Shown piece after piece: positions 1 to 46,475 of a stretch of 46,475 nucleotides of DNA (position 1 is the stretch's first letter; each line of letters begins with the position of its first letter). The notes under the pieces were generated by a model. That model ran no database searches, was not told where the DNA came from, and worked only from the letters and a program-made list of their open reading frames with translations. Both the position numbers and the translations under genes were made by a program. Source of the stretch: a candidate division WOR-3 bacterium (lineage in GTDB: Bacteria; Hydrothermota; UBA3072); NCBI GenBank assembly GCA_039804165.1, contig JBDRZZ010000014.1, positions 1-46,475 on the forward strand, read 5' to 3'.

Positions 1-346
1 TTATAATAATGGCCACATAATGCTTGCTCCTTATAAACACACAGGTTTTCTTGAGGAACTTAGTAGAGAGGAAATTTACGAGCTTACTACGCTCCTTCAG
101 GAGTGGCTAAAGGTAATAAAGGAGGCGATGAATCCTGAAGGATTTAACATCGGAATGAACCTTGGAAGAGTGGCTGGAGCGGGCTTTGAGGACCACTTAC
201 ATTATCATATTGTTCCAAGATGGAATGGGGATACAAACTTTATGCCAATAATTGGTGAAACTAAGGTTATCCCAATGTCTTTTCGTGAGTCGTATGAACT
301 TTTACTTAAGACCTACAAAGAAAATTTTAAAAAAGTTAAAAAATAG
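1..346 (+). CDS. HIT-family nucleotide hydrolase/phosphorylase, C-terminal part
   Basis: The gene is cut by the left edge: the frame is open from base 2 and reads YNNGHIMLAPYKHTG before and through the first internal Met, a typical mid-domain HIT stretch. The histidine-triad motif HLHYHIVPRW (bases about 194-223) supplies the nucleophilic His and its partners, and the following NGDTNFMP is typical of the Ap4A phosphorylase/hydrolase branch of the HIT family. Such enzymes cleave dinucleoside polyphosphates or nucleoside phosphoramidates in the cytoplasm. Roughly the first 45 residues are missing from the window. The exact substrate cannot be told from the motif. It is followed by a strong promoter for the next gene, so it is probably the last gene of an upstream operon. 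Confidence 0.85.
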   Translation, partial: YNNGHIMLAPYKHTGFLEELSREEIYELTTLLQEWLKVIKEAMNPEGFNIGMNLGRVAGAGFEDHLHYHIVPRWNGDTNFMPIIGETKVIPMSFRESYELLLKTYKENFKKVKK

Positions 347-348
347 TA

Positions 349-376
349 TTGACAAAATAAAGAAATTCTTTATAAT
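349..376 (+). promoter_or_regulatory. sigma-70-type promoter for the beta-barrel protein gene
   Basis: TTGACA (349-354) and TATAAT (371-376) are separated by 16 bases; both boxes match the consensus perfectly. Transcription would start near 383, giving a leader of about 39 bases that contains the Shine-Dalgarno sequence AAGGAGGTG at 408-416. Confidence 0.8.
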
Positions 377-421
377 TCTTAAGAAGGAAATCTTAAACCA
401 AAACTTTAAGGAGGTGTTCTT

Positions 422-2089
422 ATGAAGAGGTTATGTATGTTGGTAGGTGGGCTGCTTCTTGTATTAGTAGTAAATGCTGATGTAATTATTATTGAAGAAC
501 CGTTTAAGCTTGAGTCCTTTAGGCATCAAGCCACAGCTTCCATTGAAGACGACCTTGATAACGGAATAGATGGAACGGATATTTTTAAAGTGGAAGGAGC
601 TCGGATATACACAAACTTGAGTAACCTTGTCTCAGGTACAGAAACCCAGTTTGATAACTCAAACTCAGAAAATGCAGTCGTGATTGGAGCTATAAGCCCA
701 ATTTATAAGGGTTGGAAAGCTGCTATATTTTATGGTAATGCAAATTATATTGGTTCTATAGATAACTCATCTACTTTTGTTGATCTTCTTAACACGGATA
801 CAGATGAGCCTTTTGATGTAAAGAGAACTACAGAAACAATCACAACTTCTAATGAAAGTGAAGATAGAAATTGTATACTTCTAAATATTGGAAAAGTTTT
901 AGGTGAAGGTTCTAATCTAGCTCTAACTTACAAAAGAATTGGTGTAAAAACTGGAGAAGATTCTGATGAAACTACAGAATATATAGAAAATGACATTGAT
1001 AATTCTAGGATTACAGCTTATCAGAAGGAGAATGAGAATGAGAAAATGGAAAACTCTATTCCTGTAAATCTTTTAGCTCTTTCTTATACAAGACCATATA
1101 AAGGGCTTGAACTGAGAGGGGACTTATACCTAATTATGGGTGCGATGAATGATGAGGAGAGTGGTTTTTCAAGATTTTTCCAGGACTTCTCTCCTTCAGA
1201 TGCCCAGATTGATGAGCTACTTGATTCAAATTTATATAATTCTAAAGATAATGTTAAAGAAAATCTTATAGGAGTTTCTCTTAGACTTGGTGATGTAAAT
1301 GAATTTGGTTTATGGGAACTTGGATGTAATCTTGGAATGATTTTTGGTAGTGGAGATTATGAGTATTCTGAATATCTCCATGAGATCTATCGGGATCAGA
1401 TAGCAACTGGAATAATCCTTATAGATGAAGTTGAAAATGGTGGTACTATTGGTTCAATATCTCCTTCAGGGTGGAATATGGGTCTTTTCGGAAAAGCAGA
1501 GTGGCAGATAAGCCCAAATGTTCGTTGGGGGGTTGGCTTAATTTATAATAATCTCTCTGGAACTTTAAAGTATGATTTAGATTACTCTTTAGATAATCGT
1601 TATACTTTTAATAATGGGAATGGGGTAAATGATTGGGCTGACTCTACGAGAACCGAAGAAGGAGGAATTTCATTAGTTAGGACCCAGAAGCTAAGTATAA
1701 ATAATATTGCTATACCAACAGGGATTGAGATAAGCTTTGGTAAACATAAAGATTGGGCTCTCCGTTTTGGAGCTTTGGGAATTACTTCGAAGTCTTCTGT
1801 GACTTCTTCCCAAGAGTATGATGAAAACTCTATCCAGAGGAACACCGTAACTACTGTTCGTGGAGATGGTAGTAGAACGGAAACAATAGATGATGAGGTA
1901 GTTTACACAGATGGAGAAGCCACAGAAGGTTCTACAAGTAGGTCTGTATATTACACTTATGGCCTCGGTTGGAAGCCTTCCAGAGATTTATCTCTTGATC
2001 TTATTGGGATGTTTGATGGAGAAGGAGAGTTACTCTCTACAGATTGGTTTAAGTCTTTAAAGATCTCAGCTACTATTGTTATTAGATAG
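422..2089 (+). CDS. Predicted outer-membrane beta-barrel protein
   Basis: This 555-residue protein starts with a signal peptide (MKRL, hydrophobic to about residue 19, likely cleavage after VNA). The rest consists of alternating short hydrophobic stretches and Asp/Asn/Ser/Thr/Glu-rich loops, with no long hydrophobic helix, and it ends in an aromatic-poor strand finishing in VIR. This composition is what outer-membrane barrels look like; I recognise no named family. The ATG is well supported by AAGGAGGTG five bases upstream. The gene is a single transcription unit, with a perfect promoter in front and a strong hairpin terminator behind, which suggests high expression, as expected of a major porin-like or surface protein. 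It faces the tol operon tail to tail. A soluble periplasmic beta-rich protein is the alternative. Confidence 0.7.
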   Translation: MKRLCMLVGGLLLVLVVNADVIIIEEPFKLESFRHQATASIEDDLDNGIDGTDIFKVEGARIYTNLSNLVSGTETQFDNSNSENAVVIGAISPIYKGWKAAIFYGNANYIGSIDNSSTFVDLLNTDTDEPFDVKRTTETITTSNESEDRNCILLNIGKVLGEGSNLALTYKRIGVKTGEDSDETTEYIENDIDNSRITAYQKENENEKMENSIPVNLLALSYTRPYKGLELRGDLYLIMGAMNDEESGFSRFFQDFSPSDAQIDELLDSNLYNSKDNVKENLIGVSLRLGDVNEFGLWELGCNLGMIFGSGDYEYSEYLHEIYRDQIATGIILIDEVENGGTIGSISPSGWNMGLFGKAEWQISPNVRWGVGLIYNNLSGTLKYDLDYSLDNRYTFNNGNGVNDWADSTRTEEGGISLVRTQKLSINNIAIPTGIEISFGKHKDWALRFGALGITSKSSVTSSQEYDENSIQRNTVTTVRGDGSRTETIDDEVVYTDGEATEGSTSRSVYYTYGLGWKPSRDLSLDLIGMFDGEGELLSTDWFKSLKISATIVIR

Positions 2090-2105
2090 TTATTGATTTC
2101 ATCTT

Positions 2106-2145
2106 AAGAACCCCTAAGGTAAAAACCTTAGGGGTTCTTTTTTAT
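2106..2145. terminator. Rho-independent terminator between convergent units
   Basis: A perfect 15-bp stem (2106-2120 with 2125-2139) with an AAAA loop is followed by a T-rich run on the plus strand. On the minus strand the tail is shorter, but the same hairpin may also end the tol operon. Confidence 0.9.
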
Positions 2146-2171
2146 TATATGTAAAATTGAAGACTCTTAAT

Positions 2172-3401
2172 TTACTTTAAAAAAGGGGACCACTCTGGAG
2201 AAAATATAGTAAAACCATTTGTGAGTTTACGTTGTCTTGTTCCATCCCAGTTCATTGTCCAAAGTTCATACTGTCCTGTTCTATTAGAAGTAAAAACAAT
2301 ATGTAATCCATCTGGAGACCAAGATGGATCTTCGTTGTTCCCTTCAAAGGTGACCTGGACTGGCTGAAAGCCATTAATATCTGTAATAAAGATTTGTTGA
2401 GAATAATCTGATTGCCTTGAAACATATGCAATTAAATCACCTCTTGGCGACCAGGAAGGAGAAGTATTATAATTACCATGGTAAGTCAATCTTCTAAGAT
2501 TCCCCCCGTAAATGTCCATAATGTAAATCTGAGGTGTCCCAGATCTGTCAGAGACAAAGGCAATTTCTCTACCATTTGGAGAAAAAACAGGAGAGCAGTC
2601 AACCGAACTTGTGTAAGTGAGCCTATTCAATTTTTTATTTTCCAAATCAAGAATATAAATTTCAGCGTTTCCATCTTTTGAGAGAGTTAAAGCGACCTTT
2701 GTCCCATCCGGAGACCAATCTGGTGCATAATTTAACCCTTTATAAGAAGAAATTGTTCTTAGACTTTTTGTGTTAAGATCTAATAAATTTAACACTAGCC
2801 GATCAACATCATATGAAGAATATAATATCCTTCCTCCAGAAGGTTCCCAAGTTGGAAAAAGATTTAAACTACCATTTACCGTAAGAGGAATAAAATTATA
2901 GCCATCATAATCAATTAATCCTAATTCTTTTGCTGGTCCTTTTTTATAAGAAAATACAATTTTTGTTGAAGCAATTCCTTTTTCTCCCGTTAGGGTTTCA
3001 ATAATATTATCTGAGATTTTATGAGCAAAGCTTCTTAATTCACCTTTAACTTCTAAATTAAAAGCCACTATTTTTTCTTTTGACTTTAAATCCTTTAAAA
3101 TAATTTCTAAGTTTGGTTCATTTCCAATTCCTTGCAGGACTACCCCACTTTTATCAGGGTTTTGAAGAGAAGAGGTGTCCGAGTAAATATCAAAATATAA
3201 AGAGTAATCAAGATCATATTTTATAATTCCCTCAATTATTTCTATATTTTTCTTAAAAGTAGAAGAACCCTCAGCCTTGAATGTTTCCATAAATAGATTT
3301 ATTTTCCCTCCCCCATAGTCAGTGAGTCTAAGGAAGACCTCTTGGGCGAAAAGAATCTTAGAAACAGAAATAAATATTAGAGTAAAAATAAACTTTTTCA
3401 T
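2172..3401 (-). CDS. tolB: Tol-Pal system beta-propeller protein TolB
   Basis: TolB is the periplasmic member of the Tol-Pal system, linking the inner-membrane TolQRA motor to Pal and helping outer-membrane constriction at division. The 409-residue protein has a signal peptide (MKKFIFTLIFISVSKILFAQ), an N-terminal alpha/beta domain to about residue 160, and then six PD40-type propeller blades with repeats of the form PxWSPDG...IAYVS..., for example SWSPDGLHIVFTSN near the C-terminus. Its start overlaps the end of the TolA-like gene by four bases (ATGA), so it is the last gene of the pal-cpoB-tolQRAB operon. Length matches the family (about 400-430). Identification is firm from repeats plus context. 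Confidence 0.93.
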   Translation of the reverse strand: MKKFIFTLIFISVSKILFAQEVFLRLTDYGGGKINLFMETFKAEGSSTFKKNIEIIEGIIKYDLDYSLYFDIYSDTSSLQNPDKSGVVLQGIGNEPNLEIILKDLKSKEKIVAFNLEVKGELRSFAHKISDNIIETLTGEKGIASTKIVFSYKKGPAKELGLIDYDGYNFIPLTVNGSLNLFPTWEPSGGRILYSSYDVDRLVLNLLDLNTKSLRTISSYKGLNYAPDWSPDGTKVALTLSKDGNAEIYILDLENKKLNRLTYTSSVDCSPVFSPNGREIAFVSDRSGTPQIYIMDIYGGNLRRLTYHGNYNTSPSWSPRGDLIAYVSRQSDYSQQIFITDINGFQPVQVTFEGNNEDPSWSPDGLHIVFTSNRTGQYELWTMNWDGTRQRKLTNGFTIFSPEWSPFLK

Positions 3402-3985
3402 TTTCCTGTTAAGAATTCTAAGTGGACTTTTAGGTAATCTTCAGAAAATTCCTCAGGTAGAGGCGGAAGCTTCTTTGTAAGAGAGACGGCTCTTATTGTG
3501 GATTCATTATATAAATTATCTCCAGAATCATATTCAAGACGAATATTTGAAATTACACCATCTTTATCTACCTCAAAGTAAACAATGCTTTTTAAAATAA
3601 CATCTTTTTCTCGATAAGGATTATTCCAATTTCCCGCAATTTTATTTAATAAAATGTTTAGATAATAAGAATAAGTAAAACCTCTCCCGCTTCCCGTATA
3701 AATTCGAGGGGTAATATCTGGCAATCCTTTAGTTGTTTTTGAGGTGGTTTCTTGCTTTATTTCCTTCTTTTTGTTTTCTGGAGGTCTCTTTTTTTCTTTT
3801 TGAGGTTTTGTTTTTTCCTCTAAAGGAAGAGGTTTACTTGCCACTTTTGGTTGAGGAAGGGGCGCAAAACTGACCTTATAAACTTCAATCTGAGGAATCT
3901 TTTTAAAACTGCTTCTTGTGGATATTCCAACAATAGAGAAAATTGTGGAATGGAGTAATAAAGAAAAAAGATAGTAGCGATTCAT
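3398..3985 (-). CDS. tolA: TolA/TonB-like energy-coupling protein
   Basis: This 195-residue protein has one N-terminal membrane helix (about residues 5-21), a Pro/Lys/Glu-rich periplasm-spanning linker (about 45-90), and a TonB/TolA-type C-terminal domain (about 105-195) that includes the stretch VDKDGVISNIRLEYDSG. In the family such proteins carry force from TolQR across the periplasm to TolB and Pal. It lies between tolR and tolB with four-base overlaps on both sides, which argues for the TolA role over a siderophore TonB. The linker is far shorter than the long helical TolA domain II of proteobacteria, so the architecture is closer to TonB. Confidence 0.82.
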   Translation of the reverse strand: MNRYYLFSLLLHSTIFSIVGISTRSSFKKIPQIEVYKVSFAPLPQPKVASKPLPLEEKTKPQKEKKRPPENKKKEIKQETTSKTTKGLPDITPRIYTGSGRGFTYSYYLNILLNKIAGNWNNPYREKDVILKSIVYFEVDKDGVISNIRLEYDSGDNLYNESTIRAVSLTKKLPPLPEEFSEDYLKVHLEFLTGK

Positions 3986-4389
3986 TCTTTCTCCGAAACT
4001 TCTGCCACAAGCCCTAATTCTTTCACACCTACCTTTTTAATCTTACCTATAATTTTAACGACAAAACCATAATCTAAACTCTTGTCTGCCTTAAGATAAA
4101 CAATTACACCAGGAGGTTTTTCCTTTAATATTGTAGTAAGCTTCGATTCGAAATCCTTTAAGGAAATGGGGGAATCTTCTATGAACAGAGTTTTATCTTC
4201 TTTTATTGTTATTGTTAATCCTTCTTCGTCTTGAGGAAGTGAAGCTTCTATTTCGGGTAAATCTACACTAATTCCAGGGGTCATCATTGGAGCGGTTATG
4301 ATAAAAACGACTAAAATTGTAAGAGCGACATCAACGAGATTTGTGATATTTAAGTCTTGAATTAGACCGTTATTTCTCTTCACTTTCAA
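3982..4389 (-). CDS. tolR: TolR/ExbD-family proton-channel protein
   Basis: The 135-residue protein has the ExbD/TolR layout: a short basic cytoplasmic N-terminus, one membrane helix (about residues 18-38) carrying the conserved Asp (LVDVALTILVVF), and a periplasmic domain with the SVDLPE motif followed by a TolR-type fold. That Asp is the proton-pathway residue in the family. It overlaps tolQ by 20 bases and tolA by four, so the three are translated from one mRNA, and the complex TolQ-TolR would use the proton-motive force to drive TolA. ExbD is the alternative, but the gene order supports TolR. Confidence 0.92.
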   Translation of the reverse strand: MKVKRNNGLIQDLNITNLVDVALTILVVFIITAPMMTPGISVDLPEIEASLPQDEEGLTITIKEDKTLFIEDSPISLKDFESKLTTILKEKPPGVIVYLKADKSLDYGFVVKIIGKIKKVGVKELGLVAEVSEKE

Positions 4390-5038
4390 CTAATTTCTTT
4401 TTGAGATTTGCAAATGCCTCACTTATAAATTTATCAAGTTCTGAATCCAATTTTATTATCCTACTCCTTAAGGAGTTATTAAATACTAAAGCTGGTATTG
4501 CCACTAATAGTCCATAGACAGTCGTGATTAAAGCATCAGATATTCCTGGAGCGACAACTGTAATGTGTGCTGAGCCCCTAGCTCTAATCTCTAAAAAGGC
4601 TTCCATAATTCCCCACACGGTTCCCAAAAGCCCTAAGAAAGGAGCTGTGGCTACAATTGTCCCTAAGACAGGTAAGCTATTTTCTAAGTTTTCTATTTCG
4701 CTTATTTTTGTTCTTTCCATTGCGAGTTTTATATTATCAGCAAGTTCTACTTTTTTAGGGTTGGAGCTTGTTTTTAGTGTTTTAAATTCTTCAAGACCAC
4801 TTTTTAAAATTTTTCCGTAAGAGCTTTTATCCAATAAATATAATTGTTTTTCTATTTCTTCAGAGTTTTTTATAATTTGATAACTCGTAAAAAAATTTTG
4901 ATTCATTCTTCTTATTGATTTCAAATCATGTAGTTTTTTAAAAAATATAGCCCAGGAAGAAATAGAAGAGAAAACCAAAATAATCATTATAATTTGGGCA
5001 ACAAAGCCTGACTCAAGAAAAACTTGAAAGATATTCAT
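4370..5038 (-). CDS. tolQ: TolQ/ExbB-family (MotA-like) proton-channel protein
   Basis: The 222-residue protein has three hydrophobic helices (about 12-32, 120-145 and 165-188) with a cytoplasmic domain between the first two, the standard TolQ/ExbB arrangement. The second helix region carries APFLGLLGTVWGIMEAF and the third DALITTVYGLLVAIPA, both hallmark MotA/TolQ/ExbB segments lining the proton channel. The start codon overlaps the cpoB stop (ATGA, 5035-5038). It should assemble with the adjacent TolR into the stator-like motor that energises TolA. Confidence 0.93.
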   Translation of the reverse strand: MNIFQVFLESGFVAQIIMIILVFSSISSWAIFFKKLHDLKSIRRMNQNFFTSYQIIKNSEEIEKQLYLLDKSSYGKILKSGLEEFKTLKTSSNPKKVELADNIKLAMERTKISEIENLENSLPVLGTIVATAPFLGLLGTVWGIMEAFLEIRARGSAHITVVAPGISDALITTVYGLLVAIPALVFNNSLRSRIIKLDSELDKFISEAFANLKKKLVESEEK

Positions 5039-5706
5039 TTTTTCAATTGAGTTTTTGCAAGATTAGCTTCTGGCGAATTTGGAAATTCGGTTAACACCCT
5101 TTCGAAATACATCCTTGCGGTTTTTAAATCTTTTGCTTCTTTATAGATTAATCCGATTTTATATAAAGCCGTAGGGACTTTGTTACTTTCAGGATAAACG
5201 TTTTTTAATTCATTAAATGTGTCAACTGCTTCTTGCATTTTTCCCATCGCATAATAACACTCTCCAATCCAGTATAAGGCATTGTCAGAGAGAGACGAAT
5301 TGGGAGCAACTTTAAGATAAGATTTAAATCCACTTATTGCTTCAGAATAATTACCTTTCACATAGTTTAGGTAAGCTGATTCATAAGTTATTCTTGCTTC
5401 TGGAGGTATAGAAGCTCCTTCCCCAGTGTCTGGGACAGCACTTTTAGCTCTTCCTCTTGTAGCAAGAAGGGCTTCTGTTTCGCTTAATCTGTTATTCAAC
5501 ATTTCTAATTTTTCGGTAAGTTCTTCCATCTTTGTATATAAATCTGCTCTTAATTGAGTTATTTCTTTTGATTGTTTAGAAGTATAATACCTTAAACTGT
5601 CAAGCTCCCAGAAATAATTATTCCACCTTGCTCTTGTAGTACATCCTTTTAAGGCAAGGAGTGCAATAAAAGCACTCCCTACCTTTTTTAAATTTTTAAA
5701 AAGCAT
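5035..5706 (-). CDS. cpoB: CpoB/YbgF-like Tol-Pal system TPR lipoprotein
   Basis: CpoB (YbgF) links the Tol system with peptidoglycan synthesis at the septum. The 223-residue protein shows an N-terminal hydrophobic segment ending in a plausible lipobox (LALKGC, Cys at about 22), a coiled-coil stretch (about 45-80, the trimerisation region of the family) and three TPR-like repeats (about 105-223). The E. coli protein is soluble in the periplasm; here the Cys suggests a lipoprotein, a difference worth noting. No Shine-Dalgarno is visible before the ATG, but it lies only 28 bases after pal. It overlaps tolQ by four bases. Confidence 0.85.
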   Translation of the reverse strand: MLFKNLKKVGSAFIALLALKGCTTRARWNNYFWELDSLRYYTSKQSKEITQLRADLYTKMEELTEKLEMLNNRLSETEALLATRGRAKSAVPDTGEGASIPPEARITYESAYLNYVKGNYSEAISGFKSYLKVAPNSSLSDNALYWIGECYYAMGKMQEAVDTFNELKNVYPESNKVPTALYKIGLIYKEAKDLKTARMYFERVLTEFPNSPEANLAKTQLKK

Positions 5707-5734
5707 TTTTTAAGTTAAACTTAACTTTAATTAT

Positions 5735-6184
5735 TTACTTTATAGTGAACTCGCACCTTCTGTTTTTCTTAAGATCTTTTGGGTCAAGAGGTCTTTCCTC
5801 ACCATAGCTGATTGTGGATAGCTGAGTTGAAGGAACGCCAAGATTTACAAGATAATCATAAGCGGCTTTTGCTCTTCTTTCGCCAAGAGCCATATTATAC
5901 TCAGCAGTTCCAATTTCGCAACAATGCCCTTCAATAACAACATTTACTTCAGGATATAACTTTAGCATCTCAGCATTCTGTTTTAGAACCTCAGCTGCAT
6001 CAGGACGTATATCTGATTTATCAAAATCAAAGAATATCCTGTTTAAAACTAGAGCTGGTCTCTCAGGAGCTTTTTCTTCCACCACTTCTTCTGGTTCTTC
6101 CACTACTACTTCTTGTCTTCTTGGACAACCAAGGAGTAAAACAATCACCAATATACTTGCTAATGCTAATTTTAGATAACGCAT
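5735..6184 (-). CDS. pal: Peptidoglycan-associated lipoprotein Pal
   Basis: Pal anchors the outer membrane to peptidoglycan. The 149-residue protein has a lipoprotein signal with lipobox VLLLGC (Cys20), a short acidic linker (about 21-42) and an OmpA-like domain (about 45-149) with FFDFDKSDIRPDA and LGERRAKAAYDYL. The peptidoglycan-binding loop reads GHCCEIGTAEYN: the Asp that contacts the diaminopimelate in characterised OmpA-like domains is Cys89 here, whereas the Arg of the LxxxRA motif is kept. It is the first gene of the tol operon, with Shine-Dalgarno AAGGAGGAG before the ATG and a promoter at 6220-6247. Longer minus-strand frames over this start have no support. Confidence 0.92.
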   Translation of the reverse strand: MRYLKLALASILVIVLLLGCPRRQEVVVEEPEEVVEEKAPERPALVLNRIFFDFDKSDIRPDAAEVLKQNAEMLKLYPEVNVVIEGHCCEIGTAEYNMALGERRAKAAYDYLVNLGVPSTQLSTISYGEERPLDPKDLKKNRRCEFTIK

Positions 6185-6219
6185 CCTCTCCTCCTTTCTT
6201 TTGTTTGTGTTTGGAAATA

Positions 6220-6247
6220 TAAATAATCAAAAAAGTAAAAATGTCAA
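6220..6247 (-). promoter_or_regulatory. Promoter of the pal-tol operon
   Basis: On the minus strand, TTGACA (6247-6242) and TATTTA (6225-6220) are 16 bases apart, about 36 bases upstream of the pal ATG, with the Shine-Dalgarno sequence in between. It diverges from the ftcD promoter. Confidence 0.65.
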
Positions 6248-6283
6248 TAGGCAAATTTCTTTCAAATGAATCAATCCCCCTTC

Positions 6284-6311
6284 TTGACTTTGACTATTTC
6301 CTTAATATTAT
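6284..6311 (+). promoter_or_regulatory. Promoter of ftcD, positioned for a leaderless mRNA
   Basis: TTGACT (6284-6289) and TATTAT (6306-6311) are 16 bases apart. Only seven bases separate the -10 box from the ATG at 6319, so the expected start site falls at or next to the start codon. No Shine-Dalgarno sequence is evident. The same geometry occurs at era. Confidence 0.6.
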
Positions 6312-6318
6312 TAAAAGA

Positions 6319-7341
6319 ATGAAACTTATTGAATGTATTCCAAACTTCTCTGAAGGAAGAAATAAAAATAAAATAGAAGAAATAATAAAAGAAGTAGAAA
6401 AAACATCTGGGGTTTTCATCTTAGATGTTCACTCAGGCTTTTCGACGAATAGGACTGTTTTAACGATGGTTGGGACTCCAAAAGGAATAGAGGAAGCAGC
6501 TTTTAAATTGTATAGAAAGGCTTCCGAATTAATTGATATGAGAAACCACAGAGGTGTTCATCCAAGGATCGGAGCTATTGATGTTTGTCCATTTATTCCT
6601 ATTAAAAATACTAAAATGGAGGAATGCATAAAGATTGCAAAGAGTCTTGGAGAAAAAGTCGCGGAAGAACTTAAAATTCCAGTATACCTATATGGGAAAG
6701 CTTCCTCTACTAAAGAGAGAGAGGACTTATCTACCATAAGAAAATTTGAATACGAAGGGCTTAAGGAAAGAATTCACTTACCTTTTTGGAAACCAGACTT
6801 TGGAGAAGCGAAGATGGATGAAAGAAAGGGGGCAACATTAATAGGAGCGAGAGACTTGTTAATTGCTTTTAATATAAACCTTAATACAAAAGATAAAAGA
6901 ATTGCAAGTGAAATCGCAGGAAAAATAAGAGAATCAGGTTTTATGAAGGTGAGTAACGGTAGGAAAGTGAGAGTACCGGGAAAACTGAAAGGTGTAAGAG
7001 CAATTGGATGGTATATAGAAGAATTAGGCTGTGCTCAAGTTTCTTCTAATTTGACGGACTTCAAAAAAACACCTCTTTATCTTCTCTTTGAAGAGGTAAA
7101 AAAAGAAGCAGAGAAACTTTGTGTTGAGGTAAGAGGTAGTGAATTAGTTGGGCTTATTCCGGAAGAAGCGCTAATTGAGAGTGGTAAGTTCTATTCGAAA
7201 GGTAGAAATTCCTTAAGGAAGAAAGAGTTAATTGAAATAGCTATTAATTGTCTTGGACTTTCAGAAAAAGAGAAGTTTGAACCTAATAATAAGATCCTTG
7301 AATATAAATTAAAAAATATAAATGGATATTTTAATCTCTGA
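6319..7341 (+). CDS. ftcD: Glutamate formiminotransferase
   Basis: This enzyme transfers the formimino group of N-formiminoglutamate to tetrahydrofolate (the histidine-degradation to folate link) or works in reverse. The 340-residue protein begins MKLIECIPNFSEGR, the standard start of the family, continues with DVHSGFSTNRTVLTMVG and has the HRGVHPRIGAIDVCPFIP block that forms the folate/glutamate site. The frame is open 78 bases further upstream, but the family N-terminus and the promoter both support the ATG at 6319. It is about 40 residues longer than the usual 300, with an extra Lys/Glu-rich tail. It overlaps the cyclodeaminase gene by 20 bases. No histidine-utilisation genes are nearby. 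Confidence 0.92.
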   Translation: MKLIECIPNFSEGRNKNKIEEIIKEVEKTSGVFILDVHSGFSTNRTVLTMVGTPKGIEEAAFKLYRKASELIDMRNHRGVHPRIGAIDVCPFIPIKNTKMEECIKIAKSLGEKVAEELKIPVYLYGKASSTKEREDLSTIRKFEYEGLKERIHLPFWKPDFGEAKMDERKGATLIGARDLLIAFNINLNTKDKRIASEIAGKIRESGFMKVSNGRKVRVPGKLKGVRAIGWYIEELGCAQVSSNLTDFKKTPLYLLFEEVKKEAEKLCVEVRGSELVGLIPEEALIESGKFYSKGRNSLRKKELIEIAINCLGLSEKEKFEPNNKILEYKLKNINGYFNL

Positions 7342-7942
7342 TTTTATAGAAAGACTTTCTTCTTCTTCTCCAACCCCAGGAGGAGGTTCTGTTACTGCTC
7401 TTCTTGGAGCATTTTCTTCTTCTCTTACAATGATGGTTGGAAATCTCACATATGGTAAAAAGAAATATGAGGAAGCCTGGGATAAGGCTAAAGAGGTAAT
7501 TGATGAAGCGAAGAATCTTAATGAAGAATTTCTTTTACTTTTTTATGAGGATATGGAAGCTTTTACAAAACTCTTGGCTTCTTTTAGCTTACCAAGAGAA
7601 ACTGAAGAAGAGAAGAAAAGAAGAGAGGAAGAAATAGAAAAAGCAACAAAAAAAGCAATAGAAGTTCCTTTAAAAGTGATGGAAAAGAGTAAAAAATGTT
7701 TGGAACTAACATTGATAATGGCAAAAATTGGGAATTTGAATGCCATTAGTGATGTAGGGATTGCAGGAGAGATAGCTTTTTCTGCTTGTAAAAGTGCGTC
7801 TTTTAATGTCCTTATTAATTTAAAATTTTTGAAAGATTCAGAATACTCTTTGGAAATTGAGAAAAGGCAAAGAGAAATTTTAGATGAAGTGAGAGCTCTT
7901 AAAGAAGAAATTGAGTCAATTGTAATAAAAAAGATTAAATAA
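7322..7942 (+). CDS. fchA: Formiminotetrahydrofolate cyclodeaminase
   Basis: Cyclodeaminase converts 5-formiminotetrahydrofolate to 5,10-methenyltetrahydrofolate and ammonia. The 206-residue, mostly helical protein carries the family signature SPTPGGGSVTALLGAF near residues 16-31 and the NLNAISDVGIAGEIAFSAC block about residues 138-157. It overlaps ftcD by 20 bases in another frame, so the two consecutive steps of the pathway are translationally coupled but separate, unlike the fused animal enzyme. There is no terminator before the downstream tRNA promoter. Confidence 0.92.
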   Translation: MDILISDFIERLSSSSPTPGGGSVTALLGAFSSSLTMMVGNLTYGKKKYEEAWDKAKEVIDEAKNLNEEFLLLFYEDMEAFTKLLASFSLPRETEEEKKRREEEIEKATKKAIEVPLKVMEKSKKCLELTLIMAKIGNLNAISDVGIAGEIAFSACKSASFNVLINLKFLKDSEYSLEIEKRQREILDEVRALKEEIESIVIKKIK

Positions 7943-7946
7943 AGGG

Positions 7947-7974
7947 TTGATTATTTTATTTTATTTTATATAAT
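7947..7974 (+). promoter_or_regulatory. Promoter of tRNA-Lys
   Basis: TTGATT (7947-7952) and TATAAT (7969-7974) are separated by 16 bases, 15 bases upstream of the tRNA 5' end. Confidence 0.7.
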
Positions 7975-7989
7975 ATAATAAAAATATTT

Positions 7990-8062
7990 GGGTCGTTAGC
8001 TCAGTCGGTAGAGCACCGGCCTTTTAAGCCGGGGGTCGAAGGTTCGATTCCTTCACGACCTA
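7990..8062 (+). tRNA. tRNA-Lys (anticodon UUU)
   Basis: A full 73-base cloverleaf: acceptor GGGTCGT paired with ACGACCT (first pair G-U), D arm GCTC...GAGC, anticodon arm CCGGC-CTTTTAA-GCCGG giving anticodon TTT, and T arm around GGTTCGATTC. The discriminator is A and CCA is not encoded, so the CCA-adding enzyme at 32799-34169 is needed. Only 27 bases separate it from the next coding start, with a Shine-Dalgarno sequence between, so it is likely processed out of an mRNA leader. Confidence 0.97.
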
Positions 8063-8078
8063 TAAAAGAATAAGTTAA

Positions 8079-8085
8079 AAGGAGG
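8079..8085 (+). promoter_or_regulatory. Shine-Dalgarno sequence deciding a non-ATG start
   Basis: AAGGAGG at 8079-8085 is a near-perfect ribosome-binding site placed four bases before the ATA codon at 8090. No ATG, GTG, TTG or CTG exists in the frame until 8201, which is 115 bases further and would remove a third of the domain. Confidence 0.7.
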
Positions 8086-8089
8086 CAAA

Positions 8090-8575
8090 ATAAACTTACT
8101 TAATTATTTTGAAGAAGATAGCCTTTTTATAAAGGAACTTCCTTTAATTGAGAAAAAAAAGGGGGAAATAATCGTAAAAGAAGGCGAAAAAGGTGATTCA
8201 ATGTATATTATAGCGGAAGGGAAAGTAAATGTGTTACTAAAAAGGAAAGGAGAAGACATTCTTCTTGCAACTCTTGAAAAAGGAAATTTTTTTGGGGAGA
8301 TGAGTCTTTTGAGGGGAGATTTAAGGAGTGCAACTGTAGAGGCACTGACAGATTTAAAGTTAATAGAAATAACAAAAAGGGATTTAGAAAAATTATACAA
8401 AAAAAATCCAAAATTGCTAAGTAAGATTGCTTTGAGTTTATGTGCAGAGCTTTGTCGCAGAGTTTCTCGCACAAGTAATTCTCTTGAGTCTTACCATCAC
8501 ATTAATAGAGCTCTTTTACATAATCCTAAATTTAAAAACTTTTTACAAAAAATCTGGAAAAAAAAGGAGGTTTAA
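8090..8575 (+). CDS. Cyclic-nucleotide-binding-domain protein with apparent AUA start
   Basis: The frame encodes a CRP-like cyclic-nucleotide-binding fold (161 residues): NYFEEDSLFIKELP, GEIIVKEGEKGDSMYIIAEGK (the last six from Met at 8201), FFGEMSLL and the phosphate-binding cassette RGDLRSATV. No helix-turn-helix follows, so it is a stand-alone sensor rather than a CRP-type regulator; the C-terminus is a basic helical tail. The upstream half of the domain is clearly coded from 8090, right behind a strong Shine-Dalgarno, but the first codon is ATA. Either AUA is used for initiation or one base is wrong (ATG). The stop codon is directly followed, in the same frame, by the ATG of the next gene. 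Confidence 0.78.
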   Translation: MNLLNYFEEDSLFIKELPLIEKKKGEIIVKEGEKGDSMYIIAEGKVNVLLKRKGEDILLATLEKGNFFGEMSLLRGDLRSATVEALTDLKLIEITKRDLEKLYKKNPKLLSKIALSLCAELCRRVSRTSNSLESYHHINRALLHNPKFKNFLQKIWKKKEV

Positions 8576-10351
8576 ATGTCTTTAATATTACTATTAACCT
8601 TTAGTTACGTAAGTTTTTCTACCGGAAGTGGAAGTTTTAATCTTTATTCTGCAAGAACTTTACCTATGACAACATTAGCTTTTAATGCTCATCTTACCGC
8701 AGCTAGACAAAATTTTGGTTCCCGTTCCCATTTTGTTACAGATGGAAAATTTGGTTTTACCTATGGGGTTGTGGATCCTCTTGAGATTTATCTTGGAGCA
8801 ACGGTTTATAGTAAATACGCATATAGCAATGCATTCTTTAGCCCTGATGAAACAGAGTTTGAAATGGGGTGGAAAAATATTTATGGAGGAATAAAGTTTT
8901 ATTTGCCCATTGTAGGAGGTTTTTTACAAGAGGAAGAACCGGTTTTCAAATGGTTAGTTGGAGGACACATTGGAACAGCATTTAATCCATTTGAACCAAC
9001 CAATAAAGAAGAAATTTTAATGGAGACTTTCTATCCTGGAATAAGACATGCTCCAGATTTTGCGTTAGATCTTCTAAGTGATCTTGAGATATATCCTCTT
9101 CTTGTCCACTTAAATGGAGGATATGTTAAAAGAGGAAAAATCTGGAAGACGGGTTCCATTATTCCGGGTGGAGAATCAAGACCTAGCTTGATCAGGTTTG
9201 GTGGTGGTCTTGAGCTTGCAGCAGGTTCATACACTCGTTTCCTATTTGAGGTAAAAGATATAATAGCTGAAGAAGATAATCCTGATACTTTAATAGGTTC
9301 TTTTGGGATTAGATTTCTCGTCCCAAGGACATTTTCTTTTGACCTTGGGGTTGACTACGTATTTAACGACTCCACAGATTTTGTTCCGGATGCATTATTT
9401 GATGAAGGAGGACAATGGAGATATCGGCTGGGATTCACTATACAGAGCACTCTTATAGAAAAGAAGAAAGAAGAAAAACCCAAGAAAGGTGTTATTTCTT
9501 TAATGGTGACCGATCAAGAGACGAACGAACCTTTAATAGTAACAGTATCCTTTGAGGAGACAGGTCTTAGTTATCAAACAGGAGAGGATGGAAAGATTGA
9601 TATAGAGATTGATCCAGGAGTTTATAAAATGAAGCTTTCAAAAGAGGGTTATCTTCCAAAAGAAGCTTCTATAACTGTGAAGTCTTCTTCTACAATTAGT
9701 ATAAATACTGTTCTAAGAAGAGAGAAAAAAGAAGTTCCGGTGGTAGAGACAGGAATCTTTACAGGAACTGTTAGTGCTTTTAGAGAAGAAACGCCCCTTC
9801 TTGCAAAAATAGAATTCTTAGGGACAGAAATACCTTCCATTGCATCTGATGGGGTTAGTGGTGTGTTTAAGAAAGAGCTCGAGGTGGGAACTTATAACGT
9901 TCGTATTTCTGCTGATGGATATTTACCTGAGACTTTCCCAATCGAAATAAAGAAAGGTGAAACCACGATAAAGAATGTGAAATTGGTGAAGAAGTTAGAA
10001 AAAGAAGAGAAAATCGTTCTCCAAGGAATTAATTTCCCATCCGGTAAAGCAACAATACCTCCAGATCAATATCCTATTCTTGATAAGGTTGTAGAAATTT
10101 TAAAGGCCAACGAAAATGTAAAGGTTGAAATTTCTGGACATACAGATTCTGTTGGAGATGAAGCTTATAACCTGAGACTATCTGAGCTAAGAGCAGAATC
10201 TGTAAAGAACTATCTTGTTCAAAGAGGGATAAGTCCTATCCGTCTTACAACAAGAGGTTATGGAGAAACTCAACCAATTGCTCCTAATACAACTCGTGAA
10301 GGGAGATGGCAGAATAGAAGGATTGAGTTTAAGGTTATTGCAACAGAATAA
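8576..10351 (+). CDS. OmpA-family protein: beta-barrel, two regulatory-like Ig domains and peptidoglycan-binding domain
   Basis: A 591-residue envelope protein. Residues about 1-20 look like a signal peptide, though without the usual basic n-region. Residues about 25-290 are beta-barrel-like (repeated strands such as GVVDPLEIYLGATVYSKY). After a Lys/Glu linker come two carboxypeptidase-regulatory/PEGA-like domains (about 304-380 and 390-470, each with a GVYKMKLSKEGYLP or GTYNVRISADGYLP signature), then an OmpA-like domain (about 480-591) with GHTDSVG and LSELRAESV, keeping both peptidoglycan-contacting residues. It likely tethers the outer membrane to the wall. AAAGGAGG lies just before the ATG, inside the previous gene, whose TAA abuts this ATG. 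Confidence 0.85.
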   Translation: MSLILLLTFSYVSFSTGSGSFNLYSARTLPMTTLAFNAHLTAARQNFGSRSHFVTDGKFGFTYGVVDPLEIYLGATVYSKYAYSNAFFSPDETEFEMGWKNIYGGIKFYLPIVGGFLQEEEPVFKWLVGGHIGTAFNPFEPTNKEEILMETFYPGIRHAPDFALDLLSDLEIYPLLVHLNGGYVKRGKIWKTGSIIPGGESRPSLIRFGGGLELAAGSYTRFLFEVKDIIAEEDNPDTLIGSFGIRFLVPRTFSFDLGVDYVFNDSTDFVPDALFDEGGQWRYRLGFTIQSTLIEKKKEEKPKKGVISLMVTDQETNEPLIVTVSFEETGLSYQTGEDGKIDIEIDPGVYKMKLSKEGYLPKEASITVKSSSTISINTVLRREKKEVPVVETGIFTGTVSAFREETPLLAKIEFLGTEIPSIASDGVSGVFKKELEVGTYNVRISADGYLPETFPIEIKKGETTIKNVKLVKKLEKEEKIVLQGINFPSGKATIPPDQYPILDKVVEILKANENVKVEISGHTDSVGDEAYNLRLSELRAESVKNYLVQRGISPIRLTTRGYGETQPIAPNTTREGRWQNRRIEFKVIATE

Positions 10352-10379
10352 AGAAATGTAGAACTTTATTTCTTAAATT

Positions 10380-12425
10380 TTGAACTTCAAAGAAGAACTC
10401 AACGAAGAGCAGATAAAAGCAGTAATGCATACCGAAGGACCCGCTCTGGTTCTCGCCGGAGCGGGGAGTGGTAAAACGAGAGTGATTACTTATAGAATTG
10501 CTTATCTTTTAAGAATCTTAGGTGTGAAACCGCATCAAATTCTTGCAGTTACTTTTACAAATAAAGCGGCGGATGAGATGAAAGAAAGGTTGGGAAATTT
10601 AGTGGGTGTTCTTATTAGAGGAATCTGGATTGGAACTTTCCATTCTGTTTGTGCTAGGCTTCTTAGAGAATTTTCTGATTACCTCCCCTATTCTAAAAAC
10701 TTTGTTATATATGACTCTGAAGATGAAAGAAATCTCATAAGTGAGGTAATGAAAGAACTTCGTATCCAGGAAAAGAATCTTCCTCTTTCTTATACGCATA
10801 GGATGATATCAAACCTAAAAAATAAGTTAATTTTGCCAGATGAATTTACTCCCTATGATTATAAAACAGAGTTACTAAAAGAGGTTTATAAGAAGTATGA
10901 AGAAAGACTTAAAGAAAATGATGCAATGGATTTTGATGATCTTCTCTTTAATCTATATAATTTATTAGAAAAAAACGAAAATGTTAGAGAAAAACTAAAT
11001 GGTAGATTTATCCATAAATTGGTAGATGAATATCAAGATACTAATACAGCCCAATATGAAATACTAAAAAGATTATCTTTGAAATATGACAATGTGTTTG
11101 TAGTGGGGGATGATGATCAATCTATATATGGATTTAGAGGAGCGGATATAAACAACATATTGAATTTTGAGGAGGACTTTCCTAATTCAAAAGTTTACAA
11201 ACTTGAGAAGAACTATCGATCTACAAAAAGAATTCTTGAAGTAGCTTCTTCTGTTGTAAAAAATAATCGTTTTAGAAAAGAGAAAAAACTTTGGACAGAA
11301 GCTCCAGAAGGGGAGAAAATCACTTTATTTTCAGGAACAACAGAGAAAGAAGAGGCCGAAAAGCTAATAAAATTTTTGAAAAAAGAGATGGAAAATTATA
11401 GTAAAAAAGAAATACTAATAACATATAGAACAAATGCCCAATCAAGAGCTATAGAAGAAGCGCTTTTAAGAGAGAATATAGCTTATAAAATTGTAGGAAG
11501 CGTTAAATTTTACGAAAGGAAGGAAATAAAAGATATTATTTCTTATATCAAGTTTATTGTAAATAAGAATGATTCTATCTCTTTTTCAAGAATTTTGAAT
11601 ACTCCGAAAAGAGGGATAGGTAAAGCAACAAAAGAAAGAATAGAAAAAATAAGTAAAGAAAAAAACATTTCTTTGTGGGAAGCTTCAGAGGAGCTTGCTG
11701 AAGAAGAAAAAAGAGTTAAAGATTTCGTAAATCTTATAAGGGAACTTGAGAAAATAAAAAGGATTGATGAGCTTATAAATTCTATAATAGAAAAAACGGG
11801 TTATATAGAAATTCTAAAAAAAGAGGATACAGAAGAGTCAGAGGGAAGGATTGAGAATATTCAGGAACTGGTATCTGCGGTTTATGAATTTATTGAGCGT
11901 TCAGGTAAGACTTCACCTGAAGATTATTTGATAGATGTGGGACTTAAAACCGAAATTGATTATTGGGATGAGAAAGCCGAAGCTGTCAACTTAATGACTT
12001 TACATAATACAAAAGGACTTGAATTTGAAGTTGTTTTTATTGTTGGAATTGGAGAGGGTCTTCTTCCACATTATAGAAGTATTAAAGAAGGAAATATAGA
12101 AGAGGAAAGGAGGCTTTTTTACGTTGGAATGACAAGAGCAAAGAAAAAATTGTATCTTTCTTATTTCAATAATCCGGGAGCAGGATGGGAAGGTAGGAAA
12201 ATGATCCTCCCTTCTTCTTTCTTATGGGAGCTTCCTTATAAGGAGGTTATAGATTTAACAACCGAGCGAATAGGAGAAAGGAGAAAGAATTTTGATGAGA
12301 CAAGTATTTGGGTAGAACATCCAATATTCGGCAGAGGAAAAGTCTTAGAAGTTTTAGATGGAGATAAACTTTTAATCTCTTTTGGTGGAGAGACAAAAAA
12401 GATAAAAAGAAGTTTTTTGAAATGA
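10380..12425 (+). CDS. uvrD: UvrD/PcrA-type superfamily 1 DNA helicase
   Basis: An ATP-dependent 3'-5' DNA helicase for excision repair, replication restart or stripping of proteins from DNA. The 681-residue protein has all SF1A motifs: Walker A GAGSGKT (27-33), DEYQDTN (motif II, about 216), GDDDQSIYGFRGA (motif III), NYRSTKRIL, TLHNTKGLEFEVVF (motif V) and EERRLFYVGMTRAKK (motif VI). The C-terminal tail (VEHPIFGRGKVLE...FLK) is the Tudor-like region found in PcrA. The start is TTG at 10380, one codon after ATT and two after an in-frame stop; no Shine-Dalgarno is visible, so expression may be weak. Its stop overlaps gatC (ATGA). Confidence 0.95.
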   Translation: MNFKEELNEEQIKAVMHTEGPALVLAGAGSGKTRVITYRIAYLLRILGVKPHQILAVTFTNKAADEMKERLGNLVGVLIRGIWIGTFHSVCARLLREFSDYLPYSKNFVIYDSEDERNLISEVMKELRIQEKNLPLSYTHRMISNLKNKLILPDEFTPYDYKTELLKEVYKKYEERLKENDAMDFDDLLFNLYNLLEKNENVREKLNGRFIHKLVDEYQDTNTAQYEILKRLSLKYDNVFVVGDDDQSIYGFRGADINNILNFEEDFPNSKVYKLEKNYRSTKRILEVASSVVKNNRFRKEKKLWTEAPEGEKITLFSGTTEKEEAEKLIKFLKKEMENYSKKEILITYRTNAQSRAIEEALLRENIAYKIVGSVKFYERKEIKDIISYIKFIVNKNDSISFSRILNTPKRGIGKATKERIEKISKEKNISLWEASEELAEEEKRVKDFVNLIRELEKIKRIDELINSIIEKTGYIEILKKEDTEESEGRIENIQELVSAVYEFIERSGKTSPEDYLIDVGLKTEIDYWDEKAEAVNLMTLHNTKGLEFEVVFIVGIGEGLLPHYRSIKEGNIEEERRLFYVGMTRAKKKLYLSYFNNPGAGWEGRKMILPSSFLWELPYKEVIDLTTERIGERRKNFDETSIWVEHPIFGRGKVLEVLDGDKLLISFGGETKKIKRSFLK

Positions 12426-12715
12426 AAAAGATAGATATAAAACACCTCTCAAAACTTGCAAATATTCAGCTAGATAAAGATGAAGAGAAAAAACTTCAGG
12501 AAGATCTTGATAAGATTATTAAACATATCCAGAAAATCCAGGAAGTGGAAATTAGTTGTCCACTTTCTAGTAATTACCTTAAAATAGAAAAATTGATCCT
12601 AAGGGAAGACAAAGAAGAGAAACCTCTTCCAGTGAAAGAGGTTTTGTTAAATACTGTAAATCCAATTAATAATCATTTCACAATAAATAAAATTATCAAT
12701 GAAGACAATAGCTAA
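12422..12715 (+). CDS. gatC: Aspartyl/glutamyl-tRNA amidotransferase subunit C
   Basis: GatC stabilises the GatA-GatB complex that converts misacylated Asp-tRNA-Asn or Glu-tRNA-Gln to the amides. The 97-residue protein shows the family pattern: IDIKHLSKLANIQLDKDEEKKLQEDLDKIIKHIQKI and a C-terminal belt with LREDKEE. It starts four bases inside uvrD and overlaps gatA by 17 bases, making gatC-gatA-gatB a tightly coupled set. Confidence 0.92.
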   Translation: MKKIDIKHLSKLANIQLDKDEEKKLQEDLDKIIKHIQKIQEVEISCPLSSNYLKIEKLILREDKEEKPLPVKEVLLNTVNPINNHFTINKIINEDNS

Positions 12716-14099
12716 TTACCACAAAGAATTTGAAAGGGGAGAATATACCCCTCTTGAACTACTGGAGGAATGTCTTAGAAATATTGATCCGGAGATTAAC
12801 GCTTTTATAACGGTTACGGAAGAACTTGCAAGAGAAAGTTTAAAAAGATCTAAGAAAGGAAGATTAAGAGGCATACCAATCGCAGTTAAGGATAATATAA
12901 ATATCAAAGGGGTTCCTACAACTTGTGGTTCTGGTATCCTTAGGGGTTTTATTCCTCCTTATTCTGCCACTGTAATTGAGAGAATTGAGAGTGAGGGAGG
13001 GATTTTTATAGGGAAAACAAATCTTGACGAATTTGGAATGGGTTCTTCTACAGAGCGTTCATTTTATGGCCCCACAAAGAATCCCTATGATTTATCAAGA
13101 GTTCCAGGAGGCTCAAGCGGTGGCTCAGCAGCAGCTTTAGCTTCCGGAAGTGCTATTATCTCTCTTGGATCTGATACTGGAGGTTCGGTTAGGCAACCTG
13201 CTTCCTATTGTGGACTTGTGGGACTTAAACCAACTTATGGTAGAGTATCAAGATATGGGCTTGTTGCTTTCGCCTCTTCTTTAGACCAAATAGGGATTAT
13301 AGGAAGAAACTCAGAAGATGTTGGACTTCTGTTAAGTGTAATAGCAGGATATGATAAAAGAGATTCTACCTCTTCAACTAATGAAGTTGAAGATTACGAA
13401 AATTTAGAGTTTCCACAAAAGGGAATAAAAATAGGAATTCCAGAGGAATATTTTGAAGAAATTGATGAGGAAGTTTATAATAAAGTAATGGAAATTAAAG
13501 AAGCTTTAGAAAAAGAAGGGTTTTCTTTTAAAAAAGTCTCTTTACCAAGCACAGATTACATAATTTCTACTTATCAAGTTATCTCTTATGCTGAGGCTTC
13601 TTCTAATCTTGCAAGATATGATGGGGTTAGATATGGTTTAAGAAAAGAGGGAAAAGATTTCTTAGAAACAATAAGAAAATCAAGAGAAGAAGGTTTCCTT
13701 CCAGAGGTCAAAAGAAGAATTCTTGTTGGGACATTTGTTCTCTCCTCCGAAGCTATTGCCGAATATTATGAAAGAGCAGATCTTATAAGGAAAATAATTA
13801 CATGGGAATTTGAGGAATGTTTTAAAGAAGTTGATTATCTTTTTACTCCTGCAACTCCAACTCCAGCGTTTCCAATAGGAGAAAGAACGGATGATCCTAT
13901 AAGGATGCACATCCCAGATCGTCTTACAGCAGGAGCTAATCTCTCAGGAATTCCTGCAATAGTAGCTCCGGCAGGTTTTGTAGGTCACTTACCGATTGGT
14001 TATCAAATAATGGGAAGACATTTTGACGAAAAGGGGCTTCTCTCTCTTGTTAAACTTGTAGAAAAAATAAAACCTTTTAAAGGGCTTTCCTATGAATGA
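12699..14099 (+). CDS. gatA: Aspartyl/glutamyl-tRNA amidotransferase subunit A
   Basis: GatA is the glutaminase/amidase that frees ammonia for transamidation. The 466-residue protein carries the amidase-signature triad: Lys64 in AVKDNIN, cis-Ser139 in GGSSGGSAAALASG and the nucleophile Ser163 in DTGGSVRQPASYCG; spacings match characterised GatA proteins. The glutamine pocket and C-terminal LSGIPAIVAPAGF are also present. Length is close to the usual 480. It overlaps gatC (17 bases) and gatB (eight bases). Confidence 0.96.
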   Translation: MKTIANYHKEFERGEYTPLELLEECLRNIDPEINAFITVTEELARESLKRSKKGRLRGIPIAVKDNINIKGVPTTCGSGILRGFIPPYSATVIERIESEGGIFIGKTNLDEFGMGSSTERSFYGPTKNPYDLSRVPGGSSGGSAAALASGSAIISLGSDTGGSVRQPASYCGLVGLKPTYGRVSRYGLVAFASSLDQIGIIGRNSEDVGLLLSVIAGYDKRDSTSSTNEVEDYENLEFPQKGIKIGIPEEYFEEIDEEVYNKVMEIKEALEKEGFSFKKVSLPSTDYIISTYQVISYAEASSNLARYDGVRYGLRKEGKDFLETIRKSREEGFLPEVKRRILVGTFVLSSEAIAEYYERADLIRKIITWEFEECFKEVDYLFTPATPTPAFPIGERTDDPIRMHIPDRLTAGANLSGIPAIVAPAGFVGHLPIGYQIMGRHFDEKGLLSLVKLVEKIKPFKGLSYE

Positions 14100-15477
14100 T
14101 TATAAAGTCACAATAGGAATTGAAGTTCACGCTCAACTAAAGACAACTACAAAACTGTTCTGTGGTTGCCCTACAAGTTTTGGGGAAGCTCCAAATACAA
14201 ATGTTTGTCCAATTTGCCTTGGGCTTCCTGGGGTTCTTCCTTCTTTAAACAAAAAAGCTGTTGAATTAGCCATAAGAGCTGCTCTTGCATTGAACTGTGA
14301 GATTCACAAAAAGTCAATTTTTGCAAGGAAAAATTATTTTTATCCTGATCTTCCTAAGGGGTATCAAATTACTCAGTATAAATCTCCATTAGCTACTTCT
14401 GGGAAAATATTGGTGGAAGGAAAAGAAGTTAGAATAAAAAGAGTTCATCTTGAAGAGGAATCCGCGAAACTAATTCATGAAAAGGATAAATCTCTAATTG
14501 ATTATAATAGAGCTGGGATTCCTTTAATAGAGATTGTAACAGAACCAGATATTGATTCTCCTGAGATGGCTCTTGCTTATTTGAAGAAACTGCAAAAAAT
14601 TTTGGAATTTACTCAGGTTTCAGACGCTATTATGGCAAAAGGAGAACTCAGATGTGAACCAAATGTGTCTGTTAGTAAGGAAGAAGGAAAACTTGGCACA
14701 AGGACAGAGATAAAGAATTTAAATTCTTTTAGAGCTGTTGGAAGAGCCCTTAGATCCGAGGTAAAACGTCAGATAGAGATTTTAGAAAGAGGAGGAATTG
14801 TTGAACAGGCAACTATTCATTATTCTGAAAAGACTGGCAAAACCAGAATAGGTAGAGCGAAAGAGGAAGCTTCAGATTATAGATACTTCCCTGAGCCAGA
14901 TTTACCGCCTCTCGTTTTGGAAGAAGAATGGATTGAGGAAATTAGAAAAAGTTTAGAAGAATTACCTGAAGAGAGGATGGAAAGATACAAAAATCTTGGA
15001 GTTAGTGAAGAAGAGGCTAAGATAATCTCTGGTTCAAAGAAAGCCTCTAAATTATTTGAAGAAACTTTAAGAATTCTAAATGAGCCTCTTGAAATTAGTA
15101 GATGGCTTATAAGGGAATATAGAAATTTTCAAGAACCAGATATTTCTGCGGAGAACCTTGCAAATATAATAAAAATGGTTCTATCTGGAAAATTATCAAG
15201 AATTAATGGTTCTTTAGTTTTTAAATTAATGGTAGAGACCGGGAAGTCTCCTATAGAGATTGTGGAGGAAAGAAATCTAATACAAATCTCTGATCCAGAG
15301 GCCCTGAAAAAAGTTATTGAAGAGGTGTTTAAAGAGCAACCGAAGGAATTTGAACGCTTTAAAAAAGGAGAAAAGAAATTATTAGGTTTTTTTGTGGGAG
15401 AAGTGATGAAAAAAACGAAAGGAAGAGCTGATCCAAAAGAAGTTTCGAGAATACTCTCTGAATATGAAAAAAATTGA
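14092..15477 (+). CDS. gatB: Aspartyl/glutamyl-tRNA amidotransferase subunit B
   Basis: GatB binds the misacylated tRNA, activates the acyl group with ATP and receives ammonia from GatA. The 461-residue protein begins IGIEVHAQLKTTTKLFCGCP with the zinc-site cysteines (FCGCP and NVCPICLG, residues about 23-43), then FYPDLPKGYQITQY, HLEEESAKL, YNRAGIPLIEIVTEPD and, near the end, the helical YqeY-like tail domain. Length is slightly below the usual 475. It overlaps uvrA by 14 bases. Confidence 0.96.
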   Translation: MNDYKVTIGIEVHAQLKTTTKLFCGCPTSFGEAPNTNVCPICLGLPGVLPSLNKKAVELAIRAALALNCEIHKKSIFARKNYFYPDLPKGYQITQYKSPLATSGKILVEGKEVRIKRVHLEEESAKLIHEKDKSLIDYNRAGIPLIEIVTEPDIDSPEMALAYLKKLQKILEFTQVSDAIMAKGELRCEPNVSVSKEEGKLGTRTEIKNLNSFRAVGRALRSEVKRQIEILERGGIVEQATIHYSEKTGKTRIGRAKEEASDYRYFPEPDLPPLVLEEEWIEEIRKSLEELPEERMERYKNLGVSEEEAKIISGSKKASKLFEETLRILNEPLEISRWLIREYRNFQEPDISAENLANIIKMVLSGKLSRINGSLVFKLMVETGKSPIEIVEERNLIQISDPEALKKVIEEVFKEQPKEFERFKKGEKKLLGFFVGEVMKKTKGRADPKEVSRILSEYEKN

Positions 15478-18229
15478 AATTAAAAAAGCTTCTGTTCATA
15501 ATTTAAAAGGGATAGATGTTGAGATTCCTCGTGATAAGTTAGTTATAATAACAGGAATCTCAGGTTCGGGTAAATCTTCGCTTGCTTTTGACACAATTTA
15601 TGCAGAAGGGCAGAGAAGATACATAGAATCTCTCTCTGCATATGCAAGACAATTTCTTGGGGTGATGGATAAACCTGATGTTCAGTCTATTACAAACTTA
15701 TCCCCTACTATTTCTATAGAACAAAGAAAACTTTCTAAGAATCCCCGTTCTACAGTCGGAACTGTAACAGAGATTTACGATTATCTCCGCGTTCTCTTTG
15801 CAAGAACAGGAACAGTATATTGTTATAATTGTGGAAGAGAAGTTTCTTCTCAGACTGTGGATGAGATTGTGGAACAGATTTTAGATCTTCCTGAAGGAAC
15901 TCCTGTTTATATTCTTGCTCCAATAGCAAGGGGTAAAAAAGGGACTTTTTCTAATGAATTGAAAAGAATTGGGGAAAAAGGATTTGTTCGAGTGATAATA
16001 GATGGTGAAATTTTTGAAATAGAAAAAGTTCCAGAACTTGATAAAAATAAGCCTCATAATATTGAAGTTGTGGTAGATAGAATAAAAATAAAAAAAGAAA
16101 TAAGAAGTAGGATAGCTGATTCTGTAGAAACAGCTCTTGAAGAGGCAGAAGGTATCTTAATATTAAGAGATATTGAGAAAGGTTCTGATATGATTTTCTC
16201 CACGAAATTTGCTTGTCCTATTTGCGGAATAAGTTATCCTGAAGTTTCTCCTAGATTGTTTTCCTTTAACTCTCCTTATGGGGCTTGTTTTAAGTGCCAG
16301 GGTATTGGGACAGAAATGGAAATAGACCCTAAAAATATAATTTTTAGTGAAGAATTATCAATTTTTGAAGGAGCAATTGCCCCAATAGGGGAACCAAGAG
16401 GAAGACTTGCTATGGAATTGAGAAGCCTCGCCTATAGATATAATATAAACTTAGACGAACCCTGGAAAAATCTTAGCAAAGAAAAAAGGAATATAATTCT
16501 TTATGGGAAAGAAGAATGGGAAGGAATAATTCCTTATCTTAATAGAAGACATCAATACACAGAATCTGATTGGATTAGGGAAGAGATAGAAAAATATATG
16601 GTGGTAAAGCCTTGCCTTGAGTGTGGAGGTTCAAGACTTCGAAAAGAGGCTTTATCTGTGAAAATAAAAGATAAGAATATATATGAAGTGACTAAAATGA
16701 ATATAACTCAGTGTAGAAAATTCATTGAGAGCATAAGCTTTGATGATGAGAGAGAAAAAATTGCTTCTGAATTACTTCCTGAAATTCTACATAGACTTCG
16801 TTTCTTAGAAGATGTGGGAGTTAATTATCTTACACTTGAACGTCCAACACAAACACTTGCGGGAGGAGAAGCCCAAAGAGTGCATCTTGCAACTCAAATT
16901 GGTTCAGGTCTTGTAGGAATTATATATATTCTTGATGAACCTTCGATAGGGCTTCATGAAAGGGATATCCTAAGACTTATAAAAACTTTAAAATCTCTAA
17001 GAGATATGGGGAACACTGTGATTATGGTAGAGCACGATTTCAAAAGCATCCTTTCGGCAGATTGGGTTATAGATCTTGGCCCTGGAGCAGGGATAGAAGG
17101 TGGAAGGGTTGTTTTTTCAGGCACTCCAGAAGCTCTAAAAAAAGATGGCTCGACAATTACAGGAAGATATCTTTCGGGTAAAGAGAAAATACCGGTTCCT
17201 AAGAAAAGAAGAAAGAAAGAGAAGATAATTAAAATTATAGGAGCAAGAGGAAATAATTTGAAAAATATAAATATAGAAATTCCTTTAAATTGTTTTGTCT
17301 GTGTAACAGGTGTTTCAGGCTCAGGGAAGAGCACTCTTATAATTGATATTTTGTATAGAGCTTTAGCGCGACATTTTTATGGCTCAAGGTTTTTACCTCT
17401 TGAGTATGATAGGATAGAGGGAATAGAATATATTGATAAGGTTATAAATATAGACCAAAGTCCTATTGGGAGGACTCCAAGATCAAATCCTGCAACTTAT
17501 ACAGGGGCTTTTACTCCAATAAGGGATTTCTTCGCTGAGCTTCCTGCTGCGAGAATTAGAGGTTATGATAAGGGAAGATTTTCTTTTAATGTCCCAGGTG
17601 GACGTTGTGAAGAATGCCAAGGTCAAGGGCAGATAAAAATTGAAATGCATTTCCTTTCTGATGTATATATTACCTGTAAAAGCTGTAAGGGGAAAAGATT
17701 TAAAAAGGAAACTTTAGAAGTAGAATATAAAGGGAAAAATATAGCGGACGTTTTAGATTTAACAGTTGATGAGGCTGTTTCTTTCTTTAAAGATATAAGA
17801 GGGGCAAGACAAAAATTGGAACTTCTTCAAGAAGTTGGACTCGGTTATGTGAAACTTGGACAACCTGCAACGACCCTTTCTGGGGGAGAGGCTCAAAGAG
17901 TAAAACTTGCGAAAGAACTATCAAAAGTAGCAACGGGCAAGACTCTTTATCTTTTAGACGAACCAACAACTGGTCTACATGCTTATGATATAAAACTTCT
18001 TCTTAAAGTCTTGGAGCGCCTTGTGGAGTTGGGGAATACTGTCGTTGTTATTGAACACAATTTAGATGTAATAAAATGTGCAGATTGGATAATTGATCTT
18101 GGCCCTGAAGGGGGGGAAGAGGGAGGAAAATTAGTTGGAGAAGGAACTCCAGAAGAAATTGTTAAAATTAAAGAGTCCTACACAGGTAAATTTTTAAAAG
18201 AAGTCCTTGAGATTAATTCTGAAAACTAA
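15464..18229 (+). CDS. uvrA: Excinuclease ABC subunit A
   Basis: UvrA is the damage-sensing ATPase of nucleotide excision repair. The 921-residue protein has two ABC modules: Walker [10 protein letters not shown] (31-39) with signature [17 protein letters not shown], and GVSGSGKST (about 617-625) with signature [16 protein letters not shown]. Zinc modules are visible as CYNCG, CPICG...CFKCQG and CEECQGQG...CKSCKG. Conserved blocks [18 protein letters not shown] and [15 protein letters not shown] are intact. It ends the uvrD-gatCAB-uvrA set, so two repair genes flank the amidotransferase. Its stop overlaps the converging radical SAM gene by four bases, with no terminator between. Confidence 0.97.
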
Positions 18230-19131
18230 TGAGCTCCAGCTCTTTTTAAGCCAAGTTCTTTTGCCTTCTTGAGAACCTTTTCATACTCTTCTTGGGTTAT
18301 TCCTCTTGAAAGTTCTTTAAATTCTTGAGCTCTATAACAAGGTCTATATTGAGCCATAATGTTTACAAAAGTATTCTTTGATATTTCTTTTGAAATAAAT
18401 TCTAAAACTCTTTCTGAATCTGCAATATTATTTGGTAAGACAAGATGACGTATTATTAATCCTCTTTCAGCAATCCCTTGAGAATTTATAACAAGATCTC
18501 CGACCTGAGAATGCATCTTTTTCACAGAAATTCTTACTAAGTCCCAATAATCTTTTACTCCTGAATATTTATAACCATTTTCATTATTACCATATTTAAT
18601 ATCTGGCATATATATATCTATTACTCCTGAAAGTAATTCTATTAGTCTAGGAGAATCATATCCACCTGTATTATACACGATTGGGATATAAAGGCCTTTT
18701 TCTCTTGCTATGAAAAGGGCTTTTATAAGTTGAGGGGCAAAATGGGTTGGGCTCACCCAATTTATATTATGGCAACCAAGCCCTTGAAGATAAAGCATTT
18801 TATATGCAACCTCTTCTTCCTCTATCTCTATTCCTTCTCCAAAATGAGATATTTCAAAATTTTGACAGTAAACACATTTACAATTGCAGTTACTTAAAAA
18901 AATAGTCCCGGAACCATAGGTTCCTACAAGAGGTCTTTCTTCCCCAAAATGAGGGAATGCTGAGGAAATCTTTATTTTTATTCCTGAATTACAAATTCCC
19001 TTTTTATTTCTTCTATTAACTTCACATCTTCTTCCACAAAGAGTGCAGGAATTTAATATGTCGTATAATTTTTCAATTTTTTCTTCAAAATCTTTTTTAT
19101 TTAATTGAAGATAAAAGGGAAGTTCACCCAC
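18226..19131 (-). CDS. PflA/PflX-like radical SAM protein
   Basis: A radical SAM enzyme related to the pyruvate-formate-lyase-activating-enzyme-like PflX group, whose substrate is not established. It has an N-terminal cysteine set (SCTLCGRRCEVNR...GIC), the iron-sulfur motif CNCKCVYC (the CxxxCxxC form) followed by QNFEIS, and the PDIKYG and IRHLVLPNN motifs typical of the group. The frame is open up to an ATG at 19218, but that extension only mirrors the coding end of the previous gene, so the GTG at 19131 (about 301 residues) is preferred; the true start could be a little either way. It closes the operon running down from tRNA-Arg. Confidence 0.8.
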   Translation of the reverse strand: MGELPFYLQLNKKDFEEKIEKLYDILNSCTLCGRRCEVNRRNKKGICNSGIKIKISSAFPHFGEERPLVGTYGSGTIFLSNCNCKCVYCQNFEISHFGEGIEIEEEEVAYKMLYLQGLGCHNINWVSPTHFAPQLIKALFIAREKGLYIPIVYNTGGYDSPRLIELLSGVIDIYMPDIKYGNNENGYKYSGVKDYWDLVRISVKKMHSQVGDLVINSQGIAERGLIIRHLVLPNNIADSERVLEFISKEISKNTFVNIMAQYRPCYRAQEFKELSRGITQEEYEKVLKKAKELGLKRAGAH

Positions 19132-19141
19132 TATTTTAGCT

Positions 19142-19480
19142 TCATTTTTCAGTTGAAACAAGAAAAATCCCAAATAAAATACCAGCAAGATCAAACACAA
19201 GATCTTTATAAGAAGCAAAATTGTCCTTTTCTTTACTATCTTTTATCTCTTTGGAAATTCCAAGAAGAGAAGAAATTGAAAAAGAAATATAAAAAGAAGT
19301 CTTGTTATTGCTTCTATTTATGTTATTTGTAATAAGATATATCGAAGAAGAAATCACTGCAGAATGGGCAAAATGAAGAAATTTATCTTCGGAAAACCAA
19401 TCATCTTTTTTTAATTTTAATAATGAATCTGGTTTTATTTCAGAATAAGAACTGATAAAGAGACTAAATATCAAGAACAT
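19142..19480 (-). CDS. YfiM/DUF2279-like membrane or periplasmic protein
   Basis: A 112-residue protein with a hydrophobic N-terminus acting as a probable signal or anchor (about 1-12), and the pattern SEDKFLHFAHSAVISSSIYL followed by GISKEIKDSKEKDNFASYKDLVFDLAGILFG. The combination DKxLHF, KEixD and a C-terminal DLxxDxxG helix is that of the DUF2279 (YfiM) family, predicted lipoprotein or inner-membrane proteins of unknown role. It overlaps the HD-domain gene by 17 bases and sits 10 bases from the radical SAM start. The Cys of a lipobox is not seen. Confidence 0.65.
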   Translation of the reverse strand: MFLIFSLFISSYSEIKPDSLLKLKKDDWFSEDKFLHFAHSAVISSSIYLITNNINRSNNKTSFYISFSISSLLGISKEIKDSKEKDNFASYKDLVFDLAGILFGIFLVSTEK

Positions 19481-20006
19481 TTGCTATTTCCTTCATTCCC
19501 AAAAGGCAAATTGAGATAAACTCTTCGAGTGTAAGGCCTAAATCTTGACATCTTTCTATTAACTTTCTATCAGCTCCCTCAGCAAATCTTTTCTCTTTAA
19601 ACCTCTTTAGGACGAACGAAGTATCTAGCTCCCTAAGACCCCCTTTATTTACGAGAGCAGATGCTACAATCAAGCCAGATGCAGCGTCTGAAGATAGAAG
19701 AGCTATATCCATTTTTCTCCTTGGTTGGGCATTCCCAGCATGGGCTTTTATTGCGTAGAGAATGTCTTTTGAAATCCCATACTTCTCCAAAAATTCTGCT
19801 CCTTTTATTCCGTGTAAAGAGGGATCATTTTTTGTCTCTTCGTAATCTATATCATGAAAAAGACCTGCAAGAGCCCATCTTTCTTCATCTCCTCCAAATT
19901 TTTGTGAAAGAGCCCTCATACAGGATTCTACAGCAAAAAGATGTTTTATTATTCGTTCGTTTTTTAATTTACTCTTTAAAATTTCAAGAGCTTTTTCTCT
20001 TTCCAT
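19464..20006 (-). CDS. HD-domain phosphohydrolase
   Basis: A 180-residue protein of the small HD superfamily. It shows His-31-like (KHLFAVES), the HD pair in AGLFHDIDYEE, a following HGIKGAEFLEKYG and KAHAGN, and a later Asp in LLSSDAASG: the metal-ligand set H...HD...H...D of the superfamily. Such proteins hydrolyse nucleotide or phosphomonoester substrates; the substrate here is unknown. It overlaps the rhomboid gene by 23 bases and the YfiM-like gene by 17 bases, within the long minus-strand operon. Confidence 0.82.
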   Translation of the reverse strand: MEREKALEILKSKLKNERIIKHLFAVESCMRALSQKFGGDEERWALAGLFHDIDYEETKNDPSLHGIKGAEFLEKYGISKDILYAIKAHAGNAQPRRKMDIALLSSDAASGLIVASALVNKGGLRELDTSFVLKRFKEKRFAEGADRKLIERCQDLGLTLEEFISICLLGMKEIANVLDI

Positions 20007-21417
20007 TTTTTATCTCCTTTAAAATTGCTATTGTCTTATCCTTCATTTCGGGGAAGTTATTTTTCATTTCTAATATAGCCTTTTTTAAAATATCCTCTTT
20101 TCCGCTAAGAGCAAGAGCTCTTATAAGGCGAAGTAAAATGTATGGAGCATCGTCAGTTTTTCTATTGATTTTGTAAGCAGATGCAAGAACCTTAGCGGAT
20201 TCTATATAATTTTCTCTTTTCTCATACAATTGAGAAATAAAGTAGAAATCAAATTGGCTTAATACTGAAAGTAATTTATTTTTTCTTAAAATTTCTTCAT
20301 AAAAATTTAAAATTAAAGAAGATTCCTTTTCTCCTATTCTAAGTTTTTTGAATGTTTCTTTTGCGATTCTTGAAGCTTCTTCCTTTTTGTTCCTATTAAC
20401 ATAAATATCTATTAATTCTTTGGCTGCATCTATATTAGAGGGATTATCTTTTAAAATCTCTTTTAGATAATTTTCTGCTTCTTCAATTTTTCCGGCACTT
20501 CTTGCTTCAATAGCTTTTCCAAATTTAGAGTCCACAAGATTTAAAGTATCCTCTACAAGAGGTTTTAAATATTTTTCTTCAATACCAGTAAGGCGAAGAA
20601 TAATTGCAAAAAGAGCACCAAATCCAAATCCTCCAACGTGAGCCCAGAAAGCAATGTTAGAATAATCTGTTAAATAAATTGCATTAAGAATCTCAGTGAA
20701 AAACCATAGGGGTAAATAGAACCATGCATAAAGAGGAATTATTCTGTAAATAAATGGGAGAAAACATATAAAGAGGAAATATATCTTTGATTTGTAATAC
20801 TGAATTGCAAAAGCACCCATTACCCCTGCGATTGCTCCCGATGCTCCAATTAAAGGGCCTTCTACTTTAGTAATCGCCATAAAGACAAGATCACTAATAA
20901 CTCCTGAAAGAAGATAAAAACCAAGGAAGAAAGGCCTACCCCATCTATCTTCAACATTTAATCCAACTAGCCACAGAAACCATATATTAACAAAGAGGTG
21001 TGTGAAGCTCCCATGAAGGAATATAGAAGTAAATAGAGTAAAGAAATCAAAATTCTCAGGGCTGAACCCATACTTTTTAAAAACCCTTCCTTCCATTTTT
21101 TCTTGAAATTCATCGTATTTTTTTTTCCACTTTTGCCATAGTTCTTCAGGAAGTTCTATTTCTCTGTTTCTTATTTTTTCTCTCAAATATTTGGGATCTT
21201 TTGCATATTTTATTATTTCTGTAGGATTATCAGGAGAAAAAGCTTTTTTCTCTATCTCTCTAAGTTCTTCTTCTAACCTAATAATGATTTTTTCTTGCTT
21301 TATCTCTATGGGATAACTGATAGAAAAGACTAAAGCATTTAATCCTATAATAGATAAAGTTATAATAGGAAGTCTTCTGACTAAACTATCCGTCCTTATT
21401 GGCCAAAGGAAAAACAA
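19984..21417 (-). CDS. Rhomboid-family intramembrane protease with C-terminal TPRs
   Basis: A 477-residue membrane protein. The first helix (about 16-32) is separated from the catalytic core by a charged helical insert (about 38-115). The core has TSIFLHGSFTHLFVNIWFLWLVG (split: HGSFTHLFVNIWF), the catalytic Ser in IGASGAIAGVMG (about residue 191) and the partner His in FWAHVGGFGFGALF (about 259), so the Ser-His dyad is intact. The C-terminal 200 residues form TPR-like helices, probably cytoplasmic, likely for binding clients. It overlaps the M24-like gene by 22 bases. Rhomboids cleave transmembrane helices; the substrate may be a neighbour, but this is inference. Confidence 0.9.
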   Translation of the reverse strand: MFFLWPIRTDSLVRRLPIITLSIIGLNALVFSISYPIEIKQEKIIIRLEEELREIEKKAFSPDNPTEIIKYAKDPKYLREKIRNREIELPEELWQKWKKKYDEFQEKMEGRVFKKYGFSPENFDFFTLFTSIFLHGSFTHLFVNIWFLWLVGLNVEDRWGRPFFLGFYLLSGVISDLVFMAITKVEGPLIGASGAIAGVMGAFAIQYYKSKIYFLFICFLPFIYRIIPLYAWFYLPLWFFTEILNAIYLTDYSNIAFWAHVGGFGFGALFAIILRLTGIEEKYLKPLVEDTLNLVDSKFGKAIEARSAGKIEEAENYLKEILKDNPSNIDAAKELIDIYVNRNKKEEASRIAKETFKKLRIGEKESSLILNFYEEILRKNKLLSVLSQFDFYFISQLYEKRENYIESAKVLASAYKINRKTDDAPYILLRLIRALALSGKEDILKKAILEMKNNFPEMKDKTIAILKEIKNGKRKSS

Positions 21418-22481
21418 ACCTCATCTCCTTTATTTAGAAAGTTAGTGAGTAGGACATGCTTTCCGCTTTCTAAAAGTAGCACGTCTTGAAATTTTATACC
21501 AAATTTACCAGGGAAATAAAAACTCATCTGAGGATATAAGAGAGTTCCTTCTTTAATCAAGAAGTTACTTGTGTTAGATATTTTTAATCTTTTTCCAATT
21601 AATGTTAAAGGTGCATTAAGAGGAGGGAAAAAATTTTTTTCATAATTCTTTTCTTTTACGAGCTTCCATGCATAATTGTAAATCTCTCTTGATATTTTTC
21701 CATATGATATAAAAGAGAGAAATTTTTCATAAATTTCTGTTATTTCATTATAAACCTTTTTTAAAAACTTATTTTCTCCTCCCCATAGATAAGTTCTTGC
21801 AAGTTCTATACCAACCCCAGATCTTATAATTCCAAAGTTAATAAATATAAGGTCTCCTTCTTTTAGCTTTTTTCCGTTGCTTAATCCAAAAGGATTAGAT
21901 GTATTTTCACCAAAAATCACTTTGGTAGGGAATGCCCTTCTTTCTCCCCCAAATTGGTAAATTTTCTCGTCTATTATATTTCTCAGAGAGATCTCAGAAA
22001 TACCTGTTTTTAATTCTTTTAAGGAATCCTGAAGAACTTTTTTGCATATCAATGCATTTTCTTTGAGAATTGAAATTCTTCTCTCATCAGGAATAATAAA
22101 TTTCTCGTCGAAAATATCCGGAAGTTTTTTTACTTTATATTTTGGTAATCTAATTTCTTCAAAAGAACCTATTTTATTTAACTTCTTTTCTAAAAGAAGT
22201 TCTTCAAGATCATTCAAAAAGGAGATTATTTCTATATTTTTTACATTTATCTCTCTTATCTTTATAATGGGTGGAATTTTTATTAAAGATAGAGAGAAGG
22301 GATCTCCTATTAAAAGAATTTCTTCTTTTGTAATAATAAGGCATAGACATAATTCAAAAATATTAAATGAAGATTCGATACCAAGAAGGAAAAGGATTTT
22401 ATAAAGTTCGGTAATTACAATAGCATCAAGTTCTTTTTCTTTGATATTTTCTCTTATTTTTTCTATTAAACTTTCATTCAT
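21396..22481 (-). CDS. M24 (Xaa-Pro aminopeptidase/creatinase-fold) protein lacking metal ligands
   Basis: The 361-residue protein follows the layout of prolidase/creatinase-like proteins: an N-terminal domain (about 1-130) and a pita-bread domain (about 135-361) recognisable from LKTGISEISLR and LKEGDLIFINFGIIRSG. However, the expected metal ligands are changed: Asn215 for the Asp of IDFG, Glu226 for the second Asp, no His in FPPLNAPLTLIG, Gln318 for the Glu of EPG, and Gln332 for the last Glu; the substrate His is Phe198. It is therefore probably catalytically dead. It overlaps the TPR gene by eight bases and the rhomboid gene by 22 bases. A binding or scaffold role is possible. Confidence 0.8.
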   Translation of the reverse strand: MNESLIEKIRENIKEKELDAIVITELYKILFLLGIESSFNIFELCLCLIITKEEILLIGDPFSLSLIKIPPIIKIREINVKNIEIISFLNDLEELLLEKKLNKIGSFEEIRLPKYKVKKLPDIFDEKFIIPDERRISILKENALICKKVLQDSLKELKTGISEISLRNIIDEKIYQFGGERRAFPTKVIFGENTSNPFGLSNGKKLKEGDLIFINFGIIRSGVGIELARTYLWGGENKFLKKVYNEITEIYEKFLSFISYGKISREIYNYAWKLVKEKNYEKNFFPPLNAPLTLIGKRLKISNTSNFLIKEGTLLYPQMSFYFPGKFGIKFQDVLLLESGKHVLLTNFLNKGDEVCFSFGQ

Positions 22482-23151
22482 TAAGTTCTTCTTGAACTTG
22501 AATCAATTTTAGTTTTCTCTCCGCCTCTCTTATAATTTCATAATTTTCAGAAGTTTCAATAACTTCTTTAAGCATTTTTTTCGCTTCTTCAATTTTTTGC
22601 TCTGCAAGATAAATCCGGGCAAGACTAATCATACATTCGGCTTTTCCTAAATTATTTTTAAATTTATCAAGAGCAATTTTGTAATTTTCTATTGCTTTCT
22701 GAAAATCCCCTTTTTGTTCGTAACATTGGGCCAGGCCTTCGTAAGCATTTGGGGTGAAAAGTTCATCATACTTTGTTTTTAAAAAATCCTGAAACTTCGA
22801 AATAGCTTCGTCTAAATTCCCTTCTTTATAACTAATACATGCTAACATAAAAACTGCTCTATTTGCGAAAATCGTTCCCCAATATTCTTCAGTTAATAAC
22901 TTGAATCTACTTTTAGCTTCTTCGAATCTACCATTATCAAACAAAGCTACAGCTATATTATACTGTTCTTTTGATCTCTCAAACCGAGAAATTTTGAATT
23001 TTCTATAAGAAAAAGAAAGAATTAAAGTTGCAACTATCCCAATAATTATCCCGATAAAAACTTTTCTATGATGTTTATAAAAAATGATTAATTCTTGAAT
23101 AGCTTCTTTAAACTCATCCCGTTTCAAATCTTTCTTTTTATGTTTAACCAT
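22474..23151 (-). CDS. TPR membrane protein (YfgM/CpoB-like layout)
   Basis: A 225-residue protein with a basic cytoplasmic N-terminus (about 1-30), one membrane helix (about 31-50, VFIGIIIGIVATLILSF) and at least three TPR-like repeats (about 62-215) that face the periplasm if the positive-inside rule holds. Such single-span TPR proteins (YfgM, and others) act with Sec translocase or envelope chaperones, but I cannot assign that role here. A Shine-Dalgarno sequence (GAGAGGAG) precedes the ATG. The gene starts only 23 bases after the 3' end of tRNA-Arg, so both are likely made on one transcript. Confidence 0.8.
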   Translation of the reverse strand: MVKHKKKDLKRDEFKEAIQELIIFYKHHRKVFIGIIIGIVATLILSFSYRKFKISRFERSKEQYNIAVALFDNGRFEEAKSRFKLLTEEYWGTIFANRAVFMLACISYKEGNLDEAISKFQDFLKTKYDELFTPNAYEGLAQCYEQKGDFQKAIENYKIALDKFKNNLGKAECMISLARIYLAEQKIEEAKKMLKEVIETSENYEIIREAERKLKLIQVQEELNE

Positions 23152-23174
23152 TTTCTCCTCTCAACTTTAGAATA

Positions 23175-23247
23175 TACCCCTGGTAAGATTCGAACTTACG
23201 ACTTCCGGTTTAGGAAACCGGCGCTCTATCCACTGAGCTACAGGGGC
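23175..23247 (-). tRNA. tRNA-Arg (anticodon CCU)
   Basis: A 73-base cloverleaf on the minus strand: acceptor GCCCCTG paired with CAGGGGT (first pair G-U), anticodon arm CCGGT-TTCCTAA-ACCGG giving CCT (reads AGG), T arm with GTTCGAA. CCA is not encoded. AGG/AGA codons dominate Arg usage in the surrounding genes, in line with need for this tRNA. Confidence 0.97.
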
Positions 23248-23260
23248 ATTTGCTTATATA

Positions 23261-23288
23261 TTTTTAATAAAAAAATTTCATTTGTCAA
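23261..23288 (-). promoter_or_regulatory. Possible promoter of tRNA-Arg and the TPR operon
   Basis: TTGACA (23288-23283) is a perfect -35. At 16 bases comes TAAAAA (23266-23261), a weak -10; a TATATA lies further on with 22 bases of spacing. The -35 is solid, the -10 uncertain. Confidence 0.45.
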
Positions 23289-23483
23289 TAGAATTTCCTT
23301 ATCTTATTAGGAAAGTGGAAGAACCTGTTGAAAGATTTGGAAGTTAAATTAAAAAATATATATCCCTCTTTTCTCTTAAGATATGAGTCTTTCCCTTCTT
23401 TGAATTTAACAATTAGAGAAAAGAAAATCATTTTTATTAAATTTTATAAATAAATTATAAAATAAATAACTAGAGCTTTAAAT

Positions 23484-25573
23484 CTATCTCAAGATTACAA
23501 TTTTACATACTTTTGAATCTGAACCAGCTTTCAATTGACAAAAGTAAGTTCCTCCTGGTAACTCATTGCCATATTTGTCCCTTCCATTCCATAAAACAGA
23601 ATGATTTCCACTGGACTTTATTCCATGTTCAAGGATGATTATTTCTTTACCGGTGAGGTCATAAATTGCAAGTTTAATTAAAGAGTTTCTTGGAAGGCTA
23701 TAGAATATTCTTGTAGTATAATTGAAAGGATTTTGACTGAGATATAAAGTAGTAGTAATATTAATTTTTTTTCTACACTTCCCATCTTTGAGCCCCAGAA
23801 GGGATTGATTTTCCTCTCGGCGAATATATACCAGCTAGTGGCTCCTATATGCAGATCGGCATAATAATACCATTTACCCCAGAATCTTGTTAAACCGGTC
23901 CAGATACTATCGGGATAACAAGCAACTATCCCTTGCTTATTACCAAAAGAAGAAAATTCTTGCCATTTACGTAATTCCTCTATATATGTGTCAGCCTTGT
24001 CTTTCTTGTTTTTCTCAAAGTATGTACAACACATCTGAGCTGTGCCTTCCCACCAGATTCCATCGCAAATATTGCTAAAATGGAATCCTTTATATTCACT
24101 AAGAGAGACGCAACAATTATCTTCTGCCCATAAAAATCCGCAATCATATGGCTCTTCATCTAAAGCAAGTGCACCAAAAGTCTGGGCATCAAGGGGAGAA
24201 AAATCATTAATGTTTAAGCTATCCAAAGTGCCAGACCAAAAATGTTTTGTAGAAGAGTCCCATAAGGATTTCACGAAATTTAACGCTTTTATGGATCTTT
24301 TAAGCCAAATATCGTTACCAGTATGGTGATATAATCTTTTAAAAGCTACATAAACATCAATATTATGTTCTGTAGATTTCCAGTTTTCTTTTGTGGGTTG
24401 TGGTTCCCACCCTATATAGCCCCCAGTATAACCAGGAATTCCTGTAGAATCATAGCAATGTTCATAAATCCAGTTTCCTAAATCTATAGCATTTTGGATG
24501 TATCTATTTTCATTCGTTATTGAATCATAACTTAACCAAGCAATTATAATCCAAGCCATCTCTCCAGTATAAGTTCCAACATCATATGAGTCCTCAAACC
24601 ATTTTGAACTGTCAGAATCCCACCATCCTGGTAATCTTGCCTTTCCAGTTTGATGGTGAATAATATCTCCAGAACTATAGGCATTTCTTAGCCTTCCGTC
24701 CTTATAATATCTATCGTTCTCTTGAGCATATTTAAAAGCATCTCCAATTATTCTAGCCCTTCTTATGTCTTCCTGTGTTCCTCTTACTAAAAATGCAATC
24801 ATTGCCAAAGCATTATCATAAGTGTAAGCCTTATTAGCCATCCTATAGTTTTTTGAAGAGGACATTTCATAACTTTGAAGAAATCGGATTGAATCTTCGC
24901 GAGGTAAATTAAAGGAAATCTCGTCAAGATAAAATGTACAACCATCTGGATTCGGATCTAGTTCTTGATTAAAGACAAAAAAGAATCCTGCACAGATATC
25001 TGAGAGATTCTTCCCAGTTAAATCAATTTCGTATTTACTCCATTTAGGAGATAACTCGAATGTATCTTTAATCTCTTCTGAAGAATCGTTTTTATAACCC
25101 ACACCGCATATTATTTTTAATCCAGATTCAATAGATTTTGCCCAAAAGGATAATTTTGTGGCTCCTTCTAAATTATAACCTTTCCCATTATTTCCCTCCC
25201 AGTTATTCTCTGGTTCTTGCCAAACAATTCCATTCCACTTATATCCATCATTTCCCGCTTGCCCATTCCACTCTATTCTTATACAACTTTTACCGAATGC
25301 TGGGTTTTCTTGACAGTTGAAATTAACATCTATATTTGATGAACCATTATAATAACCCGAGGGATAATAATGATTTCCTCCAGAGTTATAATCTGAATAG
25401 ATGTAAAAAACTTCGTTTTATTGGTCCATCACTTTGTATAAGTATGTATAACCATTATTTTCATTATTTGAATCTCTGTTTCTCGGATTTAAAAAATTGA
25501 AAATTAAAGATATAAATAAAAAATATAAAAAGAAGTTTTTGGATTTTGAATTTAAGTTAATAAATTTACTCAT
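23484..25573 (-). pseudogene. Secreted glycosidase-like protein with C-terminal sorting tail, broken twice
   Basis: The reconstructed protein would be about 696 residues. It starts MSKFINLN (ATG 25573, GGGAGG upstream) with a signal-like hydrophobic segment; an in-frame TAA at 25420-25418 then interrupts it. The frame resumes with FYIYSDYNSGGNHYYPSG, a carbohydrate-binding-like region, an (alpha/alpha)6-barrel glycosidase-like domain rich in Trp and Tyr (HNIDVYVAF, NDIWLKRSI), and then an A8 run at 23772-23765. One extra A there restores the frame into YLSQNPFNYTTRIFYSLPRN...GRDKYGNELPGGTYFC...VILR, a FlgD-like/Por sorting tail ending at TAG 23484. The main piece (25102-23678) lacks this tail. 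Catalytic residues cannot be assigned. Confidence 0.8.
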
Positions 25574-25623
25574 ACTATCCTCCCTTATAATATAATAAAG
25601 AGTTTTTCTAATTTTTCTCTTAT

Positions 25624-25651
25624 AATGTAATATCAACTACAAAGTTTTCAA
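25624..25651 (-). promoter_or_regulatory. Promoter of the broken sorting-tail gene
   Basis: TTGAAA (25651-25646) and TACATT (25629-25624) are 16 bases apart, about 50 bases upstream of the ATG at 25573. The gene still has an intact-looking promoter and ribosome-binding site despite the lesions. Confidence 0.5.
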
Positions 25652-25688
25652 CTCTCTTTTAATCATCTTGACCCTTTTCTTCTTTCCC

Positions 25689-25716
25689 TTGACTTTATAA
25701 CTCATATAGATATATT
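25689..25716 (+). promoter_or_regulatory. Promoter of era, positioned for a leaderless mRNA
   Basis: TTGACT (25689-25694) and TATATT (25711-25716) are 16 bases apart. Seven bases separate the -10 box from the ATG at 25724, and no Shine-Dalgarno sequence precedes it. Confidence 0.65.
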
Positions 25717-25723
25717 TTTTCAT

Positions 25724-26575
25724 ATGAAAGTTGGTTTTGTTTCTATAGTTGGAAAACCTAATGTAGGTAAATCTACTTTAATAAACCGTTTAATCGGAAC
25801 TCCTATTTCTATTGTTTCAAATAAACCTCAAACAACCAGAAATAGAATCCTTGGAATCTGGACAAACCAAGAAGGACAAATCATCTTCATAGACACACCA
25901 GGTCATTTTAAACCAAAAAACAAACTAGAAGAGGCAATGCAATCGCAAATAGATAAATCTATAAATGATGCAGATCTCGTAATGGTTCTAATTGATAATA
26001 GGGAAGAATCAAGGAATATTGATTTTTCTACAATTGAAGACAATAAGCCAATTTTTTTGCTAATAAATAAAATAGACTTAATAAAGGAAGAAGACTTGAA
26101 GAAAATAGAAGAAAGTTTGGAGACAAAACGTTTTACCAAAATTTTCCCGATATCAGCTTTAAGAGGAGATAACGTAGAAAAAATAATTCCTTCTTTATTA
26201 GAATATCTGAAAGAAGGAGAACCTTTTTATCCCGAGGATTATATTTCTGATAGAAACGAAAGATTCTTTATAGAAGAGTTTATAAGAGAAACGATATTTG
26301 AAGAATATGGACAGGAAATACCTTATTCTGTTGCTGTAAAAGTAGAGAATATGAAAGACAACAAGATAGATATAAAAATTTTTGTAGAAAGGGAATCCCA
26401 AAAAGGGATCATAATAGGCAAAGGGGGAGAGAAACTAAAGAAAGTTCTAAGCGAGTCAAGAAAAAAAATAGAAAGATTCCTTGGATATCAAGTCTATATG
26501 AATACCTGGGTTGAGGTTAAAAAGAACTGGAGAAAAAATGAGAAAGAGGTAAGAAAATTTGGGTATTATGAATAG
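25724..26575 (+). CDS. era: GTPase Era
   Basis: Era is a GTPase that binds the 3' end of 16S rRNA and acts in small-subunit assembly. The 283-residue protein has G1 GKPNVGKST (about 9-17), the Era-specific QTTRNRILG switch I, G3 DTPGH, G4 NKID and a C-terminal KH domain with IIGKGGEKLKKV (about 232-243). Length is somewhat below the usual 300. It has its own promoter and lacks a Shine-Dalgarno. It heads a chain of seven plus-strand genes; its stop is overlapped by the ATG of a 44-residue reading frame. Confidence 0.97.
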   Translation: MKVGFVSIVGKPNVGKSTLINRLIGTPISIVSNKPQTTRNRILGIWTNQEGQIIFIDTPGHFKPKNKLEEAMQSQIDKSINDADLVMVLIDNREESRNIDFSTIEDNKPIFLLINKIDLIKEEDLKKIEESLETKRFTKIFPISALRGDNVEKIIPSLLEYLKEGEPFYPEDYISDRNERFFIEEFIRETIFEEYGQEIPYSVAVKVENMKDNKIDIKIFVERESQKGIIIGKGGEKLKKVLSESRKKIERFLGYQVYMNTWVEVKKNWRKNEKEVRKFGYYE

Positions 26576-26702
26576 AAAAAAATTTATCTTTACCATTTTT
26601 GCTTTTCTTTTTTGGATAAAAAAAAGTTTTTTTCCTTTTTTTAAGAGAAGAGAGTCTATAGAGGAAGAAACTCTTAGACCTAATGATAAGCTTTTGGGGT
26701 AA
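26568..26702 (+). CDS. Small predicted membrane protein (44 residues)
   Basis: A 44-residue frame whose ATG (26568) overlaps the era stop and whose TAA (26700-26702) overlaps the start of the EnvC-like gene by 20 bases. It starts MNRKKFIFTIFAFLFWIKKS, a basic N-terminus followed by one hydrophobic helix (about 6-16), then FFPFFKRRES and a polar tail IEEETLRPNDKLLG. The overlaps on both sides are the same kind seen between other genes in this operon, which favours a real gene. No homologue is recognised; a random open frame in AT-rich DNA is the alternative. Confidence 0.5.
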   Translation: MNRKKFIFTIFAFLFWIKKSFFPFFKRRESIEEETLRPNDKLLG

Positions 26703-27810
26703 AGTCTTGGTTTGGTGGACTATCTTAATTGCGCTTATATCTATAGAGGTGAAGTCTCCCGAAGAGAGATTAAAAATTCTTCGTCAACAATTAAAGGAGC
26801 AAAAGGAGAAAATAGCAAAATTAAAAGGAGAAGAGACAAGTATTTTGAGGAAACTACAAGAACTTGATAAGGAGATAAGCCTTAATACTGAGATCATTAA
26901 TACTTTAAAAAGAAAAAGAGAAATAATAAATGAGGAGAAAAAAAATATCGAACTTCTTATAAATGAACTCCATTCTCGTCTTAAAGAAAAAAGAGAGATA
27001 TTAAGTAGGAGGATTAGAGAGATATATATCCATGGACCACTTCATCCTGTAGAAGTTGTGTTACTTTCTTATTCCTTTGGGGATGCACTAAAAAGAATAA
27101 AATTTCTTGTTTTAATTGCGGATCAAGATAGGAGAGTCTTAAAAGAGATTGAACGTCTGGAGGAACGGCTTAAAACACAAAAAGAAATAATGGAAAGAAA
27201 GGTAGAGACTTTAGATGAAATCTTATACGAAGTAAAAGAGCAAGAAATTGCTCTTGAGAAAACAAAAAAAGAAAAAAATGAATATTTAACAAAAGTTGAA
27301 GGAGAAAGAAAAAAGGCTATAGCAATGTCCAAGGAAATGGAAAAGGCAATGGAAGACCTTGAGAAATTGATAATAAGCCTTTCGACAAAAGAGAAGACTT
27401 CAGGCAGTGTATATTTTCACAAAAAGCTATTAGGTTTGCCTGTTGAGGGAACAATAATAGGATATTTTGGGAGAAAAAAGGAAGAGAAATATGGAACGGA
27501 AACAATAAATAAAGGAATAGACATAGAAGCTCCTTTAGGGGCGGATGTTAAAGCAGTTGCACCTGGAAAGGTTGTTTACAATGACCACTTTCTCGGTTAT
27601 GGTAAAATGATTCTTATAGACCACGGTGAAAATTTTATAACACTTTATAGTCACTTATCCTCAACCAATGTGGAAGTGGGTGAAGAGGTAGAAAAAGGAA
27701 ATGTAATAGGGAAGGTTGGAGAAACAGGTTCGGTGAAAAAACCAATGCTTCATTTTGAGGTAAGGAAGGGGGGTAAAGCAGTAAATCCGCTTGATTATAT
27801 TAAATTATGA
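26683..27810 (+). CDS. envC: EnvC-like LytM/M23-fold protein, probably non-catalytic
   Basis: EnvC-type proteins activate the N-acetylmuramoyl-L-alanine amidases that split septal peptidoglycan. The 375-residue protein has a short signal/anchor (about 5-20), a long coiled coil (about 24-230) and a C-terminal LytM domain (about 250-375). In that domain the metal-site HxGxD is NKGID, with His replaced by Asn, and the first His of HxH is Met (PMLHFEVR), while the ITLYSHLSS block is kept. This fits non-catalytic EnvC more than an active M23 endopeptidase. It is followed by holB with a four-base overlap. Confidence 0.82.
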   Translation: MISFWGKVLVWWTILIALISIEVKSPEERLKILRQQLKEQKEKIAKLKGEETSILRKLQELDKEISLNTEIINTLKRKREIINEEKKNIELLINELHSRLKEKREILSRRIREIYIHGPLHPVEVVLLSYSFGDALKRIKFLVLIADQDRRVLKEIERLEERLKTQKEIMERKVETLDEILYEVKEQEIALEKTKKEKNEYLTKVEGERKKAIAMSKEMEKAMEDLEKLIISLSTKEKTSGSVYFHKKLLGLPVEGTIIGYFGRKKEEKYGTETINKGIDIEAPLGADVKAVAPGKVVYNDHFLGYGKMILIDHGENFITLYSHLSSTNVEVGEEVEKGNVIGKVGETGSVKKPMLHFEVRKGGKAVNPLDYIKL

Positions 27811-28700
27811 AGATGGAAGAAGTAAAAGGCCAAGAAATTCCTAAGAAAATTTTATCTTCAATGATAAAAAAGGGTGATTTTCCTCCAGCTCTTCTTTTTT
27901 ACGGACCCCGAGGGGTAGGAAAATTCTCTTTAGCCTTATCCTTCTGTCAAGAGATATTAAAAGATGAGAAAAGAATTGAAAAAGGAGTCCATCCCGATCT
28001 CCTGGTTGTCTTTCCAGAATATGAAGGATACCAACAAAGTGAATTAATGGAAATGAGAAGGAATAAAAATTATTTTTTGGTTAGTCAAAAAAAAGGGAGC
28101 GTTTCTATTGATACTATAAGGAAAGTTCAGGAGTATGTTTATATTACTCCTATGGAAAATCCATGGAGGATTGTAATAATTGCAGAGGCTGATAGAATAA
28201 CCGAAGAAGGTTTTAATGCTTTTTTGAAGGTCCTCGAAGAACCACCACCTTTTGTAATTTTTATCTTAATCACTCAAGATAAAAACGCTTTGCCTCAAAC
28301 AATAATTTCGAGGTGTAAACTTATAAGATTTGAACCTCTCTCTATTCAATTCCAAAAAGAGATTTTAAAAGGTATGGATATTAAACGTTTTGGAAGAGGA
28401 ATAGAAGAAACAATGTTTCTTAATTCTCAAGAAAAATTAGGAAAAGAAATTGAGGAAATATTCTTCAATTTACATCCAAAATCTCGAATAAGAAATTGGA
28501 GGGAAGATATTGTAGAGAAATTTGGGTTAGAGTTTTTACTTCCTTACCTCCAGAAGCAAGTAGAAGATAGATACAAAAGAAAAGAAATAACTTATGATAA
28601 AGCCTGGGAGATTTTTTCTTATATTAAAAATGCTTATAAATATTATTACTCAAATATAAGCCCGGAAAAAATAATATTTTATCTTATGCTAAAGGTGTAA
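27807..28700 (+). CDS. holB: DNA polymerase III delta' subunit
   Basis: HolB is part of the clamp-loader complex. The 297-residue protein has Walker A GPRGVGKFS (about 33-41), the sensor-type block GFNAFLKVLEEPPPFVIF and the SRC motif TIISRCKLIRFEP, which is standard in delta'/gamma subunits. The four-cysteine zinc module that usually follows Walker A is absent, as in several delta' proteins. The start overlaps the previous stop by four bases and the next gene begins two bases after its stop. Confidence 0.88.
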   Translation: MKMEEVKGQEIPKKILSSMIKKGDFPPALLFYGPRGVGKFSLALSFCQEILKDEKRIEKGVHPDLLVVFPEYEGYQQSELMEMRRNKNYFLVSQKKGSVSIDTIRKVQEYVYITPMENPWRIVIIAEADRITEEGFNAFLKVLEEPPPFVIFILITQDKNALPQTIISRCKLIRFEPLSIQFQKEILKGMDIKRFGRGIEETMFLNSQEKLGKEIEEIFFNLHPKSRIRNWREDIVEKFGLEFLLPYLQKQVEDRYKRKEITYDKAWEIFSYIKNAYKYYYSNISPEKIIFYLMLKV

Positions 28701-28701
28701 A

Positions 28702-29502
28702 ATGTTATATTTTGTAAAGTTTCATGGTGTCAAATATCCTATGGAGTCCGAATTCACTTTAAAAAAAGGAGAGTTGGTTATCTGTGAAATAAAAAAAGAG
28801 CAATATGTAGGAGAAGTAGATGTAGAAATTCGTTCAAAAATCCAACCGGTGGGTAAAATTTCTCATATCATATATGACACAGAAAAAGAAAAGCTAAAGG
28901 AAAATAAAGAAGCAGAAAAAAGGGCTCTTGAGTTTTTTAAAGAGAGAGTTAAACAACTTGGACTTCCAATGAAAGTTATTGGAGTGGATAGAGAATGGAA
29001 TGGAAAAAGATATAAATTTTATTTTGTTGCAGAGAAAAGGATAGATTTTAGAGAGCTGGTTAAAGATCTGAGAAATAAGTTTAAATGTATAATAGAATTA
29101 AGACACCTTGGAATTAGAGATTATGCTGGTTTTATTGGGGGACTTGGTCTGTGCGGAAATGCTTTGTGTTGTAATACTTTTCTTAAAGAAAAACCAAGAA
29201 TAAAACTTGAAAGCGCGAGAAATCAAGATATATATATTAGTCCTTCGAGAATTTCTGGGCTTTGTGGAAGATTACTTTGCTGCTTAAATTTTGAAGCAGA
29301 TTTTTATGATGAATTCACTCAGGCTTTTCCTGAAAGAGAAGAAATTGTTAGGACAGATAAGGGAGAAGGGAAGGTGCTATATAGAAATATGTTGATGGGT
29401 ATTGTGATAATTTCTTACCCGGATGAAACACAGGAGGAGATTCCTATTGAAGAAATAAAGAAAAGGGGGGAAGTTTGGATTCAAGTAAAAAAGCAAAAGT
29501 AA
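28702..29502 (+). CDS. ricT: PSP1-domain protein RicT (YaaT)
   Basis: A 266-residue PSP1/YaaT-family protein. It has the PSP1 start (FVKFHGVKYPME...), and the Cys-rich pair GLGLCGNALCCNTFL and SGLCGRLLCCLNFE (residues about 150-195), which in RicT contribute to the iron-sulfur-bound RicAFT complex that affects RNA processing and development in Bacillus. RicA and RicF partners are not in the window, so the protein may act with others. It overlaps metG by 28 bases. Confidence 0.9.
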   Translation: MLYFVKFHGVKYPMESEFTLKKGELVICEIKKEQYVGEVDVEIRSKIQPVGKISHIIYDTEKEKLKENKEAEKRALEFFKERVKQLGLPMKVIGVDREWNGKRYKFYFVAEKRIDFRELVKDLRNKFKCIIELRHLGIRDYAGFIGGLGLCGNALCCNTFLKEKPRIKLESARNQDIYISPSRISGLCGRLLCCLNFEADFYDEFTQAFPEREEIVRTDKGEGKVLYRNMLMGIVIISYPDETQEEIPIEEIKKRGEVWIQVKKQK

Positions 29503-31469
29503 TAGTAACAGGTGCTTTACCTTATGCAAATGGCCCCATTCACATTGGGCACTTTGCTGGGGTTTATTTGCCTGCTGATATTTATACTCGATTTCTAAAG
29601 AAAAAAGGAAAAGACGTAATTTATATTTGTGGAACTGATGAAAATGGTGTGCCAATCACAATAGCTGCAGAAAAAGAGGGGATTTCTCCAAAGGAGCTTG
29701 TAACCCGTTATCATAATATTATAAAAGACTCCTTAGAAAAACTTGGAGTGAAATTTGAGAATTTTTCTGGAACCTCAAGGAAGATCCATTATGAGTTTTC
29801 CCAAAAAGTTTTTCTTGAGTTATATCAGAAAGGTTATATAGAACCAAAGGATTCAAGAGAGTTTTATTGCGAGAGGTGTGAGAGATTCCTGCCAGATCGA
29901 TACGTAGAAGGAATTTGCCCTCATTGTGGTTATGAAGAGGCCAGAGGAGATTCTTGCGATTCCTGCGGAAGTTGGCTTGAGGCAGATCATTTGATAGAGC
30001 CAAGGTGTAAATTATGCGGAGCGACTCCAGTAAAGAAAGAGACTAAGCATTGGTATCTTCTATTAGATAAATTTCAAGGAGATTTAGAAAAATGGATAGA
30101 GGGAAAGAATTGGAAAAAAACTGTTAAGAGCTATCTTAAGGGTTGGCTTAAAGAAGGTCTTAAACCTCGTGCAATAACAAGAGATTTAGAATGGGGCGTT
30201 CCGGTTCCTTTGCCAGATGTGCCTAAAAACAAAGTTTTATATGTTTGGTTTGATGCCCCTCTTGGTTATATTTCTTCAACAATTGAATGGGCAGAGAAAA
30301 AAGGAGAACCAGAAAAATGGAAAGAATACTGGCAAGATCCAGAAACAGTTCTTGTTCATTTCATTGGGAAAGATAATATCGTATTCCATGGAATAATTTG
30401 GCCAGCTATAATTATGGGTCTTGGTAATTTTATCCTCCCTTCTGAGATTCCAGCAAATGAGTACTTAAATCTTGAAGGAGCAAAAGTCTCTACAAGTAGA
30501 AATATTGCTGTGTGGCTTCATGAATATCTTAAGGATTTTCCTCCAGATTTTCTTCGCTATTACTTATGTTGTATAATGCCAGAAACAAAGGACTCGGAAT
30601 TCAAATGGAAAGAGTTTCAGGAAAGAGTGAATCAGGAACTAATAAATAATTTTGGGAACTTTGTAAATAGGACTTTGAAATTTATAGAGAAATATTATGA
30701 TGGTAAGATTCCAGAAATTGGGGAATTAAGTAAAGAGGATAAGAAAATTCTGGGGGAAGTGAATTATGTGATTGATAAAATAGATAAAGCTCTTTCAGAA
30801 TTCCATTTTAGAAATGCAATAAAACTTTGGATGGAAATAAGCTCAATCGGAAATAGATATTATGATAAGATGAAGCCTTGGGAAACTATGAAGACCTCAA
30901 AAGAAAGGACAAATACAACAATTTATCTATGCACTCATTTGATCCATATTCTTGCAACAATTGGGGAACTTTTTGTCCCATTTAGCGCAGAAAAAGTCCT
31001 TACAATGCTAAATCTAAAAGAGAAAGAATGGGAAAGATTGAAAGAAATAGAAGTCCCAGGAGGTCATAAAATAAAAGGAATAAAACCTCTTTTCCGAAAG
31101 ATTGAAGATTCAGAAATTGAGAAGCAGTTTAAAGGAGAAAAAGAGATGTCTTATATCACAATAGAGGATTTTAAAAAAATAGAACTTAAAATAGGAATAA
31201 TAGAAAAAGTGGAAGAGATTGAGGGTTCTAATAAACTTTATAAACTCATTGTAGATACTGGAGAAAAACGGACCATTGTAGCAGGTATAAAGCAATATTA
31301 TAAAAAGGAAGAACTCTTAAATAAAAAAATTGTGGTTGCGACAAATTTAAAGCCTGCAACAATTATGGGGGTAAAATCAGAAGGGATGCTTCTTGCAGCA
31401 GATGATGGTAAGATCTTATCTATCCTTAGCCCAGATAAAGAAATTAATCCTGGAGCAAAAATTTCATAA
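29475..31469 (+). CDS. metG: Methionyl-tRNA synthetase
   Basis: MetG charges tRNA-Met. The 664-residue protein begins with a TTG at 29475 behind a G-rich ribosome-binding sequence, with class I HIGH motif PYANGPIHIGH (about 15-25), two zinc-knuckle pairs (CERCERFLP and CPHCG; CDSCG and CKLCG, about 135-180), the KMSKS-equivalent KVSTSRN (about 335) and a C-terminal tRNA-binding domain (about 555-664, ITIEDFKKIELKIG). The KVSTS form resembles the archaeal/bacterial MetRS variant. The last base of the stop is shared with the ATG of the next gene. Confidence 0.96.
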   Translation: MDSSKKAKVIVTGALPYANGPIHIGHFAGVYLPADIYTRFLKKKGKDVIYICGTDENGVPITIAAEKEGISPKELVTRYHNIIKDSLEKLGVKFENFSGTSRKIHYEFSQKVFLELYQKGYIEPKDSREFYCERCERFLPDRYVEGICPHCGYEEARGDSCDSCGSWLEADHLIEPRCKLCGATPVKKETKHWYLLLDKFQGDLEKWIEGKNWKKTVKSYLKGWLKEGLKPRAITRDLEWGVPVPLPDVPKNKVLYVWFDAPLGYISSTIEWAEKKGEPEKWKEYWQDPETVLVHFIGKDNIVFHGIIWPAIIMGLGNFILPSEIPANEYLNLEGAKVSTSRNIAVWLHEYLKDFPPDFLRYYLCCIMPETKDSEFKWKEFQERVNQELINNFGNFVNRTLKFIEKYYDGKIPEIGELSKEDKKILGEVNYVIDKIDKALSEFHFRNAIKLWMEISSIGNRYYDKMKPWETMKTSKERTNTTIYLCTHLIHILATIGELFVPFSAEKVLTMLNLKEKEWERLKEIEVPGGHKIKGIKPLFRKIEDSEIEKQFKGEKEMSYITIEDFKKIELKIGIIEKVEEIEGSNKLYKLIVDTGEKRTIVAGIKQYYKKEELLNKKIVVATNLKPATIMGVKSEGMLLAADDGKILSILSPDKEINPGAKIS

Positions 31470-32269
31470 TGAGACTTCTAAACTCTTTTATTGCAGGAGC
31501 CACTGTTCTTCTTGGCGGCTTTCTTTCTGTTTCTAAAATTAATTTTTCTATATTTCTTGCTGGTTTATCCACTATATTTATAACTATTGGGGGGAACCTA
31601 ATTAACGATTTCTTTGATCTCCCCATTGACAAAATAAATAAACCAGAAAGGCCAATTCCTTCTGGGAAAATTAAGAAAAATGAAGCATTATTAATTTCAA
31701 TTATATTATTCCTCTTTGGAAATATATTATTGTCATTTCTCGGTTTGAAACTCTTAATAGTAGGATTTACTGCAACAATTTTATTAATTATCTACACGCC
31801 CTTCTTGAAGAAGTTACCTTTAATTGGGAATATTATTATAGCTTCACTACTTTCTTTAACCATTATTGTTGGAGGAGTGGCTTCAAGTAGACCTCTTGGA
31901 ATAAAAAACGCAATATTACCTTCATTATTAATATTTTTGTTAAACTTCCCAAGAGAATTATTGAAAGACGGAGAAGATTTAATAGGAGATAGAGAAGCTG
32001 GTTTAAGAACATTTCCGGTAGTTTACGGAATAAGGAAAACACGTTTGTTAGCTATTTTTCTTTTATGGGTTCTTTTTTTTAGTGTATTAGGTTCTTCTTT
32101 TATCTTTGGGAAGCTTTTCGCCTCTTGTGCGATTCCCGGAATTGCAGTGCCAATTCTTATTGTAATAAAGAAATCTTCACCCACTCCTTTATGGTTTTCT
32201 GCTGCCCAAAGGATCTTAAAAATATTGATTTTTCCGGGATTTATATCTCTTTTTATAAGTAAACTTTAA
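31469..32269 (+). CDS. UbiA-family prenyltransferase, DGGGP-synthase-like
   Basis: A 266-residue polytopic membrane protein with about eight hydrophobic helices. Two Asp-rich motifs of the UbiA fold are present: NDFFDLPIDKINKPERPIPSG (the first 11 residues are the NDxxDxxxD motif) and DGEDLIGDREAG. The exact sequence pattern NKPERPIPSGKI is typical of the branch that makes digeranylgeranylglyceryl phosphate, an archaeal ether-lipid precursor; related proteins are also known in several uncultured bacterial groups. A role in quinone or heme side-chain synthesis cannot be excluded. It ends the era operon. Confidence 0.82.
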   Translation: MRLLNSFIAGATVLLGGFLSVSKINFSIFLAGLSTIFITIGGNLINDFFDLPIDKINKPERPIPSGKIKKNEALLISIILFLFGNILLSFLGLKLLIVGFTATILLIIYTPFLKKLPLIGNIIIASLLSLTIIVGGVASSRPLGIKNAILPSLLIFLLNFPRELLKDGEDLIGDREAGLRTFPVVYGIRKTRLLAIFLLWVLFFSVLGSSFIFGKLFASCAIPGIAVPILIVIKKSSPTPLWFSAAQRILKILIFPGFISLFISKL

Positions 32270-32284
32270 AGAGTTAAGGATATT

Positions 32285-32743
32285 TTATTTCTTTTCGGAA
32301 GAACTCTCTTCCTTCATTAATCTATCAAATTCCTTACTTATAAACTCTCGGATTGGCTTATTTTCTCTTGTTATAATAGCTCCTGCAATCCAATCCCATT
32401 CTTCTTCACTCATCCCCATAGCCTTATACACAGAGTCTTTCTTCCTTTCCCAATCTTCCTGTAAAGATTTCCAAGCCATTGCCACCTCAGGATTTTTCTT
32501 TACATATTCACTATCACTAAGCTCGCTCATTCCTTGAGAAATATTATATTTTTTTCTGAGTTCTGCGAGTTTAACTGCTTCTTCCTCCGCGATTTTTGTT
32601 AGAGCGATAGAAACTCTTACATACCTCTTTGCCATTTCTTCTGTAACAATTCCATTCTCAGGCGGGGTAAATTTGTTGTCTTTAACTTTTTTACAACCAA
32701 AAAATAAAATCAACAAGAAAGAAAAAATTATCATTTTCTTCAT
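32285..32743 (-). CDS. Hypothetical lipoprotein
   Basis: A 152-residue protein with a lipoprotein signal (MKKMIIFSFLLILFFGC, Cys17 in the lipobox FFGC), then a charged, largely helical domain with MAKRYVRVSIALTKIAEEEA and EDWERKKDSVYKAMGMSEEEW. No named family is recognised. It has a strong Shine-Dalgarno (AAGGAGG) and its own promoter at 32788-32815, whose -35 lies within the end of the upstream gene. It converges on the UbiA-type gene with a 15-base gap and no clear terminator. Confidence 0.75.
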   Translation of the reverse strand: MKKMIIFSFLLILFFGCKKVKDNKFTPPENGIVTEEMAKRYVRVSIALTKIAEEEAVKLAELRKKYNISQGMSELSDSEYVKKNPEVAMAWKSLQEDWERKKDSVYKAMGMSEEEWDWIAGAIITRENKPIREFISKEFDRLMKEESSSEKK

Positions 32744-32787
32744 ATTTGGTTCCTCCTTTATTCATATTTCTTTCTTTTTCGCAATAT

Positions 32788-32815
32788 ATGTTATCATTTC
32801 AGCCTTTTCTGTCAA
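32788..32815 (-). promoter_or_regulatory. Promoter of the small lipoprotein gene
   Basis: TTGACA (32815-32810) and TAACAT (32793-32788) are 16 bases apart. The -35 lies in the last codons of the CCA-adding enzyme gene. Confidence 0.55.
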
Positions 32816-34169
32816 GACCCCCAATTAATTTTCTTACAAACGAAATGGCTTCTTCTTTAGTTTTGATTTCTCCTTCCTCATATGCAATTTGGGCTTTTCT
32901 TAAAAGCTCTCCAAAGATAGGGCCAGGGGAGAGATTAAAAATCTCTATGAGGTCTCTTCCTCTTAAGATAGGCTCTCTCACTTTATCTTCTATTCTAAAA
33001 TAATACTCAATAATCTGTTTACAGATTTCTGTAAGAATTTTGTCTTCTTTCCCAACTGTTGCTAAATGATCTGCTATTGAAATTAAAGATAAACCTATGA
33101 CATCTCTGCCCAGCTCAAAGCATAATCTTCTCTTAGCTTTCTCTGTCACTTCTTGTTGAGCTCGTAGAAGGTGAATCCTCATATGATTTGCAATTAAATT
33201 GGAAATGTACTCTCTTTCTTCAGAAGAAAATTTAAGTTTTTCTCCTATCTTTTTGAACCAATCTGAAGCAAGCCTATCGTGACCATAAAAATGAACTTTA
33301 TCTTTTTCAATTTGCATTGTTTCTGGTTTTTTAATATCGTGAAGAAGAGCGGCAATTTTAATCTCGGCTTTCTTTTCTTCATAATACATTTCTGCTTTCT
33401 TTTTGAATTCTCCAAAAAACGAAAAATCTTTATCCAATATTTCAATCATTTTTAAGGTTAATATTGAATGCTCCAAAAGATTTTCTGAGATTTTACCACC
33501 TTTTATTTCCTTCATTTTTATAAAACCGGGGAATATTTCTTCAAAAACTTCAGGCATTATAGCAAGATGAGCCTGGGGGGCACTAAAGAGCATCATAAGT
33601 TCATAATGAATTCTTTCTTGTGGGGCTTCTGAGAGTTTATGTGCATATTCTTTAAATAAATCACTAGTATTTTCTTCAATCTCAAACCCAAAGAAGGCTC
33701 TAAAGCGTAGTCCACGAAGAATCCTGCAACTATCTTCAACAATATTTTTTCTTCCCAAAGCTCTTATGATTCCCTTTTCTAAATCTTTAACTCCATTAAA
33801 AGGATCTATGAATCTTTTGTCAATAAGGTTATAAGCCATAGCATTAATGGTAAAGTCTCTTCTCTTAAGGTCCTCTATGATTTCCATAGACTCAAGTCCC
33901 AATATATCAATATTTATATTTCCATTTATAACTCTAAATTCGTTTAAGTTTTTTTTCAACCTAAAATATCTACCCAAAGCCTTAGCGAAATCTTCACCTT
34001 TTCCACTGATTGCAATGTCAATATCATTTATTTCAAGACCCAGGAGAAGGTCTCTAAGCATACCACCCACAAGATAAACTTTCTTATTTGCCTTTTTGGC
34101 GTATTCCTTTATTTTCTTTAAAGGCTTTATCTTTTTAAGAGCCTCTTCAAGACTTTGTTTTTTTATCAT
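32799..34169 (-). CDS. cca: CCA-adding tRNA nucleotidyltransferase / poly(A) polymerase family
   Basis: This class II nucleotidyltransferase adds CCA to tRNA 3' ends. The 456-residue protein shows VYLVGGMLRDLLLGLEINDIDIAISG, with the catalytic DxD (DID), the RRDFTINAMAYNL motif and RILRGLRF, then a C-terminal HD domain (ALLHDIKKPETM, about 265-340). The two tRNA genes in this window lack encoded CCA, so such an activity is needed. CCA versus A-adding specialisation cannot be told from these motifs. It overlaps lnt by 23 bases. Confidence 0.9.
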   Translation of the reverse strand: MIKKQSLEEALKKIKPLKKIKEYAKKANKKVYLVGGMLRDLLLGLEINDIDIAISGKGEDFAKALGRYFRLKKNLNEFRVINGNINIDILGLESMEIIEDLKRRDFTINAMAYNLIDKRFIDPFNGVKDLEKGIIRALGRKNIVEDSCRILRGLRFRAFFGFEIEENTSDLFKEYAHKLSEAPQERIHYELMMLFSAPQAHLAIMPEVFEEIFPGFIKMKEIKGGKISENLLEHSILTLKMIEILDKDFSFFGEFKKKAEMYYEEKKAEIKIAALLHDIKKPETMQIEKDKVHFYGHDRLASDWFKKIGEKLKFSSEEREYISNLIANHMRIHLLRAQQEVTEKAKRRLCFELGRDVIGLSLISIADHLATVGKEDKILTEICKQIIEYYFRIEDKVREPILRGRDLIEIFNLSPGPIFGELLRKAQIAYEEGEIKTKEEAISFVRKLIGGLDRKG

Positions 34170-35655
34170 TTTTGTAAAAAACGAATAGAATTCCTATACA
34201 TATACATAAGAAGATCCACCCAAAGATATTTCCAATCTTAGTATATATTGTCTTTTCTTCAATTAGAGGAACTTTTCCCATAATAAAAGTAGATTTATAA
34301 ATCCGAGTCTTATAGATAACTCTACCATATGGATCTGAAATGAAAGAAATTCCTGTATTTGCGGACCTTACAATGCACCTTTTAAATACGATCGATTGAA
34401 AAGCTGCCATTTGAGCATGTTGGTATGGACCACTTGTTTCCCCAAACCATCCATCTTCCGTTATATTAACCAAAAGGTTTGCTCCTCTTTTAACGAACTC
34501 TCTTATAAGCTGTGGAAAGATTGCCTCATAACAGATATAAATAGAAAACTTAAGCCCATTTTCTCTGAAAACAGAGAAATCTTTTCCTGGGGTGTATTGC
34601 CCTTGACCCAAATCTATTTTTCTTAATATAGGAAGAACATCATCAAAAGGTAATCTTTCTACAAAAGGCAATAGATAAATCTTTCTATACTTTCCTTTAA
34701 TTCCTCCAGAATCAATAACAAAGGCTGCATTATAATAAAAAACCTCTTCCTGATTCTCTTCGCAATCAATCATCCCTGTAATAATACTACCTCGCTTTTC
34801 CATTGCAAGGTCATTAAAAAATTTTTCTATTTTATCTATAGGAGAAAAAGGGAAAGCGGTTTCTGGCAAGACATATAAGTCTGCATCCGGACTGTTTTCG
34901 ATTGTTTTCTTTATTTTAATCAATCTCTTAACTCTATCGCTTCTTTTTTCCAATGGTAATATATTAGGCTGAATAACCACAACTTTTTTATATCCAGAAA
35001 TTTCAAGTTTTTTGTTTAGCTGAATTTCCGAATAAAAAAAAGGTATTATTATAAAAGCTATAAAAACAAAAAGGCTTATAAAGACATTTTTTTTCTTTTT
35101 AAAGAGATCATCAAAGAGTAAATATAAAATAACATTTAGAGAAAGAACCCAAAAACTCACAAGAGGAAGCCCTCCAATGTCAGCGAATTGAATTAGTCTT
35201 ACAAGATTGCTTTGAGAAAAACCTATAGAGCCCCATGTAAAGCCCCAAACGGAAGAAAGACTTCTTAGAAATTCTAATCCGGAAAAGATAAAAGGAAAAA
35301 GGTATGTGGCTCCAAGTCTTTGGAGTTTTTTGTAAAGAACCCCAGCAATTCCAAAGAATAAAGAGAGATAACCAATAAGCAAAAATGAACCTAAAAAAAC
35401 TTGAAATCTAACTGTATTTTCCACTCTTGAAAGAGGAACCCAGTAAAGAAGAGTAAGAAAAAAAGTTCCTCCCATTATAAAACCTTTAAGGAAGGCCTTC
35501 CTCCCATCTTTAAGAGAATAAAAAAGAGGAAGGAAAGAAATCCAGGCTAAAAAGGAAAAATTAAAAGGAGCAAACGAAAGTGTTAATAAAATACCACTTA
35601 TAATTGGGAAAAAATAAAAAGGGATTTTTTGAAAATATTTTTCTATTTTACCCAT
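34147..35655 (-). CDS. lnt: Apolipoprotein N-acyltransferase
   Basis: Lnt adds the third acyl chain to lipoproteins in the inner membrane. The 502-residue protein has about six N-terminal membrane helices (about 10-205), a periplasmic nitrilase domain (about 220-470) with Glu in VLPETAFPF, Lys in GKYRKIYLLPFVE and the nucleophile Cys in IYICYEAIFP, and a final membrane helix. All three catalytic residues are visible. Likely substrates in this window are Pal, CpoB and the lipoprotein at 32285. It overlaps cca by 23 bases and starts 13 bases after the Gfo/Idh-like gene ends. Confidence 0.95.
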   Translation of the reverse strand: MGKIEKYFQKIPFYFFPIISGILLTLSFAPFNFSFLAWISFLPLFYSLKDGRKAFLKGFIMGGTFFLTLLYWVPLSRVENTVRFQVFLGSFLLIGYLSLFFGIAGVLYKKLQRLGATYLFPFIFSGLEFLRSLSSVWGFTWGSIGFSQSNLVRLIQFADIGGLPLVSFWVLSLNVILYLLFDDLFKKKKNVFISLFVFIAFIIIPFFYSEIQLNKKLEISGYKKVVVIQPNILPLEKRSDRVKRLIKIKKTIENSPDADLYVLPETAFPFSPIDKIEKFFNDLAMEKRGSIITGMIDCEENQEEVFYYNAAFVIDSGGIKGKYRKIYLLPFVERLPFDDVLPILRKIDLGQGQYTPGKDFSVFRENGLKFSIYICYEAIFPQLIREFVKRGANLLVNITEDGWFGETSGPYQHAQMAAFQSIVFKRCIVRSANTGISFISDPYGRVIYKTRIYKSTFIMGKVPLIEEKTIYTKIGNIFGWIFLCICIGILFVFYKNDKKTKS

Positions 35656-35668
35656 CTTTTGACAAACC

Positions 35669-36664
35669 TTAATCTATGTAAACTTCTCTATTTTCTTCAG
35701 AGGATCTATAAGCCGCATCTATTATTTTGGCAATCACAAAAGCCTCTTTCCATGTGTTATCAATTAAGCGCCTTTCTTTTAAGGAAGAAACAAAATTCTC
35801 AAGAAGAATTTTATATGAAACTTTTACCAGATCCCTTGGAAGTTTTGGTGTTATATCCACTACTTTATTTTCTTCTAACTTTTTTATTTTAAACGGATTG
35901 AGTAACGCAACGCCATCTCTACCATAAAGGTTAAAATAAGTAAAATCTTTTTCAAAAAGGAGAGTCCACCCTACTTCAAGTAATAAATACCTTCCATCTT
36001 TATAACGTAAAAACACTATTCCGGAATCTTCTATTTTCTCTGCTCTATGCAGCCCAGCGATAACAGAAGCTACATTATATCCAAAAATATATAGAACATA
36101 ACTTAAAATTTGTACTCCTAAGGTCATAATTGCTCCCCCACCAGACTTTAAAGGGTCTCTTCGCCAGCTTGTTGGTCTTTCTTCATGTAGAGGTCGAAGC
36201 CATCCTGCTTTAGCAAAGGAAAGTTTTCCTATCTCTCCTCCAATAACAATTTCTCTTAACTTCTCAATATCAGGCCTAAACTTTCCATTAAAAGCAGCCA
36301 TCAAAATTCTCTCTGAGGAATCCACCACATTTCCTAATCTTTTTACTTCGTTGGCGTCAAGACCGAGGGGTAGCTCGCAAAGAACATCTTTTCCATATTC
36401 AATAGCAGAAATAGCCATAGGTGTATGCAAATAATTTGGTGTTGCTATTATAACCGCATCAATTTCTGGATCCTCAAGCATCTTTTCAAAATCTAAAAAG
36501 ACCTTTTTTATCTTATATCTCTTTGAAATAACTTCTACCTTTTCCACATCAGACTCGCAGAGAGCCTCAAGAGAGAGATTTTCATTCTCCATTATGGCAG
36601 GTAGATAACCAATCTGCGCTACAGCTCCAGCTCCTACTAATCCTATTCTTATTTTATCTTCCAT
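35669..36664 (-). CDS. Gfo/Idh/MocA-family oxidoreductase-like protein
   Basis: A 331-residue protein with the N-terminal Rossmann fold GLVGAGAVAQIGYLPA and the DAVIIATPNYLH block, and the C-terminal alpha/beta domain of the Gfo/Idh/MocA family, which typically oxidises or reduces sugars with NAD(P). Two residues that usually act in catalysis differ: the EKP motif reads CELPLG (Leu for Lys) and the GxH motif reads LGVQILSY (Gln for His). It may bind the cofactor without the usual chemistry or belong to a divergent subgroup. It overlaps purN by 11 bases. Confidence 0.82.
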   Translation of the reverse strand: MEDKIRIGLVGAGAVAQIGYLPAIMENENLSLEALCESDVEKVEVISKRYKIKKVFLDFEKMLEDPEIDAVIIATPNYLHTPMAISAIEYGKDVLCELPLGLDANEVKRLGNVVDSSERILMAAFNGKFRPDIEKLREIVIGGEIGKLSFAKAGWLRPLHEERPTSWRRDPLKSGGGAIMTLGVQILSYVLYIFGYNVASVIAGLHRAEKIEDSGIVFLRYKDGRYLLLEVGWTLLFEKDFTYFNLYGRDGVALLNPFKIKKLEENKVVDITPKLPRDLVKVSYKILLENFVSSLKERRLIDNTWKEAFVIAKIIDAAYRSSEENREVYID

Positions 36665-37280
36665 TTGGCTCTAAAATAAAAACTTTATTATTTTCAATTC
36701 TTAATTTATTTTTTGAAAAGAGATCAATCGCTTCCGGATAAATTCTATGTTCTTCTTTTAAAATTCTCTCCGAGAGAGTTTCCACTGTGTCGTCTTGATA
36801 GACAGGCACAACAGCCTGAAGAATTATGGGCCCCCCATCTACATCCTCGGTAACAAAATGAACAGTAGCTCCAGAGAACCTTACACCATAATCTAAAGCT
36901 TTTTTTTGTGCGTTAAGTCCTTTAAAGGAAGGCAATAAAGAGGGGTGAATATTCATCATTCTCCATTTAAACTCTGAAATTAATTTTGTTTTAACTATTC
37001 TCATAAACCCAGCAAGGCATACAAGATCAACCTCATTTTCTCTTAAAATTTCTATATATTTATCCTCCGCCTTTCCTACTAAAACAGGTTTTTCGGTTTC
37101 AGGATCAATGTAATAGCTTTTGATTCCTGCTTTTTTTGCTCTTTCTAAGGCATAAGCTTCAGGATTATCAGAAATTACGACCACAACCTTAGCATCAATC
37201 TCTCCTTTTTGGCTTTTGTCAATAATAGCCTGAAGGTTTGAGCCTCTACCAGAAACCAAAACCCCAACTTTACAAGGCAT
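36654..37280 (-). CDS. purN: Phosphoribosylglycinamide formyltransferase
   Basis: PurN transfers a formyl group from 10-formyltetrahydrofolate to glycinamide ribonucleotide in purine synthesis. The 208-residue protein has SGRGSNLQAI (phosphate binding), NIHPSLLPSFKG with the catalytic Asn and His, GATVHFV and DVDGGPIILQ with the catalytic Asp. Length matches the family. No other purine genes are in the window. It overlaps its neighbours by 11 bases on both sides, giving a four-gene overlapped block with transglutaminase, ABC ATPase and Gfo/Idh-like genes. Confidence 0.95.
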   Translation of the reverse strand: MPCKVGVLVSGRGSNLQAIIDKSQKGEIDAKVVVVISDNPEAYALERAKKAGIKSYYIDPETEKPVLVGKAEDKYIEILRENEVDLVCLAGFMRIVKTKLISEFKWRMMNIHPSLLPSFKGLNAQKKALDYGVRFSGATVHFVTEDVDGGPIILQAVVPVYQDDTVETLSERILKEEHRIYPEAIDLFSKNKLRIENNKVFILEPNGR

Positions 37281-38007
37281 TCCTTGCCTCCAAAGTTAGT
37301 TTGAAATACACTTCTTCGAGAGTGGAAGTAGCTAATCCAATTCTTTTTTTAAGTTCATCCACCTTTCCTACTTCAATTAGTTTTCCAGCATCAATTACTC
37401 CGACTCTATCAGAAATTTCTTCTGCAAGGGGAAGAGAATGAGTAGAGATAAAAACTGTGGAACCATTTTTAACTTCTCTTTTTAAAACTTTCTTTACAAC
37501 ACTAATAGAATATGGATCTAAACCTACAAGAGGCTCATCAATAACTATAACGCTCGGATTATGAATTAAAGCTTGAATGAATATTACCTTTTGTCTCATT
37601 CCATGAGAGTAACCTGCCGAAGGAGAATCAATCCATTCTCCTATTTTAAATTCACTAAATAGATCTTCTATTTTTTCTTCTATTACTTTTTTTTCCATCC
37701 CATATAATCTTGAAACAAAGAAGATAAATTCTCTTCCAGTTAACTCAGGATAAATAAAGGGTTCGTCTGGAATATAAGCCATAATACTCTTTGCTTTTTC
37801 TGGTTCCTTTAGTAGATTAATCCCTTTTACGAAAATTTCCCCTTCAGTAGGTGCTAAAAGTCCTGTAATCATTTTGACTGTTGTGGTTTTTCCGGCTCCA
37901 TTTGGCCCAAGAAGCGTAAAAAGTTCTCCAGATTTAACTTGTAGATTTAATCTATCTACAGCTTTTATCTTCCCAAAAATTTTAGAAACGTTTTTAAGCT
38001 CAATCAT
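37270..38007 (-). CDS. ABC transporter ATP-binding protein (ABC-2 type)
   Basis: A 245-residue ABC ATPase with Walker A GPNGAGKTTTV (about 33-43), Q-loop region AYIPDEPFIYPELTG, signature YSHGMRQKV and Walker B VIVIDEPLVGLDP, and a switch His in FISTHSLPLAEE. The YSHGMRQ form is common in ABC-2 export systems and drug/lipid exporters. No permease gene is adjacent in the window, so the membrane partner must be encoded elsewhere. It overlaps the transglutaminase gene by eight bases. Confidence 0.9.
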   Translation of the reverse strand: MIELKNVSKIFGKIKAVDRLNLQVKSGELFTLLGPNGAGKTTTVKMITGLLAPTEGEIFVKGINLLKEPEKAKSIMAYIPDEPFIYPELTGREFIFFVSRLYGMEKKVIEEKIEDLFSEFKIGEWIDSPSAGYSHGMRQKVIFIQALIHNPSVIVIDEPLVGLDPYSISVVKKVLKREVKNGSTVFISTHSLPLAEEISDRVGVIDAGKLIEVGKVDELKKRIGLATSTLEEVYFKLTLEARNAL

Positions 38008-39412
38008 AATCTAAAACTGTTATTTGAAGTTTGTTTATCACTCTATAAAGTTTAGCTTGTGATTCAAAACCCCCATATTCTAATTTTATATGGGTAGGAT
38101 CAGCTATCACTTGCCCAAAAACGGGATCGGAAGAGACCCACTTTCCTCCTAAATAAGCCCCAACCCAGGCGTGATAATAAAATGCTCCATTAATGTAAAC
38201 GAGCCCAACTTCTACCCTTGCTGGAATTCCAGAGGCTTGGAGGAGGGCTACTGCAAGGGCTGCGTGTTCATTACAATCTCCCTCTCCAGAATTTAAAGCT
38301 TCAATTGGATCAGGTATAGAGAATGTTGGTTTATCTTCAAGTTTTTTATCAACGTAAGAGATTATTCTTTCTACAGCTTCAAGACCCCTTTTATCCCCAA
38401 CAACCTCTTTTGCTATCGTTTTTATTCTCTCATCATCGGATGGAATGAAAGGACTTGGCTTTAAGAACTCTTTTACCTCTTCTGGAATTAAAGAAGAACT
38501 ACCGGGTTGGATCTTCTTAATGGTAAGGATATTTCCATTAAGAGTTTGTCTATCATCTTCAATTCTTAACCCAGAAAGAGGAACCGAATCCAGCCGAACT
38601 TTAAGAAAGGAAATTTCCCTAGGATTTTTTATTTCTTTTTCCACTCTTATTGCATAAGAATCATATAATTTAAATCCCACAGGTTTTATATCTTTTTTTA
38701 TTAACCCTTTCTCTCTTTTCATCAGAAGGCCTATTGGTGATTCAGAACGAAGAAGTTCTCCTTTTTCTGTTACCCAGAATAAAACATCAATTCCTGATTG
38801 TTTTACCACATATTTTATAACAGGAATCCCATCTATTGTATCCTTTCCGGTTACGGAAACGGAGATATCAAACAAGGAATCTGAGGAAGGTAAAGTAGGG
38901 TCAAAAAATTTAAAATTTCCAATTTTACCTGTTTTAACTAATCCTTCTATTGTAGCAGGGAGATAAGAAGACTTTATTTCGTAAATGATTTTTCTTTTAA
39001 CTCCCCCGGAGGTAAATTCAACGATGAGGTTGTTACGTTCTCTTTTTCCAATTGCTTCAAATAGATAATTATCCGAGAACATTGAAAACTCAAAATCTTT
39101 TAGATTGTAAGAGAAATCTGCATTGGCAACAATTTTATACGTAACTTCTTTTTCCATTCCGCCAATTGGAGAGAGTTTCATATATGTTGTGGAATAAACT
39201 CTATAACCATCCTTTGTTGAATCAACTCTGGAAGCGAGATACCCAACTTTATAACCTTTAAGATAGATTCCAAAATATTCGGTTTTAGGGTCGTTTTCAA
39301 AAAGATTAGAAGATTGACTCTCCCTTTTTTCCAGATGATTTCTCTGGAATAAAATAATACCACTTCCTATTATTATAAGTATAATAGGTAGAAAAATTCG
39401 GATTTTACGCAA
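38000..39412 (-). CDS. Membrane-anchored transglutaminase-like protein
   Basis: A 470-residue protein with an N-terminal membrane helix (about 5-22), a long beta-rich N-terminal region, and a C-terminal transglutaminase-like domain (about 345-470). The Cys-His-Asp triad is intact: Cys in GDCNEHAAL (about 379), His in YYHAWVG (about 412) and Asp in SSDPVFG (about 427). Such domains usually act as proteases or peptide hydrolases. The start is TTG with AAGGAGA upstream. Its promoter overlaps the clpB stop. The partner ABC ATPase overlaps its end by eight bases. Confidence 0.85.
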   Translation of the reverse strand: MRKIRIFLPIILIIIGSGIILFQRNHLEKRESQSSNLFENDPKTEYFGIYLKGYKVGYLASRVDSTKDGYRVYSTTYMKLSPIGGMEKEVTYKIVANADFSYNLKDFEFSMFSDNYLFEAIGKRERNNLIVEFTSGGVKRKIIYEIKSSYLPATIEGLVKTGKIGNFKFFDPTLPSSDSLFDISVSVTGKDTIDGIPVIKYVVKQSGIDVLFWVTEKGELLRSESPIGLLMKREKGLIKKDIKPVGFKLYDSYAIRVEKEIKNPREISFLKVRLDSVPLSGLRIEDDRQTLNGNILTIKKIQPGSSSLIPEEVKEFLKPSPFIPSDDERIKTIAKEVVGDKRGLEAVERIISYVDKKLEDKPTFSIPDPIEALNSGEGDCNEHAALAVALLQASGIPARVEVGLVYINGAFYYHAWVGAYLGGKWVSSDPVFGQVIADPTHIKLEYGGFESQAKLYRVINKLQITVLDYD

Positions 39413-39430
39413 AAATTTCTCCTTTTTTGA

Positions 39431-39458
39431 AAAATAATCTTATTCAGGGTAAAGTCAA
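39431..39458 (-). promoter_or_regulatory. Promoter of the transglutaminase gene overlapping the clpB stop codon
   Basis: TTGACT (39458-39453) contains the last bases of clpB, including its TGA stop; TATTTT (39436-39431) is 16 bases further on. Expression of this block may thus be partly independent of clpB. Confidence 0.5.
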
Positions 39459-41821
39459 GAGCTTCTGAAGATAAAATTCTTATTTTCTGCATCTATAATA
39501 ACCTTCCCTCCCTTTATCTCTCCATCGATAATTTTAAGAGATAAAGGTGTTTCTATAAATTTTTGGATTACCCTTGCAAGAGGTCTTGCTCCAAAAGTTT
39601 TATCAAAACCTTTTTCTGCCAGCAAATCTTTTGCGGCTTCGGTTATTTCTAATTGAACATTTGATTCTTTTAGTCGCTCTGAAAGGTCTCCTATCATTAT
39701 GTCTGCAATTTTTTTTACATGAGATAAAGTTAAGGGTCTAAAGATTATTATGTCATCAATTCTATTTAAAAATTCAGGACGCATTTTAAGCCTTAACTGT
39801 TCATTAACTTTTTCTTCAAGTAGTTCATAATTATCTGCGAGATTTTGAATTATATCTGAAGCAATATTAGAGGTCATTATATTAACTGTATTTGCAAAAT
39901 TAACTGTTCTCCCTTTTCCATCTGTCAATCGTCCATCGTCTAAGACCTGAAGCAAGATATTGAAAACCTCTGGGTGAGCTTTTTCTATCTCATCGTAAAG
40001 GATCACACTGTATGGTCTTTTCCTAACAGCCTCTGTGAGATATCCTCCTTCTTCGTATCCCACATATCCTGGGGGGGCTCCTATTAGTCTTGCCACAGAG
40101 TGCCTTTCCATAAACTCACTCATATCTACTCTTATAAGAGCATCCTCAGAATCAAAGAGAGTTCTGGCGAGAACTTTTGCTACCTCTGTTTTTCCAACTC
40201 CCGTTGGTCCTAAAAAAATAAAAGAACCTATAGGTTTGTCTGGCTTTGAGATTCCTGACCTTGCTCTCCTTATCGCATCCGCTACAGATTTTATTGCATG
40301 TTCTTGATTAACAATCCTTTTATGCATCTCTGCTTCAAGATTTATCAATTTCTCTTTTTCTTTTTCGAGCATCTTACTCACAGGTATTCCCGTCCACTCA
40401 GAAACTATAAATGCAATATCTTCCTCTGTAATCGGTTTATCTAAAGAATGAGATACTCCCCATTTTTCTTTTTCTCTTTCATATTCCTCTCTTAACTTTG
40501 CTTCTTCTTCAATGATCTTATGAGCGCCCCGATGATCTCCTTCTTCTGCCAACTTCTTTGCTTCCTCTTGTAGATTTTTTATTTTCTCTTCTTTCTTTTT
40601 TAAATCTTCTGGAATGGCAGAACGTTCAAGTTGAAGTTTTGCACAAGCCTCATCGAGTAAATCTATTGCTTTATCAGGTAGATATCTGTCAGTTATATAT
40701 CTTTTTGAAAGCTTAACAGCATACTCAATCGCTGTATCATTTATTTTAACACCATGATATTTTTCATATGAATTTTTTAATCCTCTTAATATTTCTATTG
40801 CATCAGCGATTGAGGGTTCGCTAACCCATACGGGTTGGAATCTTCTCTCAAGAGCAGGATCTTTTTCTATATATTTTCTATATTCTGTAACTGTTGTTGC
40901 TCCTATTGTTCTTATCGCTCCTCTTGCGAGAAAAGGTTTCATCATATTAGAGGCATCCATCGCTCCCTCTGCAGCACCAGCTCCAACAACGGTGTGAATT
41001 TCATCTATAAATAGAATGAGCTCTTCTTTTTTCTTTTCTAATTCATCCAAAATTGCTTTGAGTCTTTCCTCAAACTCTCCTCTGAACTTTGTTCCGGCTA
41101 TAAGTCCGGCAAGATCGAGTTGTAATATTCGCTTATTTTTAAGTAATTCGGGAACTCTTTTTTCTCTTATTCTCTGCGCCAAACCTTCCACTATTGCAGT
41201 TTTTCCTACCCCTGCTTCTCCAATAAGAACAGGATTATTTTTTGTCTTCCTTATTAAAATTTGCATTACCCTTTGGATCTCTCTCTCTCTATTAATTACA
41301 GGGTCTCCTATTTCTTTTGTAATATCCCTAGTGTATCTCTCTAAAATTTTGTATTTGCTTTCCGCATCTCGATCTTCTATTCTTGATTCTCCTCTTACAT
41401 TTTTAAGAGAAGAATAGATTTTCTCTCTCGTTATACCCGAAGAAAGGAGGATTTCTCCTGCCTTCCCTGTGTCATCCGTTAATGCGAGTAATATATGCTC
41501 AGTTCCAATAAATCTGTCATTTAATCTACGAGCTTCTTCCCAAGCATTATCGAGAACCCTATTCGCAGAAGGGGATAGATAAATCTGATGAGTTCCATAT
41601 ACCTTAGGAAGTCTATCAAGAGCATCTAAAACTTTGTTTTTTATTAAATCAGTATTTAGTCCCATATCTTCGATTAAACGAGGAACAATCCCTTCTGGAT
41701 CATCAAGTAATCCATACAAAATGTGAAGGGGAGTCATTTCTGAATGACTAAATTTTGAAAGGGAAGATTGTGCAATAGAAAGAGCTTCCCTTGCTTTCTC
41801 TGTAAATTTGTCTTCTCTCAT
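39455..41821 (-). CDS. clpB: ClpB-like AAA+ chaperone with a short middle domain
   Basis: A 788-residue Clp ATPase. It has an N-terminal Clp-N domain (two repeats, about 3-145), D1 with GEAGVGKTA and ERRFQPVWV, a middle domain and D2 with [13 protein letters not shown] and [21 protein letters not shown]-like blocks. The middle domain between D1 and WTGIPVSKM is only about 60 residues ([20 protein letters not shown]...EKEKWG), half of that in typical ClpB. D2 reads [12 protein letters not shown] with no LGF/IGF loop for ClpP. It therefore looks like a disaggregase rather than a ClpC protease partner. The start is the ATG at 41821 with AGGAGGA upstream, preferred to the TTG one codon earlier. 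Confidence 0.88.
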
Positions 41822-41849
41822 CAATCCTCCTAAAAATAGTTTTAGATAA

Positions 41850-41877
41850 ATTATATTATCTATAATAATTATGTCAA
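41850..41877 (-). promoter_or_regulatory. Promoter of clpB
   Basis: TTGACA (41877-41872) and TATAAT (41855-41850) are perfect consensus boxes 16 bases apart. No CIRCE-type inverted repeat or sigma-32-like sequence was seen in the 30-base leader. Confidence 0.75.
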
Positions 41878-42039
41878 CGGGAAAGTGTTAATTATTCTAA
41901 GGTATTTAATTAGGTTATTTTACAAGTCTCTTATTTATTCATAAAGGCTATTTAGGTAATATATTTAGCCTCAAAAACTTATTAGTCTTATTGGTAATAG
42001 AGAAATTAAAATTAGATAAGTTCTTGCTTATAAATTTCC
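41878..42039. other. Intergenic region without a recognised gene
   Basis: AT-rich spacer between the C1 protease stop and the clpB promoter. A weak 5-bp inverted repeat (GGCTA at 41946-41950 with TAGCC at 41966-41970) might be a poor terminator for the protease gene; nothing else is supported. Confidence 0.3.
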
Positions 42040-42948
42040 TTATAGCCCGAATTGCTTTGTGTCAACCCATTCCATTGAGAGAAGAGACCAAAAATCTAAG
42101 GCCAGTTTATTAAGGACATACTCATAAGGTAACCATCCATATCCCTTATCTCCCCAACTTGAACCCCAAGAATTACGAATTAATAAGGCTCCTTTTGTCT
42201 CTTTCTTACACTTGAGATTTTTAATCTTCATATTATCGTCGTAACCTACTGCAATAACAGCATGACCCCATTCGGCTTTTTCTCCCGGACAAGGATAGGG
42301 AATTCCACCTTTGACATTGGAATCACTGAATGATGGAAATCCATAGAATCCAAACATTGATGGAATGCCTGCAGCAAGGTATTTCTTCACACTGCTAAGC
42401 ACTTTACTAGGAGAAATGTTCATACCTAAAGGGTCGTGACAGAAATATCTAATCGCTTCGTAGTTCTCAGCTATAGCATACACAAAAGCAGAGGGCTCTT
42501 TATCAAAATCGCTTATGACATAAGGCCAGTACTTTTCCGCAGGAACACCACACAGAACTAAAGCCCCCATCACATTTCTTAGCCAGGCACCAGTATCTCC
42601 AGTCACACCCATTAGATTACGAGTGGTCTTGTATAAAAACAACCGAGAGCCATCAATATATTTACCAAAAGCTCTATTCTCAAAGTATTCTACTATCCCT
42701 ATACCGGCGTGTGCTGTGCACGAACCCAAATCACCTTGATCTTCAACTTTAGAGCACCAAGGTCTTAAATCAACTTTTGATGGAAGTGGTTTTGATTTTT
42801 CTTGAGATATGCCCAATTTCTTTGTCATTTCGGCAATTTCGGGGTGTTCTTCTGTATAGTCACGTAAATCTGGGAGTGGGGGTAGCCATCCTGTTCCCAC
42901 TATTTCTCCTCTTTCTGGGATTATTACCTTTTTATACATAGGATACAT
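42040..42948 (-). CDS. Papain-like (C1A) cysteine protease without signal peptide
   Basis: A 302-residue protein with a complete papain-type active site: Gln71 (oxyanion hole) and Cys77 in EDQGDLGSCTAHAG, His229 in WGHAVIAVGYDD, and Asn259 in IRNSWGSSWGDKGYGWLPYEYV (N-S-W-G motif). The N-terminal 60 residues (MYPMYKKVIIPERGEIVGTG...) may form a propeptide-like extension; no signal peptide or membrane helix is visible, so it may be cytoplasmic, or secreted by another route. Start ATG at 42948 has AAAGGAGG upstream. It has its own promoter and stands alone. C1A proteases are uncommon in bacteria. Confidence 0.9.
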   Translation of the reverse strand: MYPMYKKVIIPERGEIVGTGWLPPLPDLRDYTEEHPEIAEMTKKLGISQEKSKPLPSKVDLRPWCSKVEDQGDLGSCTAHAGIGIVEYFENRAFGKYIDGSRLFLYKTTRNLMGVTGDTGAWLRNVMGALVLCGVPAEKYWPYVISDFDKEPSAFVYAIAENYEAIRYFCHDPLGMNISPSKVLSSVKKYLAAGIPSMFGFYGFPSFSDSNVKGGIPYPCPGEKAEWGHAVIAVGYDDNMKIKNLKCKKETKGALLIRNSWGSSWGDKGYGWLPYEYVLNKLALDFWSLLSMEWVDTKQFGL

Positions 42949-42984
42949 TTTTCCTCCTTTCCTTAAAATTTGGTAAGTTTATTT

Positions 42985-43012
42985 AAAATAACAGGTATTT
43001 TCTATTTGTAAA
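42985..43012 (-). promoter_or_regulatory. Promoter of the C1A protease gene
   Basis: TTTACA (43012-43007) and TATTTT (42990-42985) are 16 bases apart, about 36 bases upstream of the ATG. Confidence 0.5.
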
Positions 43013-43122
43013 GAGGGAAGCTTAATACCTATAAGTTCTTTCGATTTTTACTTGGGTTTTTCTTTTTGGCTTAAACTCTTCAAAGAAATCAGAAGGTAGA
43101 GAGAAATTTCATATTAAAATAC

Positions 43123-43150
43123 TTGACTAATTTTTATTTTTATATATCTT
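43123..43150 (+). promoter_or_regulatory. Promoter of the cold-shock gene
   Basis: TTGACT (43123-43128) and TATCTT (43145-43150) are 16 bases apart. The start near 43157 gives a leader of about 115 bases, long compared with other genes here but usual for cspA-type genes. Confidence 0.55.
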
Positions 43151-43158
43151 AATTTAGA

Positions 43159-43198
43159 GTATTAATTACGGGAGGTTCTCGAATTAATATTCTTTTTT
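43159..43198 (+). promoter_or_regulatory. Hairpin plus T-run in the csp leader (attenuator-like)
   Basis: GTATTAATT (43159-43167) pairs with AATTAATAT (43182-43190), with a 14-base loop containing GGGAGG, then a T-rich run to 43198. It resembles a weak intrinsic terminator or a temperature-sensitive structure ahead of the cold-shock gene. The stem is AT-rich and would be stable only at low temperature. Confidence 0.45.
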
Positions 43199-43271
43199 GA
43201 AAATAACATCTTTAGGTTTTCCTCTTTTGTTAAGTTTTTTGGTTTAAGTTAAAGTAGGAGGTTTTTTTAAA

Positions 43272-43469
43272 ATGCCAGAAGGTAGAGTAAAGTGGTTTAA
43301 TCCACGGAAGAATTATGGGTTTATTGAGGTAGAAGGTGGGGAAGATGTTTTTGTTCATGCATCTGCTCTTGGGGAAGGTGTGGATGTGCTTAATGAGGGC
43401 GATAGAGTTTCTTTTGATGTTGTGGAAGGGAAGAAAGGTAAGAAGGCTGAGAACGTAAGGAAGTTGTAA
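43272..43469 (+). CDS. cspA: CspA-family cold-shock protein
   Basis: A 65-residue single cold-shock domain. RNP1 is KNYGFIEV (about 13-20) and RNP2 is DVFVHASAL (about 25-33); it begins [13 protein letters not shown]1 has Asn-Tyr in place of the usual Gly-Phe. The family binds single-stranded RNA and DNA and melts mRNA secondary structure. The ribosome-binding sequence TAGGAGG lies at 43255-43261. It has a structured leader and is followed by a hairpin terminator shared with the rfb operon. Confidence 0.95.
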
Positions 43470-43522
43470 TAATAAGGTTATCTTAAAAAATCTCTTTCCT
43501 CAAATACTCTATTTATAAAATC

Positions 43523-43550
43523 AAAAACTTTCGGTTACACGAATTTTTTT
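43523..43550. terminator. Candidate bidirectional terminator between csp and rfbB
   Basis: Stem AAAAACTTTCG with CGAATTTTTTT (43523-43534 with 43540-43550; 2x2 mismatch) with a six-base loop and a T-run at both ends, so it could end both genes. An outer inverted repeat of 12 bp (43486-43497 with 43554-43565) encloses it. Confidence 0.55.
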
Positions 43551-43575
43551 GAAAAAGAGATTTTTATGCCAAAAT

Positions 43576-44727
43576 CTAAAGATCACCATATATTTGACGG
43601 TAGTATTTTTTGTACTCTCCATTTACCACTTTTTTTACCCAATTCTGATTCTTTATATACCAATCAATTGTCTTTCTTATACCTTCTTTAAATGAATATT
43701 CTTTTTTCCATTTTAGAGTTTTCTTTATTTTTGAGCAATCAAGAGAATATCTAAAGTCGTGAGTGTCTCCCCTTGGGTCAGGAATAAATTGAATAAGATT
43801 TTCAGGATTTGTGCTTAGGATGTTCTTTTCTTTTAATACTTCGCAGATTATTTTTACTACTTCTATATTTTTTAACTCTGTTTCTCCCCCGACATTATAG
43901 ATTTCTCCTTTTTCTCCGTTTCTGAGAATAAGATCAATCGCACGGCAATTGTCTTTTACGTAAAGCCAATCTCTTATGTTAAGGCCTTTGCCGTAAACAG
44001 GCAGTTTTTTTCCTTCAAGAGCGTTTTTTATCATAAGAGGTATTAGTTTTTCGGGGAATTGATAAGGCCCATAGTTATTTGAACTACGAATAATTATTAC
44101 AGGAATTTTATACGCTTTGTGATAAGATCTGCAAATTAGATCTGCCGCAGCTTTACTTGCAGAATAAGGGCTATTTGGTTTAAGAGGGGATTTTTCCGTA
44201 AATTTTCCTCTTTTCCCAAGACTTCCATAAACTTCGTCTGTGGAAATATGGATGAAACTTTTATTTTTCCCTTTCCAATAAGTTCTTGCAGCTTCTAATA
44301 GAACCTGAACTCCTTTTATGTTAGTATCTATAAAAGGTGAAGGGTCAAGGATACTTCTATCTACATGAGACTCGGCAGCAAAATTTATTACACAGTCAAT
44401 TTCTAATAAATGGTCTTTTAATTCCTTGATTAGCTTTTTCTCTTTCCAGTATTCTCCGGAAAATATAGAATTAATAAGAGGCCTGTCACATATGTCCCCT
44501 TTTATAAAAAAATAACGAGGATTTTTATTAGAATTTCTCTTTAAAGATTTAACACCGTATTTTTTTTCTATATCAATAAGATTTAAGGGATTTCCTGCAT
44601 AGGTTAATTTATCTATGTTTATTACTATGACATTATTATAATTTTCTAATTCATAACGGATGAAGTTACTTCCAATGAAACCGCATCCTCCTGTAATAAG
44701 AATTGTTAATTTATTGTCTTTTTTCAT
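43576..44727 (-). CDS. rfbB: dTDP-glucose 4,6-dehydratase
   Basis: RfbB makes dTDP-4-keto-6-deoxyglucose on the route to dTDP-rhamnose. The 383-residue SDR-fold protein has the NAD-binding GGCGFIGSNFIRYEL, NFAAESHVDRSI, STDEVYG, the catalytic YSASKAAAD and SSNNYGPYQFPEKLIPLM. Length is slightly above the usual 350. It overlaps rfbC by 17 bases. It is the last gene of the operon. Confidence 0.95.
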   Translation of the reverse strand: MKKDNKLTILITGGCGFIGSNFIRYELENYNNVIVINIDKLTYAGNPLNLIDIEKKYGVKSLKRNSNKNPRYFFIKGDICDRPLINSIFSGEYWKEKKLIKELKDHLLEIDCVINFAAESHVDRSILDPSPFIDTNIKGVQVLLEAARTYWKGKNKSFIHISTDEVYGSLGKRGKFTEKSPLKPNSPYSASKAAADLICRSYHKAYKIPVIIIRSSNNYGPYQFPEKLIPLMIKNALEGKKLPVYGKGLNIRDWLYVKDNCRAIDLILRNGEKGEIYNVGGETELKNIEVVKIICEVLKEKNILSTNPENLIQFIPDPRGDTHDFRYSLDCSKIKKTLKWKKEYSFKEGIRKTIDWYIKNQNWVKKVVNGEYKKYYRQIYGDL

Positions 44728-45274
44728 TTTGATCGAACTTTTCTGCTAAGGTAAACGCTGGTAGTTTTTTATCTTTCTCTGATAAAATAGGTTCTCCAGA
44801 AAGGGGCCAATTAATATTTATTTCAGGATCATTCCATAAGATTCCTCTTTCGTGTTCCTTTGAGTATTCTTTGCTTACTTTGTATATTATTTCTGCTTCT
44901 TCACTTAAAACGAGATAACCATGTGCGAATCCTTCTGGGATATAAATAGCATTTTTCCCCCTTGAAGATAAGTAAACTCCCACCCATTTTCCATAGAAAG
45001 GAGAATTCTTTCTTATATCAACCACAACATCGAAAATTTTACCTCTTATACAGCTTACGAGCTTCGCCTGCTCATAAGGAGGAATCTGGTAATGTAACCC
45101 TCTAAGGACATTTTTTTTAGATTTAGAGTAATTCTCTTGGACAAAATCAATCCTAATACCAGCTTTATCAAAAAGGGATTTTTTGTAAGTTTCTGCAAAT
45201 AAACCTCTTTTGTCTTTGAGAACTTTAGGGCTTATGAGAATTACATCGGGAATGGAAAGTTTTTTAAACGTCAT
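44711..45274 (-). CDS. rfbC: dTDP-4-dehydrorhamnose 3,5-epimerase
   Basis: RfbC epimerises C3 and C5 of the keto sugar. The 187-residue cupin-fold protein has RGLFAETYKKSLF, QENYSKSKKNVLRGLHYQIPP, the VVVDIRKNSPFYGKW block and PEGFAHGYLVLS; the catalytic His is in the RGLHYQ motif. It overlaps rfbB by 17 bases and rfbD by 11 bases. The three genes form an order D-C-B on one mRNA. rfbA is not in the window. Confidence 0.96.
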   Translation of the reverse strand: MTFKKLSIPDVILISPKVLKDKRGLFAETYKKSLFDKAGIRIDFVQENYSKSKKNVLRGLHYQIPPYEQAKLVSCIRGKIFDVVVDIRKNSPFYGKWVGVYLSSRGKNAIYIPEGFAHGYLVLSEEAEIIYKVSKEYSKEHERGILWNDPEININWPLSGEPILSEKDKKLPAFTLAEKFDQNEKRQ

Positions 45275-46214
45275 TTTTCCTAAAACTTATTGTTTGTTGT
45301 TTTATGAATTTTATAAGATCTTCTTTCCAGTGAGGCATTATATTCAAATTTTGCAATTTGAGTAGATAATTTTCGAGAACGGAATTTTTTGGTCTTTTTG
45401 CAAGAGATTTAAATTCTTCGCTTTTAATTCCTTTAAGTTTGATTATTTCCTTAAATTTGCTTTTTAGCTCTTTATTTTCCATTTTTAGAATAATAGATTC
45501 TTTATCTTTCTTTTCTATTTTATAACCCAATTCTTTTAGAATTTCAAGGGCAAATTCAAACCAAGAACATTTTCCTTCTGAGGAACAATGATATGTTCCG
45601 TAAAGTTCAGTGCTTAAAAGTTTTTCTATCTGATTAATTACGCTTACCGTCCAAGTTGGAGAACCAAATTGGTCGTTAACCACTTTAATTTCTTCATTTG
45701 TTTTGGCAAGCTGAATTATTTTCTTTATGAAATTTATTCCATTTTTTCCATAGAGCCAGGCTATACGGAGGATAAAGAAGTTATTTAGTTGTTCTTTAAC
45801 GAAGATTTCGCCCAAAAGTTTTGTTTTCCCATAGATGTTTATCGGACTTGGTTGGTCGTATTCATAATAAGGTTCTTCTTTCTCTCCACTAAAAACATAA
45901 TCAGTGCTTATATAAAAAAATTTAGCATTGATTTTTCTTGCTACTATAGAAAGGTTTCTTGTGCCCAGGGAATTCACTTTAAAGGCTTTTTCTTTTTCTT
46001 TTTCGCATCCATCTACATCAGTATAAGCTGCAGTATGAATTATTATCTGAGGTTTTACCTTTTTAATACAATTTTCTGTAGTTTTAAAATCGGTAATATC
46101 AAAGTCTTTTAGGTCCGCCCCAAAAGTTCTATAATTCTTGGATAATATCTCAACTAACTCGGAACCGAGCTGTCCTTCTGCTCCAGTAATTAGTATGGAT
46201 TTAGGATAAGACAT
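45264..46214 (-). CDS. rfbD: dTDP-4-dehydrorhamnose reductase
   Basis: RfbD reduces the 4-keto group to give dTDP-L-rhamnose. The 316-residue SDR has LITGAEGQLGSELVE, HTAAYTDVDGCEKE, YISTDYVFSG, the catalytic YGKTKLLGE and LRIAWLYG, and a C-terminal AKRPKNSVLENYLL. Between GYKIEKK and AKRP there is an extra charged segment of about 28 residues (about 245-280) not usual in the family. The promoter (46227-46254) puts the start within about six bases of ATG, and no clear Shine-Dalgarno is present. Confidence 0.93.
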   Translation of the reverse strand: MSYPKSILITGAEGQLGSELVEILSKNYRTFGADLKDFDITDFKTTENCIKKVKPQIIIHTAAYTDVDGCEKEKEKAFKVNSLGTRNLSIVARKINAKFFYISTDYVFSGEKEEPYYEYDQPSPINIYGKTKLLGEIFVKEQLNNFFILRIAWLYGKNGINFIKKIIQLAKTNEEIKVVNDQFGSPTWTVSVINQIEKLLSTELYGTYHCSSEGKCSWFEFALEILKELGYKIEKKDKESIILKMENKELKSKFKEIIKLKGIKSEEFKSLAKRPKNSVLENYLLKLQNLNIMPHWKEDLIKFIKQQTISFRKNDV

Positions 46215-46226
46215 TTCTTATCTTTA

Positions 46227-46254
46227 AAGATAGAGGGGAGGGAAAATTTGTCAA
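46227..46254 (-). promoter_or_regulatory. Promoter of the rfbDCB operon
   Basis: TTGACA (46254-46249) and TATCTT (46232-46227) are 16 bases apart. The ATG of rfbD lies 12 bases after the -10 box, so the leader would be only about five bases. Confidence 0.6.
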
Positions 46255-46296
46255 TAGAGATGGTTAAAAGAACATACTGACAACCCCCCATTTTTT

Positions 46297-46475
46297 TCAT
46301 AAAGACACCTCCATTTCGGGAAAGAGGCTTATAAATTTCGTCTTCTCGTTGGATTCCAACCGTACTCCTCGTCTGAACTGGATTTGAGTGAACCAATAGT
46401 TCAACTCCTCAAAGATGCGATAATAAATATACCTCCATTCCTTTTTGAGATATTGCCTTTGTTTCTTGTTGCTCA
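46297..46475 (-). CDS. Partial reading frame of unknown function, C-terminal end
   Basis: A frame open from the right edge to a TGA at 46299-46297 encodes about 58 residues, basic and rich in aromatics: NKKQRQYLKKEWRYIYYRI, FEELNYWFTQIQFRRGVRLE, SNEKTKFISLFPEMEVSL. The codon choice (CGC, CGA, CGG, TTG, AAC) and a higher-looking GC content differ from the rfb genes and suggest a different origin. It could be the tail of a transposase or of a sugar/surface-polymer gene, but I recognise no family. A second frame (46396-46190) is also open here, so the assignment is uncertain. Confidence 0.4.
   Translation of the reverse strand, partial: SNKKQRQYLKKEWRYIYYRIFEELNYWFTQIQFRRGVRLESNEKTKFISLFPEMEVSL

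Follow-up and report, generated by a model that had tools for sequence, protein, structure and literature searches.

The window, the whole 46,475-nucleotide stretch of DNA that was analysed, carries on its minus strand a gene in three pieces, which we refer to as the head, the body and the tail (Table 1). The ATG at 25573, which lies downstream of a GGGAGG (25584-25579) that we assigned by eye as the ribosome site, opens a hydrophobic N-terminus that is signal-like as judged by eye. After 51 codons, this frame reaches an in-frame TAA, which interrupts a motif that is read without a stop in all five aligned relatives. The body frame is then open from 25417 to the A8 run at 23772-23765 in the poorly conserved body-tail linker. 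Past the run, the body frame adds ~28 unrelated residues and its stop ends at 23678, while the tail piece (99 residues) lies in the minus-one frame relative to the body, and its frame ends at 23484. Because of the TAA and the frame break, the tail and the signal peptide are not on one reading frame in the window gene. The longest downstream open reading frame (ORF) in the frame that follows the TAA starts with a GTG at 25102 and contains neither the head nor the signal. The GC content of the body by codon position is 39, 40 and 28%, compared with 45, 33 and 24% in 39 genes picked in the window. The locations of the TAA, the A8 run and the two ends given in the original prediction were exact on the minus strand.

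Table 1 Features of the interrupted gene
Feature	Coordinates	Strand	Evidence
Head piece: start codon, hydrophobic signal-like N-terminus and start of the conserved motif	25421..25573	-	blastp to L006 (E 0.003) and L003 (E 0.004)
In-frame TAA at codon 52, within the motif that is stop-free in relatives	25418..25420	-	Alignment of five relatives
Body: predicted N-terminal beta-sandwich (~residues 1-180) and (alpha/alpha)6 barrel, glycosidase/epimerase-like	23767..25417	-	Relatives at 31-59%; AlphaFold2; fold matches
A8 run between body and tail, site of the frame break	23765..23772	-	Sequence
FlgD-Ig/Por-type C-terminal sorting tail, in a frame other than that of the body	23484..23764	-	Profile matches; blastp to L006 (E 4e-18) and L002 (E 3e-11)

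Intact relatives and patchy distribution

A scan of genome contigs found 14 loci that encode relatives, with a body identity of 31-59%. Three tail-bearing relatives are single uninterrupted frames, namely L006 (59% identity over the body; its record is titled Zixibacteria SM23_81), L002 (51%; the same gene as locus L017 of genome G021) and G136/L101 (44%). In L006 and L002, the head, body and tail are in one frame, and G136/L101 is likewise a single frame, of 728 residues, with a tail at its end as judged by eye. In blastp, the three pieces of the window gene match the single-ORF protein L006 in order (E 0.003 over 22 residues for the head, E 0.0 for the body and E 4e-18 for the tail); the head match is weak alone, but it is correctly placed. 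This collinearity with the intact relatives bears out the earlier proposal that the pieces derive from a single secreted protein, which ended in a FlgD/Por-type tail and was broken twice. The relatives share the domain order of the window gene, but theirs are unbroken, and the longest run in L006 and L002, the two for which runs were listed, is six, an A6 lying near the junction in L002. None of the three is split into separate genes, an outcome that the original prediction had asked orthologues to decide, and we ruled out separate genes on this basis. A change of the genetic code was also ruled out since TAA serves as a normal stop in the window, where 20 of the 39 genes picked from the ORF list end with it. 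The window gene thus carries disabling lesions where its relatives are intact, as in a pseudogene. Three further relatives (L003, L004 and L009) have the body without the tail, and the ends of L003 and L009 look dockerin-like by eye.

Among 147 genomes of the phylum, four match the gene at 1e-10, including its own genome and G045, which matches in the beta-sandwich only. No match to the gene was found in the five other genomes of the same family, including G001 of the same genus. The six era-operon genes on the same contig align with a same-genus genome over nearly their whole length, and both G001 and G003 retain era and the genes that follow it. On the gene's side of era, comparison over 8-9 kb gave a single weak match (22%) in G003 and none in G001. 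By these comparisons, the gene is accessory and patchily distributed, and it is probably dispensable.

Sorting tail and predicted body

The tail piece scores 31.8 bits both on TIGR04183 of NCBIfam (cut-off 23) and on FlgD_ig of Pfam (cut-off 27), and its 23.7 bits on the Pfam model Por_Secre_tail are below the cut-off of 27. At the level of profiles, the tail is not a chance match. The genome contains 54 TIGR04183 matches at E 0.01 or better, 50 of which are marked above the cut-off. The search for the core type IX machinery covered SprA and PorU and found an SprA-like frame, which is only just above its cut-off (205.1 bits, summed with its frame neighbours, versus 200), and a PorU-like protein (463.1 bits versus 420). 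With 54 tails and the SprA- and PorU-like proteins in one genome, the natural reading of the gene is that it encodes a type IX secretion cargo. It resembles a cargo with a type A (TIGR04183) tail in its signal-like head, again by eye, its tail above the cut-off and the SprA/PorU-like genes, but differs in that its head, body and tail are not one frame. In type IX secretion, proteins are exported by Sec, pass through SprA and are processed by PorU. We infer the same export route for the whole protein, which would leave through Sec by its signal peptide, cross the outer membrane through the SprA channel and be processed by PorU, like the other tail proteins of this genome. A literature search found no paper joining "WOR-3" with "type IX secretion".

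Detached tails are rare and not a habit of the lineage, as only four of the 54 tails in this genome are on frames of <160 residues (the window gene, C5:98810 at a contig end, C15:1446 and the stop-bearing remnant C4:75816), and in G001, G003 and G005 this is the case for 4/95 tail matches, three of these lying no more than 100 bases from the start of a contig. The remnant at C4:75816-76031 (L060:3817-4032) is a more decayed tail with an internal stop and no body, flanked by a short gene on one side and a convergent gene on the other, and indicates that tail genes decay in this genome. Another secreted-protein gene may be split at C23:10656-10883 (L063:3657-3884 and upstream), where a tail frame of 242 residues is closely preceded by a signal-like stretch in another frame.

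The AlphaFold2 model of the body, built from ten sequences, has a mean pLDDT of 78.4 and a pTM of 0.82, with residues 490-520 below 50, and places a beta-sandwich ahead of an (alpha/alpha)6 barrel. The fold matches of the barrel are dextran dextrinase, a methylmannose polysaccharide hydrolase, bacterial glucoamylase and cellobiose 2-epimerases (Z 29.4 to ~26, 8-14% identity). VIA on the predicted model gave 9ju0_CCC (Z 29.4, rmsd 2.9, 315 aligned) and 7qsj_A (Z 27.8, rmsd 2.7, 287 aligned), while the top row of Foldseek is the GH76 protein 6u4z (E 1.5e-11). The predicted model thus has the (alpha/alpha)6-barrel glycosidase/epimerase fold, an assignment of fold only, to which several families are close. 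A sequence search of solved structures returned short, weak matches to cellobiose 2-epimerases (best E 4e-05). No NCBIfam family and no Pfam family above its cut-off was found for the body, and we rejected membership in GH127 (PF07944), which scores 18.3-19.2 bits over a short stretch, below the gathering cut-off of 24.9. The model indicates a fold rather than a substrate, and the body probably acts on a carbohydrate. Glycosidase-like proteins of this kind seem to form a family, in which some members have type IX tails. The beta-sandwich part (query residues ~2-183) is also matched without the barrel in L011-L015 and at C2:257803-258285 of G045, and the N-terminal beta-sandwich may therefore be a mobile module of its own.

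Homopolymer runs and recoding

The window contains 18 A/T runs of at least 8, of which 15 are within genes that stay open and 14 of these are 107 nt or more from either end of the gene. The openness of these genes is partly by construction, as the 39 window genes are picks from the ORF list and the era operon is the sole set checked against a relative. Elsewhere in the genome, eight tail-bearing genes hold an A8 or T8 inside the frame that reaches the tail. In the 51 other tail frames with at least 100 nt of upstream frame, the 100 nt next to the tail match contain no run of at least 8, and the nearest case is an A7 at -82 in C6:79789. Six frames in this survey reach the edge of the stretch read, two of these six at contig ends. 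With up to three mismatches allowed, a search for the 30 bases around the A8 run finds no second copy in the genome.

The original prediction suggested that RNA polymerase may slip at the A8 run, so that a fraction of the products is tailed and the rest tailless. The position of the run in the body-tail linker is in line with this, and there are precedents. Slippage on homopolymers restores the frames of Blochmannia and Buchnera genes (PMC3017870), and a run of eight A in a human gene gives about a tenth of full-length product (PMC1088944). The Blochmannia and Buchnera genes, in which such rescue is thought or shown to occur, are described as having an AT-rich genome, a poly-A frame break and no accelerated evolution (PMC3017870), all as in the window gene, but the latter also has a nonsense codon and is accessory. 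The relatives and the rest of the genome do not support the proposal: the three tail-bearing relatives read into the tail in frame with no break, the other tails lack a nearby run, and the TAA at codon 52 would end translation upstream of the A8. In addition, selection against runs is evident from a length of nine in a large share of genomes, with variation among bacteria (PMC1088944), and eight-base runs are common in the open genes here. We consider slippage at the A8 run very unlikely. A literature search found no paper joining at least four of the five terms phase variation, homopolymer, secreted, metagenome-assembled genome and Stahlbacteria.

Heptamers of the A_AAA_AAA type are slippery, and the A8 run contains one in the right phase of the body frame, with the tail in the minus-one frame and a GGGA shortly upstream. 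Minus-one ribosomal frameshifting is nonetheless scarcely credible since the 77 nt from the last two A of the run fold at -0.2 kcal/mol (z +1.16; 187 of 200 shuffles are at least as stable), and the tails of the relatives are in frame with the TAA of the window gene lying upstream. A programmed site would be shared with the three tail-bearing relatives and followed by a stimulatory structure, and neither was found. We give equally little credence to a surface enzyme with anchored and free forms, in which slippage at the junction, together with some bypass of the early stop, attaches the tail in a fraction of the molecules.

Rate of evolution and fate of the gene

With L002 as the outgroup, changes specific to the window gene and to L006 are equal in number (51/51, chi2 0.0), and with G136, L009 and L003 as outgroups they are 50/45, 46/45 and 54/43 (chi2 at most 1.25). 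The body violates 3 of 53 columns that are invariant in nine other sequences, which is within the range of 0 to 11 violated by each of the nine when left out in turn. As far as these counts reach, the body does not evolve faster than that of L006, its nearest relative, which is only 59% identical and so resolves constraint after inactivation coarsely. The equal change counts and the few violations suggest that the body was constrained until recently or is still constrained. These counts are also compatible with a gene that is still functional and with a consensus error.

An error in the consensus or a mixture of strains would mean that the gene is alive, or intact in part of the population. 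The genome is a draft assembly of 49 contigs that is probably derived from a metagenome, and the expectation of the GeneTack authors is that unclustered frameshifts with BLASTp validation are sequencing errors and not genuine indels (PMC3711429). The body without acceleration and the selected openness of the other window genes also leave room for an error or a mixture. On the other hand, two lesions of different kinds, one of them an isolated stop, would have to coincide in one gene, and the 8-base runs in open window genes and unbroken tail genes argue that miscounting of homopolymers is not general here. We therefore regard an error or a mixture as rather improbable, though it keeps more than marginal weight.

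The intact relatives, the two lesions of different kinds in one gene, the accessory distribution and the signs of recency lead us to the simplest reading and one that we think quite probable, in which the locus is a young pseudogene, a recently inactivated and patchily distributed gene for a type IX secretion cargo. The nonsense codon would truncate the product after 51 residues, and the frame break at the A run would separate the tail from the body. We infer the loss of function from this, as we do the order and age of the two lesions and the substrate of the enzyme; the lesions are perhaps still polymorphic in the population. The case also calls for caution, in that recoding is a tempting explanation when a homopolymer lies between two domains, but the intact relatives, the second lesion and the ordinary homopolymers in open genes point to simple gene loss.

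Two other genes of the window were noted. A ClpB-like protein of 789 residues, encoded at 39455-41824 (minus strand), matches ClpB models in two stretches and below the ClpB cut-off, the middle of the profile being apparently absent. At 42040-42948 (minus strand) lies a gene for a protein of 302 residues which, with no NCBIfam family, matches the papain-family (C1) proteases at 48.4 bits versus 20.7.
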